Made by a program: the position numbers and the translations under genes | From: Candidatus Omnitrophota bacterium | Lineage (GTDB): Bacteria > Omnitrophota > Gorgyraeia > Gorgyraeales > Gorgyraeaceae | Reading direction: 5' to 3' | Assembly (NCBI GenBank): GCA_018902915.1 | Contig: JAHIPS010000072.1 | Coordinates: 1 to 42,082, forward strand | Length of the DNA stretch: 42,082 nucleotides | The notes under the pieces: generated by a model | What the model was told of the DNA's origin: nothing | Databases searched by the model: none | What the model saw: only the letters and a program-made list of their open reading frames with translations | Shown: positions 1 through 42,082 of the stretch, in pieces | Numbering within the stretch: position 1 is the stretch's first letter | Layout of the letters: each line of letters opens with the position of its first letter

Positions 1-924
1 AACGCGAGGGTCAAGGCAGACGCGCTGGGCATAAAGGCGGTTGATTTCGAGAAACAAAAAGTAGATATAGACAGGCTTTACAGCGGATGGAAAGAATTGT
101 TAGTTGACAGAAGGGACATAGACAGATTTTACAGTAAAAAAATTCTTGAAATAAAAGACGGGGAGGTGTTTCCGAATCAATATGTTTTATTAAAGGATAA
201 TGCCAATGAAAAACATACTGCGCTTGCGAGATTTTCTTTTAAGCAAAAGGCCGCAGTGCCGCTCATGCCTGACATAAATGACGTGTGGGGCATAAAGCCG
301 AGAAACAAAGAACAGGCAATGGCGCTGGACCTTTTGATGAATGATAACGTGAAGCTCGTTACGCTCGTGGGCCAGGCAGGCACAGGAAAAACACTTCTGG
401 CGCTCGCGGCAGGTTTAAAAAAGACAGTGGATGAGCACGCGTACAAGAGGATGCTTGTCTCAAGACCTGTTATACCAATGGGCAAGGATATCGGCTATCT
501 TCCAGGCACAAAGGCAGAGAAGCTTGTAAACTGGATGCAGCCTATTTATGATAACCTGGAATATATTCTTACAATAAGAAAGAAGAAGCACTATATCGAA
601 GACCTTATCGACTCTGACCTTTTGCAATTAGAGGCGCTTACGTATATGCGCGGCAGGAGCATACCGAATCAGTTTATTGTTGTGGACGAGGCGCAGAATC
701 TTACCCCGCACGAGATAAAGACTGTTGTGAGTCGCGCCGGGAATAACACCAAGATGGTTTTAACAGGGGACCCCTACCAGATAGACAGCCCTTACCTTGA
801 TTCTTCCTCAAATGGCCTGAGTTATGCTGTTGAAAAGATGAAGGGCCAGGAGATGTTCGGCCACGTCATGCTCACCAAAAACGAACGCTCCTCACTCGCC
901 TCACTCGCCGCAGAACTGCTGTAA
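1..924 (+). CDS. PhoH-family ATPase with PIN-domain remnant (5' end outside window)
   Basis: The frame is open from the first base, so the gene starts upstream; about 307 residues are visible. The first visible residues (NARVKADALGIKAVDF) look like the end of a PIN nuclease domain, as in PIN-PhoH fusions (YlaK/PhoH2 type), followed by a complete PhoH P-loop domain. The Walker A motif VGQAGTGKT lies at visible residues 123-131 (nt 367 on) and Walker B is FIVVDEAQN (near nt 676). The family is linked to RNA unwinding and cleavage, so a role in RNA turnover is likely but not shown by the sequence. A TTG at nt 97 is an internal codon, not a start. The gene ends before a repeat-rich spacer. Confidence 0.9.
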   Translation, partial: NARVKADALGIKAVDFEKQKVDIDRLYSGWKELLVDRRDIDRFYSKKILEIKDGEVFPNQYVLLKDNANEKHTALARFSFKQKAAVPLMPDINDVWGIKPRNKEQAMALDLLMNDNVKLVTLVGQAGTGKTLLALAAGLKKTVDEHAYKRMLVSRPVIPMGKDIGYLPGTKAEKLVNWMQPIYDNLEYILTIRKKKHYIEDLIDSDLLQLEALTYMRGRSIPNQFIVVDEAQNLTPHEIKTVVSRAGNNTKMVLTGDPYQIDSPYLDSSSNGLSYAVEKMKGQEMFGHVMLTKNERSSLASLAAELL

Positions 925-1163
925 TTATAATAGTAAGTAGTATAAGTAGTAAGTAGATAGTAAGTAGAGACGTCTACCAATTTGTTCGGGAGCCTGCCCT
1001 AGATTTATTCAGGAGACAGCTACCCGAACAAACCTGAGACAGGTTCCCGATTGTGGCGGTAGACGTCTCTAGATATATGGCGGTAGACGTCTCTAGATAT
1101 ATAAGATATATGCAAAAGTAAAAGTCTAAATTTTCAATTCGCTCCCAGACCTCCTTTTAGCCG
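925..1163. repeat. Repeat-rich spacer: tandem 24-mer and nested inverted repeats
   Basis: No gene is seen here. After the PhoH stop comes a low-complexity run built on AGTAAGTAG (about 931-967). A 24-nt unit starting GGCGGTAGACGTCTCT is duplicated exactly and back to back at 1055-1078 and 1079-1102. Its 13-nt core GGTAGACGTCTCT also occurs inverted at 966-978. Between these arms, TTTGTTCGGG (981-990) pairs with CCCGAACAAA (1023-1032), and TCGGGAGCCTG (986-996) pairs with 1040-1050 with one mismatch. The stretch could fold as a long nested hairpin between two convergent genes. It has no clear U-tract, so a simple terminator is not certain. Confidence 0.7.
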
Positions 1164-1547
1164 TTAGATTATCTCAATCTTTACCTTAATAAGGCCCTGA
1201 GTTAGATCTGCGATTTGGGAGAAGGCGTGCTGGGTCAGGTCTATGATTCGGCCTTTTTGGACTAATCTTTTGGCTGGACCTCGGTCATTTACTCGAACCA
1301 GTATGGATTTTCCATTTTCCAGGTTCGTGACCATTAGGTTGGTATTGAAGGGCACATCCCACATGGCGCAGGTAAGGGAGGAGTCATCGAATATTTCCAT
1401 GTTGGCAGTGGTTTTAAGGATGCCAGGGTCGTTCTCAGAGTACCAGGAGGCTATACCTTTATATATAATAGCGCTGGAGGCCACATCCTGGGCTGGTATA
1501 AGCGGCATTAAGAGTGAAATTACCAGGATAAGCGCTATTTTCTTCAT
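1164..1547 (-). CDS. rlpA: RlpA-like double-psi beta-barrel protein, exported
   Basis: This 127-residue protein has an N-terminal signal peptide (MKKIALILVISLLMPLIPA) and then one double-psi beta-barrel domain with the RlpA hallmarks GIASWY, VTNLENGKS, VRVNDRGP and IIDLT. Family members bind or cleave septal peptidoglycan. The start is the ATG at 1545-1547, preceded by a GGGGG Shine-Dalgarno-like run. A longer frame reaching 1673 would translate through a riboswitch and is rejected. Where catalytic RlpA has a His in 'AAHxxLP', this protein reads CAMWDVP, so the His is absent; the Asp of NDRGP is kept. It may bind rather than cut peptidoglycan. There is no SPOR domain. Expression is probably controlled by cyclic-di-GMP. 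Confidence 0.85.
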   Translation of the reverse strand: MKKIALILVISLLMPLIPAQDVASSAIIYKGIASWYSENDPGILKTTANMEIFDDSSLTCAMWDVPFNTNLMVTNLENGKSILVRVNDRGPAKRLVQKGRIIDLTQHAFSQIADLTQGLIKVKIEII

Positions 1548-1558
1548 GAAACCCCCAA

Positions 1559-1595
1559 ATAAAAAACCTATTCCGCGCTTAAAAGAATAGGTTTT
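1559..1595 (-). terminator. Leader terminator of the rlpA riboswitch
   Basis: On the minus strand AAAACCTATTC (1585-1595) pairs with GAATAGGTTTT (1563-1573) and runs into a U-tract. It lies between the cyclic-di-GMP aptamer and the rlpA start, so it is the likely expression platform. Confidence 0.85.
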
Positions 1596-1603
1596 AACAG
1601 GGT

Positions 1604-1690
1604 TCGGTAATCCAGCCGCCTTATCCGCCTTAGGCGGATTTAGGCCTGTTGACTTTGCGCCCCACTCTTTCAAGCGGTTTGCCTTTATCG
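1604..1690 (-). promoter_or_regulatory. Cyclic-di-GMP class I (GEMM-I) riboswitch aptamer upstream of rlpA
   Basis: Read on the minus strand, the leader carries the GEMM-I signature in order: AAGGCAAACC, a hairpin capped by a GAAA tetraloop (CGCTTGAAAGAGTG), GGCGCAAAG, CAGGCCTAAA, a second hairpin made from the self-complementary ATCCGCCTTAGGCGGAT region, and GGCGGCTGGATTACCGA. The base expected to contact ligand (second G before CAAACC) is G, as in c-di-GMP rather than c-GAMP variants; this assignment rests on recalled numbering. The aptamer is followed by an intrinsic terminator and then the rlpA ATG. Confidence 0.92.
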
Positions 1691-1718
1691 TCCTACATAT
1701 TCAGTTGTCTCTAATTAA

Positions 1719-1746
1719 AGTATGCCATACAAACCTTAAAAAACAA
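1719..1746 (-). promoter_or_regulatory. Promoter for the riboswitch-rlpA transcript
   Basis: On the minus strand TTGTTT (1741-1746), a 16-nt spacer and CATACT (1719-1724) form a sigma70-type promoter, with TGG just before the -10. Transcription would start near 1712, about 20 nt before the aptamer. Confidence 0.6.
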
Positions 1747-1759
1747 GGGAAAATAGTTG

Positions 1760-1788
1760 TTGACAAGTTTGGTCATTTAATTTATAAT
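1760..1788 (+). promoter_or_regulatory. Consensus sigma70-type promoter for the PKD protein gene
   Basis: TTGACA (1760-1765), a 17-nt spacer and TATAAT (1783-1788) match the consensus perfectly. The predicted start near 1795 leaves a leader of about 48 nt with AGGAGG before the ATG at 1843. It is divergent from the rlpA promoter. Confidence 0.9.
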
Positions 1789-1842
1789 ACTTATTAAATA
1801 GGTTAAGTTAGTAGTGTGTTAAAAGATAACAGGAGGTGCCTA

Positions 1843-4398
1843 ATGCGCACAAAAGTACTATCTATTGTTTTGGCAACAGTGTTTTTCCTCAGCCTGGTAA
1901 TGGTGAAACAGGCATTTTGCTACAGGATCCCGCCAGAAGAGAGCAATATCAGGTATTTATACGTCTTTGGCGAGGATGGTAAGAAAAGTTATGGCGCGAA
2001 AAAGGAACCGCAGGTGGTTTTTTTACAGGTCCCTGCAGGTTACACTGGAAATATAGAGATATCTATATACGACCCTGATGTCGGCGGGTACGTAGATGAA
2101 AAGAGCGGGAAGTGGAACACTGAAACCCGCTTTTCTATTTTTGGCGGAAAGAAAGCGTATTCGTCAATAGCAGGAAAGACAGAGCCTAATATAGAGAGTT
2201 TTTGGGAAGGCGACCTCATAGATGAAAAGACCTTTGGCGAAGATAAATCCTACGACAAAAAGTTTTATCATTTTTCTCCTATAGAGGCAAAGAAGGGAGA
2301 AAAGATAGGGGACCTCATGTATTTTAAGATAGTTGCTGAAGGCGTATCAGGGGACGACAATAACGTCTTTGCGCTGGAAGTATCGCCTGATGCAATAGAG
2401 GCCTTTAGCTATTCATTGTCGCTGAGGTTGTCTGAAAAGCGCGGCGAAAAAATGGCGCTTTATCCTGATATCCCTAAAGATGCGGCAAAGATAATCGAGT
2501 ACAACTATGACCTGGATGCAACAGGGGGCGAGATAGAAATGGTAAGCGCGTCCAAGTCTTACAGGATAAAAGGTTCTGGCACAGGCGTGTGGGCGAATAC
2601 CGAGATCGATGTTCTGTCGTCTGATGCAGGCAAGAGATGGGTTTATGAAATAACAAAGGACAGACAGCCTAACGCAAACATGGCGATGTATTTAACGACC
2701 GGTGACGGCAGGGCTGTCCCTGTATTTTTCACGCCAGGTGAAGGCGGACCGAAAAGGGTATTTGTTGAGGCGCGCGCAGTTACACCCGCAGCTACAAAAG
2801 AGGAGCCGTGGATGGGCACAAAGCTTTCCTGTAACACATTTACATTTGACGGTTCCAAATCACATGACCCTGACAACCAGGCAATGACTTATTTCTGGGA
2901 TTTTGGCGATGGCACGACCAGCAACCAGTTAAAATCAATGCATACCTATAAAGACGCGGGTCAGTACCTCGTTAAATTGACAGTCACGGATAACTCTGAC
3001 GTGGACTGTAATACCGCGACGACACAGCAGGTGGTAAAGGTCAACCAGCCGCCATGCGCGATCGCGGATGGACCAGGCATAACCTGTGTCAATGACGAGA
3101 TAGTGTTTGACGGGAGCCAGTCAACAGACAGCCCTGATGACAAGCTTGTATACAGGTGGAACTTTGGCGATGGCGAAACAGCAGAAGGTGTGCGCGTGTC
3201 GCATAAGTACGCTAAAGGTGGGGATTACCAGGTTACGCTTACTGTAATCGATGATTCAGAGACCATGTGCGATACAGGCGTTGACAGTCTGACAGTAGCA
3301 GTAAATACCGCGCCAATAGCTGATGCCGGCAAGGATATTATAATGTGCAAAAAGAATGCCAGTGATCCTTTAGAGGTTACATTTGACGCGTCGAAATCAA
3401 AGGACGCGGATGCAGACGACCTCACTTATATATGGGATTTTGGCGACGGCGAAACTCAGGAAGGCAAGGTAGTGACCCATAGATACGAAAAGGGCGGAGA
3501 ATATGTAACTAAACTCCTGATCACAGACAACACAAACACGGATTGTAACAAGTCCACTGCAACAAAGCTTGTTAGTCTAAACAGGGCGCCTTTTGCGGAA
3601 GCAGGGGATGACATGAAGATATGCATCACAGAAAAGGCAGACTTTGACGCGTCCATGTCTCTTGACAATGACGGCGATACCCTTACCTATATATGGGATT
3701 TTGGAGATGGAAAGACCGGCAAGGGCAACAATATCTCTCATAAGTATTCAAAAGGCGGGCTTTACAAGGTCACTTTAAAGGTCGACGACGGCAGTGAAAC
3801 AGAATGTTCGAATTCTCTTGATACGATCCTAGTGGATGTAAATTCTACGCCAAAGGCTGATATAAGCGCTGACGAGATCGCGTGCGTAAGTGAGAGCGTA
3901 AAATTTGACGGCGCCTCTTCAAGCGATCCGGATGGCGACAAGCTGGGTTATACCTGGGATTTTGGCGACGGCACCACTGGAAGCGGAGCAGCCGCAAAAC
4001 ATAAATATGAAGAGGGCGGACTTTACAAGGCCACATTGTTTGTTGATGATGGCAAGGGTTCAGAGTGTTCAGGATCAACCAAGACCCACTATGTAAATGT
4101 CAACACGCCTCCTGTGGCTGAGGCAGGACCAGACCTTTTGATCTGCGTCACTGACGAGGTAGAGTTTGATGCCTCAAAGTCGTATGACCCGGATGATGAC
4201 AGCCTTACCTTTAGCTGGGATTTTGGCGACGGCACTACAGCGCAGGGGCCAAAGGTAAAACATGGTTACAAGGATATAGGCATTTACAAGGTGACCCTGT
4301 CAGTCAAGGATGATTCAGGCACGGAATGCAATATTGCGACAGATGGACTTGTTGCCACGGTAAACGCGCAGCCAGTGCCGATTATAGAGGTGATGTAA
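1843..4398 (+). CDS. Secreted protein with six PKD domains
   Basis: The protein has 851 residues. The start is the ATG at 1843, set by AGGAGG at 1831-1836; an in-frame GTG at 1816 lies before the ribosome site. A signal peptide (about residues 1-26, ending QAFC) is followed by about 300 residues of unassigned sequence and then six PKD domains (about residues 325-848), each with the motif W-x-FGDG (near nt 2896, 3163, 3433, 3697, 3955, 4219). PKD domains are Ig-like beta-sandwich modules used for surface contacts. Each repeat carries one Cys near the start (for example ITCVNDE, IACVSES) and one near the end (for example ETECS, GSECS), suggesting one disulphide per domain. There is no visible sorting signal or membrane anchor at the C-terminus. 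Ligand and function are unknown. The strong promoter suggests high expression. Confidence 0.88.
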   Translation: MRTKVLSIVLATVFFLSLVMVKQAFCYRIPPEESNIRYLYVFGEDGKKSYGAKKEPQVVFLQVPAGYTGNIEISIYDPDVGGYVDEKSGKWNTETRFSIFGGKKAYSSIAGKTEPNIESFWEGDLIDEKTFGEDKSYDKKFYHFSPIEAKKGEKIGDLMYFKIVAEGVSGDDNNVFALEVSPDAIEAFSYSLSLRLSEKRGEKMALYPDIPKDAAKIIEYNYDLDATGGEIEMVSASKSYRIKGSGTGVWANTEIDVLSSDAGKRWVYEITKDRQPNANMAMYLTTGDGRAVPVFFTPGEGGPKRVFVEARAVTPAATKEEPWMGTKLSCNTFTFDGSKSHDPDNQAMTYFWDFGDGTTSNQLKSMHTYKDAGQYLVKLTVTDNSDVDCNTATTQQVVKVNQPPCAIADGPGITCVNDEIVFDGSQSTDSPDDKLVYRWNFGDGETAEGVRVSHKYAKGGDYQVTLTVIDDSETMCDTGVDSLTVAVNTAPIADAGKDIIMCKKNASDPLEVTFDASKSKDADADDLTYIWDFGDGETQEGKVVTHRYEKGGEYVTKLLITDNTNTDCNKSTATKLVSLNRAPFAEAGDDMKICITEKADFDASMSLDNDGDTLTYIWDFGDGKTGKGNNISHKYSKGGLYKVTLKVDDGSETECSNSLDTILVDVNSTPKADISADEIACVSESVKFDGASSSDPDGDKLGYTWDFGDGTTGSGAAAKHKYEEGGLYKATLFVDDGKGSECSGSTKTHYVNVNTPPVAEAGPDLLICVTDEVEFDASKSYDPDDDSLTFSWDFGDGTTAQGPKVKHGYKDIGIYKVTLSVKDDSGTECNIATDGLVATVNAQPVPIIEVM

Positions 4399-4431
4399 CT
4401 TTATCGCCCTAGAGTTAGGATTTGGGAGAGA

Positions 4432-4472
4432 GGCCCCGTATAAAACTTTAGAGTTTTGCCGGGGCCTTTTTT
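4432..4472 (+). terminator. Intrinsic terminator after the PKD gene
   Basis: GGCCCCG and CGGGGCC enclose an inner AAAACT/AGTTTT stem, followed directly by a T-run. Confidence 0.93.
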
Positions 4473-4482
4473 ATGGTATAAT
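4454..4482 (+). promoter_or_regulatory. Extended -10 promoter predicting a leaderless mRNA
   Basis: TGGTATAAT (TATAAT at 4477-4482 with a TGn extension) lies 8 nt before the ATG at 4491. The -35 region (TTTTGC, 4454-4459) is weak and sits within the preceding terminator. No Shine-Dalgarno is possible in the remaining space. Confidence 0.6.
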
Positions 4483-4490
4483 ATTCCTTT

Positions 4491-6569
4491 ATGATAAGAC
4501 ATAGAACTATTTTAGTATTGATGCTTGCAGTCGCGATTGTTTTTATCGCGCAATCTCTCTGTTATGCAGCAGGGTCAAGGGAACTTACCATTGTGTTTAC
4601 AGGGGATATGCGGGGGGAGCTAGAAAATTGTCACTGTCCAAAGGATGATTTCGGCGGCCTTGATAGAAGATACAAGTATATCTCCGGGGTAAGAGAAGAA
4701 GTTGGCGAGCTGCTCCTGGTCGATGTCGGTGACGTGCTTTCCCTGGCCACGGCTGATCTTACCGAAGACGAGATTGCCCGCAACGGAGTCATCTCGTTTA
4801 AGGCAATGGAGCTCATGGGATATGATGTCATGAACGCTGGCGAGACCGACATTGTTTTAGGCGAGGATTTTTTAAGCGAGCGCGCAGAAGAAGTTTCTTT
4901 CCCTTTTATATCAGCAAACATAATAGATAAATATACGCAGGAGCCATATTTCAGGCCGTACATTGTCAAGACAATGGAAAGCGGCCTGAAGGTCGGCATA
5001 CTGGGGGTCTCCAACGAGCGCTATATATTAAATTCAGATAGGTTGGAGATCGAGCCGAACAAAAAAGCGGTTGCCAGGTATTTAGCTGAATTAAAATCAA
5101 AATCAGATATTGTCATTGTCCTGGGGCATTTAGGCATGCCATATTCTGTAAAATTGGCAGAAAACATAGAGGGGATCGATTTGATACTCAATGGCCACTG
5201 GGATACTGACAGCCAGGAACCAATAGAAGTAAACGGCACATTGATCATGCCGACGACTTATCATTCCAGAAAGATAGGACGATTAGATCTCGATGTATAC
5301 GGGGGACAGATATCTTCTTATAAATGGGAATCCACGCCGCTTGATGAGGGATTTGACGGCGAAAAAATCGTGGATGGCATTATTGCTGAGATGCCGGAAC
5401 TGGAAACACAAAAGACTACCGGGCTCGTGACAGTAGAGGATATAGCTCTTGATAGGCCGTTAAGGGTGCTTGTGTTTTATACAGCAGGCTGTAAGGCCTG
5501 CATGGAAATAGAAAGGGACTTATTAACCGAGATAGAAGAGAGATATGGCGATTCTATTGTGATAGAGAATTATGATATTGGGAAACCCCAGAATTACGAA
5601 CAGATGACAAGGCTCGAGAAGCTGTACGGCGTGGAAGGCGGTTTTGTGCCGGAGGTGATTGTTTCAAGACAGGTATTAATGGGAAAAGAAGAAATCGCCT
5701 TGAGGTTAGACGAGGTCATACATGATGCATTGGAAGAGCCAATCGACCTAAAAAAAAACCAAGCTTTGGCCTTGGAGGCGGCTAAGTACCAGGAGCCAAC
5801 CAGGGGCATTATACTTTCCAGGTTCGAATCATTCAGCGTATACACGGTTCTCTCAGCAGGGCTTTTAGACGGCGTTAATCCCTGCGCCTTTACCACGATA
5901 GTGTTCTTCATATCGTTTCTTGCCTTTGTCGGCTACAGGCGTCGCGAGATGTTTTTCGCAGGACTTTCCTTTACTCTAGCGGTATTTTTTACGTATCTTT
6001 TGATCGGCTTGGGCATCTTTAGGTTTTTAAGGGCAATGAAGGCCTTTGGCTATGTCACGGTCTTTATCAACACACTGATAGGGGCGCTGGCGATCTTACT
6101 CGGCATACTGAGCCTGGTGGATTATTTCAGGTTTAAAAAGAGCAAGGACTCGAAAAGCATCATATTGAAACTGCCGCAGGCGATCAAGAATAAGATACAT
6201 TCGGTAATCGGGTCAGATTTTAGAAAAGATAAGAAGAGCGAAAAGCGGAATTTCTGGAAGATAATATGGATAGCGCTTAGCGCAGGATTCATGGTGTCTC
6301 TCCTGGAATCGTTTTGTACAGGCCAGGTGTATCTGCCTACCATAGCGTTTGTGCTTAAGATGCCTGATAAGAGCATATCCGCGTTTTTATATCTTATCAT
6401 GTACAATCTCGCGTTCATCGCTCCCTTAGTAGCGGTATTTTTCCTGGGCCTTTTCGGCGTTACCTCTAATGCCTTTTCGCGCTTCATGGAAAAACGCCTT
6501 GGCCTCGTCAAACTCTCCACCGCAGCCCTATTCTTCCTTCTAGCAGCAGTCTTAATAATCCTTCGTTAA
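4491..6569 (+). CDS. Fusion: metallophosphoesterase, thioredoxin-like, CcdA/DsbD-type membrane domain
   Basis: The 692-residue protein has three parts. After a signal peptide (about 1-27) comes a calcineurin-like phosphoesterase/5'-nucleotidase domain (about 30-300: FTGDMRGELENCHCPKDDFGGLDRR, DVGDVLSL, GHLGM, NGHWD). A thioredoxin-like segment follows (about 312-420) with CKAC at C334/C337. The C-terminal half (about 446-692) is a CcdA/DsbD-type membrane domain with several helices and the paired Cys of DGVNPCAF (C465) and ESFCTGQVYLPT (C609). DsbD-type domains carry electrons from cytoplasmic thioredoxin across the membrane, so the fused thioredoxin fold would be the outside acceptor. The phosphoesterase may be a substrate or partner of that electron flow. 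Its CHC motif (near residues 44-46) could be redox-active. The start has no Shine-Dalgarno. Confidence 0.85.
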   Translation: MIRHRTILVLMLAVAIVFIAQSLCYAAGSRELTIVFTGDMRGELENCHCPKDDFGGLDRRYKYISGVREEVGELLLVDVGDVLSLATADLTEDEIARNGVISFKAMELMGYDVMNAGETDIVLGEDFLSERAEEVSFPFISANIIDKYTQEPYFRPYIVKTMESGLKVGILGVSNERYILNSDRLEIEPNKKAVARYLAELKSKSDIVIVLGHLGMPYSVKLAENIEGIDLILNGHWDTDSQEPIEVNGTLIMPTTYHSRKIGRLDLDVYGGQISSYKWESTPLDEGFDGEKIVDGIIAEMPELETQKTTGLVTVEDIALDRPLRVLVFYTAGCKACMEIERDLLTEIEERYGDSIVIENYDIGKPQNYEQMTRLEKLYGVEGGFVPEVIVSRQVLMGKEEIALRLDEVIHDALEEPIDLKKNQALALEAAKYQEPTRGIILSRFESFSVYTVLSAGLLDGVNPCAFTTIVFFISFLAFVGYRRREMFFAGLSFTLAVFFTYLLIGLGIFRFLRAMKAFGYVTVFINTLIGALAILLGILSLVDYFRFKKSKDSKSIILKLPQAIKNKIHSVIGSDFRKDKKSEKRNFWKIIWIALSAGFMVSLLESFCTGQVYLPTIAFVLKMPDKSISAFLYLIMYNLAFIAPLVAVFFLGLFGVTSNAFSRFMEKRLGLVKLSTAALFFLLAAVLIILR

Positions 6570-6572
6570 TTC

Positions 6573-6599
6573 AGTAAATCTTCTGGCAGAAGATCTACT
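6573..6599 (+). other. Hairpin after the redox fusion gene
   Basis: AGTAAATCTTCTG and CAGAAGATCTACT form a near-perfect hairpin 3 nt after the stop. There is no U-tract, so it is left as a 3' hairpin rather than called a terminator. Confidence 0.5.
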
Positions 6600-6619
6600 A
6601 TGTTCGCCGCACGATTTGC

Positions 6620-6648
6620 TTGACGATGGAAGGTTTTTGGAATACACT
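6620..6648 (+). promoter_or_regulatory. Promoter predicting a leaderless M48 protease mRNA
   Basis: TTGACG (6620-6625), a 17-nt spacer and TACACT (6643-6648) are followed after 8 nt by the ATG at 6657. No Shine-Dalgarno is present. Confidence 0.7.
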
Positions 6649-6656
6649 TATGCTAT

Positions 6657-7442
6657 ATGAGGGCTATATTGTGTATAGTTATTATAGGGCTGGTTTTGAG
6701 CGGGTGCGTGACGCAGGAGTATAATGCTGCCACGGGCAGGGAAGATATCATGATGGTGACTACGGAAAAAGAGATCGATATGGGCAGGCGTATTGCAGAG
6801 AGCATCGAGAAGAGCACGGAGATAGAGCTTGACCCTGATCCATTGATGAGCGAGCGTGTCAGGCAGATCGGGCAGAGGATAGCCGCGGTCTCTGACAGGC
6901 AGGAGGTAAACTACACGTTCAGGGTAATAGACGAGGATGAGGTGAACGCGTTTGCGTTGCCGGGCGGCTACATATTTCTTTTTAGAGGCCTTGTTGAAAA
7001 GGTCGAGAGTGACGACGAGCTTGCCTCTGTAATGGCGCACGAGGTGGCGCACGTGGTAGCCAGGCATTCTATAAAGCGGCTGCAGGGCGGCGTGGGTTAT
7101 ACGATACTGCAGATACTGATGGCTGTATCAGGCTCGAGCGGGAGCGACATGAGAGGGGTCAATGCGGCATTTGGCCAGCTCATCATGTCATACTCGCGGG
7201 AAGACGAGGCGCTGGCAGACAAGATAGCTGTTAAATATTTAAAGGAAGCAGGTTTTGACCCCAAGGCCATGATAAGTTTTCTGGAAAAGATGCAGGAGGT
7301 CAACAGGGAACGGCCCATACGGCCTTATTCCAACTATCGTTCTCACCCGCACATCGCTGACCGTATCCGCATGGTCAAACAGGATCTTTTAGGAGAGGTT
7401 GACTTTACCGATTACATGAATAAACCAGTGGAGCTGCATTGA
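6657..7442 (+). CDS. M48-family metalloprotease, lipoprotein
   Basis: This 261-residue protein starts with a lipoprotein signal (lipobox LSGC, lipidated Cys at residue 17), so it is probably anchored in the periplasm. The zinc site is HEVAH (H128, E129, H132), and the third ligand is likely E184 in SREDEALADK. The layout and length fit the single-domain M48 periplasmic proteases (BepA/LoiP/YcaL type), which clear misfolded outer-membrane proteins. It lacks the TPR half of BepA. It overlaps the next gene by one base (TGATG), so the two are probably translationally coupled. Confidence 0.9.
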   Translation: MRAILCIVIIGLVLSGCVTQEYNAATGREDIMMVTTEKEIDMGRRIAESIEKSTEIELDPDPLMSERVRQIGQRIAAVSDRQEVNYTFRVIDEDEVNAFALPGGYIFLFRGLVEKVESDDELASVMAHEVAHVVARHSIKRLQGGVGYTILQILMAVSGSSGSDMRGVNAAFGQLIMSYSREDEALADKIAVKYLKEAGFDPKAMISFLEKMQEVNRERPIRPYSNYRSHPHIADRIRMVKQDLLGEVDFTDYMNKPVELH

Positions 7443-8107
7443 TGAAAAAGGAGGCAAGCGTGGCAAAGAAATACGATTTTACAAAGGAGGACCCGTGGCG
7501 CATATTCAGGATAATGGCTGAGTTTGTGGACGGGTTTGAGGAGCTGTCAAAGGTCGGTCCTGCAGTCACTATATTCGGATCAGCCAGGCCAAAATCACAG
7601 GACAACTATTACAAATTAGCCGAGGAGACAGCAGCCCTTTTGGCCAAAAACGACTATGCGATAATAACAGGTGCTGGCTCGGGCATAATGGAGGCAGCCA
7701 ATAAAGGAGCTAAAAAAGTAGGTGGCAAGTCCGTAGGTTTGAATATACAGATGCCAGTTATCCAGAAACCGAACAAATACATAACAGACCTTATTGATTT
7801 TAAATATTTCTTCTGTCGCAAGGTCATGTTTGTGAAATACGCCAGGGCATTTGTAATATTTCCAGGCGGTTTTGGCACAATGGACGAGTTTTTTGAGTCG
7901 ATCACGCTTATCCAGACCGTGAGGATAGATAGATTCCCTATTATATTAGTGGGTAGCGTGTACTGGAAGGGGCTTGTCGCGTGGATGAAAACAGCCATGC
8001 TGGAGGAGGATCGCATTGACAGGCAAGATCTGGACATATTCAGCATAGTAGATAGCGCTGGAGATGTTTTAAAAATAATCAAGAATTTCTATTCAAATTC
8101 GAGGTGA
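7442..8107 (+). CDS. LOG-family (TIGR00730) Rossmann-fold protein
   Basis: The protein has 221 residues from the ATG at 7442, which overlaps the previous stop. A GTG at 7460 is an alternative start because AAGGAGG lies 5 nt before it. Family motifs are GAGSGIMEAAN (about residues 77-87) and PGGFGTMDE (141-149), the phosphoribohydrolase signature of LOG proteins, which release nucleobases from cytokinin or other nucleoside monophosphates. The cellular substrate in bacteria is often unknown. It is cytoplasmic, with no signal peptide. Confidence 0.88.
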   Translation: MKKEASVAKKYDFTKEDPWRIFRIMAEFVDGFEELSKVGPAVTIFGSARPKSQDNYYKLAEETAALLAKNDYAIITGAGSGIMEAANKGAKKVGGKSVGLNIQMPVIQKPNKYITDLIDFKYFFCRKVMFVKYARAFVIFPGGFGTMDEFFESITLIQTVRIDRFPIILVGSVYWKGLVAWMKTAMLEEDRIDRQDLDIFSIVDSAGDVLKIIKNFYSNSR

Positions 8108-8162
8108 TATGGTATATAATCTTATAAAGCAGCTGTTTAAAAGAAAAAGACGGAGGTGGGGT

Positions 8163-8576
8163 ATGAAAAAGAAGAAGAAGGTCAAAAGAAAAGTGGCCGG
8201 GAAGACAAAGAAGAAAAAGACAGTGGCTAGACCCAAGAAAAAGGCTGCAAGTGCGAAAAAGAAAAAGGCGCCTAAGGCAAAGAAACCTTCGAGGATCTCG
8301 ACCTCTGTGCCTGTTGGCACATCACTGGAGGAAATAGGGGTCGTGACCCACTATTTTCCGCATGTCGATGCAGCTGTTATAAAACTGACAAAAGGTTCTC
8401 TGTCCCAGGGCGACACTATTGTCTTAAAAGGCCACACCACTGATTTTAAGGAAAAGATCGTGTCCATGCAGCTTGACCACGTTCCTATAGCAAGCGCTTC
8501 CAGCGGACAGGAAATAGGGCTCAAGGTCAAATCAAGGGTCAGGGAACACGACATAGTCTACAAGGTTATTGTCTAA
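8163..8576 (+). CDS. Lys-rich tail fused to an EF-Tu domain 2-like barrel
   Basis: The start is taken at ATG 8163, preceded by GGAGGTGG (8152-8159); an upstream in-frame ATG at 8109 would add 18 residues. The 137-residue product has a very basic N-terminal tail of about 45 residues made almost only of Lys, Ala, Val and Pro, like histone H1 C-tails. A beta-barrel of about 80 residues follows (GVVTHYFPHVDAAVIKL to VREHDIVYKV) that matches the translation-factor domain 2 proteins annotated as 'translation elongation factor-like'. The barrel type is usually associated with RNA or peptidase U32 partners; the tail suggests nucleic-acid binding. No GTPase domain is present. Confidence 0.75.
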   Translation: MKKKKKVKRKVAGKTKKKKTVARPKKKAASAKKKKAPKAKKPSRISTSVPVGTSLEEIGVVTHYFPHVDAAVIKLTKGSLSQGDTIVLKGHTTDFKEKIVSMQLDHVPIASASSGQEIGLKVKSRVREHDIVYKVIV

Positions 8577-8577
8577 C

Positions 8578-8605
8578 TTGAATTTGCAGTAAAGTGTGAT
8601 ATACT
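8578..8605 (+). promoter_or_regulatory. Promoter for a structured leader or small RNA
   Basis: TTGAAT (8578-8583), a 16-nt spacer and TATACT (8600-8605, with a TGn extension) predict a start at about 8612, the first base of a 13-bp helix. Confidence 0.7.
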
Positions 8606-8611
8606 TTTCTT

Positions 8612-8697
8612 GAAGCCGATAAAGTTAAAAAGATGGGCCTTTTCATAAGGCCAAGCCAGATCGCGCTACGCGATTAATCTTTATCGGCTTCTTTTTT
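8612..8697 (+). ncRNA. Candidate structured RNA: three-way junction closed by a terminator helix
   Basis: GAAGCCGATAAAG (8612-8624) pairs perfectly with CTTTATCGGCTTC (8679-8691), which is followed by six T. Inside are two more hairpins: GGCCTT/AAGGCC (8636-8641, 8647-8652) and ATCGCG/CGCGAT (8660-8665, 8669-8674). With its own promoter ending just upstream, the unit would make an 86-nt RNA whose ends pair, or a terminating leader for the gene at 8707, which has no Shine-Dalgarno. It does not match a riboswitch class I recognise. It may simply be a branched terminator. Confidence 0.55.
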
Positions 8698-8706
8698 ATT
8701 ATAAAC

Positions 8707-10200
8707 ATGCCCAATAAAATCATATCAGTATATAGTAATATTGCTACGCTTGGTAAGACTGGCTATGCCATAAACCTTGCTGCAGGGATTACAAGGCTTG
8801 CGGACGAGAGGGCGCTCCTCATCAATATGACCAGGCAGGCAGAAGGTCTGCCTGAGGCGATCGCAGGCATAGATATATTAAACCTCGAGGAGCTAGACAG
8901 CCAGCGCATGGAACAGATTAAAAAAGAGCACAGCCATATAGTCATTAACCTGCCTCTTGGCATGAACGAGTCGCTGTACGAGATACTGGGCTGTTCGGAT
9001 GCGATCCATTATTTTGTTGATTCTACCAGGGATAGTCTTGTTGCCTCGTACGAGTTTTTAGAGGAGCTGCTTAAAAAAGGCATGCAGGAGATTCATTCCA
9101 AAATCAAGGTCGTGGTAAACAGGCTTAATATATTCGATAAATTTTCAAAAGGCGAGATCTCGTGGCTGGTTAGAAGAGATATATGGGCCATCGTGCCTGA
9201 GCCAGGGATATTAGAGACGCCAGTAGACGCAGAGGGCGTGCCACTTGTTTTAAAGACCCAGCCCTCGCTTTACTCAAAGGCGATCTTGCGCATAATAAAG
9301 AGGGAATTAGACATGATGGTGGGCCTGGCGCTCGGCAGCGGCGCAGCGTTTGGTATCGCGCATATAGGCGTCTTAAAGGTGTTGGAGCAGAATCGCATAC
9401 CTGTGGATATAGTGTCAGGTTCGAGCATAGGGGCGCTCATAGCGAGCATGCTGGGGCTCGGGTATTCTTCTGACAGGATAGAATATTTTGCAAAGAAACT
9501 CACGAACAAACTCAAGATCATGAGGTTATTGGATTTTACCCTGCCTGTATCAGGTATACTCGCTGGCAGGAGGCTGAAGAGGTTTTTGAAGACCATTTTA
9601 GGAGAAAAAACATTTGAAGATCTGGAAATACCTGTTAAGATAATGGTATATGACCTTGCCAACAGGGAAACGCTCACCATGGAGAGCGGCCAGCTGGTCG
9701 AGGCCGTGTACATGTCGATAGCTGTGCCAGGCATATTCGAGCCAAAGACAGAAAGGGAAAGGGTCATGGTGGATGGCGGGATCTCGGATCCAGTGCCAGT
9801 GGACGCGCTGCTGAAGGAAGGCGTGAAAAAGATCATAGCAGTGAATGTCCTGCCAGGCCCTGAAGATATACACGAGAGAAACATGCTCTTGAAGAAAAGA
9901 TCAAAGGAAGACGAGGTGCAGATGCTCACAGGTTCTTTCGGCATCAGGCTGAAACTGAAGATACGTAATTTTTTCAGGCGTATCTTCACGCCCAATATAT
10001 TTGATGTGATCATGACCAGCATACAGTCAATGGAATACGATCTTGCAGAGGCGAGCTGCAAAAAGGCGAGCGTTGTTTTGCGGCCAGTGGTCATAGACGC
10101 GACCTCGATCGATTTTCACCTTGTCAGGAATTTTATAAAGAAGGGCGAGGAAGAAACACTCGCGCATATTGACCAGATAAAAAAGATGGTGGAGCCTTGA
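8707..10200 (+). CDS. MinD/ParA-like domain fused to patatin-like phospholipase
   Basis: This 497-residue protein has two parts. Residues 1-200 resemble a MinD/ParA P-loop ATPase, but the Walker A is degraded (NIATLGKTGYA instead of KGGVGKTT), so nucleotide use is doubtful. Residues 205-420 are a patatin/NTE-type lipid acyl hydrolase with the oxyanion region GSGAAFGIAHIG, nucleophile GSSIG (S240) and catalytic dyad partner DGG (D356). Patatin domains cleave acyl chains from membrane lipids; the ParA-like part may target the enzyme to the membrane. Translation starts just after a terminator-like hairpin without a visible Shine-Dalgarno. The C-terminal 80 residues are not assigned. Confidence 0.85.
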   Translation: MPNKIISVYSNIATLGKTGYAINLAAGITRLADERALLINMTRQAEGLPEAIAGIDILNLEELDSQRMEQIKKEHSHIVINLPLGMNESLYEILGCSDAIHYFVDSTRDSLVASYEFLEELLKKGMQEIHSKIKVVVNRLNIFDKFSKGEISWLVRRDIWAIVPEPGILETPVDAEGVPLVLKTQPSLYSKAILRIIKRELDMMVGLALGSGAAFGIAHIGVLKVLEQNRIPVDIVSGSSIGALIASMLGLGYSSDRIEYFAKKLTNKLKIMRLLDFTLPVSGILAGRRLKRFLKTILGEKTFEDLEIPVKIMVYDLANRETLTMESGQLVEAVYMSIAVPGIFEPKTERERVMVDGGISDPVPVDALLKEGVKKIIAVNVLPGPEDIHERNMLLKKRSKEDEVQMLTGSFGIRLKLKIRNFFRRIFTPNIFDVIMTSIQSMEYDLAEASCKKASVVLRPVVIDATSIDFHLVRNFIKKGEEETLAHIDQIKKMVEP

Positions 10201-10201
10201 T

Positions 10202-11350
10202 ATGGCAGGGGAAGCGTTAAAGGTATTGATGATAGAGTTTGACAAGCAGAATATCCTAAAGATAAGGGATGTTCTTTCATCGCCGTCAGATATTTCTTAC
10301 GATGTATCCTGGGCGCAGAAGGAAGAAAACGTGCTGAGCATGGTCGATAAGGAGGATTTTGACGTGATCCTTATCTCGTATAAGCTCCTCGGCGCCAATG
10401 GCCTCGAGATATTATCTGACCTGCAATACAAGGATCTCAAGGGACCTGTCATAATGATGGCTGACAAGGGAGACGAGGAGTTTTCCACGCAGGCAATGCG
10501 GCTGGGCGCGCATGATTTTGTAATACGCGGCAAGGGTTTTGAAAAAGGCCTGCCCCTGGTCATCCATAATGCCCTGAACGCGTTTCGCGCAAAAAAAGAA
10601 AGAGAACGGCTGCAGAAAGAGATCGCCGCTAAAAATATAGAATTAGAGTCGGCGAACAGGAAATTAAAAGAGATTGACAGGATCAAATCTGACTTTGTCG
10701 CAAACGTGGCTCACGAGTTCAGGACGCCTTTAACTATTATAAAAGGCAATACAGACATGGTGATCAAGGGCGGACTCGGCAAAGTGACAGACCAGCAAAA
10801 GGACATGCTGGACGGCGCAGTAAAAATAGCTAACAGGCTCTCACGCCTTGTAAATGACCTTCTGGATATATCAAAGATAGAATCAGGAAAACTGAAATTA
10901 AAAAAAGAGACTATAAATATGAATAGGATCATAGAAGAGAACATGGCTGCCTTTGATAAGATAATAAAGGACAAGAAACAGACGCTTCAAAAAGAGCTTG
11001 CCAAGGACATGCCGGACATAACCGCTGACATGGACAAGATAACGCAGGTTTTTATCAATCTTTTGAGCAATGCTGTAAAGTACAGTGCAGAAGGAGGCTC
11101 TGTAATAGTAAAAACTACGAATCTTGAAAAAGAAATAATGGTAGAGGTCGCGGATACAGGCGAGGGTATAGCTCCGGAGGACATAGACAAGGTATTTGAT
11201 AAATTCACAAGGGTGACAGCAGAGAAAAAAGAAGGCACTGGCCTGGGCCTTCCAATAGCCAAGGATATAGTGGTCCTTCACAAGGGCAGGATGTGGGTCA
11301 AGAGTGAACTGGGCAAAGGCAGCCAGTTCTTCTTCACCCTCCCTAAATAA
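10202..11350 (+). CDS. Hybrid sensor: receiver-like domain plus histidine kinase
   Basis: The 382-residue protein has an N-terminal receiver fold (about 1-125), a short coiled coil, a HisKA dimerisation domain with VAHEFRTP (H171) and a HATPase_c domain (DTGEGI 318-323, GTGLGL 345-350, N-box INLLSNAVKYS). It has no membrane segment, so it is a soluble kinase. In the receiver the expected phosphoacceptor Asp (as in VILLD) is replaced by Ser 59 (VILIS), so the domain probably senses or interacts without being phosphorylated. The gene starts 2 nt after the patatin stop, suggesting one operon. No dedicated response regulator is adjacent. Confidence 0.88.
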   Translation: MAGEALKVLMIEFDKQNILKIRDVLSSPSDISYDVSWAQKEENVLSMVDKEDFDVILISYKLLGANGLEILSDLQYKDLKGPVIMMADKGDEEFSTQAMRLGAHDFVIRGKGFEKGLPLVIHNALNAFRAKKERERLQKEIAAKNIELESANRKLKEIDRIKSDFVANVAHEFRTPLTIIKGNTDMVIKGGLGKVTDQQKDMLDGAVKIANRLSRLVNDLLDISKIESGKLKLKKETINMNRIIEENMAAFDKIIKDKKQTLQKELAKDMPDITADMDKITQVFINLLSNAVKYSAEGGSVIVKTTNLEKEIMVEVADTGEGIAPEDIDKVFDKFTRVTAEKKEGTGLGLPIAKDIVVLHKGRMWVKSELGKGSQFFFTLPK

Positions 11351-11357
11351 GGAGATA

Positions 11358-11492
11358 ATGATGAGACGTTTGATATGGGTGGTGCTGGTATTAATGGCAA
11401 TTTCTTCTATAACTGGCTGCGCTCGCACAAAGCGCGTAGCAAATGATATTGACTGGGTAGTTTTTGACGGCGAGCCATCAAGGGAAAATTAA
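11358..11492 (+). CDS. Small lipoprotein, 44 residues
   Basis: A short gene follows the kinase with GGAG at 11351-11354 before ATG 11358 (a second ATG at 11361 is also possible). The product has a basic start, a hydrophobic core and a lipobox SITGC (Cys 21), then only 23 residues ending GEPSREN. It is typical of tiny diderm lipoproteins of unknown function. It sits between the kinase and cysE, just before the cysE start. Confidence 0.65.
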
Positions 11493-11505
11493 GCGAGGAC
11501 CTGAT

Positions 11506-12216
11506 ATGCTTACAAGAATCAGAGAAGACATAAGATCTGCAATAAATAAGGATCCGGCGGCAAAGAGCGCGCTGGAGGTGGTATTGTGCTACCCGGGCGT
11601 GCATGCTATATGGTTTCACAGGATAGCGCATTTTTTCTACAAAAAGAATCTCTATCTGATAGCCAGGATGATTTCTCATGTCTCAAGGTTTCTCACAGGC
11701 ATAGAGATCCATCCAGGGGCCAAAATAGGCAGGCGTGTGTTTATAGACCATGGAATGGGCATTGTCATAGGCGAGACCTCAGAGATAGGAGACGACACCC
11801 TGCTTTATAAAGGCGTGGTCCTTGGAGGCACGAGCCTGGAAAAAGATAAACGCCACCCTACTATAGGAAAGAACGTGGTCATAGGTTCAAATAGCTGTGT
11901 GCTTGGACCTGTTAAAATAGGCGATGGCGCGAGGATCGGCTCTGGCTCTGTTGTTGTAAAAGACGTGCCTCGAGGCGCAACCGTTGTGGGCGTGCCAGGC
12001 AAGATCGTTGAAAAAAAGACTGCCGAGAAGCTGGCATTGGATTTTGAACATGGAAACCTCCCTGACCCGATAGCAGACGTGGTAAAGATCATGCTGAAGA
12101 TGCAGCATGAATTAGAGGAGAGGCTGAAGACATTAGAAAAAGACCACAAGATAAAGGCACGAAGTATATTCCATGATTATGAAGAAAAGGCGACAGAGGA
12201 GCTTCCTGACGCCTGA
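11506..12216 (+). CDS. cysE: Serine O-acetyltransferase
   Basis: The 236-residue protein has the short-form CysE plan: an N-terminal helical part with [14 protein letters not shown], then a left-handed beta-helix of hexapeptide repeats ([49 protein letters not shown]). It transfers acetyl from acetyl-CoA to L-serine, the first step of cysteine synthesis, in the cytoplasm. ATG 11506 is chosen; an in-frame TTG at 11464 would overlap the lipoprotein gene. The C-terminal tail (about 40 residues, coiled) is longer than the minimal enzyme. No cysK lies next to it. Confidence 0.92.
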
Positions 12217-12243
12217 TAAACCCACCGTTGTCCCCGCGTATAT

Positions 12244-12960
12244 ATGAATAGCAAGACAATTATTGTAATGCCTGCTTATAATGCCGAGAAGACATTAGAG
12301 AAGACCTACAGGGATATACCAGGAGGCATTGTTGACGAGATCATACTGTGCGATGATTTTAGCAAGGATAAGACTCTCGAAGTCGCCAGGGGCCTGGGCT
12401 TGACAGTGATAGCGCATGATAAAAATAAAGGCTATGGCGGAAATCAGAAGACCTGCTACAGAGAGGCGCTTAAAAAAGGCGCGGATATCGTTATCATGCT
12501 GCACCCTGATTACCAGTATGACGCTAAAAAAATTCCAGAGCTGATCCAGCCCTTGCTGGAGAAGGGCGCGGATGTAGTATTGGGTTCGAGGATTCTGGGC
12601 GGCACAGCCCTTAAAGGCGGGATGCCTTTATCTAAATATATATCAAACAGGCTTGCGACAATATACGAAAATAAGGTCCTGGGTCTGAATCTTTCTGAAT
12701 ACCACACTGGTCTTCGCGCGTTTACAAGGAAATTCTTGGAAACAGTTAACTGGCAGGCCTATTCAGACGACTTTTTGTTCGACGCCCAGATTCTAATAGA
12801 CGCCAGAAGGCACGGTTTTAAAATAGCCGAGATACCGATTGAGACCAGGTACTTTAAAGAGTCGTCCCAGATAAGTATTTTCAGGGGGGTAGTCTATGGC
12901 ATTGGCATATTTTCCGAATTGAGAAAATATAAAAGAGAGCGGATAAAAGGCTCAAAATAA
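12244..12960 (+). CDS. Family 2 glycosyltransferase, DPM1-like
   Basis: The 238-residue protein has a GT-A fold with the start TIIVMPAYNAEKTLEKT, the first acidic motif ILCDDFSKD and HKNKG-like DKNKGYGGN, then MLHPDYQYD and GSRILGG, as in dolichyl-phosphate mannose synthase-like GT2 enzymes. It has no C-terminal membrane helices. It probably moves a sugar from a nucleotide donor to a lipid carrier or glycan. It follows cysE by 27 nt and has no recognisable Shine-Dalgarno. Confidence 0.87.
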   Translation: MNSKTIIVMPAYNAEKTLEKTYRDIPGGIVDEIILCDDFSKDKTLEVARGLGLTVIAHDKNKGYGGNQKTCYREALKKGADIVIMLHPDYQYDAKKIPELIQPLLEKGADVVLGSRILGGTALKGGMPLSKYISNRLATIYENKVLGLNLSEYHTGLRAFTRKFLETVNWQAYSDDFLFDAQILIDARRHGFKIAEIPIETRYFKESSQISIFRGVVYGIGIFSELRKYKRERIKGSK

Positions 12961-12989
12961 TTGACAAAATGCCATTTGTATGATATTAT
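12961..12989 (+). promoter_or_regulatory. Promoter of the cold shock gene
   Basis: TTGACA (12961-12966), a 17-nt spacer and TATTAT (12984-12989) with TGn just before it give a strong promoter starting near 12996. Confidence 0.85.
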
Positions 12990-13007
12990 TTACGATAATA
13001 TGATCAA

Positions 13008-13032
13008 CCTTGCGAAAAGGGTTTTTGCAAGG
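13008..13032 (+). promoter_or_regulatory. Hairpin in the cold shock 5' leader
   Basis: CCTTGCGAAAA and GTTTTTGCAAGG form a hairpin in the roughly 60-nt leader, ending 23 nt before the GTG start. Cold-shock leaders often fold in a temperature-dependent way; that function is inferred here. Confidence 0.5.
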
Positions 13033-13055
13033 GGTACGGAAGGAGGGCAGTAATA

Positions 13056-13259
13056 GTGCCAAAGGGTAAGGTTAAGTGGTTCGACAATAAGAAAGGCTAC
13101 GGCTTTATCACACCAGAGGATGGCAAGGATGTATTTGTGCATCACACAGCCATACAGGGTGACGGATATAAGACCTTAGCGGAAGGTCAAGAAGTAGAGT
13201 TCGATATTGTCCAGGGACCAAAAGGAGAACAGGCATCTAACGTAACCAAGTTAGGATAA
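13056..13259 (+). CDS. Cold shock protein (CSD fold)
   Basis: This is a complete 67-residue cold shock domain with the RNA-binding motifs KGYGFI (RNP1) and VFVHH (RNP2). It binds single-stranded nucleic acid and melts RNA structure. The start is GTG 13056 behind GGAAGGAGGG, so expression should be strong. It is monocistronic: a strong promoter lies upstream and a terminator follows. Confidence 0.96.
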
Positions 13260-13278
13260 GCCGGAAATAGCTATCTTT

Positions 13279-13313
13279 GCCCCCAGCGTTTTACGTTGGG
13301 GGCATTTTTTTTA
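13279..13313 (+). terminator. Intrinsic terminator after the cold shock gene
   Basis: GCCCCCAGCG and CGTTGGGGGC close a short loop and are followed by a run of eight T. Confidence 0.94.
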
Positions 13314-13319
13314 GGAGTC

Positions 13320-13607
13320 ATGACAGAGTTTATCAGGGTATGGAAGGAATTTGACATAAAGGATGTCTCAGGGCACCTCCTTATGGTGGGGGACCTTACA
13401 GGGGATTGCTCTAGCTGCAGGCATCTTGGCATAGACTATTCGCAGGCAAAGACCTGTCCAGGATGCGGCGCGGAGTTCAAGTATATTGCCACCAGGACAA
13501 GGGATACAAGAAGGATAAAGACCAAAAGACCGGATCTGATATTCATTGATTTCGAGGATTACAAAAAGGCATCAGGCAAACTAAGGGCAAGGGACCTGTT
13601 ATCTTAG
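13320..13607 (+). CDS. Small zinc-ribbon protein of unknown function
   Basis: The 95-residue protein starts at ATG 13320 behind AGGAG; an earlier in-frame TTG at 13296 lies inside the terminator and is rejected. It has two Cys pairs, CSSC and CPGC (about residues 30-50), spaced like a zinc ribbon, then a basic segment (TRDTRRIKTKRP) and an acidic end. It starts only a few bases after the cold shock terminator, so readthrough may drive it. I do not recognise a named family. Confidence 0.7.
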   Translation: MTEFIRVWKEFDIKDVSGHLLMVGDLTGDCSSCRHLGIDYSQAKTCPGCGAEFKYIATRTRDTRRIKTKRPDLIFIDFEDYKKASGKLRARDLLS

Positions 13608-13650
13608 CTATATTTGACAAAATGAGCAATGCACGATTTGTCAAATATAG
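13608..13650. repeat. TTTGACAAA palindrome, copy 1
   Basis: CTATATTTGACAAA (13608-13621) and its exact reverse complement (13637-13650) flank a 15-nt loop. It begins immediately after the stop of the zinc-ribbon gene and ends 10 nt before the next ATG. The inner sequence TTTGACAAAATGA also occurs in copy 2. Confidence 0.85.
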
Positions 13651-13660
13651 ATAGTGGATC

Positions 13661-15208
13661 ATGAATAGACTAAACACGCTATTTATCCTGATTATAATTC
13701 TTGCCACAATCGCGGCTTATGCAAATTCCCTGCATAATCAGTTCGTATGGGATGACGAGGATTGGATACTCAAGAATTCAACGATAAAAAATCCCCAGGA
13801 ATGGTCGAAGCTGTTTACCGAGAACAGCATCCAGGGCGCGAGAAAAGGCAGTAATTTTTACCGTCCTTTGCAGGCAATAACCCATGGAGTAGACTATCTT
13901 TTATGGGGATATAGATTGCCAGGCCACCACGCTACTAATATCGCCTTTCATGCTTTAGCAGCGATTGTTTTGTTTTTGCTCCTGGGTCGGGTTTTTTCCC
14001 AAAACATGGCGTTTCTCGCAGCGCTTTTTTTTGCAATACACCCCGTGCACACGGAAGCGGTTACGTATGTCTCAGGCAGGGCGGATCCAATGGCAGTCCT
14101 GTTTATGCTTTTAACCGTGCTATTGTTTGAAAAGAATATTTTTCTTGCATGCGGGGCGTTTATCCTTGGGATACTTTCAAAGGAATCCGCTCTCATAGCA
14201 CCGCTTTTAATCTGCGTATACCTGGCAGCCAGGGATAAGAAAATAGACTATAAAAAATTCACACCTTTTATTTTTATCATAATCGTCTACGCCGCGCTAA
14301 GACTTACCATATTGAATTTTACAGGCACTATTCCCGAGAATGCCCCGAAGGCATTTTTCTATGTGCCTTTTTATATCAGGCTCAGCACCTTTTTAAAGAC
14401 CCTGCCTGTTTATTTCAAGGTGCTCCTGTGGCCGTTCGGCCTGCACATGGAGAGGGATATAGCCCTGTCGTATTCGGTTTTCGAGCCGCAGAGTTTTCTC
14501 GGACTTTTAACAACAGGCTCTCTTTTCTTTTTCGGTTTCAGGTTCAGAAAAAGTCATAAGTTTTTACTTTTTTCAGCAGCCTGGTTTTTTATCTGCATCT
14601 TTCCCAACTCAAACCTGTTTCCCATAAACGCGCTTTTATACGAGCATTGGTTGTACCTGCCGTCGATCGGATTTTTTGTTATTGTGGCGTGGGCGATTAA
14701 TAGGTTGCTGGGAAAAAGGCAGCTTAAGTTTATAGCTGTTTTATTGGCGTTGTGCCTCGCAGGTTTTTATACATGGAGGACATTTGAACGAAATAAAGAC
14801 TGGCATGACCCTATATCCTTTTACGAAAGCACCATAATGTATAAGCCTGACTCAGCGCGTTTACATAATAACCTTGCAATGGCCTATGCCGATGCCGGAA
14901 GAAACGATGATGCTATCCGTGAATACAAAAAGGCCATAGAGTCAGGCGATTATTACGCGCAGCCGCATTATAACATTTCGAATATATATTTAAATAGAGG
15001 CGATTACGCCTCGGCTGTTAAAGAGCTGAAGATTAGCATAGAAATAGACAATAATTTTTTATATTCGCACGAGAGCCTGGCGCTTATTTATTTTAACCAG
15101 AATAATTTTGAGCAGGCAAAAAAAGAGGCGCTTTTTATAATTGAGAGAGAACCGCAGAATAAAATAGCCCGTGAGATATTGTCCAAGATTCCTTATTTGA
15201 CAAAATGA
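13661..15208 (+). CDS. TMTC-like membrane protein with TPR repeats
   Basis: The 515-residue protein has an N-terminal polytopic part (about residues 1-375, around ten helices) and a C-terminal TPR region with three repeats (about 395-500: LHNNLAMAYADAGRNDDAI, PHYNISNIYLNRGDYASAV, SHESLALIYFNQNNFEQA). The first extracytoplasmic loop FVWDDEDW and motifs such as FYRPLQ and HPVHTEAV are typical of bacterial relatives of eukaryotic TMTC O-mannosyltransferases (GT-C fold). A role in protein O-glycosylation from a lipid-linked sugar is inferred. Its last codons lie inside palindrome copy 2. Confidence 0.82.
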   Translation: MNRLNTLFILIIILATIAAYANSLHNQFVWDDEDWILKNSTIKNPQEWSKLFTENSIQGARKGSNFYRPLQAITHGVDYLLWGYRLPGHHATNIAFHALAAIVLFLLLGRVFSQNMAFLAALFFAIHPVHTEAVTYVSGRADPMAVLFMLLTVLLFEKNIFLACGAFILGILSKESALIAPLLICVYLAARDKKIDYKKFTPFIFIIIVYAALRLTILNFTGTIPENAPKAFFYVPFYIRLSTFLKTLPVYFKVLLWPFGLHMERDIALSYSVFEPQSFLGLLTTGSLFFFGFRFRKSHKFLLFSAAWFFICIFPNSNLFPINALLYEHWLYLPSIGFFVIVAWAINRLLGKRQLKFIAVLLALCLAGFYTWRTFERNKDWHDPISFYESTIMYKPDSARLHNNLAMAYADAGRNDDAIREYKKAIESGDYYAQPHYNISNIYLNRGDYASAVKELKISIEIDNNFLYSHESLALIYFNQNNFEQAKKEALFIIEREPQNKIAREILSKIPYLTK

Positions 15209-15232
15209 ACGTGTCGGATTTGTCAAATAAGG
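15191..15232. repeat. TTTGACAAA palindrome, copy 2, between convergent genes
   Basis: CCTTATTTGACAAA (15191-15204) and its exact reverse complement (15219-15232) flank a 14-nt loop. The stop codons of both convergent genes lie within the element, so it could serve as a two-way 3' hairpin. Confidence 0.88.
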
Positions 15233-15918
15233 GAGTATTTTAGGATGGACCAGAGGACATTTAGAGAGCAGAGCGGGTGGAATTTCTTACCTTCTTTAAA
15301 GGTCCTTGCCTTATAAGGGATCGCGACCTCTTTAATCTTAAAACCTTTCTTCGAGACCTTTGCTGTTAATTCAGTATCTGTGCCAAATCCTTTGCACGTG
15401 AGTTTTATCCCTTCAAGGGTATGTTTTTTAAAGACCTTAAAGCATGTCATAGCATCAGTGAGGCGCGTGCCGTATAAAAGGTTTATAAGCCCTGTCCCAA
15501 ATCTATTCGCGAGAGAATAAGCAAGCCGCATCTTTTCAGGATGCTTATTGTTGAAGAATCGCGAGCCATAAACTATGTCTGCATTATCCTGCGTGATGGG
15601 TTTTAGAAGCAGAGGATAGAGGGAGGGGCTGTATTCCAGGTCAGCATCTTGTATCAGGATGATGTCTCCGGTCGCATGCGGTATGCCAGATGAAAGCGCA
15701 GCGCCCTTGCCCTGGTTTTTCGCGTGGTGGATGACTTTTGTGTCAGGGATCACAGCGGTCGCCTTTTCAACAGTCTTGTCAGTCGAGCCGTCATTTATAA
15801 GGATGATCTCTTTTTCAGATATGCCGCATGAAGAAAGGTCAACCTCTTTTATTTCCTGCATGATTTTTTGGATAGAGCGCTCTTCATTGTAAGCAGGGAT
15901 TAAGATGGACAATTTCAT
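15223..15918 (-). CDS. Family 2 glycosyltransferase
   Basis: The 231-residue GT-A protein shows LSILIPAYNEE, ILINDGSTD, HHAKNQGKGAALSSG and QDADLEYSP, the standard DPM1/polyisoprenyl-phosphate hexose synthase layout, with YGSRFF and LTDAMTCFK further on. It has no membrane tail. It probably makes polyprenyl-phosphate-linked sugars of the kind used by the neighbouring GT-C membrane enzymes (inference). It is the only minus-strand gene in the island and shares a divergent promoter region with 15984. Confidence 0.9.
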   Translation of the reverse strand: MKLSILIPAYNEERSIQKIMQEIKEVDLSSCGISEKEIILINDGSTDKTVEKATAVIPDTKVIHHAKNQGKGAALSSGIPHATGDIILIQDADLEYSPSLYPLLLKPITQDNADIVYGSRFFNNKHPEKMRLAYSLANRFGTGLINLLYGTRLTDAMTCFKVFKKHTLEGIKLTCKGFGTDTELTAKVSKKGFKIKEVAIPYKARTFKEGKKFHPLCSLNVLWSILKYSLI

Positions 15919-15925
15919 AACGTTA

Positions 15926-15953
15926 ATTATACACTGTTTTATTTAATTTGCAA
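15926..15953 (-). promoter_or_regulatory. Leaderless-type promoter of the minus-strand GT2
   Basis: On the minus strand TTGCAA (15948-15953), a 16-nt spacer and TATAAT (15926-15931) are followed after 7 nt by the ATG ending at 15918. There is no Shine-Dalgarno. Confidence 0.65.
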
Positions 15954-15976
15954 CCTCATTGCAAGTATAGTAAAAT
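15948..15976 (+). promoter_or_regulatory. Leaderless-type promoter sharing the -35 box
   Basis: The same palindromic TTGCAA (15948-15953), a 17-nt spacer and TAAAAT (15971-15976) are followed after 7 nt by ATG 15984, also without a Shine-Dalgarno. Confidence 0.55.
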
Positions 15977-15983
15977 AAAACAC

Positions 15984-17765
15984 ATGATAGGAAATAGATA
16001 TAAGGTATATTGGAAGAAAGGCTGGATCTCAGCGCTGATTATATTAGGCGCGTTTACCTATCTATTGAATATCTCCTGGCTTAAGTGGGGCAGCCTTCTT
16101 ATAGATACAGGAAGAGAGTTGTGTGTCCCATGGAGGCTCCTTTCGGGCGACTTGCTATATAAAGATATATTTTATGAATTCGGCCCATTCGCGCCATATT
16201 TAAATGCGCTTCTATGCATGATCTTCGGAGTTCATCTTCGAAGTTTTATTATAGGCGGGATACTCACTGTAGCGCTGATGTGCTTTCTCATATATAAGTT
16301 ATCCCGTATTTTTTTAACCCCAATCTTTTCTACACTTTCTGTTCTGACCTTTCTTTTTGTATTTGCGTTTAATCAGCACTACGAGGCAGGTATCTTTAAC
16401 TACATAATACCCTATAGTTATGCGTCTATCTACAGCATGCTATTTGCATGCGCGGCCTTATTTTTTTATTCTCGGAGTTTATTAAAAGGAAAAAGGGGAT
16501 CCATTTATCTTTGTGGATTCTTGACGCTGTTAACACTGGTGACAAGGATAGAGATAGGTATTATGCTTATCGTATCAATATTAACCGGAATCATCCTTGA
16601 TTCCAGAAGAGGAAAAAGATCGAAGATGATATGTATATACAGCCTTTTTCCAGTCATCGTCGCAGGGCTTATTTATGGTCTTTTCGCAATTATGACAAGA
16701 GGCGCCGCCCATCATATAGTGGACACAAATACCCTTTTGATAAATGTGGATATAAGGGGACCTCTTACGGGCAATACGCTCGGTACCAATGATTTTTGGA
16801 ATAACATCGCGGCTATATTAAAAACAGCCCTGTATTATACCGGCATAAGCGTTGTATTTTTTATTGCTGGGTGGGTATTATTTTTGATAAGGAAGCTCGG
16901 ATTGATTAAGAAGGGCCTCCTCAGTATTGGAGCTGTGGCGCTCGCCGTCGGCATCGTTATCTTGTTTCAGAGAAAATTCTTCCCTTATTATCTGCAATAC
17001 CGCTGCGCGCCTATCATCTGTATAGTACTTTTTATTATTGCCTATAGAGGATCTTCGGCAGGCATGGATCAGAAAAGGTCTTTGTTCTTAATGGCCTTTT
17101 CTGTTTTTTCAGTCTTAACAATGACGCGCATGCTTTTTGCTGTTAAGGCAGAACATAGTGGTTTTTACCTTTTGGTCCCAGGGATGTTGTGTTATTATTT
17201 TTTCTTCCTGAAAGTAATCCCCGAGATATTTACAAAAACCCAGATGCGCGCTTTCTATGGATTCGCTTTCGCGATCCTATCAGCAGCGTTTATTATAACC
17301 CCGACAACATTTTCATTTTATATGTATAAGTACCGCACTTTGGAAATATCTTCTCCAAGGGGCACAATGCGAGTACGGCCGGGGTATTATAGATGCAAGC
17401 AATTGTTAGACTATCTCAATGAGAAAACAGGCCCATCGGCAACCCTTGTTGTATTTCCAGAAGGGTCAACCTTAAACTTTCTCTCCGCTAGGGTTAATCC
17501 ATTGCACCAGCACTCTTATCTGCCTTTATGGTTTTCCGATCCAGACAATGAAGAAGAGGTTATTAATGGCCTCGAGGATAACGATGTAACGTATGTCGCT
17601 ATTGTCAGGCGAGATACCTCTGATTATGGTGCTGCGCGATTCGGCATAGATTATGCACAGGGTATTATGAGTTATTTAGCAAACCATTATGTTAGTGAGA
17701 AGCAGTTTGGCCCTTGGCCCTTTACCAGTAATGAATTCAGTTTAGTGCTTTTAAAGAGGCAATGA
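15984..17765 (+). CDS. GT-C-type polytopic membrane glycosyltransferase
   Basis: The 593-residue protein has about 12 predicted membrane helices and a soluble C-terminal domain of about 125 residues. An early extracytoplasmic loop reads DTGRELCVPWRLLSGDLLYKDI, with the acidic residue and G-x-x-Y-x-D layout of GT-C enzymes (ArnT/GT39 type) that use lipid-phosphate sugars. ATG 15984 is chosen; an in-frame TTG at 15948 lies inside the promoter. It overlaps the GT9 gene by 4 nt (ATGA). Acceptor and sugar are not predictable. Confidence 0.72.
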   Translation: MIGNRYKVYWKKGWISALIILGAFTYLLNISWLKWGSLLIDTGRELCVPWRLLSGDLLYKDIFYEFGPFAPYLNALLCMIFGVHLRSFIIGGILTVALMCFLIYKLSRIFLTPIFSTLSVLTFLFVFAFNQHYEAGIFNYIIPYSYASIYSMLFACAALFFYSRSLLKGKRGSIYLCGFLTLLTLVTRIEIGIMLIVSILTGIILDSRRGKRSKMICIYSLFPVIVAGLIYGLFAIMTRGAAHHIVDTNTLLINVDIRGPLTGNTLGTNDFWNNIAAILKTALYYTGISVVFFIAGWVLFLIRKLGLIKKGLLSIGAVALAVGIVILFQRKFFPYYLQYRCAPIICIVLFIIAYRGSSAGMDQKRSLFLMAFSVFSVLTMTRMLFAVKAEHSGFYLLVPGMLCYYFFFLKVIPEIFTKTQMRAFYGFAFAILSAAFIITPTTFSFYMYKYRTLEISSPRGTMRVRPGYYRCKQLLDYLNEKTGPSATLVVFPEGSTLNFLSARVNPLHQHSYLPLWFSDPDNEEEVINGLEDNDVTYVAIVRRDTSDYGAARFGIDYAQGIMSYLANHYVSEKQFGPWPFTSNEFSLVLLKRQ

Positions 17766-18691
17766 AGAGAAAAATCCTCATAGTTAAATTGGGCTTTACA
17801 GAAACTATTGATAAAAGAATCTCTACTGAAGACGTTAGTCTTGGCGATGTTTTTAGAACCACGGTAATACTCCATTTATTCAAGAAAGATGAAGTAAGCT
17901 GGCTTACTACTAAAGAGGCCAGTTCTCTTCTGGTAGACAATCCTTACATAGATAGGTTGTTGATTTATGATTTAACCATTGCCTTGCAGCTTAAATCCGA
18001 GCAGTTCGATATAATCATAAATTTGGAAAAGGTTCCGGGCATATGCGCCCTGACAGATTCTATACACGCATGGAAAAGGTATGGCTTTAGATTTGATGCA
18101 AAAAAGGGAATAGCAGAAGCGTATGAACATTCGTATGAAGCACTGGCAAATTCTGAAGACCCTAACCTGCGGCGAAATATGAAAAAGAACTGGACCCAGA
18201 TGCTTTATGAAATGGTAGGGGCAAGGTGGTCTGGAAAAGGCTATGTCCTGGCCTACAGGCCAAAGACCAAAGAGAAATTTGATATAGGGTTTAACATCAA
18301 GGTTGGAAGGCGCTGGCCAAACAAGGCCTGGCCTGAAGAGAATTGGCATAAGCTGGAGAGATTAATAGGCGATAGTTATTCTGTTTCATACCAGCAGTCG
18401 CTTGACAATATCAATGGTTATATTGACTGGCTTAACAGCTGCAGGCTTATTGTTACAAATGATTCATTGGGATTACACCTCGCGATAGCTTTAAATAAAA
18501 AGATAATAGTAATGTTTGGTCCAACTTCAGAAAAAGAGATATTTCTTTTTAATGGCGGCATTCTTATAAGGCCAGAGAAGAGGTCAAGGTGCATGCCGTG
18601 TTTTAATACTGTTTGTAAATATGGCAGAAGTTGCATCTGCGACATAAAACCAGAGGTTGCATATAAGAATATCATAAAATTATTAGGATAA
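17762..18691 (+). CDS. Family 9 glycosyltransferase (heptosyltransferase-like)
   Basis: The 309-residue GT-B protein resembles ADP-heptose:LPS heptosyltransferases: an N-terminal LIVKLGFTETI with GDVFRTTVILHLF, then NPYIDRLLIYD, and the C-terminal donor-site region LIVTNDSLGLHLAIALNKKIIVMFGPTSEKEI. It adds a sugar, typically heptose, in lipopolysaccharide core synthesis on the cytoplasmic side. A Cys cluster near the end (CMPCFNTVCKYGRSCIC) is common in GT9 proteins that take an extra loop. The ATGA overlap with the gene before it indicates coupling. Confidence 0.85.
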   Translation: MKRKILIVKLGFTETIDKRISTEDVSLGDVFRTTVILHLFKKDEVSWLTTKEASSLLVDNPYIDRLLIYDLTIALQLKSEQFDIIINLEKVPGICALTDSIHAWKRYGFRFDAKKGIAEAYEHSYEALANSEDPNLRRNMKKNWTQMLYEMVGARWSGKGYVLAYRPKTKEKFDIGFNIKVGRRWPNKAWPEENWHKLERLIGDSYSVSYQQSLDNINGYIDWLNSCRLIVTNDSLGLHLAIALNKKIIVMFGPTSEKEIFLFNGGILIRPEKRSRCMPCFNTVCKYGRSCICDIKPEVAYKNIIKLLG

Positions 18692-18695
18692 CACT

Positions 18696-19760
18696 ATGGA
18701 CGAATTGAAAATAGACAGCCATAAACTAATGTATCATGTAGATAGAGTGAATCGATGGCAAAGGGGTGAGGACATATTTCCTATTTATCTGGAAATTGCG
18801 CCTTATGGCGGCTGTAACCATCGTTGCATATTTTGCGCATTAGACTATATAGGATACAAGCCAATATCTCTGGATGCAAAGGTATTAGCAAAGACACTGA
18901 GAGATGCTGTTAGATGCGGAGTAGAAAGCGTAATGTACGCAGGCGAAGGCGAACCTCTTATGCATAAAGAGATCATAAGTATAGTAAATCTTACAAGAAA
19001 GACAGGACTCGATGTAGCCATTACTACAAATGGCGTATTTCTTGATGATCAAATGATAAAGAAATGCCTTAAGGATCTTTCATGGATACGAGTGAGTTTC
19101 AATGCTGGCAGCGCAAGAACCTATGAGAAGATTCATAAAAGCATAAAAGGAGATTTTAAAAAGGCGCTCTCTAATTTAAAGAACGCCGTAAAATATAGGC
19201 ATAAATTAAAATTAGATTGTACCATTGGTGTCCAGATGGTATTGATCCCGGAAAATAGAAACGAGGTTATCAAGTTAGCTAATATAATCAAAGAGATAGG
19301 AGGGGATTATTTGATAATAAAACCTTTTTCAAGGCATCCAATGAGCCACAACGCTATGGATGAAGGCTTTGATTATTCCAGATTTTTATATTTAGATAAA
19401 AGACTTAAGGGGATAGCCACTGATGATTTCAAGATAATATTCCGATCGCATACGATGAGAAAACTAGGTAAAGATAAACCTTATGCGCAGTGTCTGGGAT
19501 TGCCTTTCTGGGCATATATAGATGCAGAAGGAGATGTCTATGCCTGCAGCTCCTTTCTGAAAGACAGGCGATTCTTGTATGGGAATATATACAAGGATTC
19601 TTTTGAAAAGATATGGCGGGGAAGGAAAAGAAAAAAGATTATGAACATGATGCAGAATGGGTGGGATATAAAAGAGTGCCGCGAAGTATGCAGGCTGGAT
19701 GAGATAAACAGGTATCTCTGGAATCTTAAGAATCCGTCGTCGCATGCAAACTTTATCTAA
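18696..19760 (+). CDS. Radical SAM enzyme, glycan-island type 1
   Basis: The 354-residue protein carries the radical SAM cluster motif CNHRCIFC (C40, C44, C47) and a GEGEP motif. After the barrel, CLGLPFWAYIDAEGDVYACSSF and ECREVC suggest an auxiliary SPASM-like Fe-S site. The opening SHKLMYHVDRVNRW and the closing WNLKNPSSHANFI recur in the protein at 24395, so the two are paralogues. Substrate is unknown; SPASM proteins modify peptides or small molecules, and the setting suggests sugar-related chemistry. It starts 4 nt after the GT9 stop. Confidence 0.85.
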   Translation: MDELKIDSHKLMYHVDRVNRWQRGEDIFPIYLEIAPYGGCNHRCIFCALDYIGYKPISLDAKVLAKTLRDAVRCGVESVMYAGEGEPLMHKEIISIVNLTRKTGLDVAITTNGVFLDDQMIKKCLKDLSWIRVSFNAGSARTYEKIHKSIKGDFKKALSNLKNAVKYRHKLKLDCTIGVQMVLIPENRNEVIKLANIIKEIGGDYLIIKPFSRHPMSHNAMDEGFDYSRFLYLDKRLKGIATDDFKIIFRSHTMRKLGKDKPYAQCLGLPFWAYIDAEGDVYACSSFLKDRRFLYGNIYKDSFEKIWRGRKRKKIMNMMQNGWDIKECREVCRLDEINRYLWNLKNPSSHANFI

Positions 19761-19799
19761 GTGAGGACATAAGTTGCATGCTCATTTGAGGAGGTTAGA

Positions 19800-20318
19800 A
19801 TGAAAAGAGCTGTAATAATAACAGGGCCAAATTTTCAGGACGAAGAGTTTACCTACCCATACTACAGGCTTTTAGAAGAAGGTTACAAAGTGGATGTGGC
19901 GACCCCTGACAAGGTCATTGTGCATGGCAAGTATGGCGTGCCAGCCAAGCCGACAAAGGATACCAAGGATCTAAGGGCATCAGATTATGACCTTGTTGTA
20001 TTGCCAGGCGGCTTTGAGGCGCCTGACAGACTTCGTATAAGAAAAGAGGTCACGAGTTTTGTAAAAGAGATGTATGAGGGAAATAAAATCGTTGCTGCGA
20101 TCTGTCATGGCCCCTGGATATGTATTTCAGCAGGCATTATGAAAGGCAAAAAGGCCACAGGTTATATATCTATTGCTGACGATATAAGGAATGCAGGCGC
20201 TACTTATCTTGAAGAAGATGTAGTAGTTGATGGCAATCTTATTACTGCCCCACATTATAGAAATAATGGCGACTTCATGAAGGCAGTAATAAAGGCCATG
20301 AAATCTAAATCCGGCTAA
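19800..20318 (+). CDS. DJ-1/PfpI-family protein
   Basis: The 172-residue protein has the DJ-1/PfpI fold with the nucleophilic elbow AAICHGPW (Cys near residue 102) and an early acidic partner in NFQDEEF. Family members act as glyoxalases, deglycases or proteases of disputed role. It is cytoplasmic. GAGGAGG lies before ATG 19800. Its place inside a radical SAM and glycosyltransferase run suggests removal of reactive carbonyls or a pathway-specific step; this is inference. Confidence 0.9.
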   Translation: MKRAVIITGPNFQDEEFTYPYYRLLEEGYKVDVATPDKVIVHGKYGVPAKPTKDTKDLRASDYDLVVLPGGFEAPDRLRIRKEVTSFVKEMYEGNKIVAAICHGPWICISAGIMKGKKATGYISIADDIRNAGATYLEEDVVVDGNLITAPHYRNNGDFMKAVIKAMKSKSG

Positions 20319-20330
20319 AGGAAAACATCG

Positions 20331-21806
20331 ATGGACAAGATTAAAAGAATCTTGTTAGTAGTTCCTCCAGGCACATCATTTGTCCAGCCAGATGGGACAA
20401 AACAGTGCAAGGAATGCTTTCCGCCTTTGGGCCTGGCATATATTGCTTCACAGCTAAAGGCCTCAGGCCAGTATGATGTCAGGGTATACGACATGGTCGT
20501 TGAGGACTTTTGGAATGAAACCTTTGTATCAGACGATGCTGTACTTTATGGCTCGTCCTTTGAGAAATACCAGAAGGTACTGGAGGAATACAGGCCAGAT
20601 TTAGTCGGAATACAATGCATGCTATCCAGCCGCTCAAATTCTGCATTAGAGCTTTGCAGGATTACGAAGAAATTAGACAATAAAATTTTCACGGTTTTAG
20701 GCGGGCATCATGCCACTGCGCTTCCCGGACACGTCCTTAAAAAAGATACTGATTTTGTAGTATTAGGAGAATCTGACCATAGCTTCCCTGAATTAGCCAG
20801 TTGCCTTAATAATGGCTGTGATGTTTCTAAGATCAATGGGATTGCGTATAAACAAAATGGAAGGCTTATCTTGCAGGAGCGCCGTAATTTCGTAAAGGAT
20901 CTTGATAGTTTGCCGCTTCCAGCATGGGATATTGTGGGCCTAGAAAAATACTGGTTAGGGGTTATATCCATGGGCGCTCCGCCAAAAAAGAAAAGATACG
21001 GGGTGGTTAATACCTCGCGAGGCTGTCCTCATAACTGCTACTATTGCGCTGTCCCATGCCACACGGGTGAAAGAAATTATAGAGAGAGGGATTTGGAAAG
21101 GGTAATCAGTGAAATAAAATTGTTAGTAGATAAATATGGTATTGAAGAAGTGCAATTCGCAGATGATAATTTCTTTGTAAATAAGCGCAGGATAAAAAGG
21201 CTTTGCAAGCTCCTTATTTCTAATTTTCCAGAACTATGTTTTTCAGTGCCCACAGGGACAGATATCCCTAATTTAGATTTTGAATTAATTGACCTTTTAA
21301 AAGAGGCGCGTTTTCATCATCTTATACTAGGAATAGAGACAGGAGATATTGATATCCAGGGAAGATTTGTTGATAAAAAAATAGATCTGACTGGCCTGAG
21401 AGAAAAAATAAAATACATAAAGGATGCTGGCCTGGAACCCTCTGGTATGTTTATGATAGGTTTTCCTGATGAGACACGCGAGCAGGTCCAGAGGACAGTG
21501 GAGCTGGCGACCTCTCTGGATCTCGATAGGATATATTTAATAATGGTTACACCTTTACCAGGGTCGCAGCTTTACGATTATTGCATGGAAAATAAGTTAT
21601 TATACAGCGATTTTGATGTTGGCAGGCTTCGCTACTCCAATACATTTATTAAAAATAGGAATATTTCTCGACAAGAATTAGAAGGTATAAGGCGGGATAC
21701 ATGGAGAAACTATATGTCAAAACGCATTGACATTGAAGGATACGATAATAGGGGATGGTCAGAAGCTCTTACTAAAATATTGAAAAAGGAAGACCGATGC
21801 CTATGA
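20331..21806 (+). CDS. B12-binding-type radical SAM enzyme
   Basis: The 491-residue protein has an N-terminal Rossmann-like region of the cobalamin-binding type (about 1-190: FPPLGLAYIASQL, VGIQCMLSS, TVLGGHHATALP, VLGESDHSFPEL), then a radical SAM domain with GCPHNCYYC (C232, C236, C239) and ADDNFF, and GMFMIGFPDET. This is the layout of class B methylase-like and BchE-like enzymes. The DxHxxG cobalamin-ligating motif is not visible, so B12 binding may be base-off without His. It overlaps the cupin-TPP gene by 10 nt. Confidence 0.87.
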   Translation: MDKIKRILLVVPPGTSFVQPDGTKQCKECFPPLGLAYIASQLKASGQYDVRVYDMVVEDFWNETFVSDDAVLYGSSFEKYQKVLEEYRPDLVGIQCMLSSRSNSALELCRITKKLDNKIFTVLGGHHATALPGHVLKKDTDFVVLGESDHSFPELASCLNNGCDVSKINGIAYKQNGRLILQERRNFVKDLDSLPLPAWDIVGLEKYWLGVISMGAPPKKKRYGVVNTSRGCPHNCYYCAVPCHTGERNYRERDLERVISEIKLLVDKYGIEEVQFADDNFFVNKRRIKRLCKLLISNFPELCFSVPTGTDIPNLDFELIDLLKEARFHHLILGIETGDIDIQGRFVDKKIDLTGLREKIKYIKDAGLEPSGMFMIGFPDETREQVQRTVELATSLDLDRIYLIMVTPLPGSQLYDYCMENKLLYSDFDVGRLRYSNTFIKNRNISRQELEGIRRDTWRNYMSKRIDIEGYDNRGWSEALTKILKKEDRCL

Positions 21807-24385
21807 TCTATACAATAAAGTGCAAAAAATCTGACAGGGTCCTCTTAAGCAAAAGCAAAAAGGATATTTATACATCCTCCAATCATGTTGATTTTGATAA
21901 TGTTATAGTTAAGAAGCCCTGGGGCTATGAATATCTGGTGTTTCAAAATGAGTCTGTTGCGATCTGGATGCTTCATATAGCTAGAAAAAGAAAGACCTCG
22001 ATGCATTCACACCTTAAGAAAAAGACAGGCCTGGTGTTGTTGTCAGGCAGCACGGTCTGTTATCATTTAGAGGGAGAGATAAAACTAGAGCCCCTGGATG
22101 CAGTGATTATTCAGGAGGGTACATTTCATTCTACAGAGGCATTTAGCACGGTTTCGATAGAGCCGCAGTCAGAGGACGGGGTTTGGGTTATGGAGATAGA
22201 ATCGCCTCCCTCAAAGACTGATTTGATTCGCATCAAAGATGAATATGGACGAGAAAAGACCTCTTACGAAGGCCAGGAACACATGGTTTTTGAACCCAAG
22301 GAGTGCCTGAAGTTCCAAGCGCCTAATACAGGAGAAGTTATCCGTAAGCCATTTTTTGATTTTTTATTCACTGTTAGAAAAGGCCGATTTTTAAAGGACA
22401 AAGATTGTCCAGGTCCAGATGCCTTGATCTCGATTATAGATGGGGTCCCTGTTACTAAATCAACTAAGCGTTATCTTGATATTGGACAGATAATGACGTT
22501 TAAGCAGTTAAGTGAAAAAATGAAAGACGAGGATTTAAAGAATTGCACTTTTTTAACTATAGAGAGATTAAAGAAGATGGCCAAGCTTTCTGATTATGTA
22601 TTTTCCTTTATAGCAAGACTAGGTGTAAGGCATGTATTCGCAGTGTGCGGCGGCAACGCCATGCATCTGGTTGATTCATTAGGGCGGAATGAAAAGCTAA
22701 GTTATATCGCAACGCATCACGAGCAGGCTGCAGCAATGGCTGCGGAAGCTTATGCACGCATTTCTGGCAAGCCTGGCGCTGCGCTTGTAACCTCAGGCCC
22801 TGGCAGTACGAATACTATTACAGGTGTTTGTGGGGCATGGATAGATTCAATACCAACTATTTTTATTTCTGGCCAGGTTGTCAGTAATAACTTGATAAGG
22901 GATACAGGCCTTCGGCAATTTGGCATCCAGGAGGCTGATATTGTTAGCCTTGTTAAACCGATTACAAAATATGCTGTTACTGTTACAGATCCTAACACGA
23001 TTAAATATCATCTGCAGAAGGCAGCTTATCTTGCGACTTCAGGCAGGCCAGGGCCTGTGTGGTTAGACATCCCTCTTGATATCCAGAGTAAGTTAATAAA
23101 TATCAATGGCCTTGTTTCATTTACACCAGATGAGATTAAACAAGAGAAAAAACACGCGTTGCTTAAAAAACAAGTGGGCGGCTGCATCAAACTGCTTAAA
23201 AAGGCAAAACGGCCAGTTGTGATAAGCGGCTATGGCATAAGGCTTGCAAAAGGTGAAAAAGAATTTATAAGACTGGTTGAAAAACTAAAAATCCCTGTAA
23301 TATCTTCATGGACAACGAGTGATCTAATCCCCTTTGACCATAAATTTTATATTGGGAGAAGCGGTATTATGGGCGACCGGGCAGGTAACTTTACTGTCCA
23401 GAATTCAGATCTGCTACTTATTATAGGCTCAAGGATGTCTATCCCACAGGTGGGTTATAATTATAAGGTCTTTGCAAGGGAAGCAAAAAGAATTATGGTG
23501 GACATAGATAAGAGAGAAACAGAAAAGGCTTCTATGAAACCAGGCATCTCTATTAACGCTGATGCAGGAGAGTTTATGATTGAGATGCTGCAGCAGTTAG
23601 AAGAAAAGAAGATAGCGCTTGAAGTTGATGATTGGCTTCAAAGGTGCTGTCAGTGGAAGATAAGATACCCTGTGGCGTTACCAGAATATAAAGACAATAA
23701 AGAAACAGTCAATTCTTTTTATTTCATAGAGGTGCTTTCTGAAAAACTAGGCGGAGATGCTGTAATTGTAACAGATATGGGCACCAGTTTTACCTGTACC
23801 ATGCAGGCCTTTAGGATAAAAAAAGGCCAGAGGCTCTTTACATCCAGCGGCCATGCGCCCATGGGGTTTGGGCTCCCTGGTAGTATCGGCGCCTGTTTTG
23901 CGAATAACAGAAGAAAGACAATTTGTATTAGCGGAGACGGCGGTTTACAGATGAACATACAGGAGCTACAGACCCTGGTTCATTATAATCTGCCCATTAT
24001 ATTATTTGTCTTGAATAACGGCGGCTATCTGACCATCAAGCTGATGCAGCAGAACCATTTTGGAAGATATGTTGGCTCAGATAAAAATAGCGGCCTTAGC
24101 TGCCCTGACATCATTAAAGTCGCCAAGGCATACGGGATAAGGACAGAGAAAATTGCAAATCACGCTGAACTTCATGCGAAGATAGATAGCGTACTGGCAG
24201 AGCCAGGGCCTTTTATATGCGAGATTATAATGTCAGAAACGCAACCGCTGATTCCGAGGGTATCTTCGGTAAAAAAGCCTGACGGCACAATTATCTCAAA
24301 GCCATTGGAAGACCTGTATCCTTTCCTGGATCGGGAGGAATTTCTGAAAAATATGATCGTTAAACCCACAGAGGTTTTAGAATAA
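21797..24385 (+). CDS. Fusion of a cupin domain and a TPP-dependent enzyme (acetolactate synthase-like)
   Basis: The 862-residue protein starts at ATG 21797, favoured by AGGA 6 nt upstream (ATG 21803 is an alternative). Residues 30-165 are a cupin with H70, H72 and H111 as likely metal ligands, resembling sugar isomerase or epimerase cupins; a second partial cupin may span 170-255. Residues 262-862 form a full TPP enzyme: THHEQ (catalytic E309), GPGSTNTITG, SGHAPMGFGLPG, and the TPP-Mg site GDGGLQMN with LNNGG. Acetolactate synthase-like enzymes in surface-sugar clusters, such as YerE of yersiniose synthesis, add two-carbon branches to nucleotide sugars. A similar carbon-carbon step is a hypothesis here. 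Confidence 0.85.
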   Translation: MPMIYTIKCKKSDRVLLSKSKKDIYTSSNHVDFDNVIVKKPWGYEYLVFQNESVAIWMLHIARKRKTSMHSHLKKKTGLVLLSGSTVCYHLEGEIKLEPLDAVIIQEGTFHSTEAFSTVSIEPQSEDGVWVMEIESPPSKTDLIRIKDEYGREKTSYEGQEHMVFEPKECLKFQAPNTGEVIRKPFFDFLFTVRKGRFLKDKDCPGPDALISIIDGVPVTKSTKRYLDIGQIMTFKQLSEKMKDEDLKNCTFLTIERLKKMAKLSDYVFSFIARLGVRHVFAVCGGNAMHLVDSLGRNEKLSYIATHHEQAAAMAAEAYARISGKPGAALVTSGPGSTNTITGVCGAWIDSIPTIFISGQVVSNNLIRDTGLRQFGIQEADIVSLVKPITKYAVTVTDPNTIKYHLQKAAYLATSGRPGPVWLDIPLDIQSKLININGLVSFTPDEIKQEKKHALLKKQVGGCIKLLKKAKRPVVISGYGIRLAKGEKEFIRLVEKLKIPVISSWTTSDLIPFDHKFYIGRSGIMGDRAGNFTVQNSDLLLIIGSRMSIPQVGYNYKVFAREAKRIMVDIDKRETEKASMKPGISINADAGEFMIEMLQQLEEKKIALEVDDWLQRCCQWKIRYPVALPEYKDNKETVNSFYFIEVLSEKLGGDAVIVTDMGTSFTCTMQAFRIKKGQRLFTSSGHAPMGFGLPGSIGACFANNRRKTICISGDGGLQMNIQELQTLVHYNLPIILFVLNNGGYLTIKLMQQNHFGRYVGSDKNSGLSCPDIIKVAKAYGIRTEKIANHAELHAKIDSVLAEPGPFICEIIMSETQPLIPRVSSVKKPDGTIISKPLEDLYPFLDREEFLKNMIVKPTEVLE

Positions 24386-24394
24386 AAAGAGCTC

Positions 24395-25687
24395 ATGAAA
24401 AAGGTTAGGGGCAGTAAAACTAACAAAAGGATTATTACCAGGGTGCCTGATGAGATGAGCACTGTAAAGCACGATGGCCATGTCTTACGAAGCGGAAAGA
24501 AGGTAGTGGATCGCAGCCAGATTGGAAAGACGAGCGCATGCGGCGCAAAGGCAGAGAAAAAGCCGAATCAGTTTACAGGCCACACCTTTAAGAACGAGAA
24601 GGAGAGATTCCGATTAGATGGTCATAAGCTGATCTATCATCTTGATAGGGTTAAGGACTGGCTGGAGGGCAAAAGGATAGCGCCGATTCACATAGACATG
24701 GGATTGACTAAATTCTGTAATATGGGCTGTATCTATTGTATAGGCGTTACCCAGGGCATGCAGAGAGGCGAGATGATAAAGGGCGATGTGCTGCTGCGGT
24801 TTATCGATGACTGCGGCAGGTTAGGCGTGCGCAGTATTGGTTTTATAGGCGATGGAGAGCCGACTCTGAACCCAGCCCTTTACGACGTTGTTATGAAGGC
24901 CAAAGACCTCGGGATTGACATAGGAATAGCGACAAATGGATTGCTTCTAGATATGGACCGTGCGCATGATATGCTACGTAGTTTGACATTTATTCGATTC
25001 AATCTAAGCGCTGCTGGGCATGAGAGTTTTAAGAAAATTCATAAGTGCAGCATATCCAAGTTCGACATGCTTATAGGAAAGATCAAAGGGCTCGTGAAGA
25101 TAAAGAGAGAAAATAATTACTGCTGCACCATAGGTATTCAGATGGTGCTTATACCTGAAAACTTTGACCAGGTGATGAAGCTTGCGGCGCTCGGCGCAGA
25201 AATGGGCGTAGACTATCTACAGATAAAACAGTGTTCAGACAGTGAATATAAAGAACTGGGCATTAATCACGAAGACTACAAAAGGGTATTGGGTGATTTA
25301 AAGAAGGCTGAGGGATTTAGCCGCGAAGGCTACATGATAAAAGCAAAATGGAACAAGATCAATATCCTTAATGAAACAGACATTTATAGACAAGGGTTTA
25401 GAAAATATGATATATGTTATGGCACTCCATTTCTCGGCCAGATAAGCGGTGATGGAAAGGTTTACCCGTGCGGGCCATTTTTCGGTAAGGAAAGGTTCTA
25501 TATAGACAATATCCATGAAGAATCATATTACGATATAGTCAAAGGGGATAGATACTGGAAGGTGCACCAGGATATTATTGATAATGTCGATGTGCACTAT
25601 GACTGCACTGTTGGGTGCCGCCAGGATTATATAAATAAGTTCCTATGGGATTTAAAGAATCCGCCGGAACATATTAATTTCGTCTAA
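24395..25687 (+). CDS. Radical SAM enzyme, glycan-island type 2 with N-terminal extension
   Basis: The 430-residue protein has CNMGCIYC (C108, C112, C115), GDGEP and a Cys-rich end (CYGTPF, YPCGPF, CTVGC) for an auxiliary cluster. From residue 76 on (GHKLIYHLDRVKDW) it parallels the protein at 18696, and both end in a W-x-LKNP-x-x-H-x-NF motif. The first 70 residues are a basic extension (MKKVRGSKTNKRII and on) not shared by the paralogue, so the true start could be further in, for example ATG 24455. Substrate is unknown. Its stop overlaps the next start (TAATG). Confidence 0.83.
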   Translation: MKKVRGSKTNKRIITRVPDEMSTVKHDGHVLRSGKKVVDRSQIGKTSACGAKAEKKPNQFTGHTFKNEKERFRLDGHKLIYHLDRVKDWLEGKRIAPIHIDMGLTKFCNMGCIYCIGVTQGMQRGEMIKGDVLLRFIDDCGRLGVRSIGFIGDGEPTLNPALYDVVMKAKDLGIDIGIATNGLLLDMDRAHDMLRSLTFIRFNLSAAGHESFKKIHKCSISKFDMLIGKIKGLVKIKRENNYCCTIGIQMVLIPENFDQVMKLAALGAEMGVDYLQIKQCSDSEYKELGINHEDYKRVLGDLKKAEGFSREGYMIKAKWNKINILNETDIYRQGFRKYDICYGTPFLGQISGDGKVYPCGPFFGKERFYIDNIHEESYYDIVKGDRYWKVHQDIIDNVDVHYDCTVGCRQDYINKFLWDLKNPPEHINFV

Positions 25688-26484
25688 TGGATTACGAGAA
25701 TAAAGAGAGAATTGATATCAGTGTTATTATGCCTGCCCTTGATGAAGAGAAAAATATTATTCCTGCTATCGATAATACTCTGGCGTCCTTCAAAGATTTT
25801 AATATGCAGGGCGAGGTCATTGTCATCAATGATGGGAGTCGGGATAGAACAGAGGATCTAGTGCAAGAACTGATGAAAAAAGATAATCGCGTAAGGATGA
25901 TAAAACATAAAATCCCTGAAGGAGTTGGTGCATCATTTTGGGATGGAGTGGATAATGCCCGCGGAGGTATAATTGTTGCGCTTCCTGGTGATAATGAAAA
26001 TGAACCCAGAGAGATATTTCGCTATTTGAAACTTTTAGAAGATGTTGATATGGTGGTTCCTTTTGTTTACAATAAGCGCGCGAGGACGCTGTTTAGAAAT
26101 ATCTTAACCTTTGCCTTGATGGCAATTCTTAATGCTACATTTCGCGCCCATTTTAAATATACCAGCGGCACGGTGTTATTTAGGAAATCTATTTTGGATG
26201 ACCTGGATTATCGGTGCCGCAGTTTCTTTTTAGGGACAGACATCTTAGTGAGACTCGCAAAAAGAGGATATCTATATGCAGAGGTCCCTTACAGGATTGG
26301 AACGAGAAATACAGGTAAATCAAAGGCCGTTACATTATCAAATTCCTTGCACGTTATCAGGGAATACCTTAGATTAGTGAAGGATATGTACTTTGCCAAG
26401 AAAGAGAGGCTTAAAAGATATAAGTTTAGCGGAGATTCTGTGTCTATAAAACGTTATAGCAGAAGTCGTGGACTAGTAGAATGA
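25687..26484 (+). CDS. Family 2 glycosyltransferase
   Basis: The 265-residue protein shows DISVIMPALDEEKNI, VINDGSRD, HKIPEGVGASFWDGV and ALPGDNENEP, a DPM1-like GT-A layout in which the usual DADLQ is PGDNE. A short hydrophobic stretch (ILTFALMAILNATF) is present, but there is no long membrane tail. It is flanked on both sides by radical SAM genes and overlaps each by 1-4 nt, so it belongs to the same transcript and probably the same pathway. Confidence 0.87.
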   Translation: MDYENKERIDISVIMPALDEEKNIIPAIDNTLASFKDFNMQGEVIVINDGSRDRTEDLVQELMKKDNRVRMIKHKIPEGVGASFWDGVDNARGGIIVALPGDNENEPREIFRYLKLLEDVDMVVPFVYNKRARTLFRNILTFALMAILNATFRAHFKYTSGTVLFRKSILDDLDYRCRSFFLGTDILVRLAKRGYLYAEVPYRIGTRNTGKSKAVTLSNSLHVIREYLRLVKDMYFAKKERLKRYKFSGDSVSIKRYSRSRGLVE

Positions 26485-27338
26485 AAGATATAGTCATTCC
26501 CAAGACCTACAATTATGTAGCTTTGTTTTTGGCCCTTGACTGTAATTACCGCTGCAGTTATTGCATAAATTATTTTGAAAATGGCAGGTTCAACGGAGAG
26601 TTTATAAGTGGAGAAGGGTGGGTGGGGGCGCTTAACAGGATCGTCTCTCGCGATGACTTACCTATCACATTGCAGGGAGGGGAGCCGAGTTTACACAAGG
26701 ATTTTATTTATATCCTTAATAATACGAAGCCAGAGTTAAAGATAGACATACTTACGAATATACAATTCGACGTGGATGAGTTCATAAAACTGGTTAAGCC
26801 TGAAAGGCTGAGAAGAAAATCGCCTTACGCGTCTATCAGAGTAAGTTATCATCCTGAGGTAATGCGCCTCGACGAGACTCTTTTAAAGGTCATGAAGATG
26901 CAGGATGCTGGGTTCAGCATTGGCATATGGGGGGTCATGCACCCTTTGTACAAGGATATTATTTTAGAGGCACAGGATAGGGCAGGGAAAATGGGGATAG
27001 ATTTCAGGACAAAAGAGTTTTTGGGAGATTATGACAATTCCCTGTACGGCGCCTATAAATACGAAGGCGCATGCAATAGAGGATTTAGAAAGAAATGCCT
27101 ATGTAAGACCACTGAGCTTATAATCGGGCCTACTGGCCTGGTGTATAGATGTCATGGCGATCTATACGAGGGCCGTAAGCCAGTAGGGAGTATTTTCGAT
27201 ACTGAGTTTGAGTTAGAGGATGTATTCAGGCCGTGCGATTGGTTTGGTCACTGTAACCCCTGTGATATAAAGGTCAAGACAAACAGGTTTCAACAGTTTG
27301 GACATACATCGGTCGAAGTAAAAGACGCCCAGAACTAG
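26481..27338 (+). CDS. Radical SAM enzyme, short form
   Basis: This 285-residue protein has LDCNYRCSYC (C21, C25, C28) and LQGGEPSLH, and a Cys group near the end (CNRGFRKKCLCKT, YRCHGD, HCNPCD) for an auxiliary cluster. It differs from the two paralogues at 18696 and 24395, lacking their shared first and last motifs. Reaction is unknown. ATG 26481 overlaps the preceding stop by 4 nt. Confidence 0.83.
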   Translation: MKDIVIPKTYNYVALFLALDCNYRCSYCINYFENGRFNGEFISGEGWVGALNRIVSRDDLPITLQGGEPSLHKDFIYILNNTKPELKIDILTNIQFDVDEFIKLVKPERLRRKSPYASIRVSYHPEVMRLDETLLKVMKMQDAGFSIGIWGVMHPLYKDIILEAQDRAGKMGIDFRTKEFLGDYDNSLYGAYKYEGACNRGFRKKCLCKTTELIIGPTGLVYRCHGDLYEGRKPVGSIFDTEFELEDVFRPCDWFGHCNPCDIKVKTNRFQQFGHTSVEVKDAQN

Positions 27339-27369
27339 ATCTTATATAGAGCAAGAAGGGGAGATGATT

Positions 27370-28536
27370 ATGTTAAACAAGAGGAATTTAATAATCCTTC
27401 TTGTAGCCTATAAATTATTTTTGCTTGGACTCTTTATACCACTTGCCTATAATCTGGCGCCATTTTACGAAGCATCTTATCAGGAAAACACGGTATTTTC
27501 AGATGACGAGCTCTTGAATACCAGGTCGCCTTATAAGACATGGGATAGTTATAACTTTTTGTATATTGCTAAAAAGGGTTATTCCGAAGGCCATAATAAA
27601 TTTAATGTGCTGTTCCCGCTGTTTCCTGTCCTGATAAAGTTTTTCCTGCCCATCTTTAATGGAAACGCTGTAGCCTGTGGAATTTTATTGTCGAACATAT
27701 TCTCACTTATAGGCATGTTGTATTTTTATTATCTTGCGCGCAGATATTTCAATCAGGCTATTGCCCTTGCAAGTTTGTTCATGCTTTTAGCATTTCCAAC
27801 CTCATTTTATCTTTCAATCATATATTCGGAATCCCTGTTTTTTATGCTGGTGATGATGTTTTTCTACTACGCGTTTGATAGAAAATATCTCCCAGCGGCA
27901 ATAAGCGCATTCTTTTTGCCCCTGACAAGATTAACCGGTATTTCCATCGCATTATTATTTTTAGTTATATATTTCGAGAACCTAAAGCAGGATTACAATA
28001 TTAAGCTGCCAGCCCTTTTTAAGAAAATAAAGATCGATGCATTGTATTTATTGTTTCCTGTATTTGGATTCATAGCCCTATTAGTTTTCTTTTATTTTAC
28101 AACAGGCAATGCATTTGAGTGGCTTGATTCGCAAAAGATATATATTGCAAGGCACAGTGTCGGCAATATATTAAATCCGATAACAACCCTGTATAATAAT
28201 TTTTTTAGAACCAGACTCGTGCTTCACGGATATACAAACTCTATAATTGACAGGACAGTTTTTATTTTATTTGTATCGTCTTTATTTTTTATATTCAGAC
28301 AACAGCGTTTTTCGCTATTTTTATACGCGTTTTTAACAGGCCTTTTGCCAGGCATAAGCGGTAATATGATGTCATATACACGCTATCTATCCATGGTTTT
28401 TCCCCTGTATTATTTTCTGGGGATAAATTTTAATATTGAGAAGAAAAGAACAGTTTTCTTTCTGCTGCTAATGGTATTTCTTTTGATCCAGGGAGTGTTT
28501 TTGGCGCGGCACATAAACTATTATTGGGTAGGGTGA
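27370..28536 (+). CDS. PIG-V-like membrane mannosyltransferase
   Basis: The 388-residue protein has about ten membrane helices. The first outer loop carries the PIG-V-type motif KTWDSYNFLYIAKKGY followed by NVLFPLFPVLIKFF. PIG-V and related bacterial proteins use polyprenyl-phosphate mannose, with the Asp of WDS as catalytic base. ATG 27370 is chosen because AAGGGG lies 8 nt upstream; ATG 27364 is too close to it. It closes the glycan island. The polyprenyl-phosphate sugar could come from the GT2 enzymes nearby. Confidence 0.82.
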   Translation: MLNKRNLIILLVAYKLFLLGLFIPLAYNLAPFYEASYQENTVFSDDELLNTRSPYKTWDSYNFLYIAKKGYSEGHNKFNVLFPLFPVLIKFFLPIFNGNAVACGILLSNIFSLIGMLYFYYLARRYFNQAIALASLFMLLAFPTSFYLSIIYSESLFFMLVMMFFYYAFDRKYLPAAISAFFLPLTRLTGISIALLFLVIYFENLKQDYNIKLPALFKKIKIDALYLLFPVFGFIALLVFFYFTTGNAFEWLDSQKIYIARHSVGNILNPITTLYNNFFRTRLVLHGYTNSIIDRTVFILFVSSLFFIFRQQRFSLFLYAFLTGLLPGISGNMMSYTRYLSMVFPLYYFLGINFNIEKKRTVFFLLLMVFLLIQGVFLARHINYYWVG

Positions 28537-28562
28537 CAGAGGTATTTCTTGTGTTGATAATG

Positions 28563-28591
28563 TTGACCCATGCATTGTTATACGGTATAAT
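28563..28591 (+). promoter_or_regulatory. Promoter predicting a leaderless GGDEF-protein mRNA
   Basis: TTGACC (28563-28568), a 17-nt spacer and TATAAT (28586-28591) are followed after 6 nt by ATG 28598, so the predicted first base is the A of the start codon. There is no Shine-Dalgarno. Confidence 0.75.
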
Positions 28592-28597
28592 ATAGAT

Positions 28598-30055
28598 ATG
28601 AATGTTTCAAACAAGAAGGTTTTGCTCGCGGAGCATGACCAGAAAATAGCGGATATATTAATATATCTTCTAAATGCGTGGGATTACGAGGTTGTTATTG
28701 CCGCTGACGGCGAGTTTGTCCTCGAGCTGGTCAGGCGCGAGCATCCGGATATCATTATAATAGATTGTAACCTGCCAAAGATAGACGGGTTTCAGGTCTC
28801 AAAGTCTTTGAAGGAAGATTTTATAACAGCGCACATACCTGTAATAATACTCATAGATAAAAAACAGATAAGAAAAAGGATGCTCGAGATAGAGCAGGGC
28901 GTGGATGACTATATCGCGAACCCGCCTGACCCCATAGACCTCGAGGTCAGGATGGAGATGGCGATGCGCCGCACTACCCACCAGCTGCACGCGAATGCAT
29001 TGACGCGGCTCCCCGGGAACAGGCAGATAGAAAAGATCATCCAGTCAAAATTTGATGAAGGCGCTGAGTTTTCCGTCGCGTATTATGACATAGATCATTT
29101 CAAGTCATTTAACGATAAGTACAATTACATGAAAGGCGATGCTGTTATCCGCCAGGTCGCGCATATCATATCGCAGATAGTAAAAAAATGCGGCAACAAG
29201 GATGATTTTGTCGGACACATCGGCGGCGATGATTTTGTGGTGGTGACCACGCCTGAGAGAGACAGGCTGATCGCGTCCGAGTCGATATTGATATTTAGCA
29301 GGATAATGCCGTTTCATTACAGCAGGGAAGACAGGGAAGCCGGACACATTATCGCAAAAGACAGAAAAGGAAATGTTGTAAGAACTCCTCTCATGAGCAT
29401 TTCAATAGCCATTGTAAACAACAGGGAATTCAAGATAGGTAACATGGTGCAGCTCATGGAGATAATCGCTGAGATAAAGGAGTATTTAAAAAGGCTTCCT
29501 GGCAGCAATTTCCTGGTAAACCGCAGGGGGCCGGAAAAAAAGGAATTTATCTATTCGGAATCAGAGACCCTCGAGCGCAAGACTCAAAGGCCTGCGCCAA
29601 GTTTCAGGTACAGGCCGCTTGGCCAGATACTGGTAGAGTCCGAGGTCATCACTGTCGAGCAACTCGGGGCCGCGCTGAACAAGCACTGGTCAACAGGCCA
29701 GAGGATAGGCCAGAGCATCATGGGTCTTGGCATGGCCAGCGCGGGCGACATAGCCAGAGCGCTGGAGATCCAGCTGAATGTTCCGCATTTTGATATAAAA
29801 AAGCTGGAGAAGAATCTGGACCTGAGGCAGGTCGTGGATAAGATCCCGGCTGACTTGATGAGAGATCGCGGGGTAGTGCCTGTTAAAAAAGAACAAAACG
29901 TGGTAAGTCTCGCGATGCTCAATCCCAAAGATATCGAGGTAATAGATAAGATAAGAGGTTTTACCGGTTGTAATATAGCCACATTTTTTGTTCTGGAAAA
30001 TGAGTTTTCAGAGATACTCGGGAGGACAATAAAAAAAGCCGATAAAGGCGATTAG
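28598..30055 (+). CDS. Receiver-GGDEF(GGDDF)-MshEN protein
   Basis: The 485-residue protein has a receiver domain (1-125) with phosphoacceptor D56 (IIIIDCNLP), a GGDEF-type domain (about 130-300) and an MshEN domain (about 337-475), the N-terminal domain type of GspE/MshE ATPases. The MshEN part has two turns of its repeat, LGQILVESEVITVEQLGAAL and RIGQSIMGLGMASAGDIARA; known MshEN domains bind cyclic-di-GMP. The active-site motif is GGDDF (209-213), with Asp in place of the usual Glu, so cyclase activity is uncertain. The protein could make, sense or only bind cyclic-di-GMP. A cyclic-di-GMP riboswitch lies on the other strand across its 3' end. Confidence 0.87.
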   Translation: MNVSNKKVLLAEHDQKIADILIYLLNAWDYEVVIAADGEFVLELVRREHPDIIIIDCNLPKIDGFQVSKSLKEDFITAHIPVIILIDKKQIRKRMLEIEQGVDDYIANPPDPIDLEVRMEMAMRRTTHQLHANALTRLPGNRQIEKIIQSKFDEGAEFSVAYYDIDHFKSFNDKYNYMKGDAVIRQVAHIISQIVKKCGNKDDFVGHIGGDDFVVVTTPERDRLIASESILIFSRIMPFHYSREDREAGHIIAKDRKGNVVRTPLMSISIAIVNNREFKIGNMVQLMEIIAEIKEYLKRLPGSNFLVNRRGPEKKEFIYSESETLERKTQRPAPSFRYRPLGQILVESEVITVEQLGAALNKHWSTGQRIGQSIMGLGMASAGDIARALEIQLNVPHFDIKKLEKNLDLRQVVDKIPADLMRDRGVVPVKKEQNVVSLAMLNPKDIEVIDKIRGFTGCNIATFFVLENEFSEILGRTIKKADKGD

Positions 30056-30160
30056 CGTCAGCTTTTCATCGCTCGGCAACCCAGCCGCCATATCCGTAAA
30101 GGACTTAGGCCTGTTGGCTTTGCGCCCCCTGATTTCTCTAGGGTTTGCCCTTATCGGCTA
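30031..30160 (-). promoter_or_regulatory. Cyclic-di-GMP class I (GEMM-I) riboswitch on the strand opposite the GGDEF gene
   Basis: On the minus strand the order is GGGCAAACCC, a GAAA-capped hairpin (TAGAGAAATCA), GGCGCAAAGCC, ACAGGCCTAAG and GGCGGCTGGGTTGCCGA, a clear GEMM-I aptamer with G at the ligand-contact position. GCCGATAAGGGC before it (30147-30158) pairs with GCCTTTATCGGC after it (30038-30049), and that arm runs into seven T, so the outer helix doubles as a terminator. The predicted RNA is about 129 nt and overlaps the GGDEF stop codon region. No minus-strand gene follows; the element either yields a small RNA or controls antisense readthrough into the GGDEF gene. Confidence 0.88.
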
Positions 30161-30165
30161 ATACA

Positions 30166-30193
30166 AGTATACCATAAAATAGGGTTTTTTCAA
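30166..30193 (-). promoter_or_regulatory. Promoter for the antisense riboswitch RNA
   Basis: On the minus strand TTGAAA (30188-30193), a 16-nt spacer and TATACT (30166-30171), with TGG just before it, predict a start near 30159, at the first base of the outer helix. Confidence 0.72.
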
Positions 30194-30208
30194 TAGAGGG
30201 AGGTATTG

Positions 30209-31276
30209 ATGGTAAGAGGTAGAGCAGCTATCGTGGTGTTATTTTTAGTTATCTTGGGCGTGTTTCTAAGCCATGATTTTACATTCGCGTATAATGAAGA
30301 AGGCGACGAAGATGATTTTTATGAACCATCGCGAGGCCCGGTTCCAATACGAAACCAGATGCCGCTCTATCTTTTTTATTTGCAATTGGCTCCGGATAAG
30401 GCCAGTGTTGTAGAGAAGAACGGATTTCTTATAAACACGGATTACACTGTCTCAAACATAACTGTTAGCGCGTTCACGCCAGCGACCTCGCTTTACGATG
30501 TGCAGATAGATCTGGAGGTCCAGAGACTGACGCTCGATTTTAGATATGGGCTTTATGACAATCTGGAGGTAGGGTTAGAGATCCCTTATATAGCCCTGTG
30601 CAGCGGGTATTTAGATGATCTTACAGAATCATTCGAGGACGGGATCGGCGCGAGGACGCCCCGTTCGAGAGAGCGGCAGGGTTCAAACGAGTTTGATTAC
30701 AGTTTTCAGTACCAGAATAGATACTTAATAAGGGAATCGAGATCTAAGCGCGGTATTGGAGATATGGTGCTCAATGCAAAATATCAACTCCTTAAAGAGT
30801 CGTGGTACTCGATATGGCCAAATCTTTCTTTGCGCGGGGCAGTCAAGTTTCCCACGGCTGACGAGGGTGACCTGATAGGGAGCGGTAACTTTGATTACGG
30901 TGTCGGGGTCTTGCTGGACAAGAGTTTTTTTGAAAGAGTTTTTATTTACATGGGCGGTAATGCCATGAGGATAAAAAAACCCGATGTCCTGGACGCGCTT
31001 GGTATTGACGAAGGACTGTATTCTTACCTGTTTGCGCTGGAGTTCTTTTTTACAAAAAGATTTTCTGCTATTGTGCAATTTACCGGCAACACGACCCCGT
31101 ATCCCGAGAGCAGCACAAATCCCCTGGACAATGATGCGCATGACTGGCTGCTGGGATTTAATTACAGGCTGAAGGAAAAATCCAATATCACCTGGAATTT
31201 CGCGGTTGTTGAGAACATAAGCGCTGCGTCCAGTCCGGATGTGAGTTTACACACAGGCCTGGGTATAGAATTTTAA
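30209..31276 (+). CDS. DUF3187-type outer-membrane protein
   Basis: The 355-residue protein has a signal peptide (about 1-27, ending TFA) and the DUF3187 opening GPVPIRNQMPLYLFYLQ followed by alternating beta strands to an aromatic C-terminal end (GLGIEF), as in outer-membrane barrels. ATG 30209 is chosen with GGGAGG 5 nt upstream. The function of the family is unknown. The stop overlaps the start of the pseudouridine synthase (TAATG). Confidence 0.8.
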   Translation: MVRGRAAIVVLFLVILGVFLSHDFTFAYNEEGDEDDFYEPSRGPVPIRNQMPLYLFYLQLAPDKASVVEKNGFLINTDYTVSNITVSAFTPATSLYDVQIDLEVQRLTLDFRYGLYDNLEVGLEIPYIALCSGYLDDLTESFEDGIGARTPRSRERQGSNEFDYSFQYQNRYLIRESRSKRGIGDMVLNAKYQLLKESWYSIWPNLSLRGAVKFPTADEGDLIGSGNFDYGVGVLLDKSFFERVFIYMGGNAMRIKKPDVLDALGIDEGLYSYLFALEFFFTKRFSAIVQFTGNTTPYPESSTNPLDNDAHDWLLGFNYRLKEKSNITWNFAVVENISAASSPDVSLHTGLGIEF

Positions 31277-32001
31277 TGCGGCTGCAGGTTTTTCTGTCAA
31301 AGGCAGGTGTTTGTTCGCGCAGGGCTGCTGTGGGTTTTATCAGATCCGGCAAGGTCTCGGTCAACAGTAAAAAAATCATCGAGCCATCCTTTAAAGTAGA
31401 TCCTGAAAAAGACAAGGTTTTTCTAAATGGTAAAAGAATCTCTCCCAGGGAAAAGATCTATATAATGCTCAACAAGCCAAAGGGCGTTACCACTACCAAG
31501 AAAGACAGGTTTGCCAAAAAGACTGTGATGGACCTCCTGCCGCGCAGGTTCAAGCACCTGAATCCTGTTGGCAGGCTGGACAAGGACACTACGGGGTTGA
31601 TATTGTTGACAAATGACGGTGACATGATAAACAGGTTTACGCATCCGAAATTTAATATAGATAAGACATATGAAGTTAAGCTGGATAAAGAGCTGGTATC
31701 CTCTGACAAGAGGATGATGGAAAAAGGTGTTATTATCGATGGTAGTTTTACTGCTGAGTGCAGGATTAAAATGAGGTCGAAAAATGAGGTCGAGATGACG
31801 CTGCACGAAGGCAGGAAGCGCCAGATAAGAAGGATGTTTTCAAGCGTGGGCTATAAGGTAAGGGGCTTGAAAAGGACAAGAGAAGGTCTTTTAAACCTGG
31901 CTGCGCTTCCAGAAGGCAGGTGGAGGCTCCTGACAAGGGATGAAATAAAATCGCATCTAGGCCTTGACAATCCAGAAAGAGAGTGTAAACTATTAAATTA
32001 A
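31276..32001 (+). CDS. RsuA/RluB-family pseudouridine synthase
   Basis: The 241-residue protein has an N-terminal S4 RNA-binding domain (MRLQVFLSKAGVCSRRAA) and a catalytic domain with MLNKPKGV, VGRLDKDTTGLILLTNDG (catalytic Asp in RLDKDT) and the RsuA-group end motif HEGRKRQIRRMF. It converts uridine to pseudouridine in ribosomal RNA; RluB acts on 23S rRNA, but the exact site cannot be fixed here. Coupling to a membrane-protein gene is unusual but common in compact genomes. Confidence 0.93.
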   Translation: MRLQVFLSKAGVCSRRAAVGFIRSGKVSVNSKKIIEPSFKVDPEKDKVFLNGKRISPREKIYIMLNKPKGVTTTKKDRFAKKTVMDLLPRRFKHLNPVGRLDKDTTGLILLTNDGDMINRFTHPKFNIDKTYEVKLDKELVSSDKRMMEKGVIIDGSFTAECRIKMRSKNEVEMTLHEGRKRQIRRMFSSVGYKVRGLKRTREGLLNLAALPEGRWRLLTRDEIKSHLGLDNPERECKLLN

Positions 32002-32144
32002 GAATTAGTATATGTATTTATCTTGTGTAAGACAGAAAGGGGGGATGAAATAGCCTTCTTCATAGGATAAAACACAAAAATAAACTCAATAATAAATCTT
32101 GTGGAATTAAACATAAATTTATATTTATTACCAAGGAGGGGGAA

Positions 32145-32942
32145 ATGGGAAAATATTTATTAGCAGCTTTGCTGGTGCTGGGCCTTGCTACAGCAGTGTA
32201 TGCTGCGCCAGTAGGACTTACTTCAGAGGCAGACGCAGTGGAAGGCGAGTTGTGGGCAGATAACAACCTGGGTGTGAGCGCTGGTTTTGTTGTGGATGGC
32301 GTAAACTCAAGAAAGATCGATGTTGACAGCGGTGAGTTTGAAGCAACTATCGCTACCGCGAGGATAGGCATTAGTTTGCAGGACAGGTTCAATGTATATG
32401 TTGACCTGGGCCAGGCATCTGACATGGAATTCGAATTCTCGGATAAGGGAGATTTGATCCAGTGCGTGTATGAAGATGAGTTTTTGTGGGGCATTGGAGT
32501 AAATGCATTGATCTATCGCTGGGACAATGGACTAGAGGTAGGCGCTGGCGCAAACTACAGGATAGCTGACATGAATTTAGATGAAATGACAGTTGCCGGC
32601 ACCCGGTATAAGAGGAGCGATGCATCTGTGACTGCCCTGACAGATGGCGAAATGGAAGAAATGCAGGTCGCTTTAGAAACCGCGTGGAGAACAGATTACT
32701 TTGTTCCATATATAGGTATAAAATATTCTGACATTGAAGTGGATGCAAAGTTCACAGCAGATGGCCAGGAGCGAGTAGCATCAGGTGCGGATGCCAGCAC
32801 GAATTTTGGTGTCTTTGCCGGTCTGACAATTCTTCCTAAGATAGCCGCATTTGGAGACAAGGACAATCGCATAGCAATAAATATAGAAGGAAGATTCATT
32901 GATGAAGAGGCTGTTAGCGTAGGCGCTACTTATACATTCTAA
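32145..32942 (+). CDS. Small outer-membrane beta-barrel protein
   Basis: The 265-residue protein has a signal peptide (MGKYLLAALLVLGLATAVYA) and then many alternating amphipathic strands with acidic loops, ending VGATYTF, the aromatic end signal of outer-membrane barrels. The GGAGG-rich ribosome site before ATG 32145 (AAGGAGGGGG) predicts strong translation. Family is not recognised; it could be an OmpA-type or porin-like 10-12 strand barrel. The upstream 143 nt contain a possible promoter (TTGTGG, 17 nt, TATTTA). Confidence 0.75.
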   Translation: MGKYLLAALLVLGLATAVYAAPVGLTSEADAVEGELWADNNLGVSAGFVVDGVNSRKIDVDSGEFEATIATARIGISLQDRFNVYVDLGQASDMEFEFSDKGDLIQCVYEDEFLWGIGVNALIYRWDNGLEVGAGANYRIADMNLDEMTVAGTRYKRSDASVTALTDGEMEEMQVALETAWRTDYFVPYIGIKYSDIEVDAKFTADGQERVASGADASTNFGVFAGLTILPKIAAFGDKDNRIAINIEGRFIDEEAVSVGATYTF

Positions 32943-32964
32943 CAGTGTTTATGTAGATATTTTG

Positions 32965-32999
32965 AGGCGTAGCGGATTTATTATCCGCTACGCCTTTTG
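32965..32999 (+). terminator. Intrinsic terminator after the barrel gene
   Basis: AGGCGTAGCGGAT (32965-32977) and ATCCGCTACGCCT (32983-32995) are perfectly complementary, followed by a short T-rich run. Confidence 0.9.
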
Positions 33000-33018
33000 T
33001 GTTTAGGAGTTTATTTCC

Positions 33019-34083
33019 ATGAAAAGACTGGATAGCATATTAAAAGAGATGATGGAGAAAAAAGCCTCTGACGTTATTCTCGAGGTCGGCAGTCCTGTAT
33101 GCATGAGGGTCAACGGGGAGCTGTTTAAGGACAAAGACGCACTCACAGAAGAGGATCTAAACAGTTCTGTTGGCGAGATAATAAAGAAAAGCCACAAGCA
33201 GGATTTTGATGACAGGAAGGAAACTGTTCTTTCATTCGGGATCAAGGACGTGGGCAGGTTCAGGGCCACTATCTTCCGGCAAAGGGGGAGCCTTGCCATC
33301 GTGGTCAGATCGATCAATAGAGACATACCTGGTTTTAAAGATCTGAACCTGCAGGTAAAGGTGTTGGACGGGCTGTGCGCTGAAAAGCGGGGTCTTGTTT
33401 TAGTGACAGGCACTACAGGAAGCGGCAAATCCACCACAGTGGCGAGTATGCTCGAGCACATAAACCAGAATTATTCCAAGCATATAGTAACACTAGAAGA
33501 TCCTATAGAGTTTTTATTCGAAGATAAAAAATCAATAATAAGCCAGAGAGAGGTTAGGACCGACACCAAGAGTTTTAAGGATGCCCTTGAATACATCATG
33601 CTCCAGACCCCTGACGTCGTGTTTATAGGCGACATAAGAAACGCGGAGGTCATGTCCACTGCATTGACTGCTGCTGAGACAGGGCAGCTCGTAATAGCGA
33701 ATCTACATACCATAAATACCAGTCATACCATAGAGAGGATTGTGAATTTTTTTCAGCCTCACCAGCATGATGAGATAAGGATGCAGTTGTCCTTGCTTAT
33801 TAAAGGTATCCTGTCTTTGAGATTGGTCCCGTTAAAGGATGGTAGCGGCCGCGTGCCTGCCATAGAGACTCTTATCGCAACGCCTACGATACTGGAACTC
33901 ATAAGGGAAGGCAAGATCAATGAGATAGAATATTATATAAAGGATGGCAGCATGTACGACATGCAGACATTTGACCAGGCCCTGGTCAGCCTCTACAGAT
34001 CCGGCAAGATAACAAAAGACACAGCCATCCTTTACGCGGAAAGAAAGAGCGAAGTAACAATGGCCCTCAAAGAACTCCGCTAA
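33019..34083 (+). CDS. PilT/PilU-like type IV pilus retraction ATPase
   Basis: The 354-residue protein has the full PilT plan: an N-terminal PAS-like domain (ASDVILEVGSPVCMRVNG) and a RecA-like ATPase with Walker A GTTGSGKST (131-139), TLEDPIEF, TALTAAETGQLV and NLHT. It powers pilus retraction for twitching or uptake. The Walker B region reads FIGDIRNAE (203-210), where PilT normally has GEMRD, so the catalytic Glu is Asp here (D205). It may be a PilU-like accessory motor. No other pilus gene lies in the window. Confidence 0.92.
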   Translation: MKRLDSILKEMMEKKASDVILEVGSPVCMRVNGELFKDKDALTEEDLNSSVGEIIKKSHKQDFDDRKETVLSFGIKDVGRFRATIFRQRGSLAIVVRSINRDIPGFKDLNLQVKVLDGLCAEKRGLVLVTGTTGSGKSTTVASMLEHINQNYSKHIVTLEDPIEFLFEDKKSIISQREVRTDTKSFKDALEYIMLQTPDVVFIGDIRNAEVMSTALTAAETGQLVIANLHTINTSHTIERIVNFFQPHQHDEIRMQLSLLIKGILSLRLVPLKDGSGRVPAIETLIATPTILELIREGKINEIEYYIKDGSMYDMQTFDQALVSLYRSGKITKDTAILYAERKSEVTMALKELR

Positions 34084-34099
34084 AGGAATAAGATATTTC

Positions 34100-35767
34100 A
34101 TGAAAAAAATATTCGCGATATTATTTTTTCTTTTAATAGCGTTATTCATAGGTCTGGCCGTGTACCTATTGACCCTTGATGTAAACAAGTATAAGCCGAT
34201 ACTGACAGAAAGAATAGGCCATGCTATTAATAAGGATGTAAGGTTAGGCAATATATCATTTAGCGTTTTCCCGCCTGTCAGCGTAAGCGCGAATTCGATC
34301 TCCATAAAGGATATAGAAAAGACATGGGATGATGTCTTTATAGAGGCCGGATCCCTTAATGCGAGAGTAAAGATCCTTCCGCTGTTAAGAAAAAATCTAG
34401 AGATAGAGCATTTGTCTATAAGAGACATGGATGTTTCGTTAGGGCATGGCATAAAGTTTGGCATGCCGGAAGCTATCCTGAGAAACATCTCGATCTATGG
34501 CCCCATAAATATTGATGCTAGATTGTCAATTTTTGGAAGGGGCGCTGAGAATACAAAGGTCAAGGCCTTGTTATATCCTGAAGCCGAGACTAAAAAACCT
34601 TTTATTAAAAATCTGCAATTAGAGATAGATATCTCAAAGATCGATTTGGCCAGCGTCCTGGAGGCCCTGGGTCAGGATGAGGTTGCTCGAGAATTTTCAG
34701 GCAAAAAACTTGGCGGTGAACTCGCTATAACATCTGAGAAATTATATCTGGATCTGGGCAAGATTCATAATTCAGCCATTTACATGGATTTGTCCAAGGG
34801 GGCAATAGAAGCACCTTTTATTAAAGATGGTTTAAAAGATGTGAATCTAAAAGCCCAGATGAAAGAAAAGGGCGTGATAATCGAGAGATTGACCGGTGAG
34901 GTCGCGGGTGGGAACTTGTCGGCAGATGGATGGGTCAAAGATGTTTTTTCTTTTCAGGACTGGGGATTTGATCTGGCATTGAAAAATATAGACATATCCA
35001 GGATATTGCCGGATCCAGGCGTTGGCAGGCCTGGTTTTGAGGGCGGACTCGATATCACGATGGATGTTACTGGCGCCGGGTTTTCTCAGGATAAATTACT
35101 GGCTTCGTTGACAGGCAAAGGCAATGTCAGTCTTTACAACAGTGTGTTAAAAAACATGAATCTTTTAGAAACAGCGCTGAATAAGCTCGATATGCTGCCA
35201 GGCATTGTTTCAGAATTAAAGCAAAATCTCCCGTCCTATTATAAGGATATTTTAAGAAAAAAGGATACGGCATTTAAGCCGATTGACGCAAAATTTGAAC
35301 TGCGCGAGGGAAAGTTGATTTTTAAAGACGTGGTCATAGAGTCGGACGCCTTTTACCTTAAAGGAGACGCGACGCTGGGGCTTGACAGGATATTAAAGGT
35401 GCAGGCTAACTTATTTGTGCCAAAGGATCTTTCAGAGGCGTTTAGAGAGGTCGCGCATGAATTCGGGTATTTACAGAATAGCCAGGGCATGATAACCATG
35501 CCGCTAATGGTCTATGGCAAACTTCCTGATGTCAACGTGATGCCGGACATGGATTATGTAATCCAGAGATTAGCTGTGTCAAAGGGCCAGGAGCTGCTAG
35601 AGAGCATTTTTAGAAAAGATAAACCAGCGGATAGCGACGTGGAAGGTGAGGTCAGTGAAGACGGTAGCATAACCCCGCCAGAAGAAAAGCAGGAGCAAAG
35701 AAAGCCAGAGCCGGAAGAGGTCCTTCTAAAGACGATTTTTGATATCATTTCAGGCCCAAAAGAATGA
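34100..35767 (+). CDS. AsmA-family protein
   Basis: The 555-residue protein has an N-terminal membrane anchor (IFAILFFLLIALFIGLAVYL), then the AsmA opening (KPILTERIGHAINKDVRLG and NISFSVFPPVSVSANSI) and a long repeating beta region with a C-terminal AsmA_2-like part (LLASLTGKGNVSLYNSVLKN). AsmA proteins sit in the inner membrane and reach the periplasm, where members help lipid transport to the outer membrane. The end is acidic and charged (DSDVEGEVSEDG). It follows pilT-like by 16 nt. Confidence 0.85.
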   Translation: MKKIFAILFFLLIALFIGLAVYLLTLDVNKYKPILTERIGHAINKDVRLGNISFSVFPPVSVSANSISIKDIEKTWDDVFIEAGSLNARVKILPLLRKNLEIEHLSIRDMDVSLGHGIKFGMPEAILRNISIYGPINIDARLSIFGRGAENTKVKALLYPEAETKKPFIKNLQLEIDISKIDLASVLEALGQDEVAREFSGKKLGGELAITSEKLYLDLGKIHNSAIYMDLSKGAIEAPFIKDGLKDVNLKAQMKEKGVIIERLTGEVAGGNLSADGWVKDVFSFQDWGFDLALKNIDISRILPDPGVGRPGFEGGLDITMDVTGAGFSQDKLLASLTGKGNVSLYNSVLKNMNLLETALNKLDMLPGIVSELKQNLPSYYKDILRKKDTAFKPIDAKFELREGKLIFKDVVIESDAFYLKGDATLGLDRILKVQANLFVPKDLSEAFREVAHEFGYLQNSQGMITMPLMVYGKLPDVNVMPDMDYVIQRLAVSKGQELLESIFRKDKPADSDVEGEVSEDGSITPPEEKQEQRKPEPEEVLLKTIFDIISGPKE

Positions 35768-35770
35768 TTT

Positions 35771-36286
35771 ATGAAAAAGGCAATTTTTATTTTATCGCTG
35801 GTTAGCTTTTTGTTCGCAGCGCCATGTATAGCGGACGAAGAAGGAGGAGCGATTATGAAACTCACGAGCCCGGAATTTGAAAACAATGGTTTTATTCCAA
35901 AGAAATTTACCTGCCAGGGAGAGGACATAAATCCTGCATTAGTTATCAATGGTATTCCTGATGCCGCAAAAAGTATCGCGCTCGTGGTAGATGATCCTGA
36001 TGCGCCAATGGGCATGTGGGTGCACTGGGTGGTGTATGACATACCAGTGGTTTCGCGCATAGAAGAAGACAGTATTCCCGGAAAAGAGGGCATGAATGAT
36101 TTTGGAAGAAAGGATTACGGCGGCCCGTGCCCTCCTTCAGGCACGCATCGCTACTTTTTCAAGGTATACGCCCTTGATGCGGAATTGAATCCAGAAGAAG
36201 GCCTTACCAGGCGAGATCTGGAAAAGGCAATGCAGGACCACATACTCGCCAAAGCAGAACTCATCGGCCTCTACAAAAAACACTAG
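35771..36286 (+). CDS. YbhB/YbcL-type PEBP-like protein, exported
   Basis: The 171-residue protein has a signal peptide (about 1-21, ending CIA) and a phosphatidylethanolamine-binding-like fold with LTSPEFENNGFIPKKFTCQG, VVDDPDAPMG, HWVVYDIP and the C-terminal GTHRYFFKVYALD. The bacterial YbhB/YbcL group has unclear ligands. It starts 4 nt after the AsmA stop, so the two are probably co-transcribed. Confidence 0.93.
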   Translation: MKKAIFILSLVSFLFAAPCIADEEGGAIMKLTSPEFENNGFIPKKFTCQGEDINPALVINGIPDAAKSIALVVDDPDAPMGMWVHWVVYDIPVVSRIEEDSIPGKEGMNDFGRKDYGGPCPPSGTHRYFFKVYALDAELNPEEGLTRRDLEKAMQDHILAKAELIGLYKKH

Positions 36287-36371
36287 GCCTAAGCTAAAAC
36301 AAGGCCTGCTCGCTTAGCTGAAAATTTCATCCTCCCTTGTTTTTAGCTTCCCCAAGCGAAGTTAACATAAC

Positions 36372-36408
36372 AAGTTGACAAATCTGACAATGTCAAAATT
36401 GTCAACTT
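36372..36408. repeat. TTGACA palindrome, copy 3 (inverse twin of copy 4)
   Basis: This 37-nt element begins AAGTTGACAAATCTGACA and ends TTGTCAACTT. Its exact reverse complement occurs at 40497-40533. It is itself nearly palindromic and sits inside a larger inverted repeat. Confidence 0.9.
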
Positions 36409-36452
36409 CGCAAGTAGCCCTTCTTTAAGTTCAATTCGCTATCACAAAAAAG

Positions 36453-36481
36453 ATGCAAGATTGGGAGAACAATGGTATAAT
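36453..36481 (+). promoter_or_regulatory. Extended -10 promoter of the LsrF-like operon
   Basis: TGGTATAAT (TATAAT at 36476-36481) has a weak -35 (ATGCAA, 36453-36458). Transcription would start near 36488, leaving a 44-nt leader with AGGAGG before ATG 36532. Confidence 0.6.
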
Positions 36482-36531
36482 ACTTTTCTGGCAACGATAG
36501 CACTATTATATAAACTATAGGAGGAATATAT

Positions 36532-37335
36532 ATGGAATGGGGCATGGAAAATAGGTTGGCAAGGATTATTAATCCAAAGACAAAACGTTGCGTGATGCTG
36601 GCAGTGGACCATGGTTATTTCCAGGGGCCTACCTCTGGACTACAGGATCTGGGAAAGGCAGTTAATCCTTTATTGCCCTACGCGGACGCACTGATGATAA
36701 CAAGGGGAGCGCTTAGGAACTGGATTCCGCCAATAACGGATAAGCCGATTGTGCTGAGGGTTTCAGGCGGGCAGAGTATATTAAAGGAGTTATCCAACGA
36801 GGTGATTACGACTTCTATCCAGGATGCTGTAAGAATAAACGCGTCAGCGATCACCTGCTCTGTATATGTGGGAGGCGAGTACGAAAAAGAGACGATCGCG
36901 AATCTGGCGCGCATTGTCAATGAAGGCGCTGATTATGGCATACCTGTTCTAGCTGTAACAGCGGTTGGCAAGGCAATGGTAAGGGACGCCAGATACCTGG
37001 GGCTTGCCTCAAGGATCTGCGTGGAGATAGGTGCGCACATAGTAAAGACATATTTTTGCGAGCCGGATTTTGACAAGGTCGTGACTGCGTGCGGCAATGC
37101 GCCGGTTATAATCGCGGGCGGCAAAAAGATAGAGGAAAAGGCAGCGCTTGAGATGGCGAAGAAGTCAATCGAGGCAGGCGCTGTAGGCGTGGACATGGGC
37201 AGGAACGTATTCCAGTCAGACAATCCTGTTGGAATGATAAGGGCTGTAAGGGCTATCGTGCACGAAAACGCATCTGTCAACGAGGCATTTAAAATCTACA
37301 AAAAAAATGAAAGTAGCGTTTTACTACAAAAATAA
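36532..37335 (+). CDS. LsrF-like class I aldolase/thiolase
   Basis: The 267-residue protein is closely like E. coli LsrF along its length: ENRLARIINPKTKR, AVDHGYFQGPT, VLRVSGGQSILKELSNE, TAVGKAMVRDARYL, the Schiff-base lysine in HIVKTYFCE (K172) and VDMGRNVFQSDNP. LsrF cleaves the AI-2-derived 3-hydroxy-5-phosphonooxypentane-2,4-dione with CoA to dihydroxyacetone phosphate and acetyl-CoA. The rest of the lsr system (LsrK, LsrG, transporter) is absent, so the true substrate may be another keto-sugar phosphate; DhnA-type aldolases are the broader family. Confidence 0.85.
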   Translation: MEWGMENRLARIINPKTKRCVMLAVDHGYFQGPTSGLQDLGKAVNPLLPYADALMITRGALRNWIPPITDKPIVLRVSGGQSILKELSNEVITTSIQDAVRINASAITCSVYVGGEYEKETIANLARIVNEGADYGIPVLAVTAVGKAMVRDARYLGLASRICVEIGAHIVKTYFCEPDFDKVVTACGNAPVIIAGGKKIEEKAALEMAKKSIEAGAVGVDMGRNVFQSDNPVGMIRAVRAIVHENASVNEAFKIYKKNESSVLLQK

Positions 37336-38338
37336 CGACATCAGGATAGAGGATTTAGCCATGCCCCGGATAAGGCAGGGCGAGCTTTTAGTCAAGGTCA
37401 TGGCGTCCGGTATATGCGGCACAGATGCCATGGAATGGTACAGGATCAAAAAGGCGCCGCGCGTCCTGGGTCATGAGATAGCAGGCGAAATAGTCGAATC
37501 CAAAAATAAAAAATACAAGGTCGGTCAGAGAGTTTTTGTGAGTCATCACGTGCCTTGCAATAAATGTAAATTCTGTCTTGACGACAATCATACCGCGTGC
37601 GAGGCATTGCATAAAGGTAATTACGATCCTGGCGGCTACAGCGAGTTCGTGAGGATCCCGCAGGAGAACGTGGAGCGTGGCACATATATGTTGCCACAAG
37701 AGGTTTCTTACGAGGAAGGCACGATGATCGAGCCTTTGGCCTGCGCAATAAGAGGCCAGAGGGTAATCGGCGTAAAAAAAAGACATGTAGTTTTGATTTT
37801 AGGAAGCGGCGTCTCCGGTCTTTTAAATATTTGCCTGGCTAAATTAAAAGGCGCGAAGGTCATCGCGACTGACATAGACAGTTATCGCCTGAAAAAGGCA
37901 AAAGAATTCGGCGCGGATGAAGCGATTAACGCAAAAGAAGAATTTGATATTAAAACAGACAGGGTCATTGTATGCACAGGCGCGCAACAGGCAGTAGGCC
38001 AGGCATTCAAGTCCATAGACAGAAAAGGCATTATATTATTTTTTGCCATCCCGGATAAAGATATTGAGATTCCTGCAGTTGATTTCTGGAGAAATGAGAT
38101 AACAGTGACATCATCGTACGGCGCAGCGCCGCGCGATTTAGAAGAAGCGCTGGAAGTGATCAAAACCAAAAGGATAAACGCGAGCAGACTGATAAGCCAC
38201 AGGCTTCCATTGGAGGAGATCCAAAAAGGATTCAAGATCGTCTCAGACGCGAAAGAATCTTTAAAGGTAGTCCTGTTTCCTAATTTAGTAGGGTGTACCC
38301 AAATAGGACGTCTGTGTAAAAGGAGGGATAATGTATAG
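37307..38338 (+). CDS. Zinc-dependent alcohol dehydrogenase (MDR family)
   Basis: The 343-residue protein has the catalytic zinc motif GICGTD and GHEIAG, the structural zinc cluster CNKCKFCLDDNHTAC, IEPLAC and a Rossmann NAD site (LGSGVSGLL then ATDIDSYRL). It resembles sorbitol/threonine dehydrogenases, oxidising a secondary alcohol of a polyol or amino acid. It overlaps the LsrF-like gene by 29 nt. Substrate is likely a sugar-derived alcohol of the operon's pathway. The C-terminus (VGCTQIGRLCKRRDNV) is unlike the family. Confidence 0.9.
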   Translation: MKVAFYYKNNDIRIEDLAMPRIRQGELLVKVMASGICGTDAMEWYRIKKAPRVLGHEIAGEIVESKNKKYKVGQRVFVSHHVPCNKCKFCLDDNHTACEALHKGNYDPGGYSEFVRIPQENVERGTYMLPQEVSYEEGTMIEPLACAIRGQRVIGVKKRHVVLILGSGVSGLLNICLAKLKGAKVIATDIDSYRLKKAKEFGADEAINAKEEFDIKTDRVIVCTGAQQAVGQAFKSIDRKGIILFFAIPDKDIEIPAVDFWRNEITVTSSYGAAPRDLEEALEVIKTKRINASRLISHRLPLEEIQKGFKIVSDAKESLKVVLFPNLVGCTQIGRLCKRRDNV

Positions 38339-39281
38339 AGACAAGATCAGGGTGCTGGATTGCACGATCCGCGACGGAGGGCTCATAAACGACCATGATT
38401 TTGATCACAGGTTTGTGCGAGAGGTTTACAAGGCGATCTCGGCCTCCGGCGTTGACTACATGGAGATAGGATACAAAAATTCAAAAAAGATATTTTCGCC
38501 CAAGGAATTCGGGTCGTGGAAATTCTGCGACGACGAGGATGTTAAAAAGATAATCGACGGCATAGAATCAGAGACCAAGATCTCTGTGATGGGTGACGTG
38601 GGACGCATGGACATGGATGATATAAAGCCGGCGTCCGAGAGCCCTATAGACATGATAAGGACCGCCTGTTACGTTAAAGACATAGACAAGGCGATATTCA
38701 TGTCAAATCACTTTGCAGACAAGGGCTACGAGACCACGATCAATATCATGGCGATTTCCAGGGACCAGGGGCCTGAGCTGGAAGAGGCACTTCACCAGGT
38801 CGAGGAAGAGTGTAAGATCAACGTGCTTTACATAGTGGATAGTTTTGGCGCGTTATACCAGGAAAGCGTAGAGCATCTGGTAAAGACGGCCAAGAAAATA
38901 CTTAAGACCAAGGAAGTGGGTTTTCACGGCCACAACCACCAGCAGCTGGCATTTGGCAACACTATCGAGGCGATTATCCACGACGCGAATTACCTTGACG
39001 GTACTGTTTACGGGATCGGCCGCGCAGCAGGAAACTGCCCCCTGGAACTGTTGATAGGGTTTTTAAAGAACCCGAAATTCGACATCCGCCCGATATTGGA
39101 CCTTATATCAAAGGAGTTTATACCGCTGAGAAATAAAATCGAATGGGGCTACATCATACCTTATGCTATTTCCGGTATGATGAACGAGCATCCGCAGGCG
39201 GCAATGGCGCTTCGCAAGAGCGATAAAAAAGAAGATTACCGAAAATTTTACGAAAGTTTAGTAGGTACAGACCTGGATTAA
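38331..39281 (+). CDS. DRE-TIM metallolyase, HMG-CoA lyase/oxovalerate aldolase type
   Basis: The 316-residue protein shows VLDCTIRDGGLIND (the D-x-T-x-R-DG metal motif) and FHGHNHQQLA (metal His pair), then YGIGRAAGNCP. It resembles MhpE/DmpG 4-hydroxy-2-oxovalerate aldolases and related 'aldolase catalytic domain' proteins also found in sugar clusters. It would cleave or form a C-C bond next to a keto acid using a divalent metal. AAGGAGG precedes ATG 38331, which overlaps the dehydrogenase by 8 nt. The acetaldehyde dehydrogenase partner of DmpG is absent. Confidence 0.85.
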   Translation: MYRDKIRVLDCTIRDGGLINDHDFDHRFVREVYKAISASGVDYMEIGYKNSKKIFSPKEFGSWKFCDDEDVKKIIDGIESETKISVMGDVGRMDMDDIKPASESPIDMIRTACYVKDIDKAIFMSNHFADKGYETTINIMAISRDQGPELEEALHQVEEECKINVLYIVDSFGALYQESVEHLVKTAKKILKTKEVGFHGHNHQQLAFGNTIEAIIHDANYLDGTVYGIGRAAGNCPLELLIGFLKNPKFDIRPILDLISKEFIPLRNKIEWGYIIPYAISGMMNEHPQAAMALRKSDKKEDYRKFYESLVGTDLD

Positions 39282-39299
39282 GCGAGGAGGTGTTTCGCG

Positions 39300-39947
39300 A
39301 TGAAATTGAGCGAGTTTAAGAAGCTCCCTATCATTGGAATATTGCGGGGCGTGCGACCAGGCGCTATCAAGCCTCTTACCAGGACTATTATCTCCTCTGG
39401 ATTAAAAACAGTTGAGATCACCATGGATACGCCTGGCGCAGCTAAATCTATCCGGGAAATGAAAAGGGCAGCGCGCGGCCGCCTGGCAATAGGAGCTGGC
39501 ACAGTGCTTTCAATTAAGGACCTGAAAAAGGCGCTGGATTCTGGCGCGACATTTATAGTATTGCCGACGCTGGTGCCTGAGATCGTGGAATATTGCGTGA
39601 AACACAGGATCCCAGTGTTCCCAGGCGCGTTTACACCGCAGGAGATATATAATGCATGGAAGGCAGGCGCTACCATGGTAAAGGTTTTCCCAGCCAAATT
39701 TTTAGGGCCAGGGTATTTAAAGGAAATAAAGGCGCCTTTTAAGCATATAAAGCTTCTTGCGTGCGGCGGCGTTAGCCCGCAGAACATCCAGTCATTCTTT
39801 TCCAGCGGCGCATCAGGGGTCGCGTTTGGCGCAAGCGTGTTTAAAAAAGAGTGGATAGAGAGGAAAGAGTTTTTCCGCATAGAAGAGGTTATAAAGTCAT
39901 TGATCGCAGCATACAAGAAGGGACAGCATGAAGGTCGTAGCATTTAA
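39300..39947 (+). CDS. eda: KDPG/KHG-type aldolase
   Basis: The 215-residue protein has the Eda fold with [18 protein letters not shown] (E39), [15 protein letters not shown] and the Schiff-base lysine in MVKVFPAK (K128). It cleaves 2-keto-3-deoxy-6-phosphogluconate or a related keto-deoxy acid into pyruvate and an aldehyde. GAGGAGG lies before ATG 39300. It overlaps the flavoprotein gene by 20 nt. No Entner-Doudoroff dehydratase is adjacent, so a sugar-acid route other than the standard one is possible. Confidence 0.93.
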
Positions 39948-40503
39948 TGGAAGCCCGCGCAAGGACGGTAATACCCAGACACTTGTAGGGCACGTGTTTT
40001 CCGAGCTTGAGAAAAAGGGCATTGAGACAGAATTGGTGCAGGTAGGAGGCCAGAAAATAAGAGGGTGTATTGCCTGCATGAGGTGCTTTACCAATAAAGA
40101 CAAGGAGTGCGCTGTAAAAGACGATATCGCGAACGATTGCATTAAAAAGATGCTCGCGGCAGACGGGATCATACTTGCCTCGCCAACGTATTTTACAGAT
40201 GTTACTGCGGAACTCAAGGCATTGATAGACAGGGCCGGGTTTGTATCAAAGGCCAATGACTACATGTTCAAGCGCAAGGTCGGCGCGGCTGTAGTAGCTG
40301 TCAGGCGGGCCGGCGCCATACATGCATTTGACACTATAAATCATTTTTTCCTGATCAGCCAGATGATCGTACCTGGCTCTATTTACTGGAATCTTGGCAT
40401 GGGCCGCGATCCAGGCGAGGTTGAAAAAGATAAGGAAGGCGTGGAGACCATGAAGGTCCTCGGTCAGAACATGGCCTGGCTCCTCACCCTCACCTTAAGT
40501 TGA
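39928..40503 (+). CDS. Flavodoxin-fold iron-sulfur flavoprotein
   Basis: The 191-residue protein opens with [17 protein letters not shown], the FMN-binding loop of NADPH-dependent FMN reductases, followed by CIACMRCF and ECAV, Cys residues typical of the Isf group that carry a 4Fe-4S cluster, and [19 protein letters not shown]. It probably shuttles electrons or reduces a small substrate. The stop codon lies in palindrome copy 4. Its role in the operon is not clear. Confidence 0.87.
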
Positions 40504-40533
40504 CAATTTTGACATTGTCAGATTTGTCAACTT
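40497..40533. repeat. TTGACA palindrome, copy 4 (inverse twin of copy 3)
   Basis: This 37-nt element is the exact reverse complement of 36372-36408. It begins inside the last codons of the flavoprotein and ends 20 nt before the next start. Confidence 0.92.
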
Positions 40534-40552
40534 AGCGAGCAAGGAGAAGAAG

Positions 40553-41362
40553 ATGAATAGTCTTTTTTTAACTCCATTAGAGATGTCGAAGACAATAAGC
40601 CATATCGGTGAAAAAAAGGCAAACGAAACAATATTCGAGCTTTTCATCTTCGGGGTATTGGCAGGCATATACATTGCCTTTGGCGCGAATGCAGCTACAG
40701 CTGTTCTGAGCGGCGGCACCATGGATCCTGGCATGGCAAGGTTTCTTTCAGGAAGCGTTTTTAGCGTAGGCCTGATGCTCGTATTGATACTAGGCTCAGA
40801 ACTTTTCACAGGAAATATCTTGATGACCATAGGTTTTATCTATCGCAGGTATTCTCTGATGAAGGTGCTGCGGAACTGGCTCGTTGTGTATTTCGGCAAT
40901 TTCCTGGGCGCCGTGATCATCGCGTCTTTAGTCTATGCCTCGGGTCTCTTGGCGCGTGATGGCAGCGTTACATCCATAGGCGCGGCAGCGGCCGCGATAG
41001 CCGACGGAAAGCTCGAGCTGGGTTTTATCGAGGCGATGTGCCGCGGCATTCTTTGCAACATGCTCGTATGCCTGGCTGTGATAATGAGCATTTCTTCCAA
41101 GACGATCATGGGTAAGATATTCGGTATTTATTTTCCCATCATGGCGTTTGTGGCCTCGGGATACGAGCACTCAGTCGCTAATATGTTTTTCCTGCCGGCA
41201 GGCCTGATGGCAAGGGGCGAGTTTATTTCCGGCTTCCCGACCATTTTCAGGAATCTCATACCTGTGACCATTGGCAATATCATAGGAGGCCTTTTAATCG
41301 TGCTCCTCCACCCTAAGGTGGAAGAAAAAATAGCCAGCTTTTTCAGAAAGAAAACACCTTGA
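40553..41362 (+). CDS. Formate/nitrite transporter (FNT) family channel
   Basis: The 269-residue protein has six membrane helices and the FNT motifs FGVLAGIYIAFGA, GSELFTGN, CRGILCNMLVCLAV and YEHSVANMF. FNT proteins form pentamers that pass formate, nitrite or hydrosulphide as weak acids. With aldolases upstream, formate or acetate release is a fair guess, but the ion is not shown. AAGGAGA lies before ATG 40553. Confidence 0.95.
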   Translation: MNSLFLTPLEMSKTISHIGEKKANETIFELFIFGVLAGIYIAFGANAATAVLSGGTMDPGMARFLSGSVFSVGLMLVLILGSELFTGNILMTIGFIYRRYSLMKVLRNWLVVYFGNFLGAVIIASLVYASGLLARDGSVTSIGAAAAAIADGKLELGFIEAMCRGILCNMLVCLAVIMSISSKTIMGKIFGIYFPIMAFVASGYEHSVANMFFLPAGLMARGEFISGFPTIFRNLIPVTIGNIIGGLLIVLLHPKVEEKIASFFRKKTP

Positions 41363-41387
41363 ATAATAATCTGTAACACATTATAAT
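41359..41387 (+). promoter_or_regulatory. Promoter of the coiled-coil membrane protein
   Basis: TTGAAT (41359-41364), a 17-nt spacer and TATAAT (41382-41387) predict a start near 41394. The -35 box overlaps the FNT stop codon. Confidence 0.8.
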
Positions 41388-41416
41388 ACAGATATATACA
41401 AGCTAATAGGTGGACG

Positions 41417-41938
41417 ATGAAAGACGCAAAGAACGTAATCACATTATTAATAATTATTATATTGATTTCAATTGCCGCTGGCTATGGCGCGGGGTATTTT
41501 GTTTATCAGGATTACAAGCAAAAGACAGCCTATTTTGACGAGCATACGCAGTTGACGCTGAATAAGTTTTCCGAGCTGGAAACCAATTTGAAGGAGCTCT
41601 ATTCTAATTTCGAGAGCTCTATAGATGAGAACAGCGTGGAGCGGAAAAAGGTTTTATCCAGGATAGAATCAATGAACGAAGATATCCAGGAATGGAAAGA
41701 GGGGTACAATGCTGTTGTCTCGGAGATAAAAGGCACGATAGAGGAGATGAAGGTGGATAAGCTCACGAGGATGGTGGAAAACCTTCAGGATGATGTTGAT
41801 GAGTTCGAGTTGGCAGTGCAGGATTTGAATCTTAAACTGGACGACGCTAACGGCAGTACCGTGACCAAGCAAAGGGACGGGGGGAGCGTGGACCTGGGCA
41901 GGATATCTGTTCACAAAAACACAAAACCAAAGCAATAA
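41417..41938 (+). CDS. Membrane-anchored coiled-coil protein
   Basis: The 173-residue protein has one N-terminal helix (VITLLIIIILISIAAGYGAGYFVY) and then about 110 residues of heptad-rich coiled coil (TQLTLNKFSELETNL onward), ending in a basic disordered tail (GRISVHKNTKPKQ). It has no recognised family. It could be a tether or scaffold on the outer face of the inner membrane. AGGTGG lies before ATG 41417. Confidence 0.7.
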   Translation: MKDAKNVITLLIIIILISIAAGYGAGYFVYQDYKQKTAYFDEHTQLTLNKFSELETNLKELYSNFESSIDENSVERKKVLSRIESMNEDIQEWKEGYNAVVSEIKGTIEEMKVDKLTRMVENLQDDVDEFELAVQDLNLKLDDANGSTVTKQRDGGSVDLGRISVHKNTKPKQ

Positions 41939-42040
41939 AGCTAACTTGATATAGTAGGAAATTCCTTTTTAAGTTGTTTAGTATCAATGCATTAAAAAAA
42001 CAGGGGTGAACATCACAGGTAAGCATGATATAAGATTAGT
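41939..42040. other. Intergenic stretch with possible leaderless promoter
   Basis: GTGAAC (42006-42011), a 17-nt spacer and TATAAG (42029-42034) precede an ATG at 42041 by 6 nt, the same spacing as other leaderless starts here. No terminator was seen. Confidence 0.4.
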
Positions 42041-42082
42041 ATGACAAAAAAGAAGAATCTGATAAGCAAAGATACTCTGCGG
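42041..42082 (+). CDS. Start of an unidentified gene, cut by window end
   Basis: ATG 42041 opens a frame that runs to the window edge (MTKKKNLISKDTLR, 14 residues). The promoter-like spacing upstream supports a real start, but the sequence is too short to name. Confidence 0.4.
   Translation, partial: MTKKKNLISKDTLR

Follow-up and report, generated by a model that had tools for sequence, protein, structure and literature searches.

Riboswitch aptamers are nearly always interpreted as switches for the next gene. The described RNA closest in layout to the one presented here is merRNA of Bdellovibrio bacteriovorus, a massively expressed c-di-GMP riboswitch RNA of 445 nt without a downstream ORF, which was reported without conservation outside Bdellovibrio and proposed to serve as a c-di-GMP reservoir (PMC3627812). 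Signaling via such a free c-di-GMP RNA is proposed, and unproven, for merRNA. Clostridioides difficile harbors class I aptamers (Cdi-1-4, -5, -6, -7, and -10) without detectable downstream coding sequence that show very low expression; most strains lack Cdi-1-4 and -5, which are duplications and for which a lack of function has been suggested (PMC6200980). Since five weakly expressed gene-less class I aptamers exist in C. difficile, orphan status alone is no proof of function. In Bc1 of Bacillus thuringiensis, which precedes genes, probing showed the first terminator to unfold with c-di-GMP (PMC11218506). A mostly predatory or parasitic way of life has been proposed for the Omnitrophota (PMC10066038); a literature search for riboswitches in Omnitrophica found nothing.

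The window, i.e. the whole analyzed stretch of 42,082 nucleotides, belongs to a 1.8 Mb metagenome-assembled genome of a Candidatus Omnitrophota bacterium. On its minus strand, it probably encodes a free-standing c-di-GMP-binding noncoding RNA of merRNA-like layout that recurs throughout the class. Two covariance models were applied, one of the orphan RNA (R1) and a broader one (R2). The locus comprises the following features:

28598-30055, plus strand: response-regulator/degenerate GGDEF (GGDDF)/MshEN gene (Pfam; motif), its last 25 nt overlapping the RNA
30206-31276, plus strand: DUF3187 gene, TTG start at 30206 with an ATG just after; the region upstream holds the promoter of the RNA on the other strand
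30188-30193, minus strand: putative -35 hexamer TTGAAA (sequence; promoter test of 81 RNAs with control)
30166-30171, minus strand: putative -10 hexamer TATACT, extended by a preceding TG (sequence; promoter test of 81 RNAs)
30031-30159, minus strand: putative free-standing c-di-GMP-I noncoding RNA, approximately 129 nt with deduced ends (full model, R1 144 bits, R2 141 bits; conservation)
30072-30159, minus strand: c-di-GMP-I (GEMM-I) aptamer (RF01051, 67.5 bits; ligand-site residues invariant, n=58 RNAs)
30149-30159, minus strand: 5' arm of the end-to-end helix, AGCCGAUAAGG (covariation, 8 of 11 pairs changed on both sides)
30048-30071, minus strand: linker from aptamer to 3' arm, CGAURAAAAGCYGANGCU conserved in the family, variable elsewhere (alignments)
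30037-30047, minus strand: 3' arm of the end-to-end helix, CUUUAUCGGCU (covariation; comparison with other loci)
30031-30036, minus strand: U-tract of the terminator, UUUUUU (sequence)

The first-pass annotation had described this element as a GEMM-I aptamer with its own promoter, no minus-strand gene behind it, and an outer helix ending in a U-tract, and all four points were borne out. The minus strand from 30159 to 30072 scores far above the gathering score of 35 of the Rfam c-di-GMP-I model (RF01051; E 3.1e-11). The two promoter hexamers are separated by a 16-nt spacer and would place the first RNA base at about 30159. Downstream of 30031, the minus strand contains only shadow ORFs within the plus-strand GGDEF-MshEN gene; no minus-strand gene follows in the window, and the same-strand downstream gene characteristic of a cis-acting riboswitch is missing. 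Judged from sequence alone (promoter, terminator, and context), the locus is an own transcription unit with an aptamer and without a downstream ORF, as in merRNA, and a c-di-GMP-binding small RNA appears plausible as its product. The ligand-contact residues of the aptamer are G20, A47, and C92 (Vc2 numbering). Since the ligand-site residues are invariant in 58 RNAs and the GAAA loop and its receptor show little or no variation, the orphan RNA is expected to bind c-di-GMP. A match to RF03167 (c-di-GMP-I-GGC), reported for two family members barely above the gathering score, was discarded; the diagnostic G is absent, the first A after GC being A.

The aptamer is enclosed by an outer helix of 11-13 bp, AGCCGAUAAGG(GC)/(GC)CUUUAUCGGCU, in which 30159-30147 pair with 30049-30037, directly followed by the U-tract (30036-30031). 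The fold z-score of the window's RNA is -3.85. Among 59 sequences, the helix is 95.7% paired in an alignment that was fitted to the model and therefore favors pairing; the two-sided changes at 8 of the 11 positions (e.g. UGCC/GGCA, GGCC/GGCC, GACC/GGUC) are not created by the fitting. A chance helix was rejected on the basis of this covariation and the controls. A U-tract follows the outer helix in 65 of 82 RNAs, a second hairpin terminator is present in 43 of 82 (10% of shuffles), and a terminator of one kind or the other in 78 of 82. The 17 RNAs without a U-tract nevertheless retain the outer helix, and 13 of them possess a separate terminator. The helix is thus kept even where it does not act as terminator, suggesting that its role is structural. 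Two other candidate terminators were rejected, one at the 3' end of the aptamer (GCCGA), which shows no covariation in the family alignment and is broken in some members, and one in the linker (AAAAGCYGA), also without covariation in that alignment.

The first-pass annotation further supposed that ligand binding closes the outer helix and thereby ends transcription. In predicted folds, which are equilibrium predictions and do not address co-transcriptional folding, 74 of the 82 RNAs form the helix without ligand at P>0.9; it is predicted to contribute about 10 kcal/mol to the free fold and 6.7 kcal/mol with the aptamer fold held, and no competing antiterminator stood out. Because the helix is predicted without ligand and no antiterminator stands out, termination would be largely independent of c-di-GMP. 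Together with the persistence of the helix in RNAs lacking a U-tract, these predictions do not support ligand-gated termination as the core role of the orphan RNA; a local role is conceivable.

Within the window's family, GEMM-I copies are found in all 19 genomes and the GGDEF-MshEN gene in 17, in one of them broken. In 15 of these 17, the orphan RNA lies opposite the 3' end of the gene, i.e. on the opposite strand and less than 500 nt from the putative target, as is typical for antisense riboswitches; the gene-plus-antisense arrangement that had been proposed for inspection in relatives is conserved in the family. Since it is kept in 15 genomes, a riboswitch that recently lost its downstream gene was rejected. 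The RNA overlaps the last 25 nt of the gene in 8 of the 15 genomes, as in the window, where the U-tract sits in the last codons; in the other 7, it ends at or before the stop codon. Genome G005 has an intact GGDEF-MshEN gene without an adjoining orphan RNA. In G010 (L051, G010:C30, near 2589), the RNA is a 3' remnant without promoter, and the gene lacks codons ~67-122. Mean pairwise identity among 14 family sequences amounts to 82% for the RNA and 66% for the promoter region vs 38-44% for the flanks, which argues against a chance occurrence of the RNA. One point of the earlier description needs correcting: in the opposite gene, assigned to the GGDEF-MshEN type with Pfam, the motif is GGDDF and not GGDEF in each of the 17 family members in which it was examined. 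The GGDEF domain lacks an RxxD inhibitory site in all 17 orthologs, and in the first MshEN motif P replaces R. Enzymatic activity is doubtful and c-di-GMP binding by the protein uncertain. On the other side of the RNA, its promoter is located directly before the ribosome-binding site of the DUF3187 gene on the opposite strand (30160-30206), so transcription of the two may interfere.

Matches to R1 were detected in 295 of 384 phylum genomes, a count that includes ordinary GEMM-I riboswitches. R2 with at least 95 bits was found in 99 of the 384 sampled genomes, about a quarter, from 23 families that all belong to the window's class. This cut-off is approximate: the free-standing plan scored 95 bits or more, ordinary riboswitches of the test set 90 or less. 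Of 25 loci that exceed the cut-off and did not enter the training set, 23 form 9 or more of the 11 outer pairs; the structured set was collected with a helix-containing model, which favors helix-bearing matches. Nearly all of 40 fetched loci, taken from the best matches outside the family, share the plan of the window's RNA: a promoter, NGCCGAUAARGG, the aptamer, in some loci bearing a long P3 extension, a linker, and CYUUAUCGGCN. A sigma-70-like promoter precedes 71 of 81 RNAs, vs 6% of shuffles and 2 of 29 ordinary c-di-GMP-I riboswitches, and in most of these RNAs it ends 5-7 nt before the first base of the helix. These figures derive from metagenome-assembled genomes, mechanical ORF calls, and sequences related to each other within families.

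An exact signature search of 84,980 species genomes yielded 15 contigs, all from Omnitrophota except one labeled Auribacterota, in which the same plan (L087, 4505-4696) precedes a GTP cyclohydrolase I gene by ~110 nt. None of the viral contigs searched carries the RNA. One genome (G291) contains two free-standing copies in different contexts (L147, L151). An asymmetric internal loop, AAGCCGU(stem)AGUKAGGCA (L038-L050, L137, L141, L150-L153, L165), recurs in the long P3 extension in several families and may be a tertiary or protein-binding motif.

The gene neighborhood varies across the class. The RNA is found behind trpF and before rsmE, behind a lipoprotein gene and before GH1, next to fur, or opposite alr. 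The next ORF lies on the same strand in 50 of 82 cases and on the opposite strand in 30; family f8 and some further families have a gene on the same strand (GH1, rsmE, fur) that begins within ~20-200 nt. The best GGDEF-MshEN homologs of 37 other genomes are located on other contigs or tens of kb from the RNA, and among these wider relatives the association is not kept outside the window's family, apart from G291 (homolog at 1.2 kb, same strand). Since neighbors and GGDEF homologs shift between families, the RNA rather than its neighbor seems to be the conserved entity; the position opposite the GGDEF-MshEN gene would then be a location inherited in one family.

Ordinary members of the riboswitch class served as comparators, one of them in the window:

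1603-1693, minus strand: ordinary c-di-GMP-I riboswitch (RF01051), followed by a separate terminator and then by an rlpA-like (DPBB) gene at 1550-1164

It shows 6 of the 11 outer-helix pairs, and the rlpA-type riboswitches of the family mostly keep 3-6. The unit of riboswitch, terminator, and rlpA-like gene (1164-1693, minus strand) recurs in other family genomes. Most of the other GEMM-I copies inspected in this family precede genes, as riboswitches usually do; at one locus (L011, 1501-1778, G007:C4), tandem GEMM-I aptamers with a terminator between them precede a gene for a small secreted protein.

Since its architecture recurs across genomes without a fixed neighboring gene, the element is most likely a stand-alone signal-binding RNA and not a switch of the gene on the opposite strand. 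Its promoter would start the transcript at the first base of the 11-13 bp helix, the complete c-di-GMP-I aptamer would follow, and the 3' arm would then close the molecule. An intrinsic terminator (U-tract on the helix, separate hairpin, or both) would end the RNA at ~125-225 nt. The closed end-to-end structure may render the RNA stable, enabling it to hold c-di-GMP as a reservoir or buffer, or to act in trans in a c-di-GMP-dependent manner. That such a closed RNA controls no neighbor, serves class-wide as reservoir or c-di-GMP-gated trans-acting RNA, and evolved or was kept independently of merRNA is about an even proposition. A narrower form dispenses with storage: the RNA would pair with distant mRNAs or bind a protein via its linker or long P3 extension, depending on c-di-GMP. 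The invariant linker core within the family and the recurrence of the P3 motif in several families agree with this form, but the linker sequence is not conserved between families; this form is tentative and takes up a minor share of the probability assigned to the free-standing RNA as a whole.

Two explanations tie the RNA to a neighboring gene instead. As an antisense-acting riboswitch, it would terminate under c-di-GMP control, with read-through antisense RNA or colliding polymerases lowering expression of the GGDEF-MshEN gene (and of DUF3187) in a feedback loop comparable to the ubiG-mccBA S-box or the pocR B12 riboswitch; a feedback loop on the GGDEF gene had been envisaged in the first-pass annotation. 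That 15 of 17 family genomes have the RNA on the strand opposite the gene, that the U-tract overlaps the last codons in 8 of 15, and that both RNA and gene are damaged in G010 fits this scheme, and c-di-GMP riboswitches were the most antisense-enriched class in a survey (PMC9943018). However, synteny within a single family is expected by descent, and outside it the RNA adjoins unrelated genes, far from the GGDEF homolog except in G291. Moreover, the protein has a degenerate GGDEF motif, formation of the helix is predicted even in the absence of ligand, G005 retains the gene without the RNA, and the RNA reaches only to or short of the stop codon in 7 of 15 genomes. Antisense feedback is therefore not supported as the core role, although a local one is conceivable, and the explanation as a whole is improbable. 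It is also unlikely that the RNA is an ordinary c-di-GMP-gated terminator whose target varies by lineage (GH1, rsmE, fur, and others) and, in the window's family, has disappeared or been replaced, with the RNA left behind as a relic. Same-strand genes close behind the RNA in several families, the 50 of 82 same-strand next ORFs, and the tandem terminators known from Bc1 (PMC11218506) would suit it. Yet the supposed relic is 82% identical between genera, against 38-44% in the flanks, with promoter and U-tract intact, which indicates selection; a second terminator is often placed between RNA and gene, and the following genes are unrelated between families, whereas rlpA-type riboswitches retain theirs. 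In family f8 and a few others, the RNA may control the next gene in cis by means of tandem terminators.

If a free-standing RNA is indeed encoded here, a conserved aptamer RNA without a gene would imply that c-di-GMP signaling can run through free RNA, and a solution shared by two presumed predator lineages would represent testable biology. For searches of metatranscriptomes, the orphan RNA offers a concrete target. In comparison with RF01051 riboswitches, it contains the aptamer in full, including the GAAA loop, its receptor, and the ligand-site residues, but in the window it lacks a regulated gene, its promoter starts at the end-to-end helix, and the terminator directly follows this helix. 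With antisense-acting riboswitches (the ubiG-mccBA S-box, the pocR B12 riboswitch, and those surveyed in PMC9943018), it shares the aptamer at the 3' end of a gene on the opposite strand; unlike in those systems, the association with the gene is limited to one family, and the predicted folds give no sign of ligand-gated read-through. With Bc1, it shares a c-di-GMP-I aptamer that has two terminators close together behind it, but Bc1 precedes genes and its first terminator opens with c-di-GMP. The gene-less Cdi RNAs are likewise class I c-di-GMP aptamers without a downstream gene; unlike them, the Omnitrophota RNA is conserved over 23 families, and on this conservation the case for its function rests. 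The nearest parallel is merRNA, also a noncoding RNA built on a c-di-GMP aptamer without a downstream ORF, in a host that is a bacterial predator, although the predator parallel between Omnitrophota and Bdellovibrio is at most suggestive. In contrast to merRNA, the RNA described here would be short (~125-225 nt) and is distributed across a class of another phylum; the resemblance to merRNA is one of layout.
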